Below are positions 1-64,000 of a DNA stretch of 64,000 bases, piece by piece. Position numbers and translations under genes: made by a program. The first letter of the stretch is position 1, and each line of letters starts with the position of its first letter. The stretch is from Pseudobdellovibrionaceae bacterium (GTDB taxonomy: Bacteria > Bdellovibrionota > Bdellovibrionia > Bdellovibrionales > Bdellovibrionaceae): assembly GCA_022843825.1 (NCBI GenBank), contig JALHMX010000008.1, positions 1 through 64,000 of the forward strand. The letters run 5' to 3'. Under the pieces are notes generated by a model. It was given only the letters and a program-made list of their open reading frames with translations. It was not told the DNA's origin and searched no databases.

Positions 1-998
<998 letters not shown>

Positions 999-1079
999 AA
1001 AATAAATTTTCGAAATTTTTTATAAATTTCAGTTCAAAAAGTTCTAAAACTTTACGCTAAAAATCAATTAAAACAATTT

Positions 1080-1195
1080 GCTGGTGTCTATAGCAGAGAT
1101 GTCACACCTGATCCCATTCCGAACTCAGAAGTTAAGCTCTCTTGCGGCGATGGTATTGCACGAGTGATCGTGTGAGAGAGTAGCGCGACGCCGGC
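1080..1195 (+). rRNA. 5S ribosomal RNA
   Basis: A sequence of about 116 nt carries the conserved 5S core (cctgatcccattccgaactc near 1106-1125, and agtagcgcgacgcc near 1180). Its ends pair to form helix I: gctggtgtc at 1080-1088 against gacgccggc at 1187-1195, with two G-U pairs. It sits about 80 bases after the 23S gene and just before an intrinsic terminator, so it is the last gene of the rrn operon. No tRNA is found between or directly after the rRNA genes. Confidence 0.95.
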
Positions 1196-1207
1196 TCCTT
1201 TTTATAT

Positions 1208-1243
1208 AAGCCCATACGGCATAACCGTGTGGGCTTTTTTTTT
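1208..1243 (+). terminator. Intrinsic terminator of the rrn operon
   Basis: A 12-bp stem, aagcccatacgg against ccgtgtgggctt with one U-G pair and a 5-nt loop (cataa), runs directly into nine T residues at 1235-1243. It starts about 13 bases after the 5S gene. Confidence 0.93.
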
Positions 1244-1344
1244 GTCTAGGTGTAAAATCTTTATACACTTACCCCTTATAAAATCTACATAATGGCCTAT
1301 ACAGTGGGCATACATATTGAAATAAGCATCTTTAGAGGTGGATT

Positions 1345-2526
1345 ATGAAAAACTCAACTTTAATAGTTGTTCAATTTGTATTGAGTGTAGCAGTAGGCGC
1401 CACCATTGCGTGCTCGCCAACGAAGTTTGCGAATAATCCCACGAATCTATGTACAGATGCGAATGAATCCTGCGTTGTTGAAAATGGCGTAACTAAAGTG
1501 GACCAGTTATTTAAGGTAGGAGCGGGTAAGGTGGATATTTTATTCGTTGATGATAACTCAGCTTCTATGTCTCGTATTCAGTCTCGCTTAGCAGCTCGAT
1601 TTGGCGGTTTTGTGGAAGCACTAGATCATCGACAAATCGATTATCGAATTGCAATTACCACTACAGATAAGAGCTTTTTTACCACCACAGGTTTGATATC
1701 TTTTGGCAATGGTCAGCAAATTTTAAAGAATACTGATACTAATCGTGTATCTTTATTTAATGGAGCTATCGTAAGACAAGAGACGGTGAATTGTGAACAG
1801 TTTATATTATCGCAATATTACACTTATGGACCAGGTTTCAATAGACTTCCTGTATATGCGCAACAGTACCCACAGCATTGTCCTTCAGGTGACGAGCGGG
1901 GAATTTATGCTGCTCATGAAGTGGTTTCTAAAAATTTAGCTGGTTTTGTTAGATCAGATGCGAATTTGAATATTATTGTTTTATCGAATGAAGATGTTCG
2001 AAGCGGTTATTATAACAGCTATCCAGCTTATGCTTTAGAAAATCAAGACCAACCAGCTAACCTAGTAAGTATGATTAATACGAGTTTTCCTGGCAAACAT
2101 TGGGAGTTTAACTCAATAATCACCAAGTCTCAACAATGTATCAATCAGCAACGAACAGAATCACCTTGGGTTGATGAGAATGGGAACTCTATTTTTGGAT
2201 TCAATATTGGTACTAAGTACGCTGAAATTTCAGCGTCAGCTGCGACGACAATTGATGGATTAGCGGCTCCGCGCGGTAAAATTCTTGATATATGTCAAAA
2301 TGACTATACGGCACACTTTGCTGATATAGCTGCGAATATCTCGGATGCTGCACGATTGTTGACTTTGAAATGTACTCCGATGGAAGCTCCAGTCGTCACA
2401 GATGCGAACGGTATGGCGACCTCAATTCCCTACACTTGGAATGGTCAAAATAGAATTGTCTTCAACAGAGGTTCTGAGGGTGTTCAAATTAAAGTTTCAT
2501 ATCGCTGCTATACGGGCGTAATGTAA
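1345..2526 (+). CDS. von Willebrand factor A-like lipoprotein
   Basis: A 393-residue predicted lipoprotein. It has an N-terminal hydrophobic signal segment and a lipobox-like TIAC with the acceptor Cys at residue 23. A vWA-type beta strand follows, with the metal-ion (MIDAS) motif D70-N-S72-A-S74 in the context DILFVDDNSASM. The middle and C-terminal parts contain several Cys that could form disulphides. A purifying gaggtgg lies before the ATG. A clear paralogue lies at 36146-37162 (same KVDILFV.DNS.SM core and the DYRxAxTTT segment that follows). Such proteins usually bind a ligand or partner through the bound metal at the cell surface. The partner is unknown here. The lipobox is atypical (T at -3), so lipidation is less certain than secretion. 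Confidence 0.75.
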   Translation: MKNSTLIVVQFVLSVAVGATIACSPTKFANNPTNLCTDANESCVVENGVTKVDQLFKVGAGKVDILFVDDNSASMSRIQSRLAARFGGFVEALDHRQIDYRIAITTTDKSFFTTTGLISFGNGQQILKNTDTNRVSLFNGAIVRQETVNCEQFILSQYYTYGPGFNRLPVYAQQYPQHCPSGDERGIYAAHEVVSKNLAGFVRSDANLNIIVLSNEDVRSGYYNSYPAYALENQDQPANLVSMINTSFPGKHWEFNSIITKSQQCINQQRTESPWVDENGNSIFGFNIGTKYAEISASAATTIDGLAAPRGKILDICQNDYTAHFADIAANISDAARLLTLKCTPMEAPVVTDANGMATSIPYTWNGQNRIVFNRGSEGVQIKVSYRCYTGVM

Positions 2527-2627
2527 TAATCATAGCTAATGCCCAGTTAGCTTCATAAGTCCTGTCACATGCTTTTATAGGCTTAAAATCATACTGCTTT
2601 TAAACTAGTCTAAGACCTTTGAAAAGC

Positions 2628-2656
2628 TTGACTAACGCAAAGGCAAAGAATTAATC
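2628..2656 (+). promoter_or_regulatory. Candidate sigma-70-type promoter of tRNA-Pro
   Basis: TTGACT at 2628-2633 and TTAATC at 2651-2656 are separated by exactly 17 bases. They lie 24 bases before the mature tRNA start, giving a leader of about 17 nt. The -10 match is weak, so this is an inference from position and spacing. Confidence 0.4.
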
Positions 2657-2680
2657 TGGCTTCCTTTGGAAAAGGCCTGT

Positions 2681-2757
<77 letters not shown>

Positions 2758-2835
2758 ATTTACATCTTGTTAAGTTACTTTTAATGAAATAATTGCAGTC
2801 AGTAAGTACAACTTAAATAATTAAAGGAAAACCTG

Positions 2836-3093
2836 ATGGATTGGCTAATTACTATTTTATTTCCCCTTTTGTTTTTGGTCGCACCGCTTACTGTAGTAGC
2901 CCTTATTTATAATCAGTTAAAAAAAGAATTTTCAGAAATTAGACCTTTTAGCCTCAGAAAGATTTTTTCCTTAAAAAAGGGCGAATTTAAGCTAAAACAT
3001 ATTATTTATTTCTTAATAATGATTCTGTCAGGACTTTGTTTCGTAGGCTTTCTAAGTGCATTGAGTTTTGCGCTTATAAAAGCGTATGGTTAA
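2836..3093 (+). CDS. Small two-pass membrane protein of unknown function
   Basis: An 85-residue protein with two hydrophobic segments (about residues 3-26 and 56-80), separated by a basic, cytoplasm-like stretch rich in Lys and Arg. The topology is probably both ends outside and the loop inside, by the positive-inside rule. A good ribosome site (aaaggaaaacctg) precedes the ATG. I do not recognise a family. The gene stands alone between tRNA-Pro and the RAYT-like gene, and nothing in its context indicates a role. Confidence 0.6.
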   Translation: MDWLITILFPLLFLVAPLTVVALIYNQLKKEFSEIRPFSLRKIFSLKKGEFKLKHIIYFLIMILSGLCFVGFLSALSFALIKAYG

Positions 3094-3288
3094 GCGCGGG
3101 CACAAGCCAAATTGGCGACTAAAAACTAGCTCCTTTGTGATATGCCATTTCCAATCTTATATTTAATCTGCATAATTTTTTAAAATTCAAAAAAATCCGA
3201 AAATAGGACGAGTGATTGTCTGAGCCCATTTTTACTCAGTATTACTAGGGACTAATCCTTGCTTGATCTGCGCTAAAGGCAGGTAAGC

Positions 3289-3828
3289 ATGATCAGACAC
3301 TCACAATTCAAATTTCCCTACGAATATTTTCATTTTAATTTTAAACTAGAGGTTTTCCCACTGTTCAAGCCTCTTGACTGGAGATTTTTGTGTCATTGCT
3401 TAAATAAATGTTTGGAGAAATGGCCAGGGCTTGAAATTCAGTCGTTAGTTATGATGGATTCGCATACCCACATATTGTTCAGATTGCCGGGGCAAGGGGA
3501 AAATTTTTTTACGACAGAATTATTGGGGTTGCTTGGCCAAAAGAAGCCTCAAGAGACTCTGGTCGAACCTATAAGAAATTACTCACAATACTTAAATACT
3601 TATAAATATATTTACCGTAATCCGGTAGAGGCGGGGTTAAGCTTGAGGTGTGAAACTTATCCTTACAGCAGTCTGCACTTGCATTTAGGATTGGGAGAAC
3701 AAATTTTAAAGACAGTGGATGCCATGAATGTCATACAGCATCCTAATAAAATTTTATCGTGGTTAAATTATGAAAACTTCTACAAGCAGTCTAAGCTAAA
3801 AGAGATTCAGCAAAAGTATCTTATGTAA
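3289..3828 (+). CDS. RAYT / IS200-like (Y1) transposase-domain protein
   Basis: A 179-residue protein of the REP-associated tyrosine transposase type. The HUH-like motif is H59-T-H61 in MMDSHTHILFRLP, corresponding to the family pattern MPNHVHLL. The second signature is YIYRNPVEAGL (residues 107-117), matching YIHxNPVRAGL, followed by YPYSSL. A catalytic Tyr candidate lies among Y98, Y101 and Y105. The usual FN-rich motif between the two signatures is eroded and the central HUH residue is polar (T), so nuclease activity may be altered or lost. No terminal inverted repeats or paired IS ends are visible. This suggests a resident, possibly domesticated single-copy gene rather than an insertion sequence. 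Confidence 0.75.
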   Translation: MIRHSQFKFPYEYFHFNFKLEVFPLFKPLDWRFLCHCLNKCLEKWPGLEIQSLVMMDSHTHILFRLPGQGENFFTTELLGLLGQKKPQETLVEPIRNYSQYLNTYKYIYRNPVEAGLSLRCETYPYSSLHLHLGLGEQILKTVDAMNVIQHPNKILSWLNYENFYKQSKLKEIQQKYLM

Positions 3829-3910
3829 TCGGTTGAATTTGACAATAGTGAACGCAGCCCTAACAATAAAGTAAACGATAATAAGTTGAAAATGAGATGG
3901 TGATGCGGTT

Positions 3911-4624
3911 GTGGCCAGTTTAGATGAAGTTATAAGTAAAATTCCCAGACCGATTTTAGTTGGTGGTATATTTATCATCGCATTATTTTTTATTGTTCTA
4001 AATGATCCTTTGAAAGATGGGTGTGATGCTGAAATTGCGACATTTAAGGAGTATGTTAAGGGATACGCAATTAATACTCGTACTCAGGATAAAAAAACAA
4101 AGTTTGCCGAAATAAATACAACTAAGAATTTCTGTAAAGACGGCAATAGTGCAGGATCTTGTGGAAGTTACTTTGCAGCTTTGTATCGCTTGTCTGAAGC
4201 CTTTGTGGGATTTGACTATAAGTGTATGAGTAAATTAGTGATTGATGAAAATTTTTCTCAACTGGAATCTCAGCTTAAAGAGGGTTTGAAAATTTTAGCG
4301 TTGGCTGCCTGGGGAGAACGCCCTCCTGCAGGTTTGGCAGAGCGCATGGGTTGGCTGTCACGAAATGAACTCTATTCATTTTGTCGTTTAAAATCGGCTC
4401 TTATTGAAATTATAGGCGAAGCTAATTTTTTAAAATACAGGCAATCAGTAATGCGAGAATTTCCGGATGCGTGGCCAGACCACCTTAAAAACCAACTGCT
4501 TTCAATCGAAGATTTGCAGCGCCCCAGGGCGCTCAAATGGAGCGGTAATTTAAGTGGTACATTAACTGAGGAAGAAGTTCTACTTCGCAGTTTGTTTTCG
4601 CTTCGCTGCGACCAATATCAATAA
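3911..4624 (+). CDS. Hypothetical membrane-anchored protein
   Basis: A 237-residue protein starting at GTG, with ggtgatgcgg as a weak upstream Shine-Dalgarno. Residues 14-30 form one hydrophobic segment, after which the chain is soluble. The bulk is therefore probably periplasmic or exposed. It carries several Cys (including C38, and FCKDG and SCGSY nearby), which is consistent with disulphides outside the cytoplasm. No catalytic motif or family is recognised. It faces the small minus-strand gene at 4628-4825, with only three bases between the two stop codons. Confidence 0.65.
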   Translation: MASLDEVISKIPRPILVGGIFIIALFFIVLNDPLKDGCDAEIATFKEYVKGYAINTRTQDKKTKFAEINTTKNFCKDGNSAGSCGSYFAALYRLSEAFVGFDYKCMSKLVIDENFSQLESQLKEGLKILALAAWGERPPAGLAERMGWLSRNELYSFCRLKSALIEIIGEANFLKYRQSVMREFPDAWPDHLKNQLLSIEDLQRPRALKWSGNLSGTLTEEEVLLRSLFSLRCDQYQ

Positions 4625-4627
4625 TAG

Positions 4628-4825
4628 CTACAAGCTGTGAAGTTGTAAATACTCCCATTCGGATTCAGAGGAGTTCACTTTTCCATAGAATTGAAAAGTA
4701 TCTTCATCGGTATGTTTGACCAATGCGAATTGGTTGTCCTGAAGTTCGATGGACCAGTCCTGCGGGCAAAGTCCAAAGTGGGCCAGGTTTTCCTGAAGAG
4801 CTAAGTGTTTTAATTTGAATTCCAT
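4628..4825 (-). CDS. Small hypothetical protein (65 aa)
   Basis: A short acidic protein without a signal peptide or membrane segment. It is accepted as a gene because a good ribosome site (aggaga) lies 5-8 bases before the ATG on the minus strand and because it fills the space up to the convergent neighbour without overlap. The sequence (for example FQFYGKVNSSESEWEYLQ) shows no motif I can name. It lies downstream of rpsR on the same strand but beyond the rpsR terminator, so it is probably a separate transcript. Confidence 0.5.
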   Translation of the reverse strand: MEFKLKHLALQENLAHFGLCPQDWSIELQDNQFALVKHTDEDTFQFYGKVNSSESEWEYLQLHSL

Positions 4826-4938
4826 ATCATCTCCTGTTTGAAAATATGGAATGCAAAGGCAAAGACAGCTTTTTCACAGACAGTTAGCTCTATATACGAT
4901 TAGACAGTGGAGAGTCTAAGATTTAAGAAATTTATTAT

Positions 4939-4969
4939 AAAAAAAAGGAAGAGCGAGGCTCTTCCTTTT
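4939..4969 (-). terminator. Intrinsic terminator downstream of rpsR
   Basis: A 12-bp perfect stem (4943-4954 against 4958-4969) with a 3-nt loop. In the minus-strand transcript it is followed by a run of eight U (the A-run at 4939-4946 on the plus strand). It lies about 25 bases after the rpsR stop codon. Confidence 0.85.
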
Positions 4970-4994
4970 AACAACAACAATTAACTATTTATAA

Positions 4995-5303
4995 CTAGTA
5001 TTCAAAAGGAGCTGGGCTAACTAATTCAGCTTTGCCCGAAGTATCATAAGCATCTGCACCATCAGGTAACAAAGCTAATGAACGTGCCTTTTTAACAGCA
5101 GAAGCTACTTTTTTCTGCTGAGCTAAGCTCAGTTTAGAAATGCGAGCAGGAGTAATTTTAGCGCCATCGCTGATAAAACGAGTCAATGATGAAGGGTCTT
5201 TGTAGTCAAATACATGGTCCCCAGAGTATTCTGTACGATATTTACTTCTTACAGACTTACGGTTTTCTTTATTATTATCTCTTCTTGATGTATCTTTTTC
5301 CAT
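4995..5303 (-). CDS. rpsR: Small ribosomal subunit protein bS18
   Basis: A 102-residue bS18, slightly longer than the usual 75-90 residues because of a charged N-terminal extension. The conserved core is visible as FDYKDPSSLTRFISDGAKI followed by PARISKLSLAQQKKV and the basic KKARSLALLP segment. It lacks Cys, so it is the zinc-free form. It binds 16S rRNA next to bS6 on the platform of the 30S subunit. Here it is not next to rpsF or rplI. It stands alone and diverges from rpmB-rplX, with its own terminator. An agagg ribosome site precedes the ATG. Confidence 0.93.
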   Translation of the reverse strand: MEKDTSRRDNNKENRKSVRSKYRTEYSGDHVFDYKDPSSLTRFISDGAKITPARISKLSLAQQKKVASAVKKARSLALLPDGADAYDTSGKAELVSPAPFEY

Positions 5304-5312
5304 TTAAACCTC

Positions 5313-5341
5313 TTGCCAATTAAAGAATAAATGAATATACC
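5313..5341 (+). promoter_or_regulatory. Candidate promoter for rpmB-rplX
   Basis: TTGCCA (5313-5318) and TATACC (5336-5341) are separated by 17 bases, matching the sigma-70 consensus at 5/6 and 4/6 positions. The 5' leader of rpmB would be about 55 nt. The -10 box overlaps a candidate -10 box on the other strand (5334-5339). Confidence 0.45.
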
Positions 5342-5342
5342 A
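5334..5342 (-). promoter_or_regulatory. Candidate extended -10 promoter for rpsR
   Basis: Read on the minus strand, 5342-5334 gives TGGTATATT: an extended -10 element (TGn) joined to TATATT. It lies about 30 bases before the rpsR start codon. No good -35 box is visible at the right distance, as is common for extended -10 promoters. Confidence 0.35.
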
Positions 5343-5404
5343 GAAAGCTCGTTTTTGGAAGTTAATTTTTAGATATTTTTCGCGTAAAGGGTAAGGAGTC
5401 TACA

Positions 5405-5701
5405 ATGAGCCGATGTGAACTGACTGGAAAGTCACCAGTAGTTAAAAATTTAGTAAGTCACTCTAATATTAAGACTAAGTCGACGGCAATGCCAAATGTT
5501 CAAAGAAAACGGATATTTAGCAAGACGTTGAATCAAATGGTTCGTCTTTACATGGCAACAAGCACTATACGCGATATGGAGCATATGGGTGGTTTTGATA
5601 AGTTCATTTTAAGTCAAAATGATGGAATTTTATCAAAAAGAGCTATGGATGTTAAAGCTCGTATTAGACGAAAAATGAACAAAAGCAGTAAAAAGGTATA
5701 G
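5405..5701 (+). CDS. rpmB: Large ribosomal subunit protein bL28
   Basis: A 98-residue bL28. The N-terminus (CELTGKSPVVKNLVSHSN) carries the family signature CxxTGK followed by a basic loop. KRIFSKTL and the C-terminal basic helix are also typical. It binds 23S rRNA near the E site. A strong ribosome site (aaggag) precedes the ATG. rplX begins nine bases after its stop codon, so the two are co-transcribed. bL28 is more often paired with bL33; its pairing with L24 here is unusual. Confidence 0.93.
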   Translation: MSRCELTGKSPVVKNLVSHSNIKTKSTAMPNVQRKRIFSKTLNQMVRLYMATSTIRDMEHMGGFDKFILSQNDGILSKRAMDVKARIRRKMNKSSKKV

Positions 5702-5710
5702 GGATAGATC

Positions 5711-5980
5711 ATGTTGAAATTGAAAATTAAAAAAGGCGACAAAGTACAAGTCATTACCGGCGGCGACAAAGGTAAAAAAGGAACTGTCATTGAAGTGAAT
5801 ACATCCGCACTAAAAATTAAAATTGAAGGCGTTAAAGTTCAAACCCATTATGATAAAAAAGAGGGTTTACTTAAAAAAGAAGGTTTTATTGACTACTCTA
5901 ACGTGAAACTAGTTGAAGCTGGTGCGAAAGACGCTAAAGCAAAAAAAACTACTAAGAAGTCAGCGACTAAATCTAAATAG
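5711..5980 (+). CDS. rplX: Large ribosomal subunit protein uL24
   Basis: An 89-residue uL24. The KOW motif is clear (KKGDKVQVITGGDKGKKG, residues 7-24), and IDYSNVKLVE is the conserved L24 C-terminal strand. It ends in a Lys/Ala-rich tail. uL24 is an assembly-initiating protein that binds the 5' end of 23S rRNA. In most bacteria rplX lies inside the S10-spc ribosomal operon between rplN and rplE. Here it is downstream of rpmB, so it is either a relocated copy or a paralogue. The window cannot tell which. Confidence 0.88.
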   Translation: MLKLKIKKGDKVQVITGGDKGKKGTVIEVNTSALKIKIEGVKVQTHYDKKEGLLKKEGFIDYSNVKLVEAGAKDAKAKKTTKKSATKSK

Positions 5981-6023
5981 TTTTTAGAGGCTGGTCTGGG
6001 AAGAATACTCCCGGCAAAAAATT

Positions 6024-6140
6024 CCTAGATATCTACTTTGTAGAGATTCAGTCTAGGTTAATAAAATAAAAATGTTACTTGAAGCTTAAGCCACTTAGAC
6101 TGAATACATGGAAGTGTATAGAAGACTAAGTGGCTTTTTT
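6024..6140 (+). promoter_or_regulatory. Attenuator-like leader with alternative helices
   Basis: Four complementary segments form mutually exclusive pairs. Segment 1 (6024-6036) pairs with segment 2 (6040-6044 and 6052-6057) around a TTT loop. Segment 2 (6046-6058) also pairs over 13 positions, one of them G-U, with segment 3 (6093-6105). Segment 3 (6088-6098) alternatively pairs over 11 perfect bases with segment 4 (6126-6136), and this hairpin is followed by six T. This is the 1:2, 2:3, 3:4 geometry of transcription attenuators and riboswitch expression platforms. The pairing is read directly. Regulation, the ligand and the controlled gene (6108-6710) are inferred. Confidence 0.5.
6088..6140 (+). 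terminator. Intrinsic terminator after rplX (segment 3:4 hairpin)
   Basis: aagccacttag at 6088-6098 pairs perfectly with ctaagtggctt at 6126-6136. A smaller stem (ataca/tgtat) lies inside the loop, and the T-run is at 6135-6140. It ends the rpmB-rplX transcript in its default state. The ATG of the next gene (6108) is inside the loop. Confidence 0.75.
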
Positions 6141-6710
6141 GTATTGGTCATAGCAGTCATGAATTTTACCTATATTCAATCATTTGCGGAAGGTTTGCGA
6201 AGTCAGACGCAAAGCAACCCTATGACGATTATTAAAACTCCTGAGGCAGAAGTTAATTCGACTCAAATGCCTGAAAGTAATTCGCGCGATGTAGCGAGTG
6301 ATTCACTTCCACTAAAAGTACAAATTGTTGAAAACCGTGAGGTAACTGAGGACTCGCTTCCTATGAAAGTGGAAGTTATTGAGAACCGTGACATAGCTAG
6401 CGAAGAAAATCAGAAAAAAACAAAAGTTAAAGCTGAATCTGAAACCGCAATTAAGGAAAATAAAACTGAGAAAAAAGAATTATTTTATATGTGCACCAAG
6501 CAGCGCGAAACTCGCTGGTTACGCCTGTACAATCAATCAGATGGGCGTTGCAAAACTGTTTATTCAAAGACTGGCAATGCAGAGGAAGTAAGTACAGCAT
6601 ATAATTATGAAGCTTGCGAGGCGGTCTTAAAAAATATAAAAGAGAACCTTGAAAAAGGCGACTTTAAATGTGAAGAAAAAACATTGATGGGCGCCTTGGA
6701 TATTGAGTAA
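6108..6710 (+). CDS. Secreted protein with 17-residue repeats, unknown function
   Basis: A 200-residue predicted secreted protein. The N-terminus has a signal peptide (two Arg at residues 5-6, a hydrophobic core to about residue 24, and a likely cut after SFA). The middle is acidic and Lys-rich with two tandem 17-residue units (SLPLKVQIVENRE and SLPMKVEVIENRD). The C-terminal third holds four Cys (CTKQRETRW, GRCKTVY, YEACEAV, FKCEE) that may form two disulphides. The chosen ATG lies in the loop of a terminator hairpin. Later starts would remove the basic n-region, so this start is preferred. It overlaps the downstream amidase gene by one base, so they are co-translated. Confidence 0.65.
   Translation: MEVYRRLSGFFVLVIAVMNFTYIQSFAEGLRSQTQSNPMTIIKTPEAEVNSTQMPESNSRDVASDSLPLKVQIVENREVTEDSLPMKVEVIENRDIASEENQKKTKVKAESETAIKENKTEKKELFYMCTKQRETRWLRLYNQSDGRCKTVYSKTGNAEEVSTAYNYEACEAVLKNIKENLEKGDFKCEEKTLMGALDIE
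6300..6401 (+). repeat. Tandem 51-bp coding repeat (two units)
   Basis: Two in-frame units, 6300-6350 and 6351-6401, encode DSLPLKVQIVENREVTE and DSLPMKVEVIENRDIAS. The DNA has diverged mostly at third positions, so the duplication is not recent and is under protein-level selection. A fragment of a third unit (RDVAS) precedes them. Confidence 0.75.
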
Positions 6711-7525
6711 TGAAAATTGCCCTAGCACAGCTTACTTCGATTGATAGTGTAGAGCATAACGCTAAAGAAATTATTCGATTAGTAGAAGAAGCCTCTCGCC
6801 AGCCGGAGTCGGATAAACCGCTAGTTATATTTTTTCCTGAGAATAGTTTATACTTCAGAATACGATCTGATGAAAAGATGCCTCAATTTTTTTTGGATTC
6901 TAAAGAGATTCAAGTCCTGGAAAATTTAAGTCGAGATACAGGTATTCTATTGCATTTTACTTCAAGTGTATTTGATAAGGGTAAAAATTGGAATGCGACG
7001 GTTCTTATTGAACCCGGAGAAAAAGCCAAAATTATTTATAAGAAAATACATCTGTTTGATATTATGCTGAATGGCGATACAGCCATTCGCGAGTCAGATA
7101 TTTTTTCACATGGTTCTGAAGTAACTAACTTTAAAATTGGTGATTTTGTATTCGGCTCATCCATTTGTTATGATATTCGATTTGCGGAGCTCTATCACAA
7201 GCATGCTTTGCAGCAGGTAGATGCCATTGTTGTACCTGCTGCTTTTCTAGTAAAAACTGGAATGGCTCATTGGGAAATTTTGCTGAAAGCGCGTGCGATA
7301 GAAAGCCAGTGCTACGTAATAGCGCCAGCACAATGGGGAACGCACACAAGTCTATGTAAACAGTTTAAAAGAGAAACGTATGGCCACTCTATGCTGATCA
7401 GCCCATGGGGAGAGTTGATTACATCTAAAAAAGATGGAGTGGGATTAATTTATGGAGAACTCGACAAAAGTCAATGTCAAGACGTGCGTCGCCAGATTCC
7501 TATGAGCTCACATCGCAGAGTTTAG
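6710..7525 (+). CDS. Carbon-nitrogen hydrolase (Nit/omega-amidase family)
   Basis: A 271-residue member of the nitrilase superfamily. The Glu-Lys-Cys triad is visible: E44 in FFPENSLYF, K112 in YKKIHLFD, and C153 in SSICYDIRFAELY. The motif KIHLFD and the overall length fit the Nit1/Nit2 branch, which deaminates oxidised glutathione derivatives or 2-oxoglutaramate-type amides in the cytoplasm. The exact substrate cannot be settled from sequence alone. The start codon overlaps the stop of the upstream secreted-protein gene (TAATG), indicating translational coupling. Confidence 0.85.
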   Translation: MKIALAQLTSIDSVEHNAKEIIRLVEEASRQPESDKPLVIFFPENSLYFRIRSDEKMPQFFLDSKEIQVLENLSRDTGILLHFTSSVFDKGKNWNATVLIEPGEKAKIIYKKIHLFDIMLNGDTAIRESDIFSHGSEVTNFKIGDFVFGSSICYDIRFAELYHKHALQQVDAIVVPAAFLVKTGMAHWEILLKARAIESQCYVIAPAQWGTHTSLCKQFKRETYGHSMLISPWGELITSKKDGVGLIYGELDKSQCQDVRRQIPMSSHRRV

Positions 7526-7573
7526 TCAAATTGGATGGGTGACATTTCCTACAGTTATGTTATCAATAAATCT

Positions 7574-7783
7574 ATGAAATATTTAAAAGTCATGATTGTA
7601 TTTTTAATAGGATTAGTTTTAACGCCGCTGGCATTTTCTCAGGATTCTGCAGAATATAGCGATATAGCGAAAAAGAAAAAATATCCCGGAGGCATAGAGG
7701 AAAGCGATTTAAAAATTTTGCCGGCAAGTCACTTTCAAAAAAAACAAACAAAGAAATCTGAAGATGCTAATGAGGGTTTTTAA
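7574..7783 (+). CDS. Small secreted protein, unknown function
   Basis: A 69-residue protein from the ATG at 7574. An upstream in-frame ATG at 7535 would add 13 residues in front of a normal signal peptide, so the later start is preferred. The signal segment is MKYLKVMIVFLIGLVLTPLA with a likely cut before QDSAEYS. The mature part is short, Lys-rich and probably unstructured. The stop codon directly abuts the ATG of the ETF-QO gene, suggesting one transcript. No family is recognised. Confidence 0.5.
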   Translation: MKYLKVMIVFLIGLVLTPLAFSQDSAEYSDIAKKKKYPGGIEESDLKILPASHFQKKQTKKSEDANEGF

Positions 7784-9556
7784 ATGTCGGGCCCAGTTGG
7801 AAATATTTTAACGCCTCAGGAAGTTATTAATAACAGTCAAAAATTGCCAGACGGAGTCACTCGCGACACCATGGATGTGGATGTTCTTATTATAGGCGGC
7901 GGCTCAGCAGGCCTTTCTTGTGCTTATCAGATAGCAGCGACAATTGAAAAACATAATGCAGAGGTTCAGGCAGGTACTTTAAAAGCTGAACTTATTCCGG
8001 AGCAAATGATTGTAGTCGTAGAAAAAAGCACTGAAATCGGCGCGCACAGTTTGTCAGGAGCAGTATTGAATCCTGTTGCATTGAAAGAGATGATTCCTAA
8101 CTATAAAGAGCTAGGGTGTCCGATCGAAGCGGATGTCGTAGAAGATGCAGTTCATTATTTAACAGAAAAAAGTTCCTTTAAGCTTCCGATAACGCCACCA
8201 CCGTTTCATAATATAGGTAAATCCATTGTTTCTATATCTAAGTTAAATAGATGGTTAGCTTCTCAGTGTGAAAGCAAGGGAGTTAATATTTTTCCTGGCT
8301 TCGCCGCAGTAGAAGCTTTGTATGAAGGTGATAAAGTTGTAGGAGTAAGAACCGGCGACAAGGGTCGAGATAAAAATGGAAACCCTAAAGCTAATTTTGA
8401 GCCAGGCCTTATCTTAAGATCAAAGGTTACAGTTTTTGCTGAAGGAACGCGTGGAAGCTTGTTCAGGCAAGTCAGTAAAAAATTAAACTTGAGAGCTGGA
8501 AAAAATGAAGAAGTTTTTGAGGAAGGCGTAAAAGAAATTATTCAAATGCCCAAAGGAACGGTAAAGCCGGGTCAAGTTATTCATACTATGGGATTCCCGT
8601 TAAATAAATCAATTGGTGGAACTTTTATATACACTATTCCTAATGATCAAATAATTTTAGGTTTGGTGATGTATTTAGATTCTAAAGATCCTTTGTTAGA
8701 TCCTCACCGAGAATTGCAGAAGCTAAAAACCCATCCGTTTATTTCAAACATGATTAAGGGTGGTAAAGTGGTTGCTTACGGTGGCAAAACATTACCTGCT
8801 GGTGGCTGGTACTCGCTGCCAAAATTAAGCGGTGAAGGTTGGATGGTTTGCGGAGACTCAGCAAGTATGGTGGATGTACAAAAACTAAAAGGCATTCATT
8901 TGGCCATGAAGTCCGGAATGCTGGCCGCTGAATGTATCTTGAAGGCTATAACGACTCAAAATTTTTCATCGGCGCTACTTGAATCCTATGATAGCAAAGT
9001 TATGTCTTCTTTCATAAAGAAAGAACTCTACCGTGTAAGGAATTTTCATCAGACTCTGTCTAAAGGTTTTTTTGCGTCATTGCCTTTGATCGCTTTGCAA
9101 GAGATTACCGGAGGCCGTGGTCTATTTGACAATATGATTTCCCATAGAGACGCTACGACGACTGAATCAGTTAAAGCGGTTTGGGGCGAAGAAGGTTTAG
9201 GCGTAGGCCGTAATAAGTTACCTCCTGTTGATGGCACATTATTCTTTGATAAGTTGGGCAGTGTATATCTGACAGGGACCAGTCACGATGAGGACTCACC
9301 GAACCATTTGATATTAAAGAACCCAAAGACCTGCAGTGACCTTTGTAAACCTAAATTTGAGTCGCCTTGTGTGCAGTTTTGCCCAGCTGCTGTATATGAG
9401 ATGTTGCCTTCAAAAAATGAAGCGACCAAGTATGATTTACAAATCAATTATACGAATTGTATTCACTGTAAAACCTGTGATATTAAATGCCCACACGAAA
9501 ATATTGAATGGACCGTGCCCGAAGGCGGCGGCGGCCCTAAATACACAGACGTTTAA
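7784..9556 (+). CDS. Electron transfer flavoprotein-ubiquinone oxidoreductase
   Basis: A 590-residue ETF-QO. The FAD-binding dinucleotide motif is VLIIGGGSAGLSCAYQIA (G38-x-G40-x-x-G43). The centre contains the membrane-associated ubiquinone-binding domain of the family. The C-terminus carries the 4Fe-4S ferredoxin-like site C559-IH-C562-KT-C565-DIK-C569-P and the family ending EGGGGPKYTDV. The enzyme passes electrons from ETF, reduced by acyl-CoA and amino-acid dehydrogenases, to the quinone pool at the inner membrane. The length is slightly above the usual 550 because of an N-terminal extension. The ETF subunit genes are not in the window. Confidence 0.95.
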   Translation: MSGPVGNILTPQEVINNSQKLPDGVTRDTMDVDVLIIGGGSAGLSCAYQIAATIEKHNAEVQAGTLKAELIPEQMIVVVEKSTEIGAHSLSGAVLNPVALKEMIPNYKELGCPIEADVVEDAVHYLTEKSSFKLPITPPPFHNIGKSIVSISKLNRWLASQCESKGVNIFPGFAAVEALYEGDKVVGVRTGDKGRDKNGNPKANFEPGLILRSKVTVFAEGTRGSLFRQVSKKLNLRAGKNEEVFEEGVKEIIQMPKGTVKPGQVIHTMGFPLNKSIGGTFIYTIPNDQIILGLVMYLDSKDPLLDPHRELQKLKTHPFISNMIKGGKVVAYGGKTLPAGGWYSLPKLSGEGWMVCGDSASMVDVQKLKGIHLAMKSGMLAAECILKAITTQNFSSALLESYDSKVMSSFIKKELYRVRNFHQTLSKGFFASLPLIALQEITGGRGLFDNMISHRDATTTESVKAVWGEEGLGVGRNKLPPVDGTLFFDKLGSVYLTGTSHDEDSPNHLILKNPKTCSDLCKPKFESPCVQFCPAAVYEMLPSKNEATKYDLQINYTNCIHCKTCDIKCPHENIEWTVPEGGGGPKYTDV

Positions 9557-9573
9557 TCAACTCGGTTGATTAA
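9553..9573. repeat. Short inverted repeat over the ETF-QO stop codon
   Basis: Perfect 9-bp arms (ttaatcaac / gttgattaa) are separated by tcg and include the TAA stop. There is no strong T-run, only cttcttaaa downstream, so it is at best a weak terminator. An operator-like role is equally possible. Confidence 0.4.
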
Positions 9574-9636
9574 CTTCTTAAATACAAATGCTCTATCACG
9601 TGGAAGATAAAGCATAACAAGAGAAAGGGTATCTTT

Positions 9637-10818
9637 ATGGCAAACTTCTTTGCATCATGTCCAATGGGACTTTCTGATTTGGTCGAACAAGAACTAAAAA
9701 GCTTTGGATTAAAAACTCGAGAGAAGGCTCAAGCTGGAGTGCTATTTGAAGCGAACTGGGCCGGTTGCTATAAGGCCAACTTACAGTCTCGTTATGCGAG
9801 TCGTATTTTAAAGCCACTTTTAGATTTTCCTGCGTACAATGAAGAAGAAATCTATAACAATGTACGCAAACATGATTTTACTAAGTATATTAAACCAGAG
9901 CAGACTATAGCTATCGATGCGACGATTAAAGACTGCCGTATCAAAGATCAGCGTTACTTAGCCATGAAAGTGAAAGACGCTATTGTAGATCAGTTTCGTG
10001 ATAAGTACGGCGTGCGTCCCGATGTTAATAATACAAATCCTGATCTTCGTATTCATATTAAGGGTTATCGAAATCAGTACAGCATGGCGATGGATACATC
10101 GGGTAATTCGCTGTTTATGCGGGGATATCGTTCTCGAACAGGAGAGGCGCCGCTTAAGGAGAATCTTGCGGCCGGTTTAATCGGTCTTAGTGAGTGGGAT
10201 AAAAAAACTCCATTAGTTGATTTATTTTGTGGGTCAGGAACTTTACTGATTGAAGCGGCGATGATGGCTTTAAACATGGCGCCCGGCGTACACCGAGAAA
10301 GCTTCGGGTTTATGAATCTGTTAGATTTCGATCAAGATGTTTGGAGTGAAGTCGTCGATGAGGCCAATAATCAGGAACTAGATACTCTAGATTTTAAATT
10401 TTATGGTTTTGATCATGATAAGCGTATTTTAGAAATAGCTAAACAAAATGCTAAAAATGCAGGAGTGTTGCAGTTTATAGAGTTTAAAAATTCACCAATA
10501 GCTATTTCGGCACCGCCTGAGGCCATGACGAAGGGTATAATAATAACCAATCCACCTTACGGCGCACGGATTGGAGATGAAGATAATTTAAAAGACGTGT
10601 ATCGTGATTTGGGTTTTACATTGAAAAATCGATTTCAAGGTTGGGACGCTTGGATTTTGTCGGGAAACAAAGAATTGCTTCAAGAAATGAAGCTTAAGGC
10701 GACTAATAAGAAATTCATTTTTAATGGAAACATAGAGTGTAGATTTTTAAAATATGAAATGTATACGGGTTCTAAAAGAACGCCGACAGTAAAAAGCACA
10801 GCTGTGCAACATAACTAA
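9637..10818 (+). CDS. THUMP-domain 23S rRNA guanine-N2 methyltransferase (RlmL-like)
   Basis: A 393-residue protein. Residues 1-60 form the ferredoxin-like N-domain, a THUMP domain follows (about 65-155), and the C-terminal part is a Rossmann-fold methyltransferase. The SAM site is DLFCGSGTLLIEAA (from D195), and the catalytic N2-guanine motif is NPPYG (305-309). The length and order match the N-terminal half of E. coli RlmKL. The RlmK half is missing, as in most bacteria that have the stand-alone form. It modifies a guanosine of 23S rRNA in the cytoplasm; G2445 is the E. coli target, inferred here. Two C-terminal residues differ little from the family norm. Confidence 0.88.
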   Translation: MANFFASCPMGLSDLVEQELKSFGLKTREKAQAGVLFEANWAGCYKANLQSRYASRILKPLLDFPAYNEEEIYNNVRKHDFTKYIKPEQTIAIDATIKDCRIKDQRYLAMKVKDAIVDQFRDKYGVRPDVNNTNPDLRIHIKGYRNQYSMAMDTSGNSLFMRGYRSRTGEAPLKENLAAGLIGLSEWDKKTPLVDLFCGSGTLLIEAAMMALNMAPGVHRESFGFMNLLDFDQDVWSEVVDEANNQELDTLDFKFYGFDHDKRILEIAKQNAKNAGVLQFIEFKNSPIAISAPPEAMTKGIIITNPPYGARIGDEDNLKDVYRDLGFTLKNRFQGWDAWILSGNKELLQEMKLKATNKKFIFNGNIECRFLKYEMYTGSKRTPTVKSTAVQHN

Positions 10819-10831
10819 AAAGTGAGGTTTT

Positions 10832-11203
10832 ATGTTTTCCTACGAGTTTTATAAGGTTCTTCATCTGATAGGTTTTTTCCTTTTGTTAACAGGACTGTTG
10901 GGAGTGTTTTTTACGGTTTGGAGTAAGCAACCTTTTCAAGGGAAAATAAAAACTTTTTCGTTCGCGCTTCATGGTACGGGGTTATTATTTGTTTTAGTCA
11001 GCGGTTTTGGATTAATGGCCAGACTTGGATATATTCAATTTATACCAGCGTGGGTCTATGTCAAAATTGCCATCTGGATGGGTTTTGCAATTGTTATTTC
11101 ATTATTAAAGCGTAAGGGACATCTTGGGTTACCATTGTATATATTGCTGCTCATTGGATATTTGGCAGCCTCTTATATGGCTGTGTACAAACCAGCATTA
11201 TAG
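10832..11203 (+). CDS. Four-pass membrane protein, unknown function
   Basis: A 123-residue integral membrane protein with four hydrophobic segments (about residues 10-28, 44-63, 74-91 and 99-117) and short basic loops. The His near the first segment (LHLIGFF) and the overall size recall small haem- or CopD/SirB-like membrane proteins, but the match is only general. It follows the RlmL-like gene by 13 bases and meets lpxD tail to tail with two bases between. A ribosome site agtgagg precedes the ATG. Confidence 0.6.
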   Translation: MFSYEFYKVLHLIGFFLLLTGLLGVFFTVWSKQPFQGKIKTFSFALHGTGLLFVLVSGFGLMARLGYIQFIPAWVYVKIAIWMGFAIVISLLKRKGHLGLPLYILLLIGYLAASYMAVYKPAL

Positions 11204-11205
11204 TC

Positions 11206-12249
11206 TTAGTCTTCTAGGTTAAGATGTTTTAAAAGTCGCGCAACTTGACGTCTTAACTTAGGCAGAGAAGCTAAGGATGATAAGACCTTCAAGTTTTCTT
11301 TATGAGGTAGATGAGGAAATCCGCCATAAACCCCTGGAGTATCAATTGAACTTGTTACTCCGGCATTTCCAGCAAATACAACATTGTCAGTAATATTGAT
11401 ATGGCCGACAATATGCACACCGCCGCCAGTGACCAAATTTTTACCTATAATCGTCGATCCCGAGACCATAAATCCCGCAGCGGCAAGGGCATTTTCTCCA
11501 ATTACAACATTATGTGCAATGTGGCAGTAGTTATCAAATTTAGAGCCTGCTTTAATGCGCGTTTCAAGTAGTGTGGCGCGATCAACGGAACAGTGAGTTC
11601 CAAATTCACAGCTATCCTCGATAATTACTTTTCCAATTTGTGCAATTTTGTGATGTGTGTTTTGATGATCTGTATAATATCCGAACCCATCGGCTCCGAT
11701 AGTGGTATGGGAAGAAATTCTGCATGAATTTCCAATTTCACAAAAACTTCCAATAACAACGTGAGGTGCAAGGATAGAGTGACTTCCTACTGAGGCGGAG
11801 ACTTCGATGACTGTATGTGCGCCAATCCAGCAATTATCGGCTATAACAACATTCTCTTTAACCACAGCATATTCGTCGATACTTACATTCTTACCTATTC
11901 GTGCTGTAGGATCAATCAGGGCCGAGGGGTGTATTTTTCCTTGAGATCGAGGCTTTCTATCAAATAAAGGTAATATCTCAACCATGGAGCCATTAATGTG
12001 TTTGGTGGTCCACACGCATGGGGTTTCACTTAAGAGTTCCTTGGCTTGATCATAAATTTTTTCCGCAACCACAAAACCCATAACTCCATTTTTTAAGGCG
12101 TCTTCTACCATCCTTAATGTAGATACGAAAACCAAAGAGCCGGCTTGGGCATTTTCAGGAGGTGATACTTCTGTAAAAGTCATTTCAGAAGTTTTTTGAT
12201 TGTTCAACAGTGAAAGGGAGTTAATTTGTGATGTATGGACTTGGCTCAT
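11206..12249 (-). CDS. lpxD: UDP-3-O-(3-hydroxyacyl)glucosamine N-acyltransferase
   Basis: A 347-residue LpxD, the third enzyme of lipid A synthesis, which adds the N-linked hydroxyacyl chain using acyl-ACP. Residues 1-100 form the uridine-binding domain. The hexapeptide-repeat left-handed beta helix begins near 105 (IHPSALIDPTARIGKNV). The catalytic His is H246 in HIAHNVVIGENALAA. The stretch IGADGFGYYTD and the C-terminal helix (LASLPKLRRQVARLLK) are typical. Its presence argues for a Gram-negative outer membrane. It stands apart from lpxA and fabZ, which are not in the window. Confidence 0.95.
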   Translation of the reverse strand: MSQVHTSQINSLSLLNNQKTSEMTFTEVSPPENAQAGSLVFVSTLRMVEDALKNGVMGFVVAEKIYDQAKELLSETPCVWTTKHINGSMVEILPLFDRKPRSQGKIHPSALIDPTARIGKNVSIDEYAVVKENVVIADNCWIGAHTVIEVSASVGSHSILAPHVVIGSFCEIGNSCRISSHTTIGADGFGYYTDHQNTHHKIAQIGKVIIEDSCEFGTHCSVDRATLLETRIKAGSKFDNYCHIAHNVVIGENALAAAGFMVSGSTIIGKNLVTGGGVHIVGHINITDNVVFAGNAGVTSSIDTPGVYGGFPHLPHKENLKVLSSLASLPKLRRQVARLLKHLNLED

Positions 12250-12328
12250 GCTTCTAGCCTAATGCTTTGCAACAGGAAAGACACCATTTTACTTGTCCCA
12301 GACGTGCCGCAAGATATATGAAATATTC

Positions 12329-12886
12329 ATGTCTAAAAAGAAAGTATCTAAAGTCGTTGCAAAAAAGAAGACTGCCTCAAAGCCCGCGGCTAAAGCTGTT
12401 CGCAAAGCAGCAACTAAGCCTTCTAAAAAGGTAGCACCCACACCCAAAGTAAAAGCGGCAGGAAAGCAGCCGGTAAAAGTTATCGCCGCAAAAAAGGAAG
12501 TGGAAAAAATAAAAGCTGATAAGCCTGTCCCTCCTAAAAAAGAGGAAAATACTGGGGATACCTTGATTGAAATGGCAAAAGCTGAAATGGCCGCAGTAAA
12601 AATAGGTCAGACAGCGGAAAAAGTTGAAAAAGCAAGCAAATTTAAAGCGATCAAAGTAGAGAGAGGTAACGCAGCCGATGAAAAGGCAAAGTGGCAAGAA
12701 CTCTATAAACGCTATGGTAAAGAAAAAGCAATAACTTATAAAATGACAGATATTTTTGAGCCTTTAAAGCCAATGCAGCACAAGGTATTAGGGTGGGGAT
12801 TTATCCTTACAAATGAAAACGATCGGCTAGAGGTTTTATTTGAAAATGGCATAAAAATGTTGATTAGTAACTACAAGCCAAATTAG
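12329..12886 (+). CDS. Protein with Lys/Ala-rich histone-like tail and conserved C-domain
   Basis: A 185-residue protein from the ATG at 12329. An in-frame TTG at 12293 would add 12 residues without a clear ribosome site, so the ATG is chosen. Residues 1-60 are almost entirely Lys, Ala, Val and Pro, as in histone H1-like or nucleic-acid-binding tails (AAKAVRKAATKPSKKVAP). From about residue 115 the chain becomes ordered and ends in a compact beta-rich domain (HKVLGWGFILTNENDRLEVL, IKMLISNYK). A nucleic-acid-related role is inferred from the tail and from the infA neighbour 11 bases downstream. I do not recognise the C-terminal domain. Confidence 0.6.
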   Translation: MSKKKVSKVVAKKKTASKPAAKAVRKAATKPSKKVAPTPKVKAAGKQPVKVIAAKKEVEKIKADKPVPPKKEENTGDTLIEMAKAEMAAVKIGQTAEKVEKASKFKAIKVERGNAADEKAKWQELYKRYGKEKAITYKMTDIFEPLKPMQHKVLGWGFILTNENDRLEVLFENGIKMLISNYKPN

Positions 12887-12897
12887 TATATTTTCAT

Positions 12898-13119
12898 ATG
12901 TCAAAAGATGATTTAGCGCAATTTGATGGTAAAGTCGTTGATGCTTTGGCTGGTGGAATTTATAAAGTAGAACTCGACGCCAATAAAGTAGTAATCAATG
13001 CAAAACTGTGTGGAAAAATGCGAAGATTTAATATTCGTATAGTAGTAGGAGATAAAGTGAGTGTGGGAATTTCCCCTTATGACACCAGCCACGGTTTAAT
13101 CATGTATCGTCATAAATAA
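12898..13119 (+). CDS. infA: Translation initiation factor IF-1
   Basis: A 73-residue IF-1 consisting of a single S1/OB fold. Conserved features are FDGKVVDALAGGIYKVEL, CGKMRRFNIRIVVGDKV and the ending GLIMYRHK, equivalent to the usual RITYRxK. IF-1 occupies the A site of the 30S subunit during initiation. The variation from the consensus (VVDALAGG for VxExLPNG) is notable, so this could be a second, divergent copy in the genome. It lies 11 bases after the Lys-rich gene and 32 bases before tex. Confidence 0.85.
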   Translation: MSKDDLAQFDGKVVDALAGGIYKVELDANKVVINAKLCGKMRRFNIRIVVGDKVSVGISPYDTSHGLIMYRHK

Positions 13120-13151
13120 TTTTGAAATGCCTCAAGTAAGAAAGGTTATTC

Positions 13152-15542
13152 ATGGAACAAACTCTGCAAGGGTATCTGTCTAGATTTTTACCATCTGTGC
13201 CGCTGAAGTCTGCTGCAGCTGTTATCGAATTAACTGCTGACGGTGCTACGGTACCCTTTATTGCACGTTATCGAAAAGAAAAAACGGGCAATATGGATGA
13301 AGTGCAAATTCGTTCGGTTATAGACGCATTTACTACACACGAAGAAATTGTAAAGCGTAAAGTTTTTTTAATTAAAGAGATTGGTGAGCAAAAAAATCTT
13401 ACTCCCGAAATTGAAAAACGTATACAAGCTTCTTGGAATTTAAACGAGCTTGAAGAGATTTATAAGCCTTTCAAGAAAAAGAAAAAAACCAAGGCGACAG
13501 TGGCGCGTGACGCAGGGCTTGAGCCGCTATCACAGTGGTTGTGGGATCAGGCGCATGGAACGACAAAAGATTCGATGACTATGGAAGTTAAAGCGAAGTC
13601 ATTTTTGAATCCAGACATGAAGATCGTAACTTATGAGGACGCGCTGAAAGGCGCGCAGGATATTTTAGTTGAAAAAATCGCTAATGATACAAACTTAAGA
13701 GAGCAAGTTGTAAAAGCTTATTTTGAGCAGGGTAAAGTAACGGCTAAAGCTGCTAAGGGTTATAAGCCGAATTCTAAATATGAGATGTATTCAAAAGATT
13801 ATAGTGATGCGGTAAAAAACTTATTAGAAGAAAAGTTCTCTCATCGTTATATGGCGATGAAGCGTGGTTGGGAAGAAGAAGAGTTATCCGTCGACCTAGT
13901 TGCTGATGATGTTCTTTTGCTAAAGGCTTACGAAACCTTTGCAACGAAAACACAAGATAATGCTATCGCTACTTTTATGAAGGAGTGCGCAAGATTAGCA
14001 CTAAACGTATATGTGACGCCTTCAGTAAAAAATGAAGTTCATGCGAAACTGAAAGAAAAATCTGATGAGCATGCAATTAAAGTATTTACCGAAAATGTAC
14101 GAAAAGTACTATTAGGCTCTCCTTATGGCCCGAAATGTATTTTAGGAGTAGATCCAGGGTTAAGAACTGGCTGTAAAGTAGCATTGATAGATAAGGGCGG
14201 AAATTTTATTTCGCATACAGTTATGCATACGCTTGGCGATGGTGCTGAACAGAAAGCGAAGACATTGCTTTCTGAAGTAACTAAGCAAATTAAAATTGAA
14301 GGCATAGCAGTAGGAAACGGTACTGCTGGGCGAGAAACTGAAATATTCCTGAAAAAAATTCTTAAGGAATTGGGAAAGGATGACATTCCCGTGCTTATGG
14401 TGAATGAGTCCGGGGCTTCTGTGTACTCGGCAAGTGATGTAGCCCGGGCCGAATTTCCTGATTTAGATGTAACTGTCAGAGGAGCTATTTCTATAGCCCG
14501 CCGATTGCAGGATCCACTAGCGGAATTAGTCAAAATTGATCCGAAATCAATTGGTGTAGGACAGTATCAACATGACGTGAATCAATCTTCTTTAAAAAAA
14601 GGTTTAGAGGCGGTTGTTGAAAGTTGTGTGAATAACGTAGGCGTTGATGTAAATACGGCTTCATCATCACTATTGTCATATGTTTCGGGAATTGGTCCTG
14701 GATTAGCATCTGCTGTAGTTGACTATCGTAAGAAAAATGGTCTGTTTCAAGATCGTTCAGATTTAAATAAAGTCCCACGTTTTTCTCAAAAAGTATTTGA
14801 GCAGGCCGCCGGATTTTTAAGAATTGTGAATGGAAAAGTATTTTTAGATTCAACGGGTATTCACCCAGAGCGATACGCTGCTGTTAGAGATATGGCTCAA
14901 GATTTAAATGTGAATATAAATCAGCTGGTTGGCGAGGGTGCAAAAAAATTGTTAGCTGCTCGTACAAAGTGGGCCGCCATCGTTGGTGAATTTACCTTTG
15001 ATGATATCTGTAAGGAGTTAGAAAAGCCTGGCCGTGATCCCCGCGATCCTTTTAAAGTTTTTCAATTTAAAGAGGACATTTTTGAAGTTAAAGATTTAAA
15101 AGAGGGCATGATTTGCCCTGGACTGGTCACCAATGTAACTAATTTTGGTGCATTCGTTGATATTGGAGTGCATCAGGACGGTTTAGTGCATATTTCTGAG
15201 TTAGCACATAAGTTCGTCGAGGATCCGCGCAAAGTAGTAAACCCTGGAGATCAGGTCACTGTTCGAGTACTTAAGGTGGATTTAGCTAAAAATCAAATTG
15301 CTTTATCTATGAAGCTTGAAGCTACGCCCGAACATAAGTCTTTTCGCGATCAAAAAGAAGGCCGAAACCAAGCTACTACTCAAGGTGCATCTGGGGCACG
15401 TGCTTCGCGTGGAAATTCTCAACCTCGTCCTACAGGGCGGCGTCCGGCCTTTAATGACCAAGGGACTAATGCGAATACTCAAAGCGGATTTAAGAACAAT
15501 CCGTTTGCAGCTTTATTAAATCAAGGTAATGTTAAGAAGTAA
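13152..15542 (+). CDS. tex: Transcription accessory protein Tex
   Basis: A 796-residue Tex. The order is an N-terminal helical domain with FIARYRKEKTGNMDE (the Tex signature), a YqgF/RNase H-like domain from about residue 330 (ILGVDPGLRTGCKVALID), helix-hairpin-helix repeats (about 500-560, SYVSGIGPGLASAVV), and an S1 RNA-binding domain (about 650-722, FGAFVDIGVHQDGLVHISEL). The tail is Arg/Gln/Gly-rich and low in complexity. Tex binds nucleic acids and associates with the transcription machinery. The Spt6 relationship is known for the family. The ribosome site is aagaaagg. Confidence 0.95.
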   Translation: MEQTLQGYLSRFLPSVPLKSAAAVIELTADGATVPFIARYRKEKTGNMDEVQIRSVIDAFTTHEEIVKRKVFLIKEIGEQKNLTPEIEKRIQASWNLNELEEIYKPFKKKKKTKATVARDAGLEPLSQWLWDQAHGTTKDSMTMEVKAKSFLNPDMKIVTYEDALKGAQDILVEKIANDTNLREQVVKAYFEQGKVTAKAAKGYKPNSKYEMYSKDYSDAVKNLLEEKFSHRYMAMKRGWEEEELSVDLVADDVLLLKAYETFATKTQDNAIATFMKECARLALNVYVTPSVKNEVHAKLKEKSDEHAIKVFTENVRKVLLGSPYGPKCILGVDPGLRTGCKVALIDKGGNFISHTVMHTLGDGAEQKAKTLLSEVTKQIKIEGIAVGNGTAGRETEIFLKKILKELGKDDIPVLMVNESGASVYSASDVARAEFPDLDVTVRGAISIARRLQDPLAELVKIDPKSIGVGQYQHDVNQSSLKKGLEAVVESCVNNVGVDVNTASSSLLSYVSGIGPGLASAVVDYRKKNGLFQDRSDLNKVPRFSQKVFEQAAGFLRIVNGKVFLDSTGIHPERYAAVRDMAQDLNVNINQLVGEGAKKLLAARTKWAAIVGEFTFDDICKELEKPGRDPRDPFKVFQFKEDIFEVKDLKEGMICPGLVTNVTNFGAFVDIGVHQDGLVHISELAHKFVEDPRKVVNPGDQVTVRVLKVDLAKNQIALSMKLEATPEHKSFRDQKEGRNQATTQGASGARASRGNSQPRPTGRRPAFNDQGTNANTQSGFKNNPFAALLNQGNVKK

Positions 15543-15562
15543 TAAAAACAGGGAGACTCTAT

Positions 15563-15676
15563 ATGGCGATCAAAATTGGCGGAAAAAAGAAAAATGCTAA
15601 AAATAAAAGTGCTCGTGCTAAGGCTAAAAGATTAAAAAGAAAAGTTAGAAAAGCTAAATCAACATCAAATAAATAG
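15563..15676 (+). CDS. 37-residue highly basic protein
   Basis: A small gene between tex and the phosphatase gene. ATG is at 15563, with cagggaga as the ribosome site about 7 bases upstream, and TAG at 15674-15676. The product begins MAIKIGGKKKNAKNK and continues with alternating Lys, Arg and Ala (about half of all residues are Lys or Arg). The uniform use of AAA/AAG and a strong ribosome site support translation. It may bind RNA or DNA, like the basic ribosome-associated peptides, but I do not recognise a family. It begins 20 bases after tex and is probably in its operon. Confidence 0.6.
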   Translation: MAIKIGGKKKNAKNKSARAKAKRLKRKVRKAKSTSNK

Positions 15677-15690
15677 TTTGAATTAAGATT

Positions 15691-16302
15691 TTGTCTAAAA
15701 TTAAAAATTTGTATTTAATTCGACATGGTGAAACTGACTGGAATCAAACCAGAAGATTTCAAGGTCAGTCTGATATACCGCTAAATGCTGCAGGTAAAAT
15801 ACAAGCAGCTGAGTTGGCATCCGTGATGAATCAATTTAAAATCGAAACGGTCTATGCGAGCGATTTGGTGCGAGCTTATGAAACCGCTCAAATTGCAGTA
15901 TCTGATTTGCGGTTAAGTATTCATAGAGATTCTCGGCTACGAGAAACCAACGTAGGTGAAGCCGAGGGTTTGACTATTGATGAGCTCGTCGCAAAATTTT
16001 CTGAAGAAGCTTTGCTGAAATGGCGTTCATATGAAGAGCACAATATGGATTTTAAGTTTAAGAACGGGGAATCGAAGCGGCAGATGATGGTGCGTATCCG
16101 CGATGTGGTGCTTGAAATTGCACAAAATTCAACACAATCCAATATAGCTATTTTCTGCCATGGAATGGTGATGAGGGCTCTAACTTTTGCATTTCAGCAG
16201 GGTGTGGGTTGGGATCACCAGGTTTTTTGTAATGGCTCCGTACATCATTTCGTATGGAAAGACGTGCGGCCAGAATATTTAAAATATATCGGCAAGGTTT
16301 AA
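15691..16302 (+). CDS. Histidine phosphatase superfamily protein
   Basis: A 203-residue enzyme of the phosphoglycerate mutase-like branch. The phospho-accepting His is H12 in LIRHGETDWN. R61 (SDLVRAYETA), E85 (LRETNVGEAEG) and H157 (IFCHGMVMRAL) complete the active site. The family includes cofactor-dependent mutases, alpha-ribazole phosphatase (CobC) and broad phosphatases (PhoE). There are no cobalamin genes nearby, so a general phosphatase is most likely. The start is TTG at 15691, just after the small basic gene; no ATG is available before the RHG motif. Confidence 0.8.
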   Translation: MSKIKNLYLIRHGETDWNQTRRFQGQSDIPLNAAGKIQAAELASVMNQFKIETVYASDLVRAYETAQIAVSDLRLSIHRDSRLRETNVGEAEGLTIDELVAKFSEEALLKWRSYEEHNMDFKFKNGESKRQMMVRIRDVVLEIAQNSTQSNIAIFCHGMVMRALTFAFQQGVGWDHQVFCNGSVHHFVWKDVRPEYLKYIGKV

Positions 16303-16349
16303 TCTAAGTGCACTAGACAGTTCTTGATAAATATTGATATATTTTCAAT

Positions 16350-17075
16350 ATGTCACGTGAAGAAATACGTAAAGAATTATCCCAGTATTCATCCCGCATG
16401 CGAGCGGTAGAAATTATTTCTTTGATTATTTTTATGTATATGTGGGTAACGCTTATTGCTAAGGCATGGCAATTTGATTCAACATATAAATGGATATTCT
16501 TTCTGAGTATACTGGTGGGCATGGTTGCAGCTGATGCTGCATCAGGTGTCGTTCATTGGGCCGCTGATACATGGGGGTCAGTGAGGTGGCCTTTAATTGG
16601 ACCGACCTTAATACGGGGTTTTCGCGAACACCACCTCGATCAAAAAGCGATTACTCACCATGATTTCATAGAAGCTAACGGAGCCACTGCATTAGTTATT
16701 ATTCCATGGTTATTGTTATGTTGGTATTATGTGCCAGCAAATGTATTTTTATTTTTTGTTTGGAATTCTTTTTTGTGGTTGTGTGCTTGGGCTTTAATGA
16801 CGAATCAATTCCATAAGTGGTCTCATTTAGATCAAGTTCCTGGTTTCATACAACTTCTACAGAAATATCGCCTTATTATTTCTGTGGAGCATCATAAAAA
16901 TCATCATTCAGGCGATCATACGTCTCATTATTGTATTACTACTGGTTGGCTGAACCCAGTTGCAGAAAAAATATATTTCTTTAGGGGCCTAGAAAAAATT
17001 ATTACCTGGGTGTCCGGCGCGGCGCCTCGGTCTGATGAAAAGCGTATTGGTTTGCAATCAGCCTCATCTTCTTAA
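16350..17075 (+). CDS. CarF/Kua (TMEM189) family plasmanylethanolamine desaturase homologue
   Basis: A 241-residue membrane protein with the His array of the Kua/CarF/TMEM189/FAD4 family. It has VHWAADTWG (H69), REHHLDQKAITHHDFIEANG (H94, H95, H103, H104), TNQFHKWSH (H155, H159) and EHHKNHHSGDHTSHYCITTGW (H181, H182, H185, H186, H190, H193). Hydrophobic spans are near 20-40, 48-66, 112-127 and 130-150. CarF and TMEM189 make the vinyl-ether bond of plasmalogens with oxygen and a di-iron centre. FAD4 makes a trans-3 double bond in plant phosphatidylglycerol. The full His set is retained, so activity is likely. Which lipid is used is inferred. The 3' end overlaps the convergent HAD gene by 12 bases. 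Confidence 0.85.
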   Translation: MSREEIRKELSQYSSRMRAVEIISLIIFMYMWVTLIAKAWQFDSTYKWIFFLSILVGMVAADAASGVVHWAADTWGSVRWPLIGPTLIRGFREHHLDQKAITHHDFIEANGATALVIIPWLLLCWYYVPANVFLFFVWNSFLWLCAWALMTNQFHKWSHLDQVPGFIQLLQKYRLIISVEHHKNHHSGDHTSHYCITTGWLNPVAEKIYFFRGLEKIITWVSGAAPRSDEKRIGLQSASSS

Positions 17076-17861
17076 TGTGTTGACGACACAATTTACAATC
17101 TCGCAAAATCCTTCGCCGCTTTTAAAGTTGGATATAAATTGTGGCAAAGATTTCATTTGTGCCTTAAAGTCGTTCACGTTGGCCACGCCAAAGGACAGTG
17201 GAAAATAATTAAACATGGGTTCATCATTAGGTGAATCTCCTGCGTAAACACAGACTTCTTTTGCTTCCGCTGGAGTAATTGAAAATACATCTTGTAAAAG
17301 TTGTAACGACGTTGAAAGTTTGGTGTGCGTGCCAAACCAGCCATTAACATGAATAGAACTCACTTTGGCACTAGCGCCATGGCCTTCAAATATTTTAATA
17401 ATTTTTTGCACATCTGCATCAGGAAGTTTGTTTACATCTTCATTAAAGTCTATAGCCAGGTCAGTCATTCGACAGAATTGATCTGATGAAACTCGTGCGC
17501 CTGCAACCGACTTTAATACATCCAGCTCAATGATTTTTAATTTTTTTTTAGCTTGATCTTGTTGTTCCTCGCTTAAACTGAACCAGCGGTTCATTTTTTT
17601 TTCAACATAATTAAAATAAAAGCCACCGTTTTCACCGACGACGCCGACGACGGGCCAAAAGCGAGCGATCATCTCGCACCAGCCCGCTGGTCTACCTGTG
17701 ATTGGAATGACTGAAATACCAGCTTGCGAAAGTTGAAAAAGAGCCGAGTACGCCTGGGCAGTGAGCTGCCCGTCTGTCGTTAAAGTGTCGTCAATGTCTG
17801 TCAGAAAAAAACGAACAGGACGGCGGAGTTTTAATTCAGAGTACTCAGAAATATTTTTCAT
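17064..17861 (-). CDS. HAD-superfamily phosphatase (IIB, Cof-like)
   Basis: A 265-residue HAD hydrolase. Motif I is FFLTDIDDTLT (nucleophile D22, acid D24), motif II is PITGR, and motif IV is YAGDSPNDEPMF. The cap between residues 80 and 190 fits subclass IIB, which includes Cof sugar phosphatases and mannosyl-3-phosphoglycerate or sucrose phosphatases. The substrate is not predictable. It ends 12 bases inside the convergent CarF-like gene. It is divergent from topA, with about 57 bases between the two starts. Confidence 0.8.
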   Translation of the reverse strand: MKNISEYSELKLRRPVRFFLTDIDDTLTTDGQLTAQAYSALFQLSQAGISVIPITGRPAGWCEMIARFWPVVGVVGENGGFYFNYVEKKMNRWFSLSEEQQDQAKKKLKIIELDVLKSVAGARVSSDQFCRMTDLAIDFNEDVNKLPDADVQKIIKIFEGHGASAKVSSIHVNGWFGTHTKLSTSLQLLQDVFSITPAEAKEVCVYAGDSPNDEPMFNYFPLSFGVANVNDFKAQMKSLPQFISNFKSGEGFCEIVNCVVNTLRR

Positions 17862-17918
17862 AAATATAAAATAAATTCTATTGTGTTTTTTGCGTAGTGG
17901 CTACATATAATATAGTCT

Positions 17919-20552
17919 ATGGCAAAAAAAGCAGCTTCTAGTGAAACCAGCAAAGATAACGGCATTAGTCTAGTGATTGTAGAATCTCCTACAAAGGCAA
18001 AAACGATTCGTAAATTTTTGGGTAAAAATTTTATTGTTGAGTCATGCATGGGCCACATTCGCGATTTGCCGCAATCGTCTAAGGATATTCCGGAAAAAGT
18101 AAAAAAAGAGAAGTGGGCGCAACTTGGAGTTAATGTGGATAAGAATTTTGAACCACTTTACTGCATTCCGAAAGATAAAGTTAAAGTTATTAAAAATTTA
18201 AAAGATAAATTAGCAGAGGCCGACATTGTCTACTTAGCGACGGATGAAGATCGCGAAGGGGAAAGTATCAGTTGGCATTTAAGTGAAGTCTTGAAGCCTA
18301 AAGTTCCTGTTAAGCGAATGGTTTTTCATGAAATCACTAAAGAGGCGATACAGAAATCATTAAGCGAAACGCGACTTATAGATCAAAATTTGGTTAGAGC
18401 GCAAGAGGCACGTCGTATTTTAGATCGACTGGTTGGATACACTATTTCGCCATTGTTGTGGAAAAAAGTAGCCTATGGGCTGTCTGCAGGGCGTGTTCAG
18501 TCGGTCGCTGTGCGGTTAATCGTTGAACGCGAAAAGGAAAGAATAAAATTTAAGAAATCAAGTTATTTTGGGGTATTAGCGACGCTGGTAAAATCAAATG
18601 AAAATTTTGAATCTAAACTTGTCAGTGTAGATCAAAAAAGAATAGCGACAGGAAAAGATTTTGATGGAACTACAGGGAAATTAATTTCCGGTAAAGATCT
18701 TATTATATTAGATGAAAAATCCGCTAAGAGTATTTTGTCGCAAGTTAAAAATGTAGAGTGGAAAGTAGTGGAAGTTGAGGAAAAGCCTGTTACTCGTAGG
18801 CCCTATGCTCCATTCATTACTTCGACGCTTCAACAGGAAGCTAATCGCAAATTAGGAATGAGTTCTCGAGAAACCATGCAAGTTGCGCAAAAACTTTACG
18901 AGCAGGGTTTTATAACTTACATGAGAACCGACTCCTCGGCTTTATCGGCAGAAGCTATTAAGGCCGCAAGAAATGCTATTAATAGTAAATATGGAAAAGA
19001 GTATTTGCCAGACGCGCCTCGAACCTATGAAGGAAAGAAGGTTAAAGGGGCTCAAGAGGCTCACGAAGCTATTCGTCCAGCTGGAACAGTCTTCCAAGAT
19101 CCTGAAAGTACTGGATTAGTGGGGCAGCAGTTTAAGTTATATGATTTAATTTGGAAGAGAACTATGGCCTCTCAAATGAGTGATGCCAAACAAAAGCAAG
19201 TTTCAGCAAAAATACTGGTCAGTGCTCAGGATAAAGAAATTTTATTTAGTTCTACTGGAACAACGATAGAGTTTCCGGGATTCTTAAGGGCTTACGTAGA
19301 GGGAAGTGATGACCCCGAGGGTGATTTAGAGTCACGTGAGGTTCGATTGCCTCAGTTAAAGAAAAATGATGTTGTACATGCTAAAAATATTGAAGCAACT
19401 TCTCACGAAACTAAACCTACAGCGCGCTATACAGAGGCGTCTTTGGTGCAGACAATGGAGAAGGAGGGAATTGGGCGGCCTTCTACCTATGCTAGTGTAA
19501 TCGGAACAATTATTGATCGTGGATATGTTCGTAAACAAGGTAATGCTTTAATTCCTACATTCACGGCCATGGTTGTTTCTAATTTGCTTTCAAAACACTT
19601 AAGTCAATATGTGGATTTGGGATTTACATCGGCCATGGAGAGCTCATTGGATGATATAGCTGGCGGAGATTTAAATTGGGAGAAGTATTTATCAAGTGTG
19701 TACTTAGGAGCAGGTGGCTTGAGATCTTTAGTCGATGCACAAGAGAAAAAAATTATTCCTGAAGAAGCTCGTTCCATTAAGTTAGTTGGACTAGATAAAT
19801 ATGAATTTCACGTCGGCCGGTATGGAGCTTATGTCAAAACCAAGCGGGGAGATGAAGTTTTGAGTGCTTCCATACCCGACGCTGAAGCTCCAGCGGACGT
19901 GACGAGTGAACAAATTGAAATGCTTATTGATCAAAAAATCAAAGGCGCGGATTCGATAGGTGTTGAGCCGAAATCAGGGAAAAAGCTTTACGTACTTAAT
20001 GGGCGATATGGCGCTTATGTACAGCTTGGAGAAAACGATGATGAAGAAATTAAAAGGTCGTCTCTTCCTCCGGGGATTAAGCCTGAAGATGTAAATTATG
20101 AACAAGCCCTAGAAATTATCGCTCTGCCAAAAACAGTTGGTCTTCATCCTGAGTTAAAAAAAGAAGTTAAAGTGGGAGTTGGACGATTTGGACCATACAT
20201 TTTTTGTAACGGAGATTATCGATCTATACCGAAGACCGAGTCAATTTTTTCAATGACTTTGGATAAATGCTTAGAGATTTTAGCACAGCCGAAAAAAGGT
20301 CGAGGCAAGGCCAGTGCGCTTAAAGATTTTGGATTGTTGCCAGGGCAGGACAAGGATATTCAGGTCCAACTTTTTAATGGTCCATACGGTCCTTATTTAA
20401 AGGCGGGCAAAACTAATATAGGATTGCCTGAGGGTACGACAGTGGAGAGCTTAACTTCTGAAAAAGCTTTTGAGCTGGTTTTAGATAAAGTAGGAACTCA
20501 GTCTTCTGGGGCTAAAAAGAAGACTAAAAAGAAAGTGAAAAAGAAAAAGTAA
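17919..20552 (+). CDS. topA: DNA topoisomerase I
   Basis: An 877-residue type IA topoisomerase. The Toprim domain starts at VIVESPTKAKTIRKFLG, with the acidic triad ATDEDREGE. The catalytic Tyr is Y334 in FITYMRTDSSALS. The C-terminus has no Cys4 zinc ribbons. It holds several Toprim-C repeats (KYEFHVGRYGAYVKTK, LYVLNGRYGAYVQLG, GRFGPYIFCNG, FNGPYGPYLKAG) and a Lys-only tail. It relaxes negative supercoils by single-strand passage. The repeat-type C-domain is common outside Gammaproteobacteria. The stop overlaps the next ATG by one base. Confidence 0.96.
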   Translation: MAKKAASSETSKDNGISLVIVESPTKAKTIRKFLGKNFIVESCMGHIRDLPQSSKDIPEKVKKEKWAQLGVNVDKNFEPLYCIPKDKVKVIKNLKDKLAEADIVYLATDEDREGESISWHLSEVLKPKVPVKRMVFHEITKEAIQKSLSETRLIDQNLVRAQEARRILDRLVGYTISPLLWKKVAYGLSAGRVQSVAVRLIVEREKERIKFKKSSYFGVLATLVKSNENFESKLVSVDQKRIATGKDFDGTTGKLISGKDLIILDEKSAKSILSQVKNVEWKVVEVEEKPVTRRPYAPFITSTLQQEANRKLGMSSRETMQVAQKLYEQGFITYMRTDSSALSAEAIKAARNAINSKYGKEYLPDAPRTYEGKKVKGAQEAHEAIRPAGTVFQDPESTGLVGQQFKLYDLIWKRTMASQMSDAKQKQVSAKILVSAQDKEILFSSTGTTIEFPGFLRAYVEGSDDPEGDLESREVRLPQLKKNDVVHAKNIEATSHETKPTARYTEASLVQTMEKEGIGRPSTYASVIGTIIDRGYVRKQGNALIPTFTAMVVSNLLSKHLSQYVDLGFTSAMESSLDDIAGGDLNWEKYLSSVYLGAGGLRSLVDAQEKKIIPEEARSIKLVGLDKYEFHVGRYGAYVKTKRGDEVLSASIPDAEAPADVTSEQIEMLIDQKIKGADSIGVEPKSGKKLYVLNGRYGAYVQLGENDDEEIKRSSLPPGIKPEDVNYEQALEIIALPKTVGLHPELKKEVKVGVGRFGPYIFCNGDYRSIPKTESIFSMTLDKCLEILAQPKKGRGKASALKDFGLLPGQDKDIQVQLFNGPYGPYLKAGKTNIGLPEGTTVESLTSEKAFELVLDKVGTQSSGAKKKTKKKVKKKK

Positions 20553-21466
20553 TGAGTGATCATAGCGATCAAAATAAAAAAATGCAGTTTGAACTTGGCC
20601 AAACACGAGTTAAAGAGCCTGATAGAAATTTCTCGCGTGGTGGACGTAGTTTTTATTTTTTTGATTTTGACGATAATATTGCCTATTTAACGACGCCATT
20701 AATTCTATTCCATAAGAAAACTCGTGAGGAATTAAGCTTATCTAGTGCTGAGTGGGCGTTGCACCATCATTCAATTGGGAAAAATGGAATTTATTCGGAG
20801 TACGAAATTGATTTCGATGATCGTAATGGAACATTTCGTTGTTTCAGAGACATCGAGCTGTCAGAAACTGATCGTCAGTCAGGTAAAAAGCAAGCCTTTG
20901 TTCAAGACATAGCGAGCGCATTGAAAGATTTGGATACAGTTTGGAAAGGCCCATCTTGGGATTGCTTTTATCATGCAGTGTTTAATCAACGTCCGATTTC
21001 AGTAATCACGGCCCGTGGTCATTCCGCTGAAACACTTCGTGCAGGTATATATGAACTTGTTAAAGCGGGCCATTTGCCTTTAGAGCCTAATTATTTAAGT
21101 ATCTTTGCTGTAAGCAATAAGCAAACTCGAAAAGATTTAGGTGACACGGATTTAAAAATGAGTACGGCCGAGTTAAAGCAACACGCTATTAAAGCCTCAG
21201 TTGAGAAAGCTATTGAGGTCTACGGCTTTAGTCCGCATCACCGTTTCGGGATGAGTGATGACGACCCGAAAAATATTCAACTTATCGTAGAAGAGATGAC
21301 TCGCCTTAAGTCGAGGTACCCAGAGATGAGTTTTTTTATGATTGAAACTCATAATGGTAGTTTTACTAAGCATGAAATCACACAGCATGGCATGAGAACT
21401 CCCTATGCTCATGATGGGTCAATACAGTTAGATTTATTTAGTCAGCTCACTCGTCGTAAGTCTTAA
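20552..21466 (+). CDS. HAD-like hydrolase coupled to topA
   Basis: A 304-residue protein with HAD-type motifs. Motif I is FYFFDFDDNIAYL (D38, D40, with N42 where T is usual), motif II-like is SVITARGHS, and motif IV-like is FGMSDDDPKNI. The C-terminus holds FFMIETHNGSFTKHE. It is larger than minimal HADs, and the order recalls polynucleotide 3'-phosphatase-type or unassigned HADs. The assignment beyond 'HAD-like' is uncertain. It starts inside the topA stop codon (TAATG), so translation is coupled. A role in nucleic-acid end processing would fit this neighbour but is only an inference. Confidence 0.7.
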   Translation: MSDHSDQNKKMQFELGQTRVKEPDRNFSRGGRSFYFFDFDDNIAYLTTPLILFHKKTREELSLSSAEWALHHHSIGKNGIYSEYEIDFDDRNGTFRCFRDIELSETDRQSGKKQAFVQDIASALKDLDTVWKGPSWDCFYHAVFNQRPISVITARGHSAETLRAGIYELVKAGHLPLEPNYLSIFAVSNKQTRKDLGDTDLKMSTAELKQHAIKASVEKAIEVYGFSPHHRFGMSDDDPKNIQLIVEEMTRLKSRYPEMSFFMIETHNGSFTKHEITQHGMRTPYAHDGSIQLDLFSQLTRRKS

Positions 21467-21575
21467 AGACTAAGCCTTACGCGCAGTAGAAAACTACGCA
21501 TTGCAAAAAAGGAAAAATGGTACTTCAGCCAGCCTAGATCCTTTAGTTTTAAAATTATCTCCTCATTAAACTTCA

Positions 21576-21622
21576 CCTCATTTATAGTATTCAAATGAGG
21601 CAGCGATAAAACAGTCGCTGCC
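21576..21622 (+). promoter_or_regulatory. Two abutting hairpins in the prc leader
   Basis: Stem 1 is cctcattt (21576-21583) against aaatgagg (21593-21600). Stem 2 is ggcagcga (21599-21606) against tcgctgcc (21615-21622). The two stems share the GG at 21599-21600, so they compete at the junction. Stem 2 is followed by ATAAAAAAA and not by T, so it is not a terminator on this strand. It ends about 10 bases before the prc ribosome site (aggaact). Confidence 0.45.
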
Positions 21623-21639
21623 ATAAAAAAAGGAACTGT

Positions 21640-23661
21640 ATGAAAATCAGAAATTTCATTGCGATAGCTATCATTAGCGGACTTGCTTTACAACCAGCAC
21701 AAGCACAACTGTTTGCTAGCAAGAACTTAGATTGTAACTGGATAGACCCTATACAGTCTGCATATTTATCAAATCATCTAACATATAAGAAAAAAGATAC
21801 TCAGCTGCAAGAGCGGGTCATCAATCAGTTTGTTAAATATTTGGATCCTGCAAAGATTTATCTCTTGCAATCCGATGTGGATGAAATCAAAAACAAAATG
21901 AAGAACGTTTTTGACACCGTCGTTAAACGTGACTGTAAGTTCATGAATGAGGCTCAGCAGATATTAGTTAAACGGGTTGGCGAGCGAACGGAGTTTGTAA
22001 AAAAGACACTCGGTAAAGATTTTAAGTTTAATAAAGAAACTGAGTTTGTATACGATTTAGATAAAAAAGCGTTTCCTAAAGACACTCAAGAAGCAAACAC
22101 ATTTATTAATAATTACATTCAGTTTCAAATTGCAAACTACTTGGCAACCGATATGAAGATGGACGAAGCCAAGGGACGAGTTATTAAGAACTATGACAGA
22201 AATATTAAGCGATTGAATGAAACAAAACCAGAAGACTTGCTTTCAGGCTACTTAAACGCTTTTGCGTCTTCTTTAGATCCGCATTCAACTTTTTTCTCCA
22301 AAGATTTTTACGATGATTTTAACATAGACATGAAACTGAGCTTAGAGGGGATCGGAGCTACACTGTCTCAGGATGATGGTTTCACCACAATCGAATCTTT
22401 AGTGACAGGCGGAGCAGCAGCAAAGTCTGGAGCCCTTGCGCCTAAAGATAAGATTATTGCTGTCAGTAAAAAAGGTACTAAGGGTACTTTGAAAATGGAA
22501 AATGTTGTCGATATGGAGCTAAAAGAGGTCGTGAAACTAATTCGTGGACCTAAGGGTACTAAGGTAAAGCTATCCATTTTGCGTAAGGAAGAAGGAGTAA
22601 ATAAAAAATTTGATGTAGAGCTTACGCGCGAAAAAATTTCTTTAGACGATAATGCGATTACTATTTACTACGAAGATAAAGAAATAAATGGTGAAAAGAA
22701 AAAAATAGGAATTATTAATTTTCCATCATTTTATGCAGATTCAAGTCGAGGTGGACGGACTTCTGCCGGCGATCTTAAGAAAATTATTGCTCAAGCCAAG
22801 GCGAAAAAGGTAGCTGGACTAGTGGTCGACTTATCTTCTAATGGCGGCGGATCTTTAGATGATGCTGTTAAAATTGGTGGTATGTTTATTAAGACCGGAA
22901 ATATAGTTAAGCAGTCTGCTCTAAAAAAAGAGGAATCAGCTCTGGCTGATACCGACAAAACAGTGGACTGGGCAGGTCCACTCGTTATTTTAACATCTCG
23001 TGTAAGTGCATCAGCATCTGAAATTTTGGCTGGAGCAATGAAAGATTATAATCGTGCAGTCATTGTAGGAGCAGATCACACTTATGGAAAGGGCACTATT
23101 CAAACTGTTATGCCTATTCCGGGTGAATTGGGGGCTTTAAAGGTTACTATCGGAGTATTTTTTACGCCAGGAGGGTATTCAACTCAACATCGTGGCGTTG
23201 CATCTGATGTGCCCTTACCAAGTCCTTACGAGTTAGATGATATTGGCGAAAAAAGCATGGAATATTCTCTTCCGCCTAAAAAAATTCCAGCGTTTCTATC
23301 TAAAGATGCTTATGTTGATAATGGTGATGATAAGTGGACTCCGATTAAGTCAGATTGGATTACGACGCTGAAAAAGCGATCTGAAGAGCGTGTAAGTAAA
23401 AATGAAGAGTTTAAAAAAATTGCAGATGAATTAGATAAAACTAAAAAGTTAGGTAAAACTATACGAGTATCTGACATCTTAAAAGATAAAGGCGAAAAAG
23501 AGAAAAAAGTTAAACGCCAAAGATACGCCGATAAAGCAACTCGTGAAAAAGAATATTTGAAAAGAGCTGATATTCAAGAGGCCGCAAGCATTCTAGAAGA
23601 CTTAATTTTGCTCGAAGACGGAAAGAGTAAGCAGCTTCCAAAAATTACTTCGAATAAGTAA
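21640..23661 (+). CDS. prc: Carboxy-terminal processing protease (Prc/Tsp, S41)
   Basis: A 673-residue periplasmic S41 protease. The signal peptide is residues 1 to about 22 (cut near AQAQLF). An N-terminal helical domain is followed by a PDZ domain (about 225-320, LEGIGATLSQDDGFTTIESL). The catalytic domain contains the Ser in VSASASEILAGAM (456-461 region) and the Lys in TYGKGTIQTV. The family degrades or trims proteins by their C-termini, including cell-division and peptidoglycan factors (FtsI processing in E. coli). The length matches the long Tsp form. The methyltransferase gene starts two bases after its stop codon. Confidence 0.93.
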   Translation: MKIRNFIAIAIISGLALQPAQAQLFASKNLDCNWIDPIQSAYLSNHLTYKKKDTQLQERVINQFVKYLDPAKIYLLQSDVDEIKNKMKNVFDTVVKRDCKFMNEAQQILVKRVGERTEFVKKTLGKDFKFNKETEFVYDLDKKAFPKDTQEANTFINNYIQFQIANYLATDMKMDEAKGRVIKNYDRNIKRLNETKPEDLLSGYLNAFASSLDPHSTFFSKDFYDDFNIDMKLSLEGIGATLSQDDGFTTIESLVTGGAAAKSGALAPKDKIIAVSKKGTKGTLKMENVVDMELKEVVKLIRGPKGTKVKLSILRKEEGVNKKFDVELTREKISLDDNAITIYYEDKEINGEKKKIGIINFPSFYADSSRGGRTSAGDLKKIIAQAKAKKVAGLVVDLSSNGGGSLDDAVKIGGMFIKTGNIVKQSALKKEESALADTDKTVDWAGPLVILTSRVSASASEILAGAMKDYNRAVIVGADHTYGKGTIQTVMPIPGELGALKVTIGVFFTPGGYSTQHRGVASDVPLPSPYELDDIGEKSMEYSLPPKKIPAFLSKDAYVDNGDDKWTPIKSDWITTLKKRSEERVSKNEEFKKIADELDKTKKLGKTIRVSDILKDKGEKEKKVKRQRYADKATREKEYLKRADIQEAASILEDLILLEDGKSKQLPKITSNK

Positions 23662-23662
23662 T

Positions 23663-24466
23663 ATGTCTAATGAAAGTGACTATATTCTTGGTACGGATCA
23701 AACGGAGCTTCAAAGATTGAAGCTTCAACATGATCTGTGGAAGGATCATTTAGTGCGCTTATGGGATAAATCCAACTTACAGCAGGCGCATTCTGTACTA
23801 GAGCTCGGATGCGGTCCGGGCTTCACAACAGAGGATTTGTCTAAGTACTTAAATCATAAAAGCAAAATTACTGCCGTAGATATATCCGGTAGCTTTTTGT
23901 CTTACTTGGACTCTCGAAAAATTCCTGGCGTGAAAACACACAATTCATTTATCGAAAAACTATCATTGGATAAAAAGGACTTCGATTTTGCATTTTGCCG
24001 TTGGTTGATGATCTTTGTTCCAGATATTAACAAAGCCGTACATCAGATTCATCAGCACTTAAAACCTGGAGCTATTTTTGCTTTGCAAGAGTACATATCG
24101 TATGACAGCTTTTCCATAGCCCCCGATGCGCCAATAATGAAAAAAGTAGTGGACGCTATTTTTAAAAGTTGGATGGATCAAGGCGGCTTCCCCAATCAGG
24201 GCCGTCGATTGCCGATGGTGTTAGAAAAAGTTGGATTCGAGGTCATTGAAATTGAGCCTATAGCGCGCGTTTGTCGACCACATGAACCATTATGGCAGTG
24301 GCCAGAAACATTTTTTCAATCATTTATTCCTCGACTTGTTCAGACGGGTTACTTATCAATAACGGATCAAAAAGAATTTTTTAAAACCTGGGAGCAGCTT
24401 AAAGAGACTCGAGGGGCCTTTTGTATGGCACCCACCGTGGTAAATATTATTGCTAAAAAGCGCTAA
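23663..24466 (+). CDS. SAM-dependent class I methyltransferase
   Basis: A 267-residue protein. The SAM-binding glycine motif is SVLELGCGPGFTTEDLS (about residues 41-57), with the acidic post-II residue in AVDISGSFL. Motif IV is DFAFCRWLMIFV. It belongs to the UbiE/COQ5-like small-molecule methyltransferase group in general terms. The substrate is unknown. It follows prc by one base pair and probably shares its transcript. The minus-strand glycan cluster ends three bases away. Confidence 0.75.
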   Translation: MSNESDYILGTDQTELQRLKLQHDLWKDHLVRLWDKSNLQQAHSVLELGCGPGFTTEDLSKYLNHKSKITAVDISGSFLSYLDSRKIPGVKTHNSFIEKLSLDKKDFDFAFCRWLMIFVPDINKAVHQIHQHLKPGAIFALQEYISYDSFSIAPDAPIMKKVVDAIFKSWMDQGGFPNQGRRLPMVLEKVGFEVIEIEPIARVCRPHEPLWQWPETFFQSFIPRLVQTGYLSITDQKEFFKTWEQLKETRGAFCMAPTVVNIIAKKR

Positions 24467-24469
24467 TAA

Positions 24470-25339
24470 TTATTTAGCCTTAGTGAAGATCAAGAGAAAG
24501 GTATCGCGGGGCAATAACTTGTGGAGAAAAACTAAAAAAGCGATTGGAAGAAAAAGTACTGTAGCCTTCAAAAAAGAATTTTCGCCCGAGTATCTGATGC
24601 GCTCGAACAACCCATCGTAGGTCAATACATCCATGGGTTCACAAACAGCCAAGCGAAAGCCATCTGTTTCCACGAGTTGCGTTAGATTCTTTGTAGAAAA
24701 GTAGTACAAATGTGGCGACGGCATGTCGACTTGCCATAGCCTTTTAAAGAATGACGGGAAGCCAGCCATGCTCATGATCTTGCTCAATTTGTAAAACAAA
24801 CCACTTTTTACTGGGAGTGCAACACTAAGTAGACCGCCAGGGAAAATCATTTCCGAGCACTTTGAGATTGCAGTTGGAATATCTTCAATATGCTCAAGCA
24901 CATCATTAAAAATAATTGCATCGAACATTTGATCTTTAGGTACGTCTTCCGGAAAAAAACCATTAATGACTTTATGTCCTTTGGATTGTAAACGGTCGAA
25001 TATTGAGCGATCAGGCTCGATTCCTACCGGGGCATATATTTTGGCCGCTTCATCAAGAAACCAACCTGGACCCGGCCCTACATCAAGAATCTGTAGCGAA
25101 CTTTTATTTAGAAGCCGTGTTAAATGGCCTATCACTTGCTTTGCATTTCTTTGTCGAACCGCATGAAGTGCTTGAAGACGCTGATCCTCATCTAAAGAAA
25201 AATTATGATTGATTTTAACTTTTAAGTTGCTCCTCTCCAGTCCACATCTTCGACATGTGAAATGCCAGTCCTGGTGGCCTGGAGCTAAAGCAGAGCGACA
25301 AACGATACAAGTAAGTGTGTTAGCCATCTCTGTCATCAT
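24470..25339 (-). CDS. Methyltransferase with N-terminal zinc ribbon
   Basis: A 289-residue protein. The N-terminus has two Cys pairs (CIVC and CRRC, about residues 10-35), suggesting a zinc ribbon. The SAM site is QILDVGPGPGWFLDEA and motif IV is FDAIIFNDVLEHI. A hydrophobic segment lies at the C-terminus (ATVLFLPIAFLVFLHKLL). Proteins of this form occur in surface-polysaccharide clusters. It is the last gene of a four-gene minus-strand run and overlaps the preceding gene by four bases (ATGA). A glycan or lipid methyltransferase is inferred. Confidence 0.7.
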   Translation of the reverse strand: MMTEMANTLTCIVCRSALAPGHQDWHFTCRRCGLERSNLKVKINHNFSLDEDQRLQALHAVRQRNAKQVIGHLTRLLNKSSLQILDVGPGPGWFLDEAAKIYAPVGIEPDRSIFDRLQSKGHKVINGFFPEDVPKDQMFDAIIFNDVLEHIEDIPTAISKCSEMIFPGGLLSVALPVKSGLFYKLSKIMSMAGFPSFFKRLWQVDMPSPHLYYFSTKNLTQLVETDGFRLAVCEPMDVLTYDGLFERIRYSGENSFLKATVLFLPIAFLVFLHKLLPRDTFLLIFTKAK

Positions 25340-26019
25340 TTCTTAAAAATTTGAATGCCACAGAATAAATTGAAATCAGTAGTTGCGAATGGTAGTGGCC
25401 ACCAAGCATGTTTCGCATCTTTACAATGATAGTCTGCGATATACAGTAAGGTTGTTATAGAATTAATGTGTTCATTGGCCATGATGTAGTTATAACTTAT
25501 GCGTTCTGATTTATTCAAATTGAGTGTTCTGCACCAACGACTAAAGCGCCAGAGGATGCCGGGGTCACAAGGTAGACCGATCGATAATACTCCTCCAGGA
25601 GCCAGCAAATTCATCCACTCTACGATTACCTCCATTGGCCTGGGGATGTGTTCAAGCAATTGAGATGCAATGATTCGATCGAAACTCCCTTGTGGGTGAT
25701 GGGGCTTAGCTGCATTCAGTACTTCAAAACGCACACGACTATCTTTTTGGACTATGACTTCATGATCGGTCGAGTTTTTTGGATTAAAATCGCTTATTAT
25801 AAAACTATCAAAATCATGACTGAGATACGGGTAATGAGAATTGGGCCCAGCGCCAAGCTCAAGAACTTGCGAATATTTTCTATTCGGCAAATTTTTTTCT
25901 AGAAGTCTATGACCAGCTTTGAAGAGGACTCCTGATAGGCCGCTATAATTCCGATCACTGTAATGATCATAGACCGAACCTGTACTGACTAGCCAATCTT
26001 TCTCATTATGTTCTTTCAA
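25336..26019 (-). CDS. SAM-dependent methyltransferase
   Basis: A 227-residue class I methyltransferase. The SAM motif is VLELGAGPNSHYPYLS and motif IV is FDRIIASQLLEHIPRP. It resembles methyltransferases of cell-surface glycan clusters. It overlaps the next gene by four bases and follows the glycosyltransferase by 14 bases. The two adjacent methyltransferases could act in series on one glycan. Confidence 0.72.
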   Translation of the reverse strand: MKEHNEKDWLVSTGSVYDHYSDRNYSGLSGVLFKAGHRLLEKNLPNRKYSQVLELGAGPNSHYPYLSHDFDSFIISDFNPKNSTDHEVIVQKDSRVRFEVLNAAKPHHPQGSFDRIIASQLLEHIPRPMEVIVEWMNLLAPGGVLSIGLPCDPGILWRFSRWCRTLNLNKSERISYNYIMANEHINSITTLLYIADYHCKDAKHAWWPLPFATTDFNLFCGIQIFKK

Positions 26020-26033
26020 GTTACTCCCTTGTT

Positions 26034-26987
26034 TTAATATGTAAGTCGAGAAGATACGGGCGGTTCTCGATTGATTTGAATATCATAAGCTAAGAAGCTA
26101 AGAATAAACTGAAGCCCGACTAAGATAAGAAGTGCTGGCAACATAACCATACCCGGTGTTGCGGGTCTTCCTGTTAGTAGTCCCTCTATCCACCAGTAAG
26201 TCCCTATAGCCAAGCCGCCCACACACATTGGAATGCCGAGCATAAGTTCCAACGAGGCAAATGAAAAATCCATAAGAAAATGTCTTAAGTAAATTCGCTC
26301 TAAAAGGTTGGAGATAGAGTTGGTCACGAAGTTCCACAAGTTTTTTGCGATCCTAAGGTTACTTCGCTCACTAGCATAATGTGCACGCATCGGAATTTCT
26401 ACGACTTTGGCTCGAGAAATCCCCAGATGAAAAAGAAGATCGCTTTCAAAAAAGAAATTGTTACTTACGCGAGATCTGTTGATTTTGCTGTAAACTCTTG
26501 CGTCGATAGCGATGTAGCCATTGACAGGATCGGAAATTTGCCAATATCCCGTCGACAGCTTTGCCATAAAAGAATACAACGCATTCGCAAAGAGACGCGC
26601 TTTAGGCATTGCAGCGAGGGAGTCGGGAAAGTAGAAACGGTTGCCTTTCGTAAAGTCGGCTTCACCGGATATAATTGGTTTAGTAAAAACTGTTAGTAGA
26701 GTTGGATCCATCTGACCGTCCCCATCAATTTTTATAAGAATTTCCATACCATCGATAAGTGCTTGGTTCATGCCGGCTTTGGTCGCCCCTCCAACGCCTA
26801 GATTTGAATCATTAAAAATGACAGATACTCTTGGATCTTTTACGTTGCTCATAACATATTTTCCCGATGCATCCGGGCAGCTATCATCAACGACATAAAT
26901 CCGGTTGGCTGCATCAGGTATCTTTTGAATTACTTGTTCAATATGCTGGGTAACTCGATAGCTCGGAATGATAACTGCGATTTTCAA
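26034..26987 (-). CDS. Family 2 glycosyltransferase (DPM-like, membrane-bound)
   Basis: A 317-residue GT2 enzyme. The N-terminal GT-A fold has VDDSCPDAS and the catalytic-metal DGDGQMDP (DxD type). Two hydrophobic spans lie near the C-terminus (about 245-265 and 285-305). This arrangement is that of polyprenyl-phosphate mannosyl or glucosyl transferases, which load a sugar onto undecaprenyl phosphate for export. The donor sugar is unknown. It overlaps the upstream polytopic membrane gene by four bases. Confidence 0.85.
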   Translation of the reverse strand: MKIAVIIPSYRVTQHIEQVIQKIPDAANRIYVVDDSCPDASGKYVMSNVKDPRVSVIFNDSNLGVGGATKAGMNQALIDGMEILIKIDGDGQMDPTLLTVFTKPIISGEADFTKGNRFYFPDSLAAMPKARLFANALYSFMAKLSTGYWQISDPVNGYIAIDARVYSKINRSRVSNNFFFESDLLFHLGISRAKVVEIPMRAHYASERSNLRIAKNLWNFVTNSISNLLERIYLRHFLMDFSFASLELMLGIPMCVGGLAIGTYWWIEGLLTGRPATPGMVMLPALLILVGLQFILSFLAYDIQINREPPVSSRLTY

Positions 26988-28486
26988 TGCTTATCTCCTA
27001 TGATTGTAGTGTACAGATATTGTTCATAAGTTACAGGCGTGGGGTTATCAAGAAATTTATGATTGTAAACTCTGTAAACCTCCAGCACGTCATTCGAGAA
27101 GCGAGAATAAAAGATAGATCCAAGTGTCAACGTACCTAACAAACAGGTAACGAGTACAATTCCCGCATAATGCTGTGTTTTGCCTTTAAGCTTCTTGGCT
27201 ACAAGTGCGATGGCGCTTCCAATGAACAAGCAACGTATTAATTCCAAAGTGCGGCCACTGAACTCTTGGATGAAGTAATCTCGTTCCCAGTCTTGCGCAG
27301 AGTCTGCTCGCCAATGAAAGACAACTCCAAAAAAGACAAAAATACCAAAAAGAGACAATATGTTGGCAACTGAAAAATTCTTAGGTAACCACTTCTTTCG
27401 TCGGAGGATAAGGACGAAAGAACTCAAAATGAAAATGACTAATATTGTTAAATTTGTACCGGCCAGAGGTTTAATTTGCGCTAGCGAAAGAACTTGCAGA
27501 TACGGCTTAAGAAAAAATAAAATCAGCAATGTATAAAGTGAGGCAACCACAATACGGTGTTTTAAGCTAGTATTATGGTTCAATATCAGCCAGAAGATGA
27601 TACCTGGAAAAAGCAATAGTCCGTACACACTGTGTATTAGCGGCGCAAGAAAGATGAGGTAGATTCGGCGTGAGTCATCAAGAATTAAAGGAATAAAAAG
27701 AGTGAAACAGAAAAAAAACATACTTCGCGCAGCCCAACCAAAACTTGTGCATTCTTGATTGGGATAAATAATATAATTAAAAATATTAAGAAACTGCTGT
27801 GTGCCTTGTAGGTCATAGATTCGGTTAGTAGGGAAAGGATCTGCTAACACCTGAACTATAGCGACAGAACTCAACACAAGGATTGCAGCCGCTAAATAAT
27901 CTTGGTAAATCTTACCTCGCAACAAAATCCATCCGAGGATTAAGAACAGAGTTGTGTGTAAGAAAACATTTATGCTAAGACTGATGGGTACTCGGAAAGC
28001 CTCAATTTCTAATTCAAACCAATATGAAATCGAACGAGCTAGCTTTAAAATAGACGTAAATAGTACATAATTTTCTGCAAATCCTCCTCTAAATTGTGCA
28101 GTTCGATTGTAGTAATCAAAGTCCATTTGCCTCTTCAGCTCTGTGGACATTTTCTCGGGATAATTTCTTGGATCTAGGACCTTGGCTGGCTCATCGAAAG
28201 TCAGAATATAAGTGTAGAAGACGTCAATGTAAGGATTAGGCGGATTTAAAAGCGTGCTTGCCGTAACGCTTAAGGTTAGGAGTGTTAGCCCTAACATTAA
28301 TACTCTAATCCGCTGGCCAAGTAGTATTTTTCGAAGCAAAGGAGTCCCCAATAGTTTGACATGAAAGCTATATATAAAGGTGACATCGATTAGGCGTTGC
28401 AAGCAACTGTAAAACGAGAAAATACCATTTTTAACGATTTTTTTCGTAAGCAATATGCATTGTGCTACTAAGCTTGCACCGCACAA
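26984..28486 (-). CDS. Polytopic membrane protein, possible glycosyltransferase-C
   Basis: A 500-residue protein with roughly eleven hydrophobic spans and a soluble loop after the first (residues 85-155). In that loop, DVFYTYILTFDEPAKV and GGFAENYVLFTS have acidic residues where GT-C enzymes keep catalytic acids. No family motif is certain. The tail is short and soluble. The adjacent DPM-like enzyme would supply a polyprenyl-linked sugar, which GT-C enzymes use, so this function is plausible by context only. The true start may be later than the ATG at 28486, since the first 40 residues are poor in signals. The gene begins 18 bases after the htpX stop. Confidence 0.6.
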   Translation of the reverse strand: MCGASLVAQCILLTKKIVKNGIFSFYSCLQRLIDVTFIYSFHVKLLGTPLLRKILLGQRIRVLMLGLTLLTLSVTASTLLNPPNPYIDVFYTYILTFDEPAKVLDPRNYPEKMSTELKRQMDFDYYNRTAQFRGGFAENYVLFTSILKLARSISYWFELEIEAFRVPISLSINVFLHTTLFLILGWILLRGKIYQDYLAAAILVLSSVAIVQVLADPFPTNRIYDLQGTQQFLNIFNYIIYPNQECTSFGWAARSMFFFCFTLFIPLILDDSRRIYLIFLAPLIHSVYGLLLFPGIIFWLILNHNTSLKHRIVVASLYTLLILFFLKPYLQVLSLAQIKPLAGTNLTILVIFILSSFVLILRRKKWLPKNFSVANILSLFGIFVFFGVVFHWRADSAQDWERDYFIQEFSGRTLELIRCLFIGSAIALVAKKLKGKTQHYAGIVLVTCLLGTLTLGSIFYSRFSNDVLEVYRVYNHKFLDNPTPVTYEQYLYTTIIGDKH

Positions 28487-28504
28487 GTAATCAGTTTTAT
28501 AAGT

Positions 28505-29392
28505 TTACGGCTGTTGCAATTGAAAAATACGTTGCTCAAGTGGAGGATGCGTCGAAAGTAAACTCATCATCGAGCGTCGGCGATCAGAAATTTGCAAAGT
28601 GGCCATTGCATTCTTGTCTTCTGGTAGCGCAGCCATGTCTTGCTTAAGGCGCTGTAAAGCCTGAATCATTTTACTTCGACCGCTTAGAGCAGCGCCGCCG
28701 GCGTCGGCTCTGAACTCTCGACGTCGCGAGAAGTAGGCCACCACAAACATTCCCAGAAAATTAAATATAATATCTAAAACAATAGTCGATATCATACGGA
28801 CAATCGGTGCTTTTTTCTCATCGACCAGGGTAGATAAGAAAAATCCTATAACCCGTGAAAGGAACATGCCGAAAGCATTCACAATACCTTGGATCAAGAC
28901 CATGGTGACCATATCACCGTTAGCAATATGAGCAACTTCATGGGCCAAAACACCCTCTAGTTCATCTTTATTCATTTTTTGCATAATACCGGTCGTAACA
29001 GCGACTAACGAGTTTGATTTACTAGGTCCTGTTGCAAAGGCATTCATTTCAGGACTTTCAAAAATACCAACTTCAGGCATTTTTGGTAAGTTAGCTTGAC
29101 GGGCAATTTGATGAACAGTTTGAACCAACCATTGCTCATCAGGTGATGACATTTTGTTAGGATTTATTATTCGGACACCCATCATAGTTTTAGCCATGAA
29201 TTTAGACAGAAGTAATGAAATAATGGCGCCGCCAAAACCCCAAGCTAAGCAAAAGATCATTAAGCCTTCATAATTGATTCCCTGTTGGGATAAATAAGGT
29301 TGAACGTTAAATACAGTCAAAAGAATGCTGATAGTCACCATAATCAATGCATTGATCATAATCATAAGACCGAAACGTTTAAAAAAGTTCAT
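28505..29392 (-). CDS. htpX: Zinc metalloprotease HtpX (M48)
   Basis: A 295-residue inner-membrane M48 protease. The zinc site is H151-E-x-x-H155 (HEVAHIANGD) with a third ligand near E226 in REFRADAGGAAL. Two N-terminal spans (about 8-28 and 42-62) and two after the HExxH (about 162-190 and 200-222) match HtpX. It degrades misfolded membrane proteins from the cytoplasmic side and works alongside FtsH. The C-terminus ends with the family motif LLSTHPPLEQRIFQLQ. It is divergent from the E1 alpha gene. Confidence 0.93.
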   Translation of the reverse strand: MNFFKRFGLMIMINALIMVTISILLTVFNVQPYLSQQGINYEGLMIFCLAWGFGGAIISLLLSKFMAKTMMGVRIINPNKMSSPDEQWLVQTVHQIARQANLPKMPEVGIFESPEMNAFATGPSKSNSLVAVTTGIMQKMNKDELEGVLAHEVAHIANGDMVTMVLIQGIVNAFGMFLSRVIGFFLSTLVDEKKAPIVRMISTIVLDIIFNFLGMFVVAYFSRRREFRADAGGAALSGRSKMIQALQRLKQDMAALPEDKNAMATLQISDRRRSMMSLLSTHPPLEQRIFQLQQP

Positions 29393-29552
29393 TTAGAACA
29401 CTCCTCGTTAATATTTTACCCTTGCGGGGACTATTATAGGCTACTTTGCCTAAATTTAAAACCGAATTCAAAAAAGTATATTTCGCACCTCATTAAGTGC
29501 CGTATTTCATCCAAAAAATAGCTACACTTCCCATCTTTAAGGCTTAAGGGTA

Positions 29553-30593
29553 ATGATGATGTCTATACAAAAAAAATCAACTCACGGTTCAGATAATTTT
29601 TCAGGTCTAGCGAAAAGTATCTTAATGGATATGTATAAATACATGGTTAAGTCCCGCGTTCTTGAGGAACGTCTTATTAAGATATACCGGGCTGGCGAGT
29701 CCTTTTTTTGGATTGGAGGTCCAGGGGAAGAGGCGTGGGGGGTTCCCTTGGGCATGTTGGCTAAAAAGGGCCAGGGGCCTAAGTATGACTACCTTCATTT
29801 GCACTATCGTTGTTCGCCCACCTTGGTGGCTATGGGTTTAGATATGCTTTCATCTGTGCGTCTAATGATGAATCGATCTACTGATCGTTCAACCGGGGGG
29901 CGAAATTTTTCAAATCACTTTTGCATTCCTGAATGGAATATTGCTCCGGTAACTTCACCGCTCGAGGTGCAGTATCCTATCGCTTGCGGGACTGCACATG
30001 TCCAAAAACGGACGAAGGGATCTCAGGCGATTACTATTGTTACTGGCGGTGATGCGGGGACGGCTGAGGGTGATTTTGCATCGAGTTTAATTTTGGCTTC
30101 ACGAAAAAACCAAGAGCTTCCTATGCTTATCACAGTTCAAAATAATAAATGGGGTATTTCCACTCATTATGAAGGTCAGCATGGTGAAACTTTTATAGCT
30201 GATCGAGCAAAAGCTTTTAATATAAAATCGCAAGTCATTAATGCAAATGATCCAGTTGAAAGTTACATCGCAATTCAAGAAAGCATGGATTACATACGTA
30301 AAACAGGTAAGCCCGCTTTCATCGAAGCTATGGTATCGCGTTTATACGGGCACTCTTCTGCCAGTGGCGCCAACCCCATCGCTGATGAAATTGATCCGGT
30401 AAAGGAATTCGAGCGCCGTTTAATTAAAGCGGATCTGTTGAGCTTATCCGATGCTAAAAACATCTGGGAAGAATACGAACGAGAGGGCATTAAAGCAGCC
30501 GAGCAGGCCAGAACAGAGCCAGTCCCTCAGGCGGAGAGTATTTGGGACCATACTTATGCGGATAATGAAAATGCGGATTGGAGAAAATTCTAA
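29553..30593 (+). CDS. 2-oxoisovalerate (branched-chain) dehydrogenase E1 alpha
   Basis: A 346-residue thiamine-diphosphate E1 alpha. The thiamine motif is GDAGTAEGDFAS, ending in VQNNKWGIST. The family block LHYRCSPTLVAMG is present. It catalyses the decarboxylation of branched-chain 2-oxoacids (or pyruvate) in the E1 component of the dehydrogenase complex. The E2 and E3 genes are not in the window. Three ATG codons in a row start the frame (29553, 29556, 29559) and any could be used. It overlaps the E1 beta start by one base. Choosing between branched-chain and pyruvate specificity is an inference from the sequence style. Confidence 0.85.
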   Translation: MMMSIQKKSTHGSDNFSGLAKSILMDMYKYMVKSRVLEERLIKIYRAGESFFWIGGPGEEAWGVPLGMLAKKGQGPKYDYLHLHYRCSPTLVAMGLDMLSSVRLMMNRSTDRSTGGRNFSNHFCIPEWNIAPVTSPLEVQYPIACGTAHVQKRTKGSQAITIVTGGDAGTAEGDFASSLILASRKNQELPMLITVQNNKWGISTHYEGQHGETFIADRAKAFNIKSQVINANDPVESYIAIQESMDYIRKTGKPAFIEAMVSRLYGHSSASGANPIADEIDPVKEFERRLIKADLLSLSDAKNIWEEYEREGIKAAEQARTEPVPQAESIWDHTYADNENADWRKF

Positions 30594-31648
30594 TGGCAAA
30601 TATGGCGCAAGCTATTCGCATGGCTTTGCATTACGCAGAGACGAACTATGAATTAAAAGACATTTTCGGTCAGGATGTAGGGGCTCCGCTTGGTGGAGTA
30701 TTCACCGCAACTCAAGGTTTAAAAACCACGTGGAATTCAACTTTAGATGAAAGAGGTATCATCGGCATGGCTATGGGTATAGCTATGGCTGGCGATCGCT
30801 GCGTGGCCGAGATTCAATTTGCAGATTATATTTTTAACACGATCGATTTATTAAAAATTGCCGGCAATACTTTGTGGTGTACGAATGGTCAGTATAATTT
30901 ACCTATGACAGTAATGACTCCAGTTGGTGCAGGGATTCGTGGAAGTGTGTATCACTCTCACTCTTTTGATGCCTGGGCCTCTCGCTTAGCTGGGTGGAAA
31001 GTCGTTATGCCCTCTAATCCACTGGATGCCTATGGACTTTTACTGTCATGTATAAAAGATCCAAATCCATGTTTATTTTTAAAACCAAAAGCATTGATGC
31101 GTGTGCGCGGCGAGGAATTAATTCCCGGCGAACCAACCGACGAAAAAGAACTTAAAAACATGATTGATGCTCCGATCGGAGATCGTTCAAAATGGAAGGC
31201 GAAATGGCCGGAAGTTTCAGAGTATTTAGTTCCTTTTGGAAAAGGAAAGATAACTCGCGCAGGCGACCAAATCACAGTAGTCAGTTATGGACGTCATTTG
31301 CTTCTATGTAATGAAGTTGCTGATCAACTTAAAACTGAAGGGTATTCGGTTGAAGTTGTCGATTTGCGTTCAATTTATCCCTATGATTGGTCTTTGATAA
31401 AAACATCTGTTGAAAAAACAGGTCGAGTTATTTTTGTCAATGAGGATACGGAAGTCACTAACTTTGGAGAGCACTTAGCCTACAGGGTAGTACAGGAACT
31501 TTTTTATCACCTGCTGGCACGCCCGCAAGTTATTGCTGGCAAAAATGTTCCAGGCATCGGTTTACATCCACATCTTGAGGACGCCAGTGTTCCACAAAAG
31601 CATGATATTGAGAAAGCCATACGTGAAGTGTGCGCAGAGGTGCCTTAG
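30593..31648 (+). CDS. 2-oxoisovalerate dehydrogenase E1 beta
   Basis: A 351-residue transketolase-like E1 beta, paired with the E1 alpha upstream. Conserved features are GVFTATQGL, EIQFADYIF and the C-terminal transketolase-C domain with VSYGRHLLLCNEVA and VDLRSIYPYDWSLI. The ATG at 30593 lies in the TAATG overlap with the alpha gene. A possible upstream start at 30578 would overlap it more, and 30602 is an alternative. It forms the alpha2-beta2 E1. The loop PVGAGIRGSVYHSHSFDAW is typical of the branched-chain form. Confidence 0.87.
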   Translation: MANMAQAIRMALHYAETNYELKDIFGQDVGAPLGGVFTATQGLKTTWNSTLDERGIIGMAMGIAMAGDRCVAEIQFADYIFNTIDLLKIAGNTLWCTNGQYNLPMTVMTPVGAGIRGSVYHSHSFDAWASRLAGWKVVMPSNPLDAYGLLLSCIKDPNPCLFLKPKALMRVRGEELIPGEPTDEKELKNMIDAPIGDRSKWKAKWPEVSEYLVPFGKGKITRAGDQITVVSYGRHLLLCNEVADQLKTEGYSVEVVDLRSIYPYDWSLIKTSVEKTGRVIFVNEDTEVTNFGEHLAYRVVQELFYHLLARPQVIAGKNVPGIGLHPHLEDASVPQKHDIEKAIREVCAEVP

Positions 31649-31649
31649 T

Positions 31650-32441
31650 TTGAAATTAGATGCGGCAACCAAATACAATCTTTATATTCAGTCAGTGCAA
31701 TCTGCAGACACCGATGTTTTATTTTATAAAAAAGTCTATCAAGATTTTCGAGGTAAAATAAAAAAAGGCTTAACCTTGCGCGAAGATTTTTGCGGCACAG
31801 GTATCATCAGCACAGAGTGGGTCAAGTTGCACCCCCGTAATATAGCCATTGGTATTGATCTTGATCCGGAGCCTTTGTTTTTCGGTCACGAAAATTTTAT
31901 CAGCAAGCTTCCATCGGAACGCAAAAATCGAATTCAGCTGTTAAGAAAAAATGTATTAGACAAAAACATCCCGCAGACAGATATAGCTATTGCAGTTAAT
32001 TTCTCTTATTTTTTATTTAGAGAACGGGAGCTGCTTAAAAAGTATTTTCAAAATGTATATAGGTCTTTAAAAACTAACGGAATTTATATAGTGGATATCT
32101 TTGGCGGAACGCAGTGTACGGATTCCATTGTAGACAAGACCAAGCATAAAAATTTTACCTATTACTGGGATCAAAAGAATTTTGATCCAGTCACCAACTA
32201 CGCAGATTTTGCTATACATTTTAGGTATAAAAATAAAATGTACAAAGACGCTTTCACTTATGATTGGCGCTTATGGAGTATTCCTGAGATCCGTGAAATC
32301 ATGTCTGAAGTTGGCTTTAAGCAGAGTCAGGTTTACTGGGAAGGAACGGCTCGTGACGGCGGAGGAAATGGAGTTTTCACTCGAGTAAGTAAGGGTGAGG
32401 CTTGCTTAAGCTGGATAGCCTATATTGTTGGGGTTAAATAA
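31650..32441 (+). CDS. SAM-dependent methyltransferase, unassigned substrate
   Basis: A 263-residue methyltransferase. It starts at TTG 31650, directly after the E1 beta stop; longer frames opening at 31533 would overlap E1 beta in another frame and are not used. The SAM region includes LREDFCGTGIISTEW, with an acidic IGIDLDPEP for the ribose, and motif IV DIAIAVNFSYFLF. The Cys within LREDFCGTG is reminiscent of a family of unassigned class I methyltransferases. It overlaps folB by one base (TAATG), so it could be translated with the folate cluster. Confidence 0.72.
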   Translation: MKLDAATKYNLYIQSVQSADTDVLFYKKVYQDFRGKIKKGLTLREDFCGTGIISTEWVKLHPRNIAIGIDLDPEPLFFGHENFISKLPSERKNRIQLLRKNVLDKNIPQTDIAIAVNFSYFLFRERELLKKYFQNVYRSLKTNGIYIVDIFGGTQCTDSIVDKTKHKNFTYYWDQKNFDPVTNYADFAIHFRYKNKMYKDAFTYDWRLWSIPEIREIMSEVGFKQSQVYWEGTARDGGGNGVFTRVSKGEACLSWIAYIVGVK

Positions 32442-32824
32442 TGTTGTCACTTTATTCTTCTGTTATGAAAGTGAATGACTACCAGGTCTGGGTAAATCTT
32501 GGTTGTTCCATAGAAGAGCAAGAGTGTATTCAGCCCGTATTGTTCAGCTTAACAATACACTTTGATCAAAAAATTCAAGCCGAAGTGAGCGATCAGCTGG
32601 CGGACTCGATAGATTATGTAAGTTTAGTAGAAACCATACAAACTACAGCTCAACAAAAAAAATACAGCATGATCGAGCATCTTTGTTTTAGTGTTTCAGA
32701 AGCTTTGCGGGCCAAGCTTCGGGGAAAATATTCGGGCGTCTTAGTAACTAAAATCAAGAAAGTCCGAGCACCAGTAAAAAATCTGTTAGATGGTGTCGAG
32801 TGGTCATGCAAAGTCGATTTATAG
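32441..32824 (+). CDS. folB: Dihydroneopterin aldolase
   Basis: A 127-residue FolB, which converts dihydroneopterin to 6-hydroxymethyl-dihydropterin in the folate pathway. The conserved Tyr/Lys catalytic pair is suggested by DSIDYVSLVETIQ and VTKIKKVRAPVKN. The family block SMIEHLCFSVSEAL supplies the substrate-binding Glu. It overlaps both neighbours, so the folate genes form one translational unit. The N-terminus is slightly extended compared with the usual 120 residues. Confidence 0.87.
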   Translation: MLSLYSSVMKVNDYQVWVNLGCSIEEQECIQPVLFSLTIHFDQKIQAEVSDQLADSIDYVSLVETIQTTAQQKKYSMIEHLCFSVSEALRAKLRGKYSGVLVTKIKKVRAPVKNLLDGVEWSCKVDL

Positions 32825-34050
32825 TTCTAGGACTCGGGTCTAATCTTAATGCACTAGAAAACTTAAGAAAGGCGCTCTTAAAATTACGTCATCAGCAGGA
32901 CTTTGATATTCTTAAAGTTTCTCGAATTTATGAATCAAAGGCTCAGCTTCCTCCAGGAGCTCCGACGGCTTGGGATATTAATTATTTAAATGCAGCAGTA
33001 TTACTTGAAGTCAAAAATTTTAAGCCTCGTAGTTTCTTATCTCAAATCAAAGAATTTGAAAAAGATTTGGGCCGTGTTCAAGCTGAAAAGTGGGCCCCGC
33101 GAATAATTGATTTAGACATTTTATATGTTCATGATTTTGAGTTTTCAGATGAAAATCTTAAAATCCCTCATCCAATGTTGTATAAAAGACCTTTTGCGTG
33201 GCAGCCCGCCCTTGAGATCTGGCCCTCGTTACCGCAAAGGGGTATTTCTGGTTTTGAAACTCAAGTATCTCAAAATTTAGTATGGCCTAAGTTAGTGGCC
33301 ATTTTGAATATGACTCCGGACTCATTTTCTGACGGCGGAAAATTTTTTAATGAGGACGCTTTTTTAAAGCAGGCTCGGCGTCTTATAGAGGAAGGTGCCG
33401 ACTATTTGGATATTGGTGCTGAATCGACCAGGCCAGGCGCAGAAACGATAACTGCAGGCGAAGAGAAACATCGTTTAACCGTAGCCTTTGAAGCGATTAA
33501 GAAATTAAAAAATGAAGGATATAAATGTAAAATCTCTTTAGATAGTCGTAATTATGAATCTGTTAGTTATATTGCAGAAAACTATACGCTCGACATGATT
33601 AATGATGTTTCCGGTTTAAAAGATCTGCGTATTTTAAATTTGGCTTGCCAAAAGAATATTAAGGTAGTGTGTATGCACTCTTTAACGGTGCCGGCGGATA
33701 AAAATGTGACTTTAAAAAATGTAGACCCTACTCAAGATATAAGTCAGTGGTGGAAGCAAAAAACTCAGGAGTTGACGTCGTACGATAATATTATTTTTGA
33801 TCCGGGCTTTGGCTTTGGTAAAACGGCGGAACAGAGTCGGTATCTTTTTAATCAGTTGAAAAATTTTAAAAATATCCAGCAGGAATTTTTTTTAGGATAT
33901 TCACGTAAATCATTTTTAAATGCCGGTTTAGATAAAGATTTAGAGACTGCATTGGCGACATCACAACTTAACTTAGCTTACGCACAATATATTCGCGTCC
34001 ACGATGTTGCTTCTCAAAAGTTAGCTTTGCGGATGATGCATGGATTATAA
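32806..34050 (+). CDS. Fused HPPK-DHPS (FolK-FolP)
   Basis: A 414-residue protein. Residues 1-145 are 6-hydroxymethyl-dihydropterin pyrophosphokinase (VLGLGSN, and the catalytic PRIIDLDILY). From about 160 it is dihydropteroate synthase (VAILNMTPDSFSDGG, then DIGAESTRPGAE, and the pterin-binding FDPGFGFGKT). The ATG at 32806 is chosen; GTG 32800 would add two residues. It overlaps folB by about 19 bases and folC by 11. Fusion of two consecutive folate enzymes is known in plants and some bacteria and would channel the unstable pyrophosphate. DHPS is the sulfonamide target. Confidence 0.93.
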   Translation: MQSRFIVLGLGSNLNALENLRKALLKLRHQQDFDILKVSRIYESKAQLPPGAPTAWDINYLNAAVLLEVKNFKPRSFLSQIKEFEKDLGRVQAEKWAPRIIDLDILYVHDFEFSDENLKIPHPMLYKRPFAWQPALEIWPSLPQRGISGFETQVSQNLVWPKLVAILNMTPDSFSDGGKFFNEDAFLKQARRLIEEGADYLDIGAESTRPGAETITAGEEKHRLTVAFEAIKKLKNEGYKCKISLDSRNYESVSYIAENYTLDMINDVSGLKDLRILNLACQKNIKVVCMHSLTVPADKNVTLKNVDPTQDISQWWKQKTQELTSYDNIIFDPGFGFGKTAEQSRYLFNQLKNFKNIQQEFFLGYSRKSFLNAGLDKDLETALATSQLNLAYAQYIRVHDVASQKLALRMMHGL

Positions 34051-35281
34051 TGCAGTCGTTAGTTATTTAGAAAGTTTAACGATTATGCCGAAGACTATGC
34101 CCGGACTTGAAAAAATTCGTTCAGCAGTGGCTTCAAAGCCATGGTTTGGTCAGTTAGATTCGCGAAAAATTATTACCATTGCAGGTACAAACGGAAAGGG
34201 AACAACCGCGGCTGCACTAGAGGCATTATTGCTTGAAGCAAACCAGAAAGTTGGTCTCTATACATCGCCTCACCTGGTGACTACGACTGAAAGAATTCGA
34301 GTTAATGGCGACGATATTTCAAAAGAAAAATTCATAAAAATTTTTGAAGATAATAAAGCTTTTATAGAGCAATTTGAGTTAAGTCATTTTGAAAGCTTAA
34401 CTTTAATGGCAGCAGATTTCTTTTTTTCGGACCTATGGAATCAAAATTTAGATTATGTTATTTTTGAAGTTGGCCTGGGTGGTCTGTACGATGCTACGAA
34501 CATATTTCCTAATTATTACTCTGTGATCACAAAAATTGGTTTTGATCATGAAAATATCCTAGGTAGGACATTAACTGAAATTGCTCAGAATAAGTTCGGC
34601 ATTGTTAAAAATAAATCCTTGGTTATTCATCACCAGTTGGATTCATCCTTAGAGGCTTTAAAAAGTAAAGTCATTCAAGAGACTCAATCTGAGTGGATTA
34701 AGGCAGAGTCTTGGCAATGTGAGTATATTAATGGCCAATGGGAAGGTTATCTGGACGGAGCTAAATTCGTGACTAATCTTATAGGACCGCGAGCAATAGA
34801 AAATACTGCAACCGCAATTACAGTATTTAAAACCCTAGGATTTGACTTTAATCAGCACGCAACAGCTTTATGTAAAATCAAATGGCCTGGTCGTATGCAA
34901 AAAGTTAAATGGCCTACCTTGGAAGTCCCAATATATCTTTCTGGCGATCATAACTCACAGGGTATAGATAGTTTAATCGAAATTTTAAAGCATTATAAAT
35001 ATCAGGACTTACATTTAATTGTAGGGATTGGCATCGAAAAGGATGCGGAATTAATGTTGGATAAGATTGCCTATATTCCCAATGTGAAAATCTACTTAAC
35101 TGAGACACCGTTTAAGGGTCGTTCGCTCAGTGAGTATCCGGAAAAATATAAAGCACTTGCCGTTTCGGCAGAGTCTGAAATTGCAGTACTATTAAGTCAA
35201 ATTAAGGCTGGTAAAGATGACTTGGTCGTTGTCACTGGTTCGCTGTATCTAGTTGGGAAAGTCTTAAACCTGTTAAAATAA
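34040..35281 (+). CDS. folC: Folylpolyglutamate/dihydrofolate synthase
   Basis: A 413-residue FolC, a Mur-ligase-type ATP-dependent enzyme that joins glutamate to dihydropteroate and extends the polyglutamate tail. The P-loop is IAGTNGKGTTAA (residues 47-58). The substrate segment is LYTSPHLVTTTERIRVNG. The family block EVGLGGRLDATN reads EVGLGGLYDATN here, so the usual Arg-Leu pair is replaced by Leu-Tyr. The centre HSGDHN-type motif is LSGDHNSQG. It overlaps folKP by 11 bases. folE and folA are not in the window. Confidence 0.92.
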   Translation: MDYNAVVSYLESLTIMPKTMPGLEKIRSAVASKPWFGQLDSRKIITIAGTNGKGTTAAALEALLLEANQKVGLYTSPHLVTTTERIRVNGDDISKEKFIKIFEDNKAFIEQFELSHFESLTLMAADFFFSDLWNQNLDYVIFEVGLGGLYDATNIFPNYYSVITKIGFDHENILGRTLTEIAQNKFGIVKNKSLVIHHQLDSSLEALKSKVIQETQSEWIKAESWQCEYINGQWEGYLDGAKFVTNLIGPRAIENTATAITVFKTLGFDFNQHATALCKIKWPGRMQKVKWPTLEVPIYLSGDHNSQGIDSLIEILKHYKYQDLHLIVGIGIEKDAELMLDKIAYIPNVKIYLTETPFKGRSLSEYPEKYKALAVSAESEIAVLLSQIKAGKDDLVVVTGSLYLVGKVLNLLK

Positions 35282-35354
35282 TTGACACTTTTTTAAAAAT
35301 TAAAGAGCCCTAAAAATAACTCCGATCAACGTCCAGATTGAATAAGGAATTATT

Positions 35355-36149
35355 ATGAGTTTTTTTTACGTCACACACAAAGGACAGCAGCAAGGACCCT
35401 ACAGTCCAGAGCAAATTACTAGCATGCTTAAAGAAAATAAGCTCAGTTGGAATGATTATTTATTTGATGAGCAGGCCTACGATTGGATGCATATCATGGA
35501 GCATCGATTATTTACCTCAGATTTTAACCAAAGCTTTAGTCAGCCCCTTGAGTTAAGTCAGGCAACGACAGCCAATAACACAGAAGTGGCAGTAGACAAT
35601 GTCAAAAAAAGACAATGGTTTGTCCTAAAAGATAACGCTAATTATGGCCCATTTTCAAAAGCTGAACTTATTCAAATGCTACAAGGTAAAACTTTATTTG
35701 AATATGATTTTATATGGAAAGAGGGAATGGAAAGTTGGAAGCGTGTTTCTGAAGAAGCAGAATTTAGCTCAGACAATATTAAAAATACTTATCAACTTAT
35801 GATGACTTCCGTCACTCGAGACGTGGATCAAGCATTTTTTAGACGACGTCATGTTCGCGCGCAATTAAACACTCGAATAATAATTCACGATCAGAAAAAA
35901 GTTTATAACTCAAACAGTGAAGAAATCAGCGAAGGTGGGGCTTCTTTTCATGTGCCAGAGGGAACCTTTAGTATGGGGCAACAACTCTATTTACATTTCA
36001 GTCCAGGTAAAAATCTACCACAGTTTAATGTAATCAGTAAGGTGGTCAGCCAAAGAGGTAGTTTATACGGAGTACAGTTTATAAAAATTTCGGGAGTAGC
36101 CAAAAGTTTTATTTCTAAATACGCTGAAAGCTTTAAGAAGGCAGCATGA
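35355..36149 (+). CDS. GYF-2 x2 + PilZ domain protein
   Basis: A 264-residue soluble protein. Residues 3-52 and 90-140 are two GYF-2 modules (FYVTHKGQQQGPYSPEQI; WFVLKDNANYGPFSKAEL). Residues 155-260 form a PilZ-like beta domain with RRRHVRAQL (RxxxR) and ISEGGASF. In the canonical c-di-GMP motif (D/N)xSxxG the first residue is Glu here, so binding is possible but uncertain. GYF-2 modules bind proline-rich partners or act as protein adaptors. It overlaps the vWA lipoprotein gene by four bases (ATGA), so the two are probably made together. Confidence 0.78.
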   Translation: MSFFYVTHKGQQQGPYSPEQITSMLKENKLSWNDYLFDEQAYDWMHIMEHRLFTSDFNQSFSQPLELSQATTANNTEVAVDNVKKRQWFVLKDNANYGPFSKAELIQMLQGKTLFEYDFIWKEGMESWKRVSEEAEFSSDNIKNTYQLMMTSVTRDVDQAFFRRRHVRAQLNTRIIIHDQKKVYNSNSEEISEGGASFHVPEGTFSMGQQLYLHFSPGKNLPQFNVISKVVSQRGSLYGVQFIKISGVAKSFISKYAESFKKAA

Positions 36150-37162
36150 AAAAAAATGTAGTTTTAAGCTTAGTATTGGTATCATCATTAATAGCCTTAA
36201 TGATGATAACGGGCTGTTCTGGCACGGCGACGAGCTTTGAATTACCGACTAAGCAAGATGGCTTCTCGGGAAAAGTTTTTTATAATAACAAAGTGGATAT
36301 TCTTTTCGTAATAGATAACTCAAGGTCAATGCTTCAGTATCAACAAAGATTATCAACGCAAATTCCTAATATGATATCAACTTTGAACTCATTAAAAATG
36401 GATTACAGAGTTGCGGTGACAACAACGACAATGTCGAATAATGCAGGTACCTATCCAATGACTCGTCGATTGATTGGATCTCCGGTGTATTTAACTTCTC
36501 AAAATATTAATTTATTAACTGACCGAATTGTTGTGGGTGAGTCCGGCTCTGACCTAGAGCGAGGATTAGATTCGATGACCCACGTAACATCGGCTAATTA
36601 TTTGAACTCAATCGGTTCGGATTTCATTCGCGCAGATGCCTTGCTATCAATTATTTTTATAAGTGATGAATACGACCAGAGCAGTGAGTTTGGGAATCCT
36701 AATTCTAACGATTTTATTAACCGCTTAGATACACGTAAGCCAGATGGCGAAGCGGGTGGTAAGCTGTGGTTAGCTAACTATATTGGAATTTTAACTAATG
36801 AAAGCTGTGACATTTTAGGTGGAAGTGTAAGTATCGGATCACAATTTATTCGTCTAGTAAATGCTTCAGGCGGGGTAAGCTCGTCTATTTGTAATCCTGA
36901 TTTGGCTTTAGCAGTTTCGAATATCAAAGCTCGAATTATCGATCAAATTACAGCTTACCGATTTCCCACTGCTCCTAATAAATCAAGTATAGTGGTTAGT
37001 GTGGGCGGTCGTGCTATCCATGAAGATCCTGAAAATGGTTGGACGCTGGAGACTGAAAATTTAACTGGAGCAACGAAGTATTTTCTAAGATTTCACGGAA
37101 CCAGTATCCCAGCTGCTGATCAACATGTAAATGTGCAGTATCGACCAGCAGGGGCATCTTAA
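36146..37162 (+). CDS. von Willebrand factor A-like lipoprotein (paralogue)
   Basis: A 338-residue lipoprotein. The signal is residues 1-23 with the lipobox I21-T-G-C24. The MIDAS motif is D57-N-S59-R-S61 in DILFVIDNSRSM, directly comparable with the motif in the gene at 1345. Further common features are MDYRVAVTTTT and IIFISDEYDQS, which supplies another metal-side acidic loop. It is predicted to be exposed on the cell surface or in the periplasm. The start overlaps the stop of the GYF-PilZ gene. The gene after it is convergent. Confidence 0.82.
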   Translation: MKKNVVLSLVLVSSLIALMMITGCSGTATSFELPTKQDGFSGKVFYNNKVDILFVIDNSRSMLQYQQRLSTQIPNMISTLNSLKMDYRVAVTTTTMSNNAGTYPMTRRLIGSPVYLTSQNINLLTDRIVVGESGSDLERGLDSMTHVTSANYLNSIGSDFIRADALLSIIFISDEYDQSSEFGNPNSNDFINRLDTRKPDGEAGGKLWLANYIGILTNESCDILGGSVSIGSQFIRLVNASGGVSSSICNPDLALAVSNIKARIIDQITAYRFPTAPNKSSIVVSVGGRAIHEDPENGWTLETENLTGATKYFLRFHGTSIPAADQHVNVQYRPAGAS

Positions 37163-37167
37163 GGAAA

Positions 37168-38607
37168 CTATCTTTTCATAAGCTCTTCAACATTTAATTT
37201 ACCGTGAGAAGTTACTTTTCCAGTTAATGCTGGAATTGGGATTGCGCTGGATAAAATTGCAGCCTTAACTTCTTGCCACGTTTTATGTGGATTTGCTGAC
37301 CAGTATAGGGCTGCTGCGCCAGCAACGTGCGGAGTCGCCATTGAAGTTCCATCCCAACCGGCGATAGTAAAGTTGATAATTGGAATTTTAAGTGAGTCTT
37401 CATATTTTCCACCCACAGTTGTAGAAAGAACTTTTACTCCAGGCGCGCCGATATCAACAGATTGAGGGCCCCAGTTAGAGAATGTTCCTAATTTTCCGTT
37501 CACGTCGATCGCCGCAACAGAGATAATATTTTCATGAGTGTATGAAGCTGGGTATGAAGGTTTGCTATCTGTGTCGTTGTCATAACCCATGCCCATTTCA
37601 TTTCCATTACCAGCGGCAGCGATAAACAAAGCGCCTTTATCCATAGCGTATTGAACGGCTTCACGTAAGGCTAAATTTCCTACAGTATCGCTTGGATCTT
37701 CACCGCGTGAACCCCAAGAATTTGAAAGTACTTTTGCTCCGTTATCAACGGCGTAACGAATAGCTAAGATAGCATCAGAAGTAGAGCCGCCTTGGTTGCC
37801 GATAAAACGTAAAGCCATAATTTTAGCTTTAGGAGCAACGCCAGAGATGCCCTTAGAGTTGTTTCCAGTAGCGGCTACGTTACCTGCGCAGTGAGTACCA
37901 TGGCCAGGATTTGCACCACTTAATAGAATTTCAAAAATACTACCTTTTAAATCGTAAGGTTTGTTATCTTTGTCTAAAAAGTCCCAACCAATCACATCAT
38001 CAACGTAGCCATTTCTATCATCGTCAATTCCATTGTTGGGAATTTCGCGAGGATTGCGCCACATATTTTGAACTAAGTCTTCATGTGTGTAGTCGACCCC
38101 AGTATCAATAACCGCAACGACGACTTCACTTAACATGGGAGCTATCTTCCAAGCATTAGCTGCTCCGACATCAGTCATGCTCCATTGCTGACTTAAAAGT
38201 GGATCCATTCCTGCTGCTAACGATGGCGCTGTGGGAATTGCTGGGTTATCAGAAGCGGCCATAGTGTAAATTGGATTTCCCGCCATTTTGACTGCTAACT
38301 CGGCCATTAAAGCTTTGTTGCCACGCAATTTAGCTAAAGCAGGATTTTCCATTGTATAAACCTTATAATTAGGTTGAACGTGGACTACTGCTGAGCTTTC
38401 TAAAAAGCCTTTGAATTTCGAAATTGGCAATTTTCCAGAAACTTCAATCCATGTGCTGGAAACCACAGTTGCTTTTAATCCAGCCAATTTCATAGCGTTT
38501 ACAGTATGTTGTGCTGACGACGGAGCTGCTAGCTTAATTAGCAGGCTATCGGCATACACCCCTTGTCCAATAATTAAAGCGCAAAGCACTGTTAATAATT
38601 TTATCAT
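37168..38607 (-). CDS. Secreted subtilisin-like serine protease (S8)
   Basis: A 479-residue subtilase from the ATG at 38607, which is preceded by aaggagag; an upstream in-frame ATG at 38652 lacks this. The signal peptide is residues 1 to about 19 (MIKLLTVLCALIIGQGVYA). An I9-like propeptide region precedes the catalytic domain. The triad is D168 (VAVIDTGVDYTHED), H236 (GHGTHCAGN) and S421 (GTSMATPHVAGAAALY), with oxyanion N in LSNSWGSRGED. Secreted proteases of this type are abundant in predatory Bdellovibrio. The role here is inferred only as protein degradation outside the cytoplasm. Confidence 0.93.
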   Translation of the reverse strand: MIKLLTVLCALIIGQGVYADSLLIKLAAPSSAQHTVNAMKLAGLKATVVSSTWIEVSGKLPISKFKGFLESSAVVHVQPNYKVYTMENPALAKLRGNKALMAELAVKMAGNPIYTMAASDNPAIPTAPSLAAGMDPLLSQQWSMTDVGAANAWKIAPMLSEVVVAVIDTGVDYTHEDLVQNMWRNPREIPNNGIDDDRNGYVDDVIGWDFLDKDNKPYDLKGSIFEILLSGANPGHGTHCAGNVAATGNNSKGISGVAPKAKIMALRFIGNQGGSTSDAILAIRYAVDNGAKVLSNSWGSRGEDPSDTVGNLALREAVQYAMDKGALFIAAAGNGNEMGMGYDNDTDSKPSYPASYTHENIISVAAIDVNGKLGTFSNWGPQSVDIGAPGVKVLSTTVGGKYEDSLKIPIINFTIAGWDGTSMATPHVAGAAALYWSANPHKTWQEVKAAILSSAIPIPALTGKVTSHGKLNVEELMKR

Positions 38608-38839
38608 TTTCTCTCCTTGTCCATGCAGAGGACCATATTTATGTGATTCCATTTTGGAACTATCTACTAGATCAAAGTCTAGTCAGGTTTGGGAGTGGGT
38701 TGCAATGGCTAAATCGAGAATTTTTGGGTTTCACAGCGTTGCGTCGTCGATTTTGAAAATCAACTGAATATACAGGTAACAAATTGTCACAACACTTGAA
38801 CTTTGTCATGATGGTGAGGAAAAGTTTAAAGAGGTTTTT

Positions 38840-39451
38840 ATGACGAATGATGTAAGTCCATCAGTCAGCTCAACTGCTGCGCCAAGTGGCGTTGAGGAAA
38901 TGGAAAATGAATTATCAAAATCAATAGTCTTTGCGACAAAGTTAGATGCTATCGCAGCATGGGGGCAGCGCAATTCTTTATGGCCGTTACCTTATGGAAC
39001 AGCTTGTTGTGGTATTGAGTTAATGTCAGTGATGGGGCCTAAATATGATCTTGCTCGTTACGGAGCAGAGGTCGTTCGGTTTTCTCCTCGACAAGCAGAT
39101 ATGCTTATCGTTGCGGGAACTATCACAGAAAAAATGGCGCCTATTTTAGTTCGTATCTATCAGCAAATGTTGGAACCAAAATATGTTATCTCGATGGGTG
39201 CGTGCGCAAGCTCCGGCGGATTTTATCGCGCCTATCATGTATTGCAAGGTTGCGATAAAGTTATTCCTGTCGATGTCTATGTTCCAGGATGTCCTCCAAC
39301 GCCAGAAGCTGTATTAGATGGAGTTATGACACTGCAGAAAATGATCAAAGATCGCGCGCCACGTCCGTGGAGAGATCATTGGAAGTCTCCTTATGAAATT
39401 AATGAAACGACTGTCCCTTCATCTTTAACCATGCAGAGAATACAGCGTTAA
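38840..39451 (+). CDS. nuoB: NADH-quinone oxidoreductase subunit B
   Basis: A 203-residue NuoB, which carries the N2 iron-sulfur cluster at the quinone site of complex I. The four Cys ligands are in ACCGIELM (two adjacent Cys), GACASSGG and PGCPPTPE. It has an acidic, Ser/Ala-rich N-terminal extension of about 30 residues. It is the first gene of the peripheral-arm operon. nuoA is not upstream, where it is usually found. The ribosome site is aaagagg. Confidence 0.95.
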
Positions 39452-39461
39452 GAAAGTATTT

Positions 39462-41147
39462 ATGAGTCAAATTGAAACTTTAAAAAAAGATATCTTACAA
39501 AAGTTCGGCGATACTAAAATGAGTTTAACCACATCTCGAGTTGGTGATCACGTCTTAGAAATTTCTAAAGAAACGGCTCCTGCAGTTTTACGTTATTTAA
39601 AAGAATACGCTGGATTTAATTTTTTGATGGATGTCTGCGCTGTCGATTATCCTAATAGGGAAAAACGTTTTGATGTGGTTTATCACTTGTACAATATGTC
39701 CGAGGGCACGCGACTGCGCGTTAAAGCCCAGGTTGGTGATGGAGAAACCATCGAGACCGCAACTAAAATTTGGAAAGGCGCAGATTGGTTTGAGCGCGAA
39801 GCCTACGACATGTTCGGAGTCGTTTTCAAAGGTCATGCAAATTTACGACGAATCTTAACGCATCATCAATTTGTAGGTCATCCGTTAAGAAAAGATTACG
39901 AAGCAGATCGTCAACAACACTGCACAAATGTGATTCCTATCCATTTCAACAATACGCCAGAACAAGCGGGCGATCAGCTTGATAGTCGTTTTGTACCAAT
40001 TAACATAGGGCCTTCGCATCCTGCAATGCATGGAACTTTACGGGTAATGGCAGAGCTTGATGGCGAAACTGTTGTGCGAGCGAACTGCGAAATTGGTTAT
40101 CTTCACCGTTGTTTTGAGAAAATGGCGGAGACTCACCCTTATAATCAAGTTATTCCCTACACCGATCGTTTAAATTACTGTTCTGCTCCGATGAATAATG
40201 TCGGATACTGTAAAGCGGTTGAAAGATTATTGGATGTGAATATACCGCCACGAGCGCAGGCTATGCGTGTTGTTCTATGTGAGCTTTCGCGAATCATTGA
40301 TCATATTATAGCAGTAGGAACTGGTGGAGTTGACTTGGGTGCTTTATCCGCGTTCTTCCATTTATTTACTTATCGCGAGAAAGTTTACAATTTATTTGAA
40401 AAACTTTGTGGGGCTCGTTTAACGGTATCAATGACTCGTGTTGGAGGCATGGCGCAAGATGCACCAGACGGTTGGTTTGATGACGTTTTAGATTTCTGTA
40501 AAGAAATGAGTGATGGCATCGACGAGATATCGAAATTAATGATCGATAACAAAATTTTCATGAAACGTACTCAAGGCGTTTGCCCGATATCGCCGGAAAA
40601 CGCGATAGCCTGGGGATACACGGGCCCGCTATTGCGCGCAACGGGTGTGGGGTTGGACTTAAGAAAATCTAATCCATATTATGGCTATGACGGTTTTAAT
40701 TTCAATATTCCTGTGGGAACGAATGGCGATGTTTATGATCGTTATTTAGTGCGTGTTGAAGAGATGAGACAAAGCATAAGTATCATTCGTCAACAGTGTA
40801 AAAATATTCCAGATGGGGACTTTACGATTCGCGATAAAAATATAGTTTTACCAGAGAAAAAAGATGTTTATGGAAACATCGAGGGTTTGATGAATCACTT
40901 CATGTTAGTGATCAAGGGATTACGTCCGGCCCCAGGTGAAGTTTATGATGCTACTGAAGCGGCCAATGGCGAATTGGGATTCTATCTTATTAGCGATGGT
41001 TCAGGAAATCCTTACCGCTTGAAAGTTCGACCTCCATGTTTTGCAATCTATCAATCTTTTCCAGAAGTCGTAAAAGGTGCTTTTTTAGCGGATGCCATTG
41101 CTACGGTAGCAAGTATGAACGTTATCGCTGGAGAACTGGATAGATAA
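39462..41147 (+). CDS. NADH-quinone oxidoreductase subunit C-D fusion
   Basis: A 561-residue fusion. Residues 1 to about 160 are NuoC (WFEREAYDMFGVVFKGHANL, the NuoC signature). From about 180 it is NuoD, with NIGPSHPAMHGTLR and DRLNYCSAPMNN at the quinone pocket, and the ending ADAIATVASMNVIAGELDR. Both parts belong to the quinone-reduction module. Fusion of C and D also occurs in E. coli and relatives, and in other lineages. It is 10 bases after nuoB. Confidence 0.95.
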   Translation: MSQIETLKKDILQKFGDTKMSLTTSRVGDHVLEISKETAPAVLRYLKEYAGFNFLMDVCAVDYPNREKRFDVVYHLYNMSEGTRLRVKAQVGDGETIETATKIWKGADWFEREAYDMFGVVFKGHANLRRILTHHQFVGHPLRKDYEADRQQHCTNVIPIHFNNTPEQAGDQLDSRFVPINIGPSHPAMHGTLRVMAELDGETVVRANCEIGYLHRCFEKMAETHPYNQVIPYTDRLNYCSAPMNNVGYCKAVERLLDVNIPPRAQAMRVVLCELSRIIDHIIAVGTGGVDLGALSAFFHLFTYREKVYNLFEKLCGARLTVSMTRVGGMAQDAPDGWFDDVLDFCKEMSDGIDEISKLMIDNKIFMKRTQGVCPISPENAIAWGYTGPLLRATGVGLDLRKSNPYYGYDGFNFNIPVGTNGDVYDRYLVRVEEMRQSISIIRQQCKNIPDGDFTIRDKNIVLPEKKDVYGNIEGLMNHFMLVIKGLRPAPGEVYDATEAANGELGFYLISDGSGNPYRLKVRPPCFAIYQSFPEVVKGAFLADAIATVASMNVIAGELDR

Positions 41148-41174
41148 TTAAAATAGAATGTTAAAGGAATAAAT

Positions 41175-41660
41175 ATGTTTCAGTTATCAAATGAAGGAAA
41201 ACAAAAAGTACTTAGTGAGCTTAAGCGCTACGAATCGCGCCAGTCTGCGGTCTTGCCGGCATTGTATATCGCCCAAGGTGAAAACAGAGGATACATCAAT
41301 GCGGAAGTCATTAAAGAGCTTTCCAATGTGATGGATATTCCCGAATCGCAAATCCATGAAGTTTTCACGTTTTACACTATGTACAACAAGGAAGCGGTAG
41401 GTCGTCATCACATTCAGGTTTGCAGAACATTGTCTTGTATGTTGAATGGCGCGCAAGAGCTAACTGAACATATATGTAAAGAGCTGAATGTTAAATTAGG
41501 AGAGGCCTCTAAAGATGGCCGCTACACGGTGACGGAGGCCGAATGCTTAGGCTCGTGCGGGACTGCACCTATGATGCAAATCACAAGTGCTGATTCGGAT
41601 GCGTACTACGAAAATTTAACACATGAATCGGCGATGAATATTATCCGAGCGATGAAATAG
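41175..41660 (+). CDS. nuoE: NADH-quinone oxidoreductase subunit E
   Basis: A 161-residue NuoE carrying the 2Fe-2S cluster N1a in the NADH-input module. The four Cys are in QVCRTLSCMLNGA and AECLGSCGTAPMMQ. The N-terminal helical domain (ALYIAQGENRGYIN) is typical. The ribosome site aaaggaa is good. nuoF starts 11 bases after its stop. Confidence 0.94.
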   Translation: MFQLSNEGKQKVLSELKRYESRQSAVLPALYIAQGENRGYINAEVIKELSNVMDIPESQIHEVFTFYTMYNKEAVGRHHIQVCRTLSCMLNGAQELTEHICKELNVKLGEASKDGRYTVTEAECLGSCGTAPMMQITSADSDAYYENLTHESAMNIIRAMK

Positions 41661-41671
41661 GAAAAACGACT

Positions 41672-42613
41672 ATGCAAAACGGCGAAACTAAATATTTAAG
41701 TGAGTTTTATCACCTACCAGAATTTAAAACCTTAGAAGGTTACAAAAAAAATGGTGGATATATTCAATTGGAAAAAGCATTAAAAATGCAGCCACAAGCT
41801 ATTATTGATGAAGTTAAAAACTCAGGCCTTCGTGGTCGTGGAGGAGCAGGATTCTCGACAGGAATGAAGTGGGGTTTTCTTCCAAAAAATAATGAACCGC
41901 GATTTCTTTTGTGCAATGCTGATGAAGGAGAGCCTGGAACTTTTAAAGATCGTATGATGATGGAGAAAGCGCCTCATCAGTTGATTGAGGGGATGTTGAT
42001 TTCTGCTTTTGCAATTAATTCTAAAAAATCATATATCTACATACGCGGCGAGTACCGTTATTCAACCGACACGTTGATGACTGCTATTCAAGAAGCTTAT
42101 AAGGCGGGATATTTAGGTAAAAATATTATGGGATCTGGTTTTGATCACGATATGGATATTTATCGCGGAGCAGGGGCCTACATCTGTGGTGAAGAGACCG
42201 GAATGATTTCTTCGCTTGAAGGTTTAAAGGGTCAGCCGAAGTTAAAGCCGCCATTTCCGGCCGTGCAAGGTTATCTAAAAAAGCCGACTATTGTAAACAA
42301 CGTAGAAACATTAGCTGCCGTAAAATATGTTATTCGTGACGGCGCTAGTGGTTACCGAAAATATGGAACTGAAAAATCCGCAGGCACCAAACTGTTTTCC
42401 TTAAGTGGAAATGTGAATAAACCTGGAAATTATGAAGTACCATTGGGTTATCCTTTAAAGGATATGATCTATGAGCTTGGTGGCGGAATAAAAAACGGAC
42501 GAAAACTTAAAGCCGTTATTCCGGGCGGTTCTTCGGCTCCGGTTATGACAGTGGATGAAGTCGAAAAAGCCACTTTAGATTATGAATGTTTAGCACAGCT
42601 GGAACGATGCTAG
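41672..42613 (+). CDS. nuoF: NADH-quinone oxidoreductase subunit F, N-terminal part (frame broken)
   Basis: 313 residues of NuoF. The FMN and NADH motifs are intact: GLRGRGGAGFSTGMKWG, NADEGEPGTFKDRMMME, and GAGAYICGEETG. The frame goes wrong near 42595: the family sequence continues as LAxAGTMLGSG, but this frame reads LAQLERC and stops at 42613. The rest of NuoF, with the iron-sulfur site, is in the -1 frame (42586-42999). Either one base is missing between 42590 and 42600, in the genome or the assembly, or the ribosome shifts by -1. All other nuo genes here are intact. A functional subunit requires joining the two parts. Confidence 0.88.
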   Translation: MQNGETKYLSEFYHLPEFKTLEGYKKNGGYIQLEKALKMQPQAIIDEVKNSGLRGRGGAGFSTGMKWGFLPKNNEPRFLLCNADEGEPGTFKDRMMMEKAPHQLIEGMLISAFAINSKKSYIYIRGEYRYSTDTLMTAIQEAYKAGYLGKNIMGSGFDHDMDIYRGAGAYICGEETGMISSLEGLKGQPKLKPPFPAVQGYLKKPTIVNNVETLAAVKYVIRDGASGYRKYGTEKSAGTKLFSLSGNVNKPGNYEVPLGYPLKDMIYELGGGIKNGRKLKAVIPGGSSAPVMTVDEVEKATLDYECLAQLERC

Positions 42614-42999
42614 GTTCCGGTGCTATTATTGTGATTGATGATTCAAAATGTATGGTTGAGTGTTTAGCTAATTTAATGCATTTTTATCATCATGAATCTT
42701 GCGGCCAGTGCACTCCTTGTCGAGAAGGTACAGGATGGCTGGATAAAGTGACTCACTCTATTTTATCCGGTCGCGGACGTATGGAAGATATCGATTTATT
42801 ACTTAAGATTTCAGACAATATGAAAGGCCGAACGATCTGCGCCTTATCAGATGCAGCAGCTTTGCCAGTTATTAGTTTTGTGACTAAATTTAGAGATGAA
42901 TTTGAATACTTTGTTAAAGAGGGGAAATCAAAAGTCAAAGGGACTGTTTATAAAGCTCCGACGTATGTAGCTCAGCATAAAGGACATGCCCATGCCTAA
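42586..42999 (+). CDS. nuoF: NADH-quinone oxidoreductase subunit F, C-terminal part (frame broken)
   Basis: The C-terminal 130 or so residues of NuoF, in the -1 frame relative to 41672-42613. They begin with AGTMLGSGAIIVID, directly continuing the N-terminal part, and contain the N3 4Fe-4S motif SCGQCTPCREGTGWL with its fourth Cys in GRTICALSDAAALP. The ATG at 42586 is not a natural NuoF start, since no NuoF begins here and no ribosome site precedes it. It is listed to keep the coding content of the broken gene. A -1 join at 42595 would give LATAGTML with no missing residue. Confidence 0.85.
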   Translation: MFSTAGTMLGSGAIIVIDDSKCMVECLANLMHFYHHESCGQCTPCREGTGWLDKVTHSILSGRGRMEDIDLLLKISDNMKGRTICALSDAAALPVISFVTKFRDEFEYFVKEGKSKVKGTVYKAPTYVAQHKGHAHA

Positions 43000-44581
43000 A
43001 TGTACAATTAACGGTGTAGAATTAGAAGTTAAAGACGGAACAACAATTATCCAAGCGATGTATGACAATCATCAAAAAATTGCTCACTACTGTTGGCATC
43101 CAGGCTTAAGCATTGCCGGAGTATGTCGTTTGTGTATGGTGGAAATTGAAGGCAATCCACGTTTACAAATCGCCTGCAATACCGTGGTTACGGAAGGAAT
43201 GAAAATTAACAATACGTCACTTAAAGTTCAAGAGGCTGTTAAGTGGGGTTTGGATTTTCACCTCATTAATCATCCTTTAGATTGTCCTATTTGCGACCAG
43301 GCCGGCGAGTGTGGCTTGCAAGATCAATACATGGATTTTGGTCAGTACACTTCGGAGATGGCGGAACCTAAGCAAAAAAAACGTAAAGTAGTGGATTTGG
43401 GGCCAACCATAGTTCTAGATTCTGAGCGCTGTATTCTTTGTTCGCGTTGCGTCCGATTTACTGATGAGGTTTCTAAAACAAATGAGTTAGGAATCTTTAA
43501 TCGCGGCGATCACGCTGAAATTGGTACTCATGATGGTAAAAAATTAGATAACAATTATTCTTTAAATACGGTGGATATTTGTCCGGTCGGCGCTTTAACA
43601 TCTAAAGATTTTCGTTTCAAACAGCGTGCGTGGTATTTAAAAGATTCAGAAACGATTTGTAACGGTTGTTCTACGGGCTGCAATGTTAAAGTTTATTTTA
43701 ATAAAGAAGGATTGTTCCGAGTGAAGCCGACGTATAATCCTGAGGTGAATGGTTATTGGATGTGTGACGAGGGTCGTAACGTATATAAATTTGCGAATAA
43801 GGAGTATCGTCAGTCGCAAACTCTTCAACTTTCCCAAGGAGTATGGAAGCAGCTTGAAAACCCTGGAAAAGCAGCCAAGGATTTAGCTGATGTTTTATCT
43901 AAGGTCAATTCGTCAGAGTTAGCACTGGTTATGACCGGGCAACAAACCAACGAAGAATACCAATCTATTTTAAACGTCTTTGTAAACAATTTTAAAAACA
44001 AGAATGTTTATCACTGGAATAGCCATGCGGCTACGGCTGATCAGTTCGATGGCCTGCTTATTCGAGGGGACAAAAATCCAAATACGAAGGGTTTGCAAAA
44101 TGCACTTTCAAGTTTCGGGATTGCAACCAAGTGGTCTGATCTAGAAAATGGTATTAAGCAAAATACGATTAAAACACTGATTGTAGTAGGACCAGAAAAC
44201 GTAGGCGTCTACAATGATCTACAAGAAAAGTTTGAGCAGTTTTCAAATGTAAAAAACCTCATTGTTTTAACGACATCAAATGTTGTTAAATTTGAAGGTT
44301 TTAAAAATTTAAGTTTAGCGACTATTATCCCTATGAAAACTTTTGTGGAAAAAACGGGAAGTTTTACTAACTATGCGGGTAAAGTTCAAAAATTTAAACG
44401 GGCTACGACCATTATGAGTACAGCATTAACGTTAGATGAATTTGCATCTTTGATTTCCGGTCAGGATTTGCAAATTAACCCGGTCCCTATTCAAGATTTA
44501 TTCGTCGCAGACAATACTCCGGTCGATCAAGTACGTCTTGATCATCGCAAAAAGAATGAATTTTTATTTACTAAAGGTTAG
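42992..44581 (+). CDS. nuoG: NADH-quinone oxidoreductase subunit G (short form)
   Basis: A 530-residue NuoG from the ATG at 42992, which has aaagga at a spacing of 7; an ATG at 42986 is too close to that site. The N-terminus holds the 2Fe-2S domain (CWHPGLSIAGVCRLCMVE), the His-Cys3 domain (HLINHPLDCPICDQAGECGLQD) and a ferredoxin domain (CILCSRCVRFTDE, VDICPVGAL). A molybdopterin-type domain follows with CNGCSTGCNVKV. It is much shorter than the E. coli protein (about 900 residues) and lacks most of the C-terminal domain. It overlaps the nuoF end by eight bases. Confidence 0.93.
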   Translation: MPKCTINGVELEVKDGTTIIQAMYDNHQKIAHYCWHPGLSIAGVCRLCMVEIEGNPRLQIACNTVVTEGMKINNTSLKVQEAVKWGLDFHLINHPLDCPICDQAGECGLQDQYMDFGQYTSEMAEPKQKKRKVVDLGPTIVLDSERCILCSRCVRFTDEVSKTNELGIFNRGDHAEIGTHDGKKLDNNYSLNTVDICPVGALTSKDFRFKQRAWYLKDSETICNGCSTGCNVKVYFNKEGLFRVKPTYNPEVNGYWMCDEGRNVYKFANKEYRQSQTLQLSQGVWKQLENPGKAAKDLADVLSKVNSSELALVMTGQQTNEEYQSILNVFVNNFKNKNVYHWNSHAATADQFDGLLIRGDKNPNTKGLQNALSSFGIATKWSDLENGIKQNTIKTLIVVGPENVGVYNDLQEKFEQFSNVKNLIVLTTSNVVKFEGFKNLSLATIIPMKTFVEKTGSFTNYAGKVQKFKRATTIMSTALTLDEFASLISGQDLQINPVPIQDLFVADNTPVDQVRLDHRKKNEFLFTKG

Positions 44582-44587
44582 GTCATT

Positions 44588-45124
44588 ATGTCAGATACAC
44601 CAACAGTCTTAGAACAAAAGCCCGCAAGCAGCCAGTGGTACCTTATAGGTATCACCAAAGGTTTAGTGATCACATTTAGCCATTTGATAAAAAATATTTT
44701 CAATAAAAAGCAAATGATGACGATAAACTATCCTGAAGAAAAGTATGATTACTCAAGCCGCTTCAAAGGTAATCACATTTTAACGGTAAAAAAGGACGGG
44801 GCTATTCGTTGTACAGCCTGTATGTTATGTGCCACCAATTGTCCTGCTGAATGTATTAAAATCACTGCCAGCGAACATCCGAACCCAGAAGTTGAAAAAT
44901 ATCCCATCAGTTATGAAATCGATATGCTTCGTTGTGTATTTTGCGGTTACTGTGAAGAGGCTTGTCCTGTAGATGCCATTCGCCTCGGGCCTGAATGGCA
45001 AACCCCTGGCCTTAACGGCGCCGATTTTACCTACGACATAAAACACTTAGCTTACCGTGCAAACCTTAAAGGTGGAGTACAATCTGTCGTTGATGATAAA
45101 GAGCGTTTGAAGGCGGGGATTTAA
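44588..45124 (+). CDS. nuoI: NADH-quinone oxidoreductase subunit I
   Basis: A 178-residue NuoI with two 4Fe-4S ferredoxin sites (clusters N6a and N6b) in RCTACMLCATNCPAEC and RCVFCGYCEEACPVDAI. An N-terminal extension of about 50 residues precedes the ferredoxin part. It connects NuoG to NuoB in the electron path. nuoH, which usually lies between nuoG and nuoI, is absent. The operon ends here, directly before the palindrome at 45128. Confidence 0.95.
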   Translation: MSDTPTVLEQKPASSQWYLIGITKGLVITFSHLIKNIFNKKQMMTINYPEEKYDYSSRFKGNHILTVKKDGAIRCTACMLCATNCPAECIKITASEHPNPEVEKYPISYEIDMLRCVFCGYCEEACPVDAIRLGPEWQTPGLNGADFTYDIKHLAYRANLKGGVQSVVDDKERLKAGI

Positions 45125-45127
45125 AGA

Positions 45128-45180
45128 GGTACCAGTTCCCTTTTGGTATCGCGACGCGATACCAAAAGGGAACTGGTACC
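45128..45180. repeat. 53-nt perfect palindrome between convergent genes
   Basis: Two exact 26-bp arms (45128-45153 and 45155-45180) surround a single A at 45154. The arms start ggtaccagttccc and end gcg. In RNA the tip would be a short loop, so both strands would form a hairpin of over 20 bp. It lies three bases after the nuoI stop and touches the stop codon of the minus-strand neighbour. There are no T-runs, so it is not a standard intrinsic terminator. The arms also contain an internal near-repeat (ggtacc / ggtatc). No second copy is seen in this window. Confidence 0.9.
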
Positions 45181-46403
45181 TAAAGATCAGGGCGTACCAT
45201 TACGCCAATCAAGGTGTAGCCTCTTTTGTCTATAGAGGGTGTTTTTGTAACAAAGTCAGAGCCAAAACTTCCACCGGTTGGATTGTCATCTAATTTAATT
45301 TCGACATGTCCGTGCTTCGTTCGGCCGCCTCTGTAAACCAAAACAGCGCCTTTGGGCCAATTTCGTTTGTTTTTCATTGTATCTTTGTAATCTGGGTCTT
45401 TAAGGAGGTTGATAAAGTTATGAGGAGGTTTTACCAAATCAGTCGCTGCCATATACGCACTGCGAGAGCTATACCAGCCCGAGGTTAATGCAGGCTTATT
45501 TTCCTTAGAGAGAAGTCTTCTACTTTTAAGATTACGATTTTCTAAAGATAATGCATTTTTAACACCCAGGTAACATTTACGCACAGATTTTTTTCCACTG
45601 TAATGTTTAATGCTAAAATCAGTAACGTTTTGAACGTTAGCACTTTCAGAGTAGCGTTTAAGCGCTTCAGTTTTTTCTGCTTTAGTCATCTGAGAAAACT
45701 TTTTACTATTTGGTTCACTAGTATCTGATGTGGTTGTCGAGGTTTCAGTCTCTTCTTCAGCTTCAACAGGAGCAGGCGCTACTGTTGTTATTTCTTTAGT
45801 TGTATCAACGAAAGCATTAACCTCTTCGGCTGATTGTAAAAGATTTCTTACGTTACCAAAGGTATCGTTAGTTATACTTTTGCAAGCATCACCGGAGCAC
45901 GTTGTGCTGGCTTCGGTGTCCGATCTTTTTGGAAGAGTCGTATTATCTGTGTGCCATAAGTAGAGGGGGTTTTCTGCATTAAGCTTGGTCTTACTGGCCG
46001 GGCTGAGAATTTCAATTTGTAAGGCTTCTGCGCCAGAGGGCAACTTTTTTCGAGAAAGAACATTAAACGCAGTTCCCGCAGGAACCTGACTTACAATATT
46101 TCCTTGTCCGTGAAACTGAGGTGATGATCGCAAATTCATTGGTCGTGATAAGATGTTGGTATTGCTGGTAAACGCAGAAACATTAAGGGAACTATGGGTG
46201 GTCGCCGTTCCGTAACATTTACCGGATTGAAAAGTAAAATTGTTTCTATTGCAATCAGCCTGGCTATATTTGACTTCGTAAACGCATATACCGTTAATAA
46301 CTTTAGAGTTTTGTAAAGTATTACAAAGCTGCTTCACATCACCACTTACACGGGGACCATAGAAGCTAGCTAAAAAAAGAAGAAGGGATATGTTTTTTAA
46401 CAT
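45180..46403 (-). CDS. Secreted SH3b + cysteine-peptidase (CHAP-like) protein
   Basis: A 407-residue secreted protein. The signal is residues 1 to about 21. The N-terminal third has paired Cys, and a bacterial SH3-like module lies near residues 88-133 (MNLRSSPQFHGQGNIV). A Thr/Glu-rich linker follows (about 210-250). The C-terminal domain has a Cys in SVRKCYLGVKNAL and a His in KHGHVEIKLDD, as in CHAP or NlpC/P60-type peptidoglycan hydrolases. The family assignment is by motif only. It may act on peptidoglycan of self or prey. It precedes no partner on the strand beyond the two small secreted proteins upstream. Confidence 0.7.
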   Translation of the reverse strand: MLKNISLLLFLASFYGPRVSGDVKQLCNTLQNSKVINGICVYEVKYSQADCNRNNFTFQSGKCYGTATTHSSLNVSAFTSNTNILSRPMNLRSSPQFHGQGNIVSQVPAGTAFNVLSRKKLPSGAEALQIEILSPASKTKLNAENPLYLWHTDNTTLPKRSDTEASTTCSGDACKSITNDTFGNVRNLLQSAEEVNAFVDTTKEITTVAPAPVEAEEETETSTTTSDTSEPNSKKFSQMTKAEKTEALKRYSESANVQNVTDFSIKHYSGKKSVRKCYLGVKNALSLENRNLKSRRLLSKENKPALTSGWYSSRSAYMAATDLVKPPHNFINLLKDPDYKDTMKNKRNWPKGAVLVYRGGRTKHGHVEIKLDDNPTGGSFGSDFVTKTPSIDKRGYTLIGVMVRPDL

Positions 46404-46406
46404 AAC

Positions 46407-46805
46407 TTACCCATCGCCTTCTTTTTCTTTATCTTCGACCATCTGGAGAAGTTCTTTCAATACTTTTTGCTCAGTGGGTTTAAATTCTGTTAAAGTAGAG
46501 TCATATAATTTTTTGTTATTTATATAAGAATCTGTTAAGCCGGCCACGCCGTCGCGGCTTGGATCTATATTTTCTAGTTCTAAAACATTTTTTAAAGCTT
46601 TAATCAGCTGAGGCTTGTCTTTTGTGGTTAGAACTTTCTTTTGAGCTATGACATCGATTTCCTCTATCAAAGTGGCTATTTTTTCTTTGTTAGCCTGTTC
46701 GATTTCGAGCATTTTGTTAAGCTGAGCACTATTAGACGCTTGTAAGCTGATGGAAACCATCGATAGTAATAAAGTAAAAAATAAAAAACCACGCCTTATA
46801 AGCAT
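46407..46805 (-). CDS. Small secreted coiled-coil-like protein
   Basis: A 132-residue predicted secreted protein. The signal peptide is residues 1 to about 22 (two Arg, a Leu/Phe-rich core, cut after LQA). The rest is helical, charged and coiled-coil-like (AQLNKMLEIEQANKEKIATL). No family is recognised. It lies three bases upstream of the SH3b/CHAP-like gene and in the same orientation, so they are probably co-transcribed and may act together. Confidence 0.6.
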   Translation of the reverse strand: MLIRRGFLFFTLLLSMVSISLQASNSAQLNKMLEIEQANKEKIATLIEEIDVIAQKKVLTTKDKPQLIKALKNVLELENIDPSRDGVAGLTDSYINNKKLYDSTLTEFKPTEQKVLKELLQMVEDKEKEGDG

Positions 46806-46875
46806 GGTTTTACATCGGTATAAACGAAGTATATATTAAGTGCTTTTTACCTCGATTTGACCAAAATAGACTAGA

Positions 46876-47496
46876 CTAAAAGCTAATACCGGCAAAAACT
46901 TTGAAGTAGATTCCATTAAAATCTAAATCTTTAGATTCACTATTAACACTGTCAGTAGCATCTTTTATTTTTAGCATATTGTAACCAGCTTCTGCACCAA
47001 TTACTAAAGGTACAACAATTAGTGGCTTAACTCCCAATTCGAGTCCGGCTGAAATACTATCGGCAGCACTGGAAGAATAATCCACTCGAGTTGTTCCACC
47101 TTCAGTGATTTTCATATGGGATTTCGTCGATAATCCATAGGTAAAAATAGGTCCTAAATGAAGGATGGTGTCGATAAGGCGATAATTTACAATTAATGAA
47201 ATACGCTTGATACCGGCATCCACTTCGATGCTGGAACTAGAAGCCTTAAGCGCCATGTCTTCGTAGCGAACTCCAAAACCCCAAGACATCAACGGTGGAG
47301 AGACAATAAGATCGAAGCCAATTCCTCCAAAAGGAACCACAGAAGGAGTCGGGGTCGTACAGTAAACTCCACAAGCCTCTGCGGATTGATCTTGTGCTGT
47401 GATTAATCCATAGGTTGCTCGTAAGTCGACAAGGGCATGAGCTTTTAGTGAAGCCGTACAGAGAGTCAGAATAACCAATTTAATGAGTGTTTTCAT
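46876..47496 (-). CDS. Putative outer-membrane beta-barrel protein
   Basis: A 206-residue protein with a signal peptide (residues 1 to about 22, cut near AHA). The rest is in short alternating hydrophobic/polar segments separated by Gly, and the chain ends in GISF, an aromatic C-terminus typical of outer-membrane barrels. Features like FGVRYEDMALKA and GLELGVKPLIVVP look like adjacent beta strands. About eight strands would fit the length. Function unknown. Confidence 0.65.
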   Translation of the reverse strand: MKTLIKLVILTLCTASLKAHALVDLRATYGLITAQDQSAEACGVYCTTPTPSVVPFGGIGFDLIVSPPLMSWGFGVRYEDMALKASSSSIEVDAGIKRISLIVNYRLIDTILHLGPIFTYGLSTKSHMKITEGGTTRVDYSSSAADSISAGLELGVKPLIVVPLVIGAEAGYNMLKIKDATDSVNSESKDLDFNGIYFKVFAGISF

Positions 47497-47633
47497 ATTT
47501 TTCCTTATGTTGTTTTATATAACTATTAAACATGGCCTTTGTTCAGTTTACCATAATTGACTCAATACTGAAAAGTTGCGACGAAAGTCTGGGTTAGATT
47601 GAGAATAGTTATAAATTCATATGAAATAGAAAT

Positions 47634-48506
47634 ATGAATCAATTTGATACGCAAGATATTTATTTTAAAACTTGTGATTCTTTAAGTGAAAATGGCTACG
47701 ATGTCCGACTTTATCAATCGGCTGAATTGGCAACCTATGATGTGGTTCAATCGTTAATTCACTTTATGCCACATAAAAATAAGATTGCAGTGGCCAATAT
47801 AGGATCACATTTGGTTGAGACAGTGACTTCTTTGGCTTTAAAAAATCAGAATCAAATTATTTATAAAAAGCCCAATGAAAACACGCTGGCTTTTTTAGAA
47901 ACTTTAGACAGCAGTGTACACTTTTTTTATTGGGCTAGCGAAAATGAAATTACTGGTGAGATTTTGTATAATGAAAAACAATGCGAAGAAATTTTGAGCG
48001 TGCTAAACAGAAAAAAAATTTTTTCAATACAGATTGCTAGTCGTCTTCCGTCTAAAATGCCCTTTGCCACTGATGCCTCTTCAACGTCCGTTATTGTACT
48101 CGTGCCAAGTGTATTTAGAAGACACCAGGAAGCGACAGCAGTGTACTTTTCCGATAAGCAAAAAATTCCCTTCGGTATTGCAACTTTGCAGAATCCTTTA
48201 TTTTTGAAGCTTCCAATTCCCTCTGTGCAGCAGCCACCAGCGGTGGTAATTCCAATAGAAGACGTAAGTGCCTTAGCTATAAAAGAGTATATGAAGCTAT
48301 CCGATAATCAGGCTTTTGTGTCATCAGATTTTCCCAGTTGGGTTACAGATAAGTGGGTGAATTGGTGGCCAGAAGCAGCAGATGCATCGACTTTGAACAG
48401 CCTTTTGATATTGTCTGGTGACTATGTTACGGCAAATAAAGATTACCTAAAATCAATAAGTCATGCCACTGAGCAAATTAAGGCGCTTTCTCACTGGAAA
48501 CTTTGA
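47634..48506 (+). CDS. Hypothetical protein
   Basis: A 290-residue protein without a signal peptide or membrane span. It is mixed alpha/beta in character and could be a degenerate enzyme of the type-I aminotransferase fold, given segments such as KIAVANIGSHLVETVTSLAL and VHFFYWASENEITGEIL, but the lysine that would hold a pyridoxal phosphate cannot be identified. This is a weak suggestion. It lies 31 bases before recO on the same strand. Confidence 0.55.
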   Translation: MNQFDTQDIYFKTCDSLSENGYDVRLYQSAELATYDVVQSLIHFMPHKNKIAVANIGSHLVETVTSLALKNQNQIIYKKPNENTLAFLETLDSSVHFFYWASENEITGEILYNEKQCEEILSVLNRKKIFSIQIASRLPSKMPFATDASSTSVIVLVPSVFRRHQEATAVYFSDKQKIPFGIATLQNPLFLKLPIPSVQQPPAVVIPIEDVSALAIKEYMKLSDNQAFVSSDFPSWVTDKWVNWWPEAADASTLNSLLILSGDYVTANKDYLKSISHATEQIKALSHWKL

Positions 48507-48522
48507 CTTAACCATGTGATCG

Positions 48523-48553
48523 CAGTTACATAGGAACATGTCCGATGTAACTG
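48523..48553 (+). promoter_or_regulatory. Hairpin with recO ribosome site in its loop
   Basis: Perfect 9-bp arms cagttacat (48523-48531) and atgtaactg (48545-48553) flank a 13-nt loop that contains AGGA and the ATG of recO. The right arm is part of the first codons of recO. Start sites held in loops can stay accessible or be controlled; no ligand or temperature data exist here. Confidence 0.45.
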
Positions 48554-49158
48554 AAAAATTTCTTATACTTAAAAAAACTAAATATGCAGAATCTGATCTT
48601 ATTATTCATGCGTTGTCTTCCATTGGGAATAAGAAATCTTTTTTGGCTAAAGGGGCTTTAAACAGTAAAAAGCGATTTGGTGGAGGAGTTCTAGAGCCTA
48701 CTCACTATGTACAATTTACTTATAAAGAAACCCGTACGGAGTCGGGCTTGAATTATTTGAATGAAGCCAGTTTGATTGATGATTTCAGAAATATTCGAAC
48801 TGATTTTGATAAGATTGAATTTGCTTTGCGTATTGTAAGCTGTGCTTATCATGTCTCTCAGGAGGGCGATGCCCATTCGCAATTTTTATATAACTTGGTC
48901 GGCCACTCGTTAAGATTTTTAAATACGTGCCCTGAAAATCATTTAAGAATTTTCAAATTGCATTTCTATTTAAAGTTTTTACATCAACAGGGGGTGGTAT
49001 CTATTGACCCTTGGATGGCGCCTTTTTTTAAATTAAATGTCGCGGATTCGGCGGAGCTAAACGGACTACCTGATGTAATGACCGCAGTTGATACATTTTT
49101 AGATTCGATTGAATCTCAAGTTTTATATTATATAAAGTCCGCAGATAGTGGCCACTAA
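48538..49158 (+). CDS. recO: DNA repair protein RecO
   Basis: A 206-residue RecO. The N-terminal OB fold reads FLILKKTKYAESDLIIHALS and SFLAKGALNSKKRFGG, the usual family pattern. The helical C-terminal half is shorter than in E. coli (242), and the Cys4 zinc site of some RecO proteins is missing. RecO loads RecA onto single-stranded DNA with RecR. It overlaps the sigma-factor gene by four bases tail to tail. Confidence 0.88.
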   Translation: MSDVTEKFLILKKTKYAESDLIIHALSSIGNKKSFLAKGALNSKKRFGGGVLEPTHYVQFTYKETRTESGLNYLNEASLIDDFRNIRTDFDKIEFALRIVSCAYHVSQEGDAHSQFLYNLVGHSLRFLNTCPENHLRIFKLHFYLKFLHQQGVVSIDPWMAPFFKLNVADSAELNGLPDVMTAVDTFLDSIESQVLYYIKSADSGH

Positions 49159-50168
49159 ATTTTTAACTCGCTTTTAATTTTACTAATCAGACGGGCTTCA
49201 TTTTGACGAACAGCTTCGCGAGAAATTTTGTACTTATCGCCAATTTCTTGCAAGGTTAGGGGGTCATCATTAAGCAGTCGTTCTTCTAGGATAATGAGCT
49301 CTTTTTCATTTAAAGCCGGACGTATATTTTCGATAGCTTCTTTAAGTAAGTTAATTTGTTCGTCTAAAGCCAACTTGTCATCTAAGGCCAAGGACCCATC
49401 TTCTTTGCGTAGCAAAGAACCTAAGGTGGCTGAGTCAGAGTCATCACCTACCGGTTTATCTATACTGACGTCGCGGCCTGAAATACGCTTGACCATTTCT
49501 TGAACTTCATCACCAGGGATTCCTAGTTGTTGAGAAATTTCTTCAATTTTTTCAGGAGATGACATTTTCTCTAATTCTTCTTTTTGCTTTTGCAGTTGAT
49601 AAAAAAGCTTTCTTTGATTGGCGGTGGTGCCTATGCGTACCATAGAAAACTGTCGCATTAAAAACTCTTGAATGTAGCCGCGAATCCACCAAACAGCATA
49701 GGTTATAAGACGATTTCCTTTGTAGGGATTAAATTCCTTTACAGCGTGCATAAGACCCACATTGCCTTCTTGAATTAAATCAATCATACGATTAGAAAAT
49801 TTAGAGTATTCAGCTGCAATTTTTATTACAAAACGCAGATTAGATTTGACCAGAAGTTCTCCTGCAGCGGGATCCTTGGTATCATAGAATTTTTTAGCTA
49901 GTTTTTGCTCATCCTCTTTAGATAAAACAGGGTATTTGCGAACTTCGTTAAGGTATATGGCCAGTATGTTTTTATTCGTCGCAGGTAGTTTTGATCCAAC
50001 TTCGGCTGGCAGCATAGAGGCTTCGGAGATGTCTACACTTGGCGTAATTTCAACGGGCTGATCTATAACTACGTGATCATCATCGACAACCTCTGCGACC
50101 ACGCTTTTGGCTTTATTGGTAGGCTTAGCTTTTTGGCCTTTTTTGGGGGGCTTACTAGAGGCTTTCAT
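49155..50168 (-). CDS. RpoH-type RNA polymerase sigma factor
   Basis: A 337-residue group 3-like sigma-70 family factor. Regions 1.2-2 are present with NLRFVIKIAAEYSKF and LITYAVWWIRGYIQEF (region 2.4). The RpoH box is QRKLFYQLQKQKE. Region 4.2 is LTLQEIGDKYKISREAVRQNEARL. The first 50 residues are Lys/Pro-rich and then acidic, which is unlike the usual short sigma-32 N-terminus. It directs heat-shock or related promoters. It is preceded by the small PHA-type gene on the same strand. Confidence 0.88.
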   Translation of the reverse strand: MKASSKPPKKGQKAKPTNKAKSVVAEVVDDDHVVIDQPVEITPSVDISEASMLPAEVGSKLPATNKNILAIYLNEVRKYPVLSKEDEQKLAKKFYDTKDPAAGELLVKSNLRFVIKIAAEYSKFSNRMIDLIQEGNVGLMHAVKEFNPYKGNRLITYAVWWIRGYIQEFLMRQFSMVRIGTTANQRKLFYQLQKQKEELEKMSSPEKIEEISQQLGIPGDEVQEMVKRISGRDVSIDKPVGDDSDSATLGSLLRKEDGSLALDDKLALDEQINLLKEAIENIRPALNEKELIILEERLLNDDPLTLQEIGDKYKISREAVRQNEARLISKIKSELKI

Positions 50169-50171
50169 AAA

Positions 50172-50489
50172 CTAGACTTTAAAAACTTTTTTAATGTTTT
50201 TCTCAACCATGTCTTGGATTTTTCCCTTGAATAACAACAGGGTGAAGGCGATTTCAATCTGGACTTTGATATTTGATTTATCCTTTGCTTTGCCGGCAGA
50301 CGCGGCCTCTATAGTCGCACTAAATTGACTGCCTTTAACTGAGCAGATATTTTCAGATTCATCAAAGGTGCACTTAACTTTGGGGTCAAACTTCTTAAAA
50401 TCGTTATCAGAACTTAAAAACTTTTTGATTTTTCCAAAAGCGGTTTCAGAGTCTACAGGAACAGGCAGTTCAAAGTTTATTTTAGGCAT
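50172..50489 (-). CDS. PHA_gran_rgn-like small protein
   Basis: A 105-residue protein that fits the 'polyhydroxyalkanoic acid system protein' family by its overall pattern (FDPKVKCTFDESENICSVKGSQFSATIEA followed by an amphipathic C-terminus). In other bacteria these genes sit near polyester granule genes, but none is found here, so the name may not describe the role. It lies three bases before the sigma-factor gene and shares its transcript. Confidence 0.55.
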   Translation of the reverse strand: MPKINFELPVPVDSETAFGKIKKFLSSDNDFKKFDPKVKCTFDESENICSVKGSQFSATIEAASAGKAKDKSNIKVQIEIAFTLLLFKGKIQDMVEKNIKKVFKV

Positions 50490-50568
50490 AATTTATATAT
50501 CGCACTATTGATAGATTTACGCAAGATCGATTTTGACAGGCAATTGTAGGGCATGAGATTCTAAGCGG

Positions 50569-52386
50569 ATGAAATTTGTAAAAGAGCAAAAAAGAACGAA
50601 TTATTGTGGCGAGTTAACAAACAAAAACGCCGGTCAAACCGTAACCTTAATGGGGTGGGTCGACTCAAGACGTGACCACGGTAGCCTGGTATTTATAGAT
50701 CTTCGCGATCGTGAGGGCATTGTTCAAGTCGTACTAGATCCTAATAAGTCAGAAACTGCGACGGCTAAAGATTTTCGAGGCGAGTATGTCGTCGCGGTAG
50801 AAGGTGTAGTTAAACCTCGTCCTGAGGGGATGATTAATAGCAAAATTAAGACGGGTGGAATCGAAATTGAAGCTCTACGCTGTGAAATTTTAAATATAGC
50901 GACAACACTGCCATTTCGTCCGGAAGATGAAAATGTAAATGAAGTCTTGCGTCTTAAATACCGCTATCTAGACCTTCGGTCAGCTCGGCTACAACATCAT
51001 ATGATTACTCGTCATAAAGTGGCTCAGTTAGTCCGACAGTTTCTCAGTGAAAATGGATTTCTAGAGGTCGAAACTCCGATATTATTTAAATCTACCCCAG
51101 AGGGAGCGCGTGATTACTTAGTTCCCTCCCGAGTAAATCCTGGCCATTTTTATGCTTTACCGCAATCGCCACAAATTCTAAAGCAATTGTTGATGGTCTC
51201 TGGTTATGATCGCTACTTTCAAATTGCACGCTGTTTTCGAGATGAGGATTTACGAGCAGATCGTCAGCCTGAGTTTTCACAAATCGATATGGAGATGTCA
51301 TTTATTGACGTGGAAGATATTATTGATCTGAATGAAAGAATGCTGCGTCGTATTTGGAAAGAGATTAAAGGCATAGATGTTCCGCCTTTGCAACGTATGA
51401 AATACTTTGAGGCCATGGACCGTTATGGTTCGGATAAGCCTGATACTCGTTTTGGAATGGAAATTCAGGATTTATCACAGAGTTTAGTTAACTCTGGCTT
51501 TAAAGTCTTTGATGACGTTTTATCTCGTGGTGGTATAGTGCGTGGCTTAGCTGTTCCAGGCGGAGCTTCGTTTACACGTGGACAATTTGATAAACTAACA
51601 GATTTGGCGAAAAAGAATCGCGCCAAAGGCTTAGTTTGGTTGAAACCAGATGCTGATGGTACAATTCAGTCACCAATATCCAAATTTTTTACGCAAGAAA
51701 AATTGAAAGAGATTTTCATAGCCTTGGGCTGCAGTGACAAAGACTGCGGGTTGATCGTTTCTGATGATTATGATTCAACATGCGCGGCATTGTCAGCTTT
51801 GCGGTTGCAACTTGGACGCGATCTAAAATTAATTGATACTTCAAAATATAACTTCTTGTGGGTGGTGGACTTCCCGCTGTTAGAATATTCGCCAGATGAT
51901 AAACGCTGGGTCTCACGACATCATCCGTTCACATCGCCAAGCGATGAATTTTTTGATGATATGATTGCTAACAACGAGAAAGCCTATCCAAAAATATTAG
52001 CTAAGGCTTACGATTTGGTTTGCAACGGCTATGAAATGGCTGGCGGATCGATTCGTATATACCGAAATGAAATTCAACAGGCGATTTTTAGATTACTTGG
52101 GATGGGTGAAGAAGAGACTAAAGCTAAGTTTGGATTTTTTCTTGAAGCTTTAAAATACGGAACTCCTCCGCATGGAGGAATTGCTTGGGGCATGGATCGT
52201 TTAGTCATGTTACTAACTCATACTGAAGCTATTCGCGAAGTGATTGCATTTCCTAAGACAGCTCAGGCTTCGTGTTTAATGTCCGACTGTCCTAGCGAAG
52301 TCAGCCGTGACCAGCTCAATGAGGTCGGAGTTAAGCTAAGTGCCAGTGCAGAAAAATTTTTAACAGATCGAGCTGAAAAAAGATAA
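50569..52386 (+). CDS. aspS: Aspartyl-tRNA synthetase (bacterial type)
   Basis: A 605-residue class IIb synthetase. It consists of an N-terminal OB anticodon-binding domain ([26 protein letters not shown]), motif 1, motif 2 ([20 protein letters not shown]) and motif 3 ([14 protein letters not shown]), with the bacterial insertion (GAD) between. The length is characteristic of bacterial enzymes. The form could be discriminating or non-discriminating; gatCAB is not in the window. The ATG follows the sigma-factor promoter region by about 80 bases. Confidence 0.95.
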
Positions 52387-52388
52387 AG

Positions 52389-53504
52389 TCAAAGGTCTTC
52401 AAGGCTTTCAACTTTTAATGTGGTGATGCCGTTTTTTTCCACGGATACAAGTTTATAAATGCCATCTAAACAGCGATGTGTATTTTCTTTTTTAAGCACA
52501 ACGATATATTTAATCGTTAAGCCGATAAGATTTCGGATTGATTCATGCGTCCACTGCGGAGCTCCCATTTGAACCAACATTTCAAGGCGGAGTAAGGCTT
52601 CAAAATGATTCTTAGCATGTAGCGATCCAAAGCTACCTGCATGTCCGGTAGACAGGGCCATCAGTAGATCTGTGGCTTCTCCGCCTCGAATTTCTCCTAC
52701 AATTAGGCGATCAGGACGAAGGCGCAAGGCGCGCTTTAGTAGGTCAGTCATGGTTACTGAGTATTGTCGGTGAATATAATCAGTTCTTGTTAATAGTGAG
52801 GCGCTAAGTTCATTGGCTACTCTAAGCTCTTGAGTGTCTTCAATAATTACATTTCTACAAAGGGGGTCGATTTCACCCATGAGTGCTTGTAAAACAGTGG
52901 TTTTACCCGAAGAGGTTCCGCCCACGACTAAGAAATTATCTTTTTGCAACACAATTTTCCTGAGGATCTCTGCATCCAAAGATGAACACCAGTTTTTCTC
53001 AAGAAGTTGATTCAGTGTTATTATGTTTTTTGACTGCTTACGAATCGATAACAAGTGCTGACCACGAGCTAGATCTCCATAAATAATAGTGATGCGCAGT
53101 TGTCCGATTTGAGTCTCTATAAAAGGTTTTTCACGATTGATGTAGGATCCACAGAGTTGGCAAAGTCTTTCAATACAGTCATTATAAGTCTGCTGACTAA
53201 AAAAGAAATCTTTAGCCACAATCAGCTGTCCATGTTTTTCGTAAATAACTTGATTGAATTGATTAACTAGTATTTCTGTGATTTGATCATCATGAATTAA
53301 ATTTTCTATAGGGCCAAGCTTTTCAAGCTCATTAAGTATACGCAGTTTATCTTGGTCCGCTAAAGAATCCGTGTGTTTAAAGTAAATTTTTTTAAGTAAT
53401 TTGTCTTTTTCGACCTTATCATAATCATGATCCCAGTTTAGGGATAGAATCTGTTTGCTTTCAGCTAAAATTAAGCGAATTTTTTCTTGTAAGTGTGGTA
53501 GCAT
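52389..53504 (-). CDS. CpaF-family secretion ATPase
   Basis: A 371-residue ATPase of the type II/IV secretion superfamily. Walker A is VVGGTSSGKTTVLQAL, with the Asp box in VIIEDTQELRV and Walker B/His-box in RPDRLIVGEIRGGEATDLLMALSTGHAGSFGSLHA. It has the CpaF type of N-domain (ENLIHDDQITEILVN). These drive assembly of Flp/Tad pili. It is downstream of a CpaC-like secretin by six bases. The other Tad genes (cpaB, E, tadB, tadC, flp) are not here. Confidence 0.9.
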   Translation of the reverse strand: MLPHLQEKIRLILAESKQILSLNWDHDYDKVEKDKLLKKIYFKHTDSLADQDKLRILNELEKLGPIENLIHDDQITEILVNQFNQVIYEKHGQLIVAKDFFFSQQTYNDCIERLCQLCGSYINREKPFIETQIGQLRITIIYGDLARGQHLLSIRKQSKNIITLNQLLEKNWCSSLDAEILRKIVLQKDNFLVVGGTSSGKTTVLQALMGEIDPLCRNVIIEDTQELRVANELSASLLTRTDYIHRQYSVTMTDLLKRALRLRPDRLIVGEIRGGEATDLLMALSTGHAGSFGSLHAKNHFEALLRLEMLVQMGAPQWTHESIRNLIGLTIKYIVVLKKENTHRCLDGIYKLVSVEKNGITTLKVESLEDL

Positions 53505-53510
53505 AGCGTC

Positions 53511-54776
53511 CTATTTTAATAGTTTTGGAGTAACAAAAATAACTAGCTCCGTTTTGTTCGCTAAATAATTTTTGCTGGAAAAAAGTCGACCTAAAACAGG
53601 AATTTGGCTTAAGAAAGGCAGTCCCTCAGAAGATGTTCCTGTTTCATTTTTAATCAATCCTGATAGAACTATAGTTTGTGATTTTAATAAATCAAAATGA
53701 CTAGAGACTTTATGACTGTGTAAGGCAGGAATACCATCAATAGATCGACTCATGTCTATGGAAGATATTTCTGATTCAATTTCTAAACTGATTTGCCCAA
53801 GAGAGTCTACTTGTGGCTTAATTTTTAAATGTATACCGTATTTTTTCCACGTGACTGAACTGTAGCGTTCAGCCACGCTTTTAATCGGGAACTCTCCGCC
53901 TGCAAAAAAATCCGCAGATTTTCCACTTTTACACATTAAGTTGGGTGAAGCTAAAATATTCATGTCACCTGTGTTTTCCGACGCGTTAATAAGAAGATCA
54001 AAATCATCAATTTTGGACTGTGAAAGATCAAGGAAGCTGGCAGAATACGAGCTAGGCCATTTTAGGCCAAGAGTGCGCATCAGCTCCTTCTTTATCTCTA
54101 CCACTTTAATCTCTACGCGTAGATTATCTGAGATATCGAGTTTTTTCTTGTCTTCTGTATGATACAGTCCCACTTTTTCTAGATGAGGTTTAATTTTTCG
54201 CGAAGCCTCAGGGCCTGAAGAATAAGTTTTCCATGGAGAACTGAAAACAATCTTATGTGGTGGCAAACCATTTTCACTAAAATAATTCGCATACCAACCT
54301 TCAATTTCTGACCTCATTTTTTCAGAAACCTGTAGGCCTAAGTAGACGTAGTTGTTATTCTCATGCATTAGTCGGATAACTTTTTCAAATTCTTTAAGGG
54401 TTGATATTTTTCCATTTAAACATAAAGCTTCGTTACATTGACCCACATTGATATCTGCGAACTGGAAAGACAGTTTCTTCCAGTTTAAATAGGATTGTAT
54501 TTGACCAGCGGGTAAAACAATAACGACTTGGTTTTTTTTATCGATTCGGATTTTAGAACTGCCTACTTGAAGCCCTTTAAGTCGCAAGTCTTCGCTGCGT
54601 CCTAGTGCTTTTACAATTTTAGGATTTTCTATCCAAATTTTTTCTTTGACTTGCTTTAAGCGTAACGTATCGCCGATTTCGATCACTAGCGGTTCAGTGG
54701 ATGCGGCAAATAAGTTAAAGCCAAATAAAATAATAAGTAAAAACCAAGTCATGCATTTTCGGAGTGCAGAAGGCAC
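53511..54776 (-). CDS. CpaC-like secretin
   Basis: A 421-residue secretin of the Flp/Tad type. The signal peptide is residues 1 to about 24; an in-frame ATG at 54752 is an alternative start. The N-terminal CpaC domain (IEIGDTLRLKQVKEKIWIEN) is followed by the secretin core, with LKSQTIVLSGLIKNETG and VPVLGRLFSS-like IPVLGRLFSSK, and it ends VIFVTPKLLK. It forms the outer-membrane pore of a Tad-type system. It is co-transcribed with the CpaF gene. Confidence 0.88.
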   Translation of the reverse strand: MPSALRKCMTWFLLIILFGFNLFAASTEPLVIEIGDTLRLKQVKEKIWIENPKIVKALGRSEDLRLKGLQVGSSKIRIDKKNQVVIVLPAGQIQSYLNWKKLSFQFADINVGQCNEALCLNGKISTLKEFEKVIRLMHENNNYVYLGLQVSEKMRSEIEGWYANYFSENGLPPHKIVFSSPWKTYSSGPEASRKIKPHLEKVGLYHTEDKKKLDISDNLRVEIKVVEIKKELMRTLGLKWPSSYSASFLDLSQSKIDDFDLLINASENTGDMNILASPNLMCKSGKSADFFAGGEFPIKSVAERYSSVTWKKYGIHLKIKPQVDSLGQISLEIESEISSIDMSRSIDGIPALHSHKVSSHFDLLKSQTIVLSGLIKNETGTSSEGLPFLSQIPVLGRLFSSKNYLANKTELVIFVTPKLLK

Positions 54777-54824
54777 GCCAACTGTTTTAGGATTTACTTA
54801 ATCTTGAGTAAGCCTAAATCCGGG

Positions 54825-55679
54825 CTACGAATTGAGGACTTGAAGAATCGGTTTTTTGTTTGAAGGAATAGCTTCTGGCGCCATGAACAATCCAGTTTTT
54901 AGGCCGCCTGAGTAGGCATAGCTGTCCTTAGCTAAATCAGTTATTTTAAGCAAAGATTTTAATACTGAAAAGCCTTTTTGGTTGTTTCCTTTCATGACTC
55001 GAATAACTTCTTCTACTGTGACATGGGGTATGCTGGAGTCCCAGCAATCATAATCTGTTACAAAGCAGCACGGTAAGTAGGGAATATTGGCCTCGCGAGC
55101 TAAAGCGAATTCTGGAAAATTAGTCATTCCTATGATATCGGCATTCATTTGACGATAGGTATGAGACTCAGCCTGAGTTGAAAAATACGGACCTTCAATG
55201 CAAATATAGGTTTTGTTAAAATGAATATTAAAGTTAAAATCTTGGTGAATAGATTTTAACTTTTCCGCCATGACTTCACATATAGGACGAGCTAACGAAA
55301 CATGTCCAACCAATCCGTCTCCTAAAAAAGTAGAGGAACGAAGACCTTTCGTGCGGTCAATATACTGATACGGAATGACTAAATCCCCAGGAGCCAGGTC
55401 TTTTCTTAATGATCCGACGGCGCTGAAAGATATAATGCTGGTGACGCCCATTTTTTTCAAAGCGTATATATTGGCGCGATAGTTAATTTCACTGGGTAAT
55501 AGTTCATGATGTTCACCATGGCGAGAGATAAACAATAACTCCGTACCATCCACTGAAACTTTTTTGAAGCCCGAAGAGGCTTTTCCAAAAGGAGTTTCAG
55601 TCGATAGCAGTTCTAGGGTTTTAAAGTCGTCAAATTTTTCAAATCCAGACCCGCCAATAACACCTACCATGCAAAACAT
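54825..55679 (-). CDS. mtnP: S-methyl-5'-thioadenosine phosphorylase
   Basis: A 284-residue MTA phosphorylase, which splits methylthioadenosine to adenine and 5-methylthioribose-1-phosphate. The phosphate motif ISRHGEHHELLPSEINYRANI, the base-pocket IGMTNFPEFALAREA and the ending of the PNP fold agree. Family 2 type (trimeric). It overlaps the upstream mtnA gene by 16 bases, so translation is coupled. It is the first step of the pathway but the last gene of the operon. Confidence 0.93.
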   Translation of the reverse strand: MFCMVGVIGGSGFEKFDDFKTLELLSTETPFGKASSGFKKVSVDGTELLFISRHGEHHELLPSEINYRANIYALKKMGVTSIISFSAVGSLRKDLAPGDLVIPYQYIDRTKGLRSSTFLGDGLVGHVSLARPICEVMAEKLKSIHQDFNFNIHFNKTYICIEGPYFSTQAESHTYRQMNADIIGMTNFPEFALAREANIPYLPCCFVTDYDCWDSSIPHVTVEEVIRVMKGNNQKGFSVLKSLLKITDLAKDSYAYSGGLKTGLFMAPEAIPSNKKPILQVLNS

Positions 55680-56677
55680 CCTTTACTAATATCTTCTTGA
55701 GTGAAAACGCCCGTATCCATAATCCATCCTGATATTAATTTTGCCGGAGTCACGTCAAAAGAAGGATTGTATACGTCAACTCCAAGGCTCCCCGCGGCAC
55801 CCATCACTTCCTCTGGAGTGCGTTGCTCAATTGGTATTTTTTCACCGTTAGGGCAGTCAGGATCGACTGTGGTAAAAGGAGCAGCCACATAAAAGGGAAT
55901 ATCATGATAATGGCAATTCACAGCAACACTATAAGTCCCAATTTTATTTGCAAAGTCTCCATTGGCGGCGATGCGATCGCTCCCGACAAAAGCTTTGTTA
56001 ATTTTTTTAAGACTCATAAGCTGAGCGGCCATGCTGTCAGTGATTAAAGTAAATGGAATGCCCAGCTTTTTTAGCTCCCATGTTGTTAATCGGCCACCTT
56101 GTAATAACGGTCTGGTTTCATCAACATAAACATGAATTTTCTTACCGTTTTCAAAAGCTTTGCGAATTATTCCCAGAGCAGTGCCTACTCCGGCTGTAGC
56201 TAATCCGCCGGTGTTGCAGTGGGTGAGAATAGAATCTCCATCATGAATCAAATTAGCACCAAAAGTAGAAATTTTATCACATAAAGCTACATCTTCATAA
56301 AAAAGATCTATCGCAGTTTGTATGAACGCCGCGGAATCTTGTGAAGTGAGTAAAACTTTTTTCATGTGATCAATACAGTTCATTAAATTTACGGCAGTAG
56401 GGCGTGCTTCATATAACGCTTGGGCCTGATTCATAAGGTCATCAGCATTGAATTCTTTAGCAGCCATTTGAGCCAGTTGCAGTGCTGCAGCGACACCTAT
56501 AAGTGGCGCACCTCGCACCCGTAAATTTTTAATAGCTTCAATCATTTCAGGAGTTGAAGTAATGGTTAGCCATTTTTCCTGATGGGGAAGTAGTGTTTGG
56601 TCTAATAATTGTAAATTAACTTTTTTAGATGTGCTGTCATAAGTATATTTTAAAGCTAATGAATTTAAATTAATCAC
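55664..56677 (-). CDS. mtnA: Methylthioribose-1-phosphate isomerase
   Basis: A 337-residue MtnA, which isomerises methylthioribose-1-phosphate to the ribulose form. The conserved blocks are IKNLRVRGAPLIGVAAA, ILTHCNTGGLATAGVGTALG (catalytic Cys), and VGSDRIAANGDFANKIGTY (catalytic Asp). It resembles eIF2B subunits in fold. It overlaps the class II aldolase gene by four bases and mtnP by 16. Confidence 0.94.
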   Translation of the reverse strand: MINLNSLALKYTYDSTSKKVNLQLLDQTLLPHQEKWLTITSTPEMIEAIKNLRVRGAPLIGVAAALQLAQMAAKEFNADDLMNQAQALYEARPTAVNLMNCIDHMKKVLLTSQDSAAFIQTAIDLFYEDVALCDKISTFGANLIHDGDSILTHCNTGGLATAGVGTALGIIRKAFENGKKIHVYVDETRPLLQGGRLTTWELKKLGIPFTLITDSMAAQLMSLKKINKAFVGSDRIAANGDFANKIGTYSVAVNCHYHDIPFYVAAPFTTVDPDCPNGEKIPIEQRTPEEVMGAAGSLGVDVYNPSFDVTPAKLISGWIMDTGVFTQEDISKGCFAW

Positions 56678-57354
56678 ATTAAAATATTCCCAATTTTTTT
56701 ACGAAGTTGATAAAGATATTGAATTTCTTCTTCTGGCAAAGGATGAATTCCGCCCAGTTGCTGAGCGGTGGATAGTATTTGCGCTGAGTTTTCTATGCGC
56801 TCCATCCCTCGATACGCTTCTTCTAAAGATTCAGCCCAGGTGATGGCTCCGTGGCGCCGCAAGATTAATGCCTTGTAGTCCGGAAGGTAGGGTTTAAGCA
56901 CATCCCCCATAGCGCCTGAGCCAGGGCGCGCATAATCCGCAAAAGGAATATCACCGGTGGCGAGTATCACTTCAGATAAACAATCACTTGGCAGCTTTTT
57001 AAGATCAGGACGAGCTATCGACCAGGCAATAGCCGTCGGTGGATGTGCATGTATTACGGCTCGAGCTTTGGGGCAACTTCTGTAAACCTCTAAATGCATA
57101 AGACGTTCTGACGATGGGTTTCCAAAAATAATTTTATTGTCTAGAGTAATTAAAGCCATCTGATCTGCTGACATAAAAGCTTTAGAAACGCCTGACGGGG
57201 TAATTAAAATATGCTGGTCGTCAAGACGAAGACTGATATTGCCATCAGCTGCGGATAGCATATTACGGGCATGTAATCTTTTACAGATTTCCAAAATATG
57301 AGTGTTGTAAGATGAAAAATCTTCTATTTTTGAAGTCATGGTAAGGTCATACAT
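56674..57354 (-). CDS. Class II aldolase (MtnB- or Ald2-like)
   Basis: A 226-residue class II aldolase/adducin protein. The Zn ligands are H..H in VIHAHPPTAIAW and a third His in LRRHGAITWA. A Glu in GNPSSERLMHLEVY is the likely acid-base residue, as in FucA. It could be methylthioribulose-1-phosphate dehydratase (MtnB), or the aldolase (Ald2) that yields DHAP and methylthioacetaldehyde in the DHAP shunt. None of the later Met-salvage genes (mtnC, mtnD) accompanies it, favouring the aldolase. Starts at 57354 and 57339 are both possible. Confidence 0.8.
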   Translation of the reverse strand: MYDLTMTSKIEDFSSYNTHILEICKRLHARNMLSAADGNISLRLDDQHILITPSGVSKAFMSADQMALITLDNKIIFGNPSSERLMHLEVYRSCPKARAVIHAHPPTAIAWSIARPDLKKLPSDCLSEVILATGDIPFADYARPGSGAMGDVLKPYLPDYKALILRRHGAITWAESLEEAYRGMERIENSAQILSTAQQLGGIHPLPEEEIQYLYQLRKKIGNILM

Positions 57355-57394
57355 TGACTTGAAATACTTGGCAACCTCGAGTAGCTTTTGTCCT

Positions 57395-57946
57395 ATGACA
57401 GTGATTTTAATGGCTATGAAAAATGAATCTAATGGGCTTATAGAGAAAATAGCGCAAGATGACAGTGGATTGAGCTTACATTATACAGGATTTGGACTAT
57501 TGGCCGCGGCTCAGAAGACCACCGAAATTATTTGTCAATTTAAACCTCAGCGCATTTTGAATTTGGGAACCGCTGGAAGCCGGCACTTTCCGATGGGTCA
57601 TATTGTAGAATGCACCCAGTTTTCTAATCGGACCCGCGAGCTTTTATCGACGTTAAACTATACTCTAAAGACTTTTCCAATAACTGATTTACCAGAAGCT
57701 CATTGTGGATCAGCAGATTGTATTGATCTTTCAGAAGCAGCAGATGCGCATGAAGTGTTAGATATGGAAGCCTTTGCCATGGCTTATGTCTGCCAAAAGA
57801 TGAACGTGCCTTTTCATTCCGTAAAATATATTACGGATAGTTCTGAGGGCGATGTGCCGGCGCTGTGGAGAAAGCAATTACTGCCGGCCTCAGAAGCCTT
57901 GCAAAAAGTCTTACAGAAGTTGATCCAGACTAAAGTCATAAGTTAA
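57395..57946 (+). CDS. Nucleosidase/phosphorylase-superfamily protein (MTA/SAH nucleosidase-like)
   Basis: A 183-residue protein from the ATG at 57395. A GTG at 57338 would overlap the start of the divergent aldolase gene and is not used. The family block VLDMEAFAMAYVCQKMNVPFHSVKYITDSS contains the Glu and Asp of the ribose/base site. It is shorter than MTA/SAH nucleosidase (about 230), and the N-terminus is trimmed. It may remove adenine from methylthioadenosine, S-adenosylhomocysteine or 5'-deoxyadenosine, or act as a futalosine-type hydrolase. Its position next to mtnA/mtnP supports the first group. Confidence 0.68.
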   Translation: MTVILMAMKNESNGLIEKIAQDDSGLSLHYTGFGLLAAAQKTTEIICQFKPQRILNLGTAGSRHFPMGHIVECTQFSNRTRELLSTLNYTLKTFPITDLPEAHCGSADCIDLSEAADAHEVLDMEAFAMAYVCQKMNVPFHSVKYITDSSEGDVPALWRKQLLPASEALQKVLQKLIQTKVIS

Positions 57947-57988
57947 TTTTATTGATCAACTCGGCCTGTAAAGCATTGTATTCTGATC

Positions 57989-58747
57989 GTGATGTTTACG
58001 CGTTATTTAAAAAGAGTTTTAGTATTTTTAAGCATTCCGCTAGGAATTGTAGCCGCGGTTTATTCTTTAGATAAAAATGATATATTTTTGATTCAAAATG
58101 TTCATCTAGAGATTCAAACTACTGAGGGACAAAAAAATTATCCTAAGTTTTACATTGATGAGCTTAATTATAAGTTTGAAACCCTTAAAGGCGAGTCCTT
58201 AGTGCGAACTTCACTAAGTCAAATATCGAATATTTTGCAAAAAGAGAAGTGGATTAAAGAGTTCCGTGTATCGCGCGATTGGCCTTCGGAACTTAAAATT
58301 ACCATTCAACCCCACCAGCTTTCGTATTTACTGACGACGTCTAAAAAGCTAAGCCAAGGCATATTTACTCCGGTGACTATTGATGCCGAGCTGTTGCCCG
58401 ATATTGATACTCGACAGGCGCCAGCTTTAGCTTTATTGATTGGCGAAGAGTTCAGGAATGACGTTAACAAAAGAAAAAAAGCGGTCGAGTTATTAAAGTC
58501 TTTGCCAGAAAAAGGAAAAATTACTCCGGCGCAGCTTTCAGAAGTTTCTTATGATCGCCGTGATGGATACTGGGTTCACCTCGTAGACTCGAGTGTAAAA
58601 ATTAAATTTGGCGAGTCAGATTTTTCCATGAAGTCAGCCCGAGTCTCTCAAGTTTTGGATTATTTGGAAAAGAAGGATCTTAAAGCCCGCGTCATAGATG
58701 CGAATCTTTCTAAAAAAGTTCTTGTCAGGTTGCAGCAGACTCCCTAA
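57989..58747 (+). CDS. ftsQ: Cell division protein FtsQ
   Basis: A 252-residue bitopic protein. One N-terminal membrane span (about residues 9-26) is followed by a periplasmic POTRA-type domain (NVHLEIQTTEGQKN, LVRTSLSQISNILQKEKWIKEFRVSRDWPSELKITI) and the FtsQ domain. It precedes ftsA and ftsZ, as in many bacteria. FtsQ links early and late divisome proteins. The GTG at 57989 is followed by ATG at 57992, either of which could be the start. murB/ddl, usually upstream, are not here. Confidence 0.88.
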   Translation: MMFTRYLKRVLVFLSIPLGIVAAVYSLDKNDIFLIQNVHLEIQTTEGQKNYPKFYIDELNYKFETLKGESLVRTSLSQISNILQKEKWIKEFRVSRDWPSELKITIQPHQLSYLLTTSKKLSQGIFTPVTIDAELLPDIDTRQAPALALLIGEEFRNDVNKRKKAVELLKSLPEKGKITPAQLSEVSYDRRDGYWVHLVDSSVKIKFGESDFSMKSARVSQVLDYLEKKDLKARVIDANLSKKVLVRLQQTP

Positions 58748-58875
58748 GCTTATATTAGCGACATTAGTCAGGACGACTGAAGTCGGGATAAAATAAAGTA
58801 CGACGTAACATAATTTGCAACATGTTTTTTTAAAGAAAAAGCATCAACGACATTCACGGACAGGAAGTGTCACAG

Positions 58876-60156
58876 ATGAAACAAGCGAATAATAATCATA
58901 GTCAGTCAAAATCTACTGGTCCGGTCATCACGTCTTTAGACATCGGTTCTACTTCAGTTAAGATCGTAATGGCAAATATAAATCACGAACAAAAAATCGA
59001 AGTTATTGGAGTAGGTGTTTCGCCTAATTCAGGAATCAAACAAGGCGTAGTCGTCAATATAGAGTCAACTACTGAGTGCATCAGTCGAGCTAAAGAAGAG
59101 GCCGAGCTGATGTCTGGAACTAAAATCGGAGACGTTTGGGTTTCGGTCAGCGGGTCACATATACAGTCGTTTGATTCAACAGGAATGATCGCCGTTAAAA
59201 ATAAAGAAGTTTCTCAAGCTGACATTGACCGTGTTATCGAAGCGGCCAAGGCGATTCAAGTTCCAGCAGACAGATCAGTTCTGCATGTTTTGCCAAGAGA
59301 ATTTAAATTAGACCATCAAGATGGAATTATGGATCCTATTGGCATGTCCGGTGTTCGCTTGGAAGCGAATGTGCATATCGTAACGGCCAGTCAGGCAGCA
59401 CTTTCTAACATCACTAAGTGTATCGAAAAAGCAGGAATGAAGGTTTCGGGTTTGGTTTTGGATCAGGTCGCTGTTTCTAAATCTGTTTTAAGCTTAGACG
59501 AAAGAAATTTAGGAGTATGCATTGCTGACATCGGCGGTGGATCTTCTAAATTAGTTTATATTGTTAATGGTAGTGTAGCTCAGACAGGAATTGTTCCTAT
59601 CGGCGGAATGCATTTTACTCAAGATGTAGCTGTCGGTTTGCGTACTCCTCAGGCTAACGCAGAAGTTCTTAAGAAAAAGCACGGTTGTGCTTTAGCAAGT
59701 TTGATTACAGATGAAGAAGTCATTGACGTCGAAGGTGTTGGCGGACGTAAAGCGCGCGCAATCGCGAAAAAAGAATTGGCAGTTATCTTAGAGGCACGCG
59801 CCGAAGAATGTTTGAATATGATTTCAAATCATATTCGACTCAGTGGTTTGCAGCCTTTATTAGGTTCTGGGGTTGTTATAACAGGTGGAGCTAGTCAACT
59901 TGATGGGTTAGTTGAAATGGGCGAATTTGTTTTCGACATACCTGTTCGTCGTGGTTTCCCATTGCCAGTGCAGGGTTTAAAAGATGTTGTCAAGGGCAGT
60001 GAGTTTGCGACATCGATCGGTTTATTACAGTATGGTTATGAGCAAAGACGAGATTTGTACGGAGCGGAGTCAGGATCAATGGTGTCATCAGTTATTTCTG
60101 AATCTGTCGGTGATTTCTCGAATAAAGTGAAAAAGTTTTTTTCGGATTTGTTTTAA
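58876..60156 (+). CDS. ftsA: Cell division protein FtsA
   Basis: A 426-residue actin-fold ATPase. The ATG at 58876 is preferred; GTG 58867 lies too close to the ribosome site caggaag. The phosphate-1 loop is LDIGSTSVKIVM, with the second in CIADIGGGSSKLVYI and the adenosine motif in VVITGGASQLDGL. The C-terminal amphipathic helix NKVKKFFSDLF tethers it to the inner membrane. It anchors FtsZ. It is 120 bases after ftsQ and 27 before ftsZ. Confidence 0.95.
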   Translation: MKQANNNHSQSKSTGPVITSLDIGSTSVKIVMANINHEQKIEVIGVGVSPNSGIKQGVVVNIESTTECISRAKEEAELMSGTKIGDVWVSVSGSHIQSFDSTGMIAVKNKEVSQADIDRVIEAAKAIQVPADRSVLHVLPREFKLDHQDGIMDPIGMSGVRLEANVHIVTASQAALSNITKCIEKAGMKVSGLVLDQVAVSKSVLSLDERNLGVCIADIGGGSSKLVYIVNGSVAQTGIVPIGGMHFTQDVAVGLRTPQANAEVLKKKHGCALASLITDEEVIDVEGVGGRKARAIAKKELAVILEARAEECLNMISNHIRLSGLQPLLGSGVVITGGASQLDGLVEMGEFVFDIPVRRGFPLPVQGLKDVVKGSEFATSIGLLQYGYEQRRDLYGAESGSMVSSVISESVGDFSNKVKKFFSDLF

Positions 60157-60183
60157 ATATAGTTTTAAAATTCAGGAGGGGCC

Positions 60184-61740
60184 ATGTTTGAGTTAGAAGA
60201 AAATGTAAGTATCGGAGCGAATATCAAAGTCGTCGGTGTTGGCGGCGGCGGCAGCAATGCTGTAGCAACAATGATTGAAAGTGGATTGTTGGGGGTTGAT
60301 TTCGTCGTAGCTAATACAGATATTCAGGCCTTGAACTCAAGTAAAGCCGGGCAAAAAATTCAGTTGGGATATGATTTAACTAAAGGCTTGGGCGCAGGGG
60401 CAAACCCTGACGTCGGACGCCGAAGCGCGATAGAGTCGTATAATGAAATCGTTGAGCAGCTTAAGGGTGCGGACATGGTTTTCGTTACTGCGGGAATGGG
60501 CGGAGGAACAGGAACTGGAGGAGCTCCAGTTGTTGCGAAAGTAGCGCGCGAACTTGGCGCATTAACTATTGGTGTAGTAACTAAGCCATTTATGTTCGAA
60601 GGCAAAAAAAGATCTAAACATGCAGAAAGCGGACTGTCTGAGTTACGTGATAACGTAGATGCATTAATTGTTATACCTAACCAAAAATTATTAACTATTT
60701 CTGCAGAGAAAACACCACTTTTGGAAACTTTCAAAAAAGCAGATGAAGTTTTATTGCAAGCGGTTCAAGGAATTTCTAATTTAATTAATATTCGAGGCCT
60801 TATTAATCTAGATTTTGCAGATATTCGCACAGTCATGGCTAACAAAGGTATGGCATTAATGGGGACGGGCAGTGCTTCCGGTGAAAATCGAGCGATTGAG
60901 GCAGCAACTCAAGCTATTTCTTCTCCATTGCTAGAGAATGTAAGAATCGATGGAGCTACCGGCATTATTATTAATGTTACTGGTGGAGCTGATTTATCAT
61001 TGTATGAAGTGAATGAAGCTTCAACTTTAATTACTGAAGCTGCTAGCGAAGACGCAGAGGTTATTTTTGGTGCGGTTATTGATCCGACCATGGCTGATGA
61101 AGTCCGAGTTACAGTTATCGCTACTGGATTCGCTCGTGAAGAGAAAAAAGATTCGATAAACACAGCTCAAAATATGCATTCATTTTTGGGTAGCCCTACT
61201 TTGACTTTTGACTTAGGTGCAGGTGTTACTCCTCCTGCGCCAGCTATGACTCAAGAGCAAATGATGAAGATGATGCAGCAGTTTCAACAAATGCAAGGGA
61301 TGCAAGCTGGAATTCCGGCGGCAGCTGCGGCGGCGCCTTTTATCCAAAACCCAGGAGCAGCACCGACTTTACCTTCGATTGAAAACGTTCAAGAATCAGT
61401 AAAAAGCTTTGCAACTCCTGAAATGGAAAATAATAAAACTGCGCAAAGCGAGCCGCAGTTTTCACAAGATTTTTCATCGGCAGTTTCTCCGGTTACTATG
61501 AATACTCCTCCTGAGTCTGCGACATCAACAGCTCGCGATATGTTATTAGCTAAAGCAAAAGCTTTTAGAGAGAATCAATCTACTCCGGCGGCGACAGATG
61601 ACAAAAATACTCATCCAGAGCAGTTGTCTATGATGGATGATCAGAAGCAAGTCGAAGAGGCCAAAAAGATGGCGCGAGATATTTTAGAAGTGCCCGCCTT
61701 CATTCGTAAAAAACAAGGATTTGATTTACAACAAGGATAG
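60184..61740 (+). CDS. ftsZ: Cell division protein FtsZ
   Basis: A 518-residue tubulin-like GTPase. The signature is GMGGGTGTGGAPVVA, and the core spans residues 10 to about 325. A long Gln/Met/Pro/Ala-rich linker (about 330-490) is followed by the FtsA-binding C-terminal peptide EVPAFIRKK. The linker is much longer than in E. coli (383 in total). The ribosome site is a strong aggagggg. It forms the Z ring. Confidence 0.97.
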   Translation: MFELEENVSIGANIKVVGVGGGGSNAVATMIESGLLGVDFVVANTDIQALNSSKAGQKIQLGYDLTKGLGAGANPDVGRRSAIESYNEIVEQLKGADMVFVTAGMGGGTGTGGAPVVAKVARELGALTIGVVTKPFMFEGKKRSKHAESGLSELRDNVDALIVIPNQKLLTISAEKTPLLETFKKADEVLLQAVQGISNLINIRGLINLDFADIRTVMANKGMALMGTGSASGENRAIEAATQAISSPLLENVRIDGATGIIINVTGGADLSLYEVNEASTLITEAASEDAEVIFGAVIDPTMADEVRVTVIATGFAREEKKDSINTAQNMHSFLGSPTLTFDLGAGVTPPAPAMTQEQMMKMMQQFQQMQGMQAGIPAAAAAAPFIQNPGAAPTLPSIENVQESVKSFATPEMENNKTAQSEPQFSQDFSSAVSPVTMNTPPESATSTARDMLLAKAKAFRENQSTPAATDDKNTHPEQLSMMDDQKQVEEAKKMARDILEVPAFIRKKQGFDLQQG

Positions 61741-61742
61741 TT

Positions 61743-62483
61743 TTGAAGTTTTGGTTTATTTCTGATCTTCATTTAAAAAATGATAATGAACGCAACAGTC
61801 AAATACTGTTGCGTTTTTTATTGATGCTAAACTTAGAGCCTCAGCGCAATCAACTTTTTTTATTAGGTGATATTTTCGATTTTTGGTTATCTAGCGGAAA
61901 AGTTTTTGAAAAACAGTATCAAAAAATTGTCGAGGCGTTGTCTCAGTTTAAAAAGAACGGTGGCCAGATTTATTATTTTGAAGGAAATCATGATTTTCAT
62001 ATCGACGTTTACTGGACAAAAAAATTTGGTATTCAGGTCATTGAAGATGAGGCCTATTTTAAAATAGCCGATTACTTTGTTCGTTTAGAGCATGGAGACT
62101 TTATAAACCCCCATGATCATAAGTATCTGGCCTATCGCGCTTCAGTACGTCGCCCCTGGGTTGAGTTTATAGGGCATCTTGTTCCTGGTTTCATTATGAA
62201 GTGGTTTGGAGAGGCGATGAGTGCTAAAAGCCGCAAGAAAACCACACATTACTCTGCTAATAATGAAAATGAGATCAGACAAATGATCCGAACCCACGCG
62301 GAATCTATTTATGATGAAAAACCGTTTGATCTTATAATCACAGGTCACATGCACGTAGAAGATGATTATACTTTCGATAAAAAAGGAAAAAAAATACGTT
62401 CAATTAACTTGGGAACGTGGCTTCAACGACCTATAGCTTTAAAAATAGAAGGATCTAACATAGATTGGATTGAGCTTAATTAG
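61743..62483 (+). CDS. UDP-2,3-diacylglucosamine pyrophosphohydrolase (LpxH-type)
   Basis: A 246-residue calcineurin-like metallophosphoesterase. The di-metal motifs are FISDLHL, GDIFDFW, GNHDFH, LEHGDF and TGHMHVED in order, as in LpxH, which forms lipid X in lipid A synthesis. The length matches the family. LpxH-like proteins without confirmed specificity also occur, so the exact substrate is inferred. The start is TTG at 61743, two bases after the ftsZ stop. Cell division and lipid A synthesis thus share one transcript. Confidence 0.82.
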   Translation: MKFWFISDLHLKNDNERNSQILLRFLLMLNLEPQRNQLFLLGDIFDFWLSSGKVFEKQYQKIVEALSQFKKNGGQIYYFEGNHDFHIDVYWTKKFGIQVIEDEAYFKIADYFVRLEHGDFINPHDHKYLAYRASVRRPWVEFIGHLVPGFIMKWFGEAMSAKSRKKTTHYSANNENEIRQMIRTHAESIYDEKPFDLIITGHMHVEDDYTFDKKGKKIRSINLGTWLQRPIALKIEGSNIDWIELN

Positions 62484-63582
62484 GTAAGTGAAACTCTACG
62501 CGGACGCCATTTTCTATATTATGGATGTGCATATGACCTTTAAGTGCCTTAATTAAAGTTTGGCAGATCGTTAGTCCTAGTCCCATACCTACAGAGTGGT
62601 TCATAACATTTTCATCAAGTTGAAAGGGCTTCATCATTTTATTCAGAACGGCTTCAGAAATGTTTGATCCTTTATTCGTAATAGAGATTAAAACTTTCTC
62701 ATTTTGCTTTTCCGCAACCACTTGAATATCGCTTTGCGCACTTCCAAACTTAATGGCGTTGTGAATAGCCCGATACATCGCAGTTGAAAGAATGTGGGCG
62801 TCGGTTTGCATTTGCGCAACTTCAAAATTAACAACAAGGTTTTGCTGTTTTTGATTCATGTGTGCCTTCATGTCTGCGGGCATATTTTTTATAATGCTTT
62901 TAAGGGAAACCGACTCTTTAGATACGGGGATCATGTCGATCTCACCTTTAACTATAAGAAGTACATCATCAATAATTTTTTTCAACTTATCAGCAGATTT
63001 AACTATACGCTCTGTAAAAAGATTTTGTTCTTCTGAAAGTAAAGTTTCTTTAAGTAAAGCAGAAAAGCTGATGATCGATGTTAAAGGGGTTTTTAGCTCG
63101 TGATTAATAAGAATCATAAACTGAGATTTTGCTTTATCCAGATTTTGCAATTCATCTAAAGCTTCCGAGAGCTTTTGATTTTTAATTTTCAGTTCATTTT
63201 TTAAAGTGAACTTTTCATACGCTTGATTGACAGTATTCAGCAGATCGGTCGTATCCCAGGGCTTAGTAAGGTAGCGATAAATTTGGCCTTTATTAACTGA
63301 TTCGATCACGGATTCAATATCTGTGTATCCGGTTAGTAAAATGCGTATCGTATCGGGATGAGTTGTTATAGATTTTTCAAGAAATTCTACGCCAGTAATT
63401 TCAGGCATACGTTGATCTGAAATAATAATAGGAAGCGCTTTGTATTGGTCTAGAAAGTTAAAGGCTTCCAACGGGGTCGAGGCCTTTAAAACGGTGTACT
63501 TTTTTCGAAAGATTCGCTCTAAAGCGTCTAGATTGTTTGTTTCGTCATCTAAACACAATAGGGCCGGCTTTTCATTCATCAT
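62476..63582 (-). CDS. Response regulator-histidine kinase hybrid (REC-HisKA-HATPase)
   Basis: A 368-residue cytoplasmic protein. Residues 5-120 are a receiver with phospho-Asp in PIIISDQRMPEITG and Lys in YRYLTKPWD. A coiled linker (about 120-155) is followed by HisKA with the phospho-His in ILINHELKTPLTSI and a HATPase with NAIKFG and SVGMGLGLTICQTL. The N-terminal REC with a kinase after it, and no sensor or membrane span, indicates that it receives a phosphoryl group from a partner kinase and passes it on. It overlaps the lpxH end by eight bases (convergent). Confidence 0.88.
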   Translation of the reverse strand: MMNEKPALLCLDDETNNLDALERIFRKKYTVLKASTPLEAFNFLDQYKALPIIISDQRMPEITGVEFLEKSITTHPDTIRILLTGYTDIESVIESVNKGQIYRYLTKPWDTTDLLNTVNQAYEKFTLKNELKIKNQKLSEALDELQNLDKAKSQFMILINHELKTPLTSIISFSALLKETLLSEEQNLFTERIVKSADKLKKIIDDVLLIVKGEIDMIPVSKESVSLKSIIKNMPADMKAHMNQKQQNLVVNFEVAQMQTDAHILSTAMYRAIHNAIKFGSAQSDIQVVAEKQNEKVLISITNKGSNISEAVLNKMMKPFQLDENVMNHSVGMGLGLTICQTLIKALKGHMHIHNIENGVRVEFHLPN

Positions 63583-63759
63583 GATTTAAAAAGTTTATCG
63601 AAGGCTTATCTGTAGGTCTATATCACTTTGTAGGATTACACAGACGTAGGACGTAAGTCCTGATGACTAAGGGCCAAATTTATTTTGCTAAATATCTAAT
63701 GATCTCAACAAAAGACCGATTAATGTTACATTAAAAGATAGTATGAGGAGATAGTCCCA

Positions 63760-64000
63760 ATGATTAAAAAATACTTTCAGTTTGCTTTTGTCGTAATGGC
63801 TTTATTTGCTATGTCATTGACGTCGCAAAAAGCATCAGCACAAGTCGGTGGATATGCTAATGCAGGCATGTGGGGAACTGGTTATTACGGCGGAGTTCAA
63901 GGCTGTAACCAAAACTGGCAACAAGGCGCTGGCGCAGTCGATATATCAGATGAAGTTTTAGAAGAACAAAAGGCTATACAAGAGGCTAAGCTACAGCTTC
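63760..64000 (+). CDS. Secreted Gly-rich protein (partial, runs off window)
   Basis: The first 80 residues of a protein cut by the window edge. ATG is at 63760, with gaggag as the ribosome site. The signal peptide is residues 1 to about 28 (MIKKYFQFAFVVMALFAMSL, cut near ASAQ). The mature start is rich in Gly, Tyr and Gln (GGYANAGMWGTGYYGGVQG) and then becomes acidic and helical (DEVLEEQKAIQEAKLQ). No family is recognised. Confidence 0.7.
   Translation, partial: MIKKYFQFAFVVMALFAMSLTSQKASAQVGGYANAGMWGTGYYGGVQGCNQNWQQGAGAVDISDEVLEEQKAIQEAKLQL

Follow-up and report, generated by a model that had tools for sequence, protein, structure and literature searches.

The window considered here, that is, the whole 64,000-nucleotide stretch of Pseudobdellovibrionaceae DNA that was analysed, carries on its plus strand two ribosomal protein genes followed by a secreted-protein gene and a hydrolase gene. 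The first, rpmB (5405..5701), encodes ribosomal protein L28 (Pfam PF00830, E 5.5e-17; over the cut-off of the NCBIfam L28 family). It is followed by rplX (5711..5980) for ribosomal protein L24, the final gene ahead of the terminator discussed below; its product has a KOW domain and matches TIGR01079 with an E of 6.7e-13, narrowly below the family cut-off, and the gene was detected in 57 of the 66 genomes of the family. A gap of 127 nt separates rplX from the secreted-protein gene (6108..6710; 200 codons), which has matches in 48 of 60 related genomes; a Pfam search assigned it to no family. Its C-terminal domain, with conserved cysteines, is common to the order, in which it is widespread and multi-copy. 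The stop codon of this gene is overlapped by the ATG of a gene for a carbon-nitrogen hydrolase (6710..7525) of the nitrilase / deaminated-glutathione-amidase type (Pfam CN_hydrolase, 2.4e-45). The order rplX, terminator, secreted-protein gene, nitrilase gene is kept within the genus Pseudobdellovibrio.

Stems in positions 5981-6150 were listed exhaustively, with folding energies computed for each hairpin; the region as a whole folds with z = -2.7. Its two longest stems are those that the first-pass annotation had placed in a four-segment switch, in which helices 1:2, 2:3 and 3:4 would form in mutually exclusive ways. The 2:3 helix, 6046-6058 paired with 6093-6105, has the 13 positions and the one G-U reported for it, and folds at -13.7 kcal/mol. 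The 3:4 hairpin is considerably more stable (-22.2 kcal/mol). Its 11 perfect pairs, between a 5' arm (segment 3; 6088..6098) and a 3' arm (segment 4; 6126..6136), are as described; of the six T said to come after them (6135..6140), two pair within the helix, so that 3:4 is either 11 bp followed by four T or 9 bp followed by six T. In either case, it is a stable hairpin with a U-tract directly after it, which is the anatomy of an intrinsic (Rho-independent) terminator. Arms of at least 11 bp followed by T occur four times in the 64 kb, compared with zero or one in each of six shuffles. A simple terminator scan missed this hairpin because its loop is longer than 8 nt.

The hairpin overlaps the beginning of the secreted-protein gene. 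The 5' arm is non-coding; the ATG start codon (6108..6110), which lacks a Shine-Dalgarno sequence, lies within the hairpin, and the 3' arm together with the U-tract constitutes codons 7-11 (L-S-G-F-F). Thus, the 3' arm codes for L-S-G and the start of F, and the U-tract for F-F, at the beginning of the hydrophobic core of the signal peptide. In this species, the ATG is also partly within an inner 6-bp stem (ATACAT/GTGTAT). Its predicted pairing with the anti-Shine-Dalgarno sequence amounts to -0.9 kcal/mol, as against a random median of -2.2.

The region downstream of rplX was compared across 50 Bdellovibrionaceae loci. Among the ten Pseudobdellovibrio genomes that have the locus, eight possess a terminator that follows rplX and spans the start of the next gene; in these eight, the sole plausible ATG of that gene falls within the hairpin, and the first codons include the 3' arm and U-tract. 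G001 and G005 are the members of the genus without the embedded arrangement. The typical sequence is AAGGCCATTTGAAAATAAAGTATGTTTTCAAATGGCCTTTTT, the U-tract codes for F-F or L-F in most relatives, and in-frame stops directly 5' of the ATG are present in most of them; G008 has no start codon other than the loop ATG ahead of the conserved domain. The hairpin of the nearest relative (G007) differs in having a longer, different loop, and a single core pair is mismatched in each of G003 and G004. Overall, 93.8% of cells in the alignment of helix 3:4 are paired, and both sides have changed in four of the eight core pairs (A-U/G-C, U-A/C-G, G-C/A-U, A-U/G-C). The covariation score is 0.433, compared with 0.225 for shuffled alignments (0/500 reach 0.433), while slid versions of the helix score only 0-0.13. 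As these compensatory changes have occurred although the 5' arm is untranslated, they reflect selection on RNA structure.

In the sister genus Bdellovibrio, the terminator of the same gene is located wholly within signal-peptide codons, AAAGCACTG...CAGTGCTTTTTTTT (K-A-L...V-L-F-F). Of 21 genomes, 20 have a hairpin whose stability exceeds that of synonymous recodings (z -2.7 to -8.4, p <= 0.005), the exception being G067, whose hairpin has decayed. The gene starts with TTG, 35-37 nt 5' of the hairpin in three genomes measured, and this TTG has a strong Shine-Dalgarno sequence (-6.4 to -9.0 kcal/mol in three genomes having the hairpin). In G063, the embedded hairpin is absent and a separate terminator stands directly after rplX instead. 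Five further genera of the family contribute one genome each with a locus of the embedded type (G088, G033, G025, G030 and G019). The fusion of terminator, start and first codons that had been noticed in one genome is hence conserved in its genus, and the homologous gene of Bdellovibrio has an embedded terminator as well.

AAA and TTT codons are abundant in signal peptides. In principle, a hairpin might arise in such a region simply from the pairing of Lys AAA with Phe TTT codons, and have no role in termination. This would be a coding accident, and is very improbable indeed; the compensatory changes involve a non-coding 5' arm, and the stability lies far above that of synonymous recodings.

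The remainder of the four-segment architecture has fared differently. The first-pass annotation had proposed that compensatory changes in all three helices would support a switch; of the three, helix 3:4 alone shows them. Hairpin 1:2 (6024..6057; -10.0 kcal/mol), the supposed anti-anti-terminator, is replaced by unrelated hairpins in relatives. A 5-codon mini-frame, M-L-L-E-A (6072..6089), does exist as a candidate sensor peptide, but has no counterpart in the leaders of relatives (read by eye). No known riboswitch aptamer had been recognised upstream, in agreement with an Rfam scan that gave no family at this locus and matched rRNA and tRNA only; an undescribed aptamer is conceivable, but the upstream structure is not conserved among relatives. 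Leader-peptide and riboswitch attenuators are recognised by a conserved, mutually exclusive anti-terminator, the former also by a conserved translated leader frame. Here, 2:3 is confined to this genome, and the leader frame is not conserved.

Within this genome, a regulated attenuator can nevertheless be envisaged, in which 1:2 permits 3:4 (off) and disruption of 1:2 allows 2:3 to form, leading to readthrough (on). The 2:3 stem is better than those in all 300 shuffles of its upstream strand, and any stem of at least 13 bp was seen in one of 300 shuffles; moreover, the growing RNA is predicted to contain 2:3 while its end lies between about 6106 and 6124, with 3:4 taking over at 6136. On the other hand, the full fold (1:2 plus 3:4) at -44.2 kcal/mol is 7 kcal/mol better than a fold with 2:3 forced (-37.1), and no comparable stem exists in seven relatives, G007 included (p 0.21 to 0.93). 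Together with the lack of conservation of 1:2 and of the mini-frame, this makes a species-specific regulated attenuator unlikely. The four-segment architecture may have been added recently and locally, or be due to chance. The first-pass interpretation is therefore partly supported: its four-segment switch is not, and a terminator that the operon shares with the next gene is probably the better label.

Further evidence comes from what is missing where the terminator is embedded. Separate intergenic candidate terminators are found at 3/34 embedded loci and at 9/16 others (p 0.0006), and FliA boxes with at least 10/11 matches at 0/34 and 5/16, respectively (p 0.002); both are Fisher tests that ignore shared ancestry, and two genera contribute most of the 34 embedded loci. 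These proportions suggest that the rpmB-rplX operon usually has one terminator. The 3:4 hairpin stands in the frd-ampC-type position: it closes the upstream operon where the following co-directional gene begins, and the interval holds no further terminator. A clear promoter of the FliA type, for which the consensus in B. bacteriovorus is TTAAG-N16-CCGATA (PMC3627812), is limited to loci without an embedded terminator; at embedded loci, FliA matches occur at chance level only, and FliA promoters were discarded as candidates there. Where the terminator is embedded, the next gene is apparently without a recognisable FliA promoter of its own.

This bears on the idea that the secreted-protein gene has a promoter overlapping the hairpin, from which a leaderless mRNA devoid of the 5' arm would escape the terminator, leaving the latter to serve the upstream operon only. 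A loop ATG without a Shine-Dalgarno sequence would suit a leaderless message, as would a conserved A-rich stretch (GARAAT type) directly 5' of the ATG, and a second embedded hairpin in the window (46785-46811, minus strand) has a 9/11 FliA-like box, TTAAT-N16-CCGATG, directly upstream. At the present site, however, no good sigma-70 or FliA box was found, and 9/11 FliA matches arise by chance in such regions; the probability of such a promoter is accordingly judged to be low.

Directly after rplX, there is a locus-specific conserved sequence of the TAGTCTAAGATTAGTCGAG type, which might be a promoter or a regulator site. Sequences of the TTTAG(A/G)CTAGTCTAAGATTAGTCGAG type are found in the first ~40 nt past the rplX stop at L052 (G002), L050 (G003), L051 (G012) and L048 (G009), and the Bdellovibrio counterpart is AAAGTCTAAATTTGGTCC. 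This motif was also considered as a repeated regulatory site, and rejected as such: the genomes searched contain no recurrent family of copies.

The reading to which we assign the highest probability, roughly 60%, is that 3:4 with its U-tract is a leaky intrinsic terminator of the rpmB-rplX operon and, at the same time, the start of the next gene. Termination in vivo, the amount of readthrough and the mode of translation start are what we infer from the anatomy of the locus. The element would consist of an untranslated leader (5' arm), a start codon (loop) and codons (3' arm and U-tract). Most RNA polymerases coming from rplX would halt at 3:4, and a minority would produce readthrough RNA, from which both the secreted protein and the nitrilase would be translated. 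Since the terminator doubles as coding sequence, the downstream genes would be made from readthrough RNA only. On this mRNA, the same hairpin would again cover the start region; being largely paired and without a Shine-Dalgarno sequence, this region is expected to support only inefficient translation start, and hence low expression. It is proposed that leaky termination and a covered start combine to set a low, roughly fixed ratio of the downstream gene products to ribosomal proteins.

Terminators that also act as attenuators are known from other bacteria. The ampC attenuator of E. coli is situated between the ampC promoter and the start codon. There, the promoter is upstream of the attenuator; the present hairpin differs in that it contains the start codon, with its 3' arm and U-tract serving as codons. 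The likeness is that the terminator of the frd operon is itself the ampC attenuator (Jaurin 1981; Grundstrom and Jaurin 1982; as described in an excerpt of PMC6045580), one intrinsic terminator thus ending an upstream operon and limiting transcription of the next co-directional gene. Similarly, in Burkholderia pseudomallei the terminator of nlpD1 is the attenuator of the co-transcribed penA; the same excerpt of PMC6045580 does not describe an overlap with the start codon, which here is conserved with compensatory changes. In Vibrio parahaemolyticus, an incomplete terminator at the end of an operon (VPA1349) allows readthrough into vtrB, a gene that has a promoter of its own and whose transcript starts 102 bases 5' of the start codon; an embedded terminator is not described in the excerpt of PMC10971746. 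Premature intrinsic termination near or inside ORFs is also evident from ORF-internal and 5'-UTR RNA 3' ends in E. coli and Borrelia (PMC7815308, PMC10319736); these ends are scattered and come from RNA mapping, while in the present case the terminator stands at the end of an operon and is merged with the start of the following gene across a genus. A search of open-licence papers found none describing a terminator that overlaps a start codon and coding sequence, and it is this overlap that distinguishes the present case from known terminator/attenuators.

The ampC precedent also suggests gating by translation, whereby a ribosome starting the downstream gene blocks the hairpin, and greater translation capacity or faster growth would bring more readthrough. 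The ampC attenuator is subject to growth-rate-dependent anti-termination (excerpt of PMC6045580), and in E. coli, a terminator is repressed when a ribosome follows RNA polymerase closely (excerpt of PMC4824070). The strong Shine-Dalgarno sequence and TTG ahead of the hairpin in Bdellovibrio are suggestive of such a mechanism. In Pseudobdellovibrio, this window included, the start codon lies within the hairpin and has no Shine-Dalgarno sequence, which would leave a ribosome little chance of loading ahead of hairpin formation; for this locus, translational gating is rather improbable.

If 3:4 is indeed a terminator shared between the operon and the next gene, the same bases are constrained as transcription stop, start codon and signal peptide. 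The overlap is maintained by compensatory change across one genus and by codon choice in its sister genus, and provides a concrete site for studying the expression of a gene across a terminator that contains its own start. Automatic annotation hides such overlaps, which would lead to the mistaken assumption that the ribosomal operon and the downstream genes are co-expressed in the normal way.

Whether this applies more widely was approached with crude gene calls, by which 13 embedded terminators at 5' ends and two internal ones were counted in 1.26 Mb. Genome-wide 5' enrichment was dropped, as an E. coli control with the same calls has a similar 5' bias (five and one; by annotation, two alone are inside genes). 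It is conceivable, though doubtful, that Bdellovibrionaceae repeatedly place operon terminators within the opening codons of the gene that follows, in many cases signal-peptide codons, where Phe codons supply the U-tract. The translation or transcript start of that gene would then decide whether the terminator acts, with the gene's own N-terminus serving as its attenuator leader.

Elsewhere in the window, a terminator-like hairpin, AACGCAACAGTcaaatACTGTTGCGTT, with a T-tract (61789-61815, plus strand) lies ~48 nt past the ftsZ stop and makes up 5' codons of the next gene, ORF 61743-62483 (metallophosphoesterase, SDLHL motif); it is also present in G002, with z = -5.1 and -4.5 against synonymous recodings. 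The minus-strand hairpin at 46785-46811, AAAACCATGCTTATAAGGCGTGGTTTT with a T-tract, follows a gene for a secreted or outer-membrane-like protein, and its 5' arm contains the ATG of a secreted 132-aa protein (ORF 46407-46805). In a sample of Bdellovibrio genome G018 (L126-L145), several lipoprotein or secreted-protein genes start inside or just before terminator-like hairpins; in one example, AAAGGAATGAAAgcacTTTCATTCCTTT, an SD-like AAAGGA accompanies an ATG in the 5' arm.
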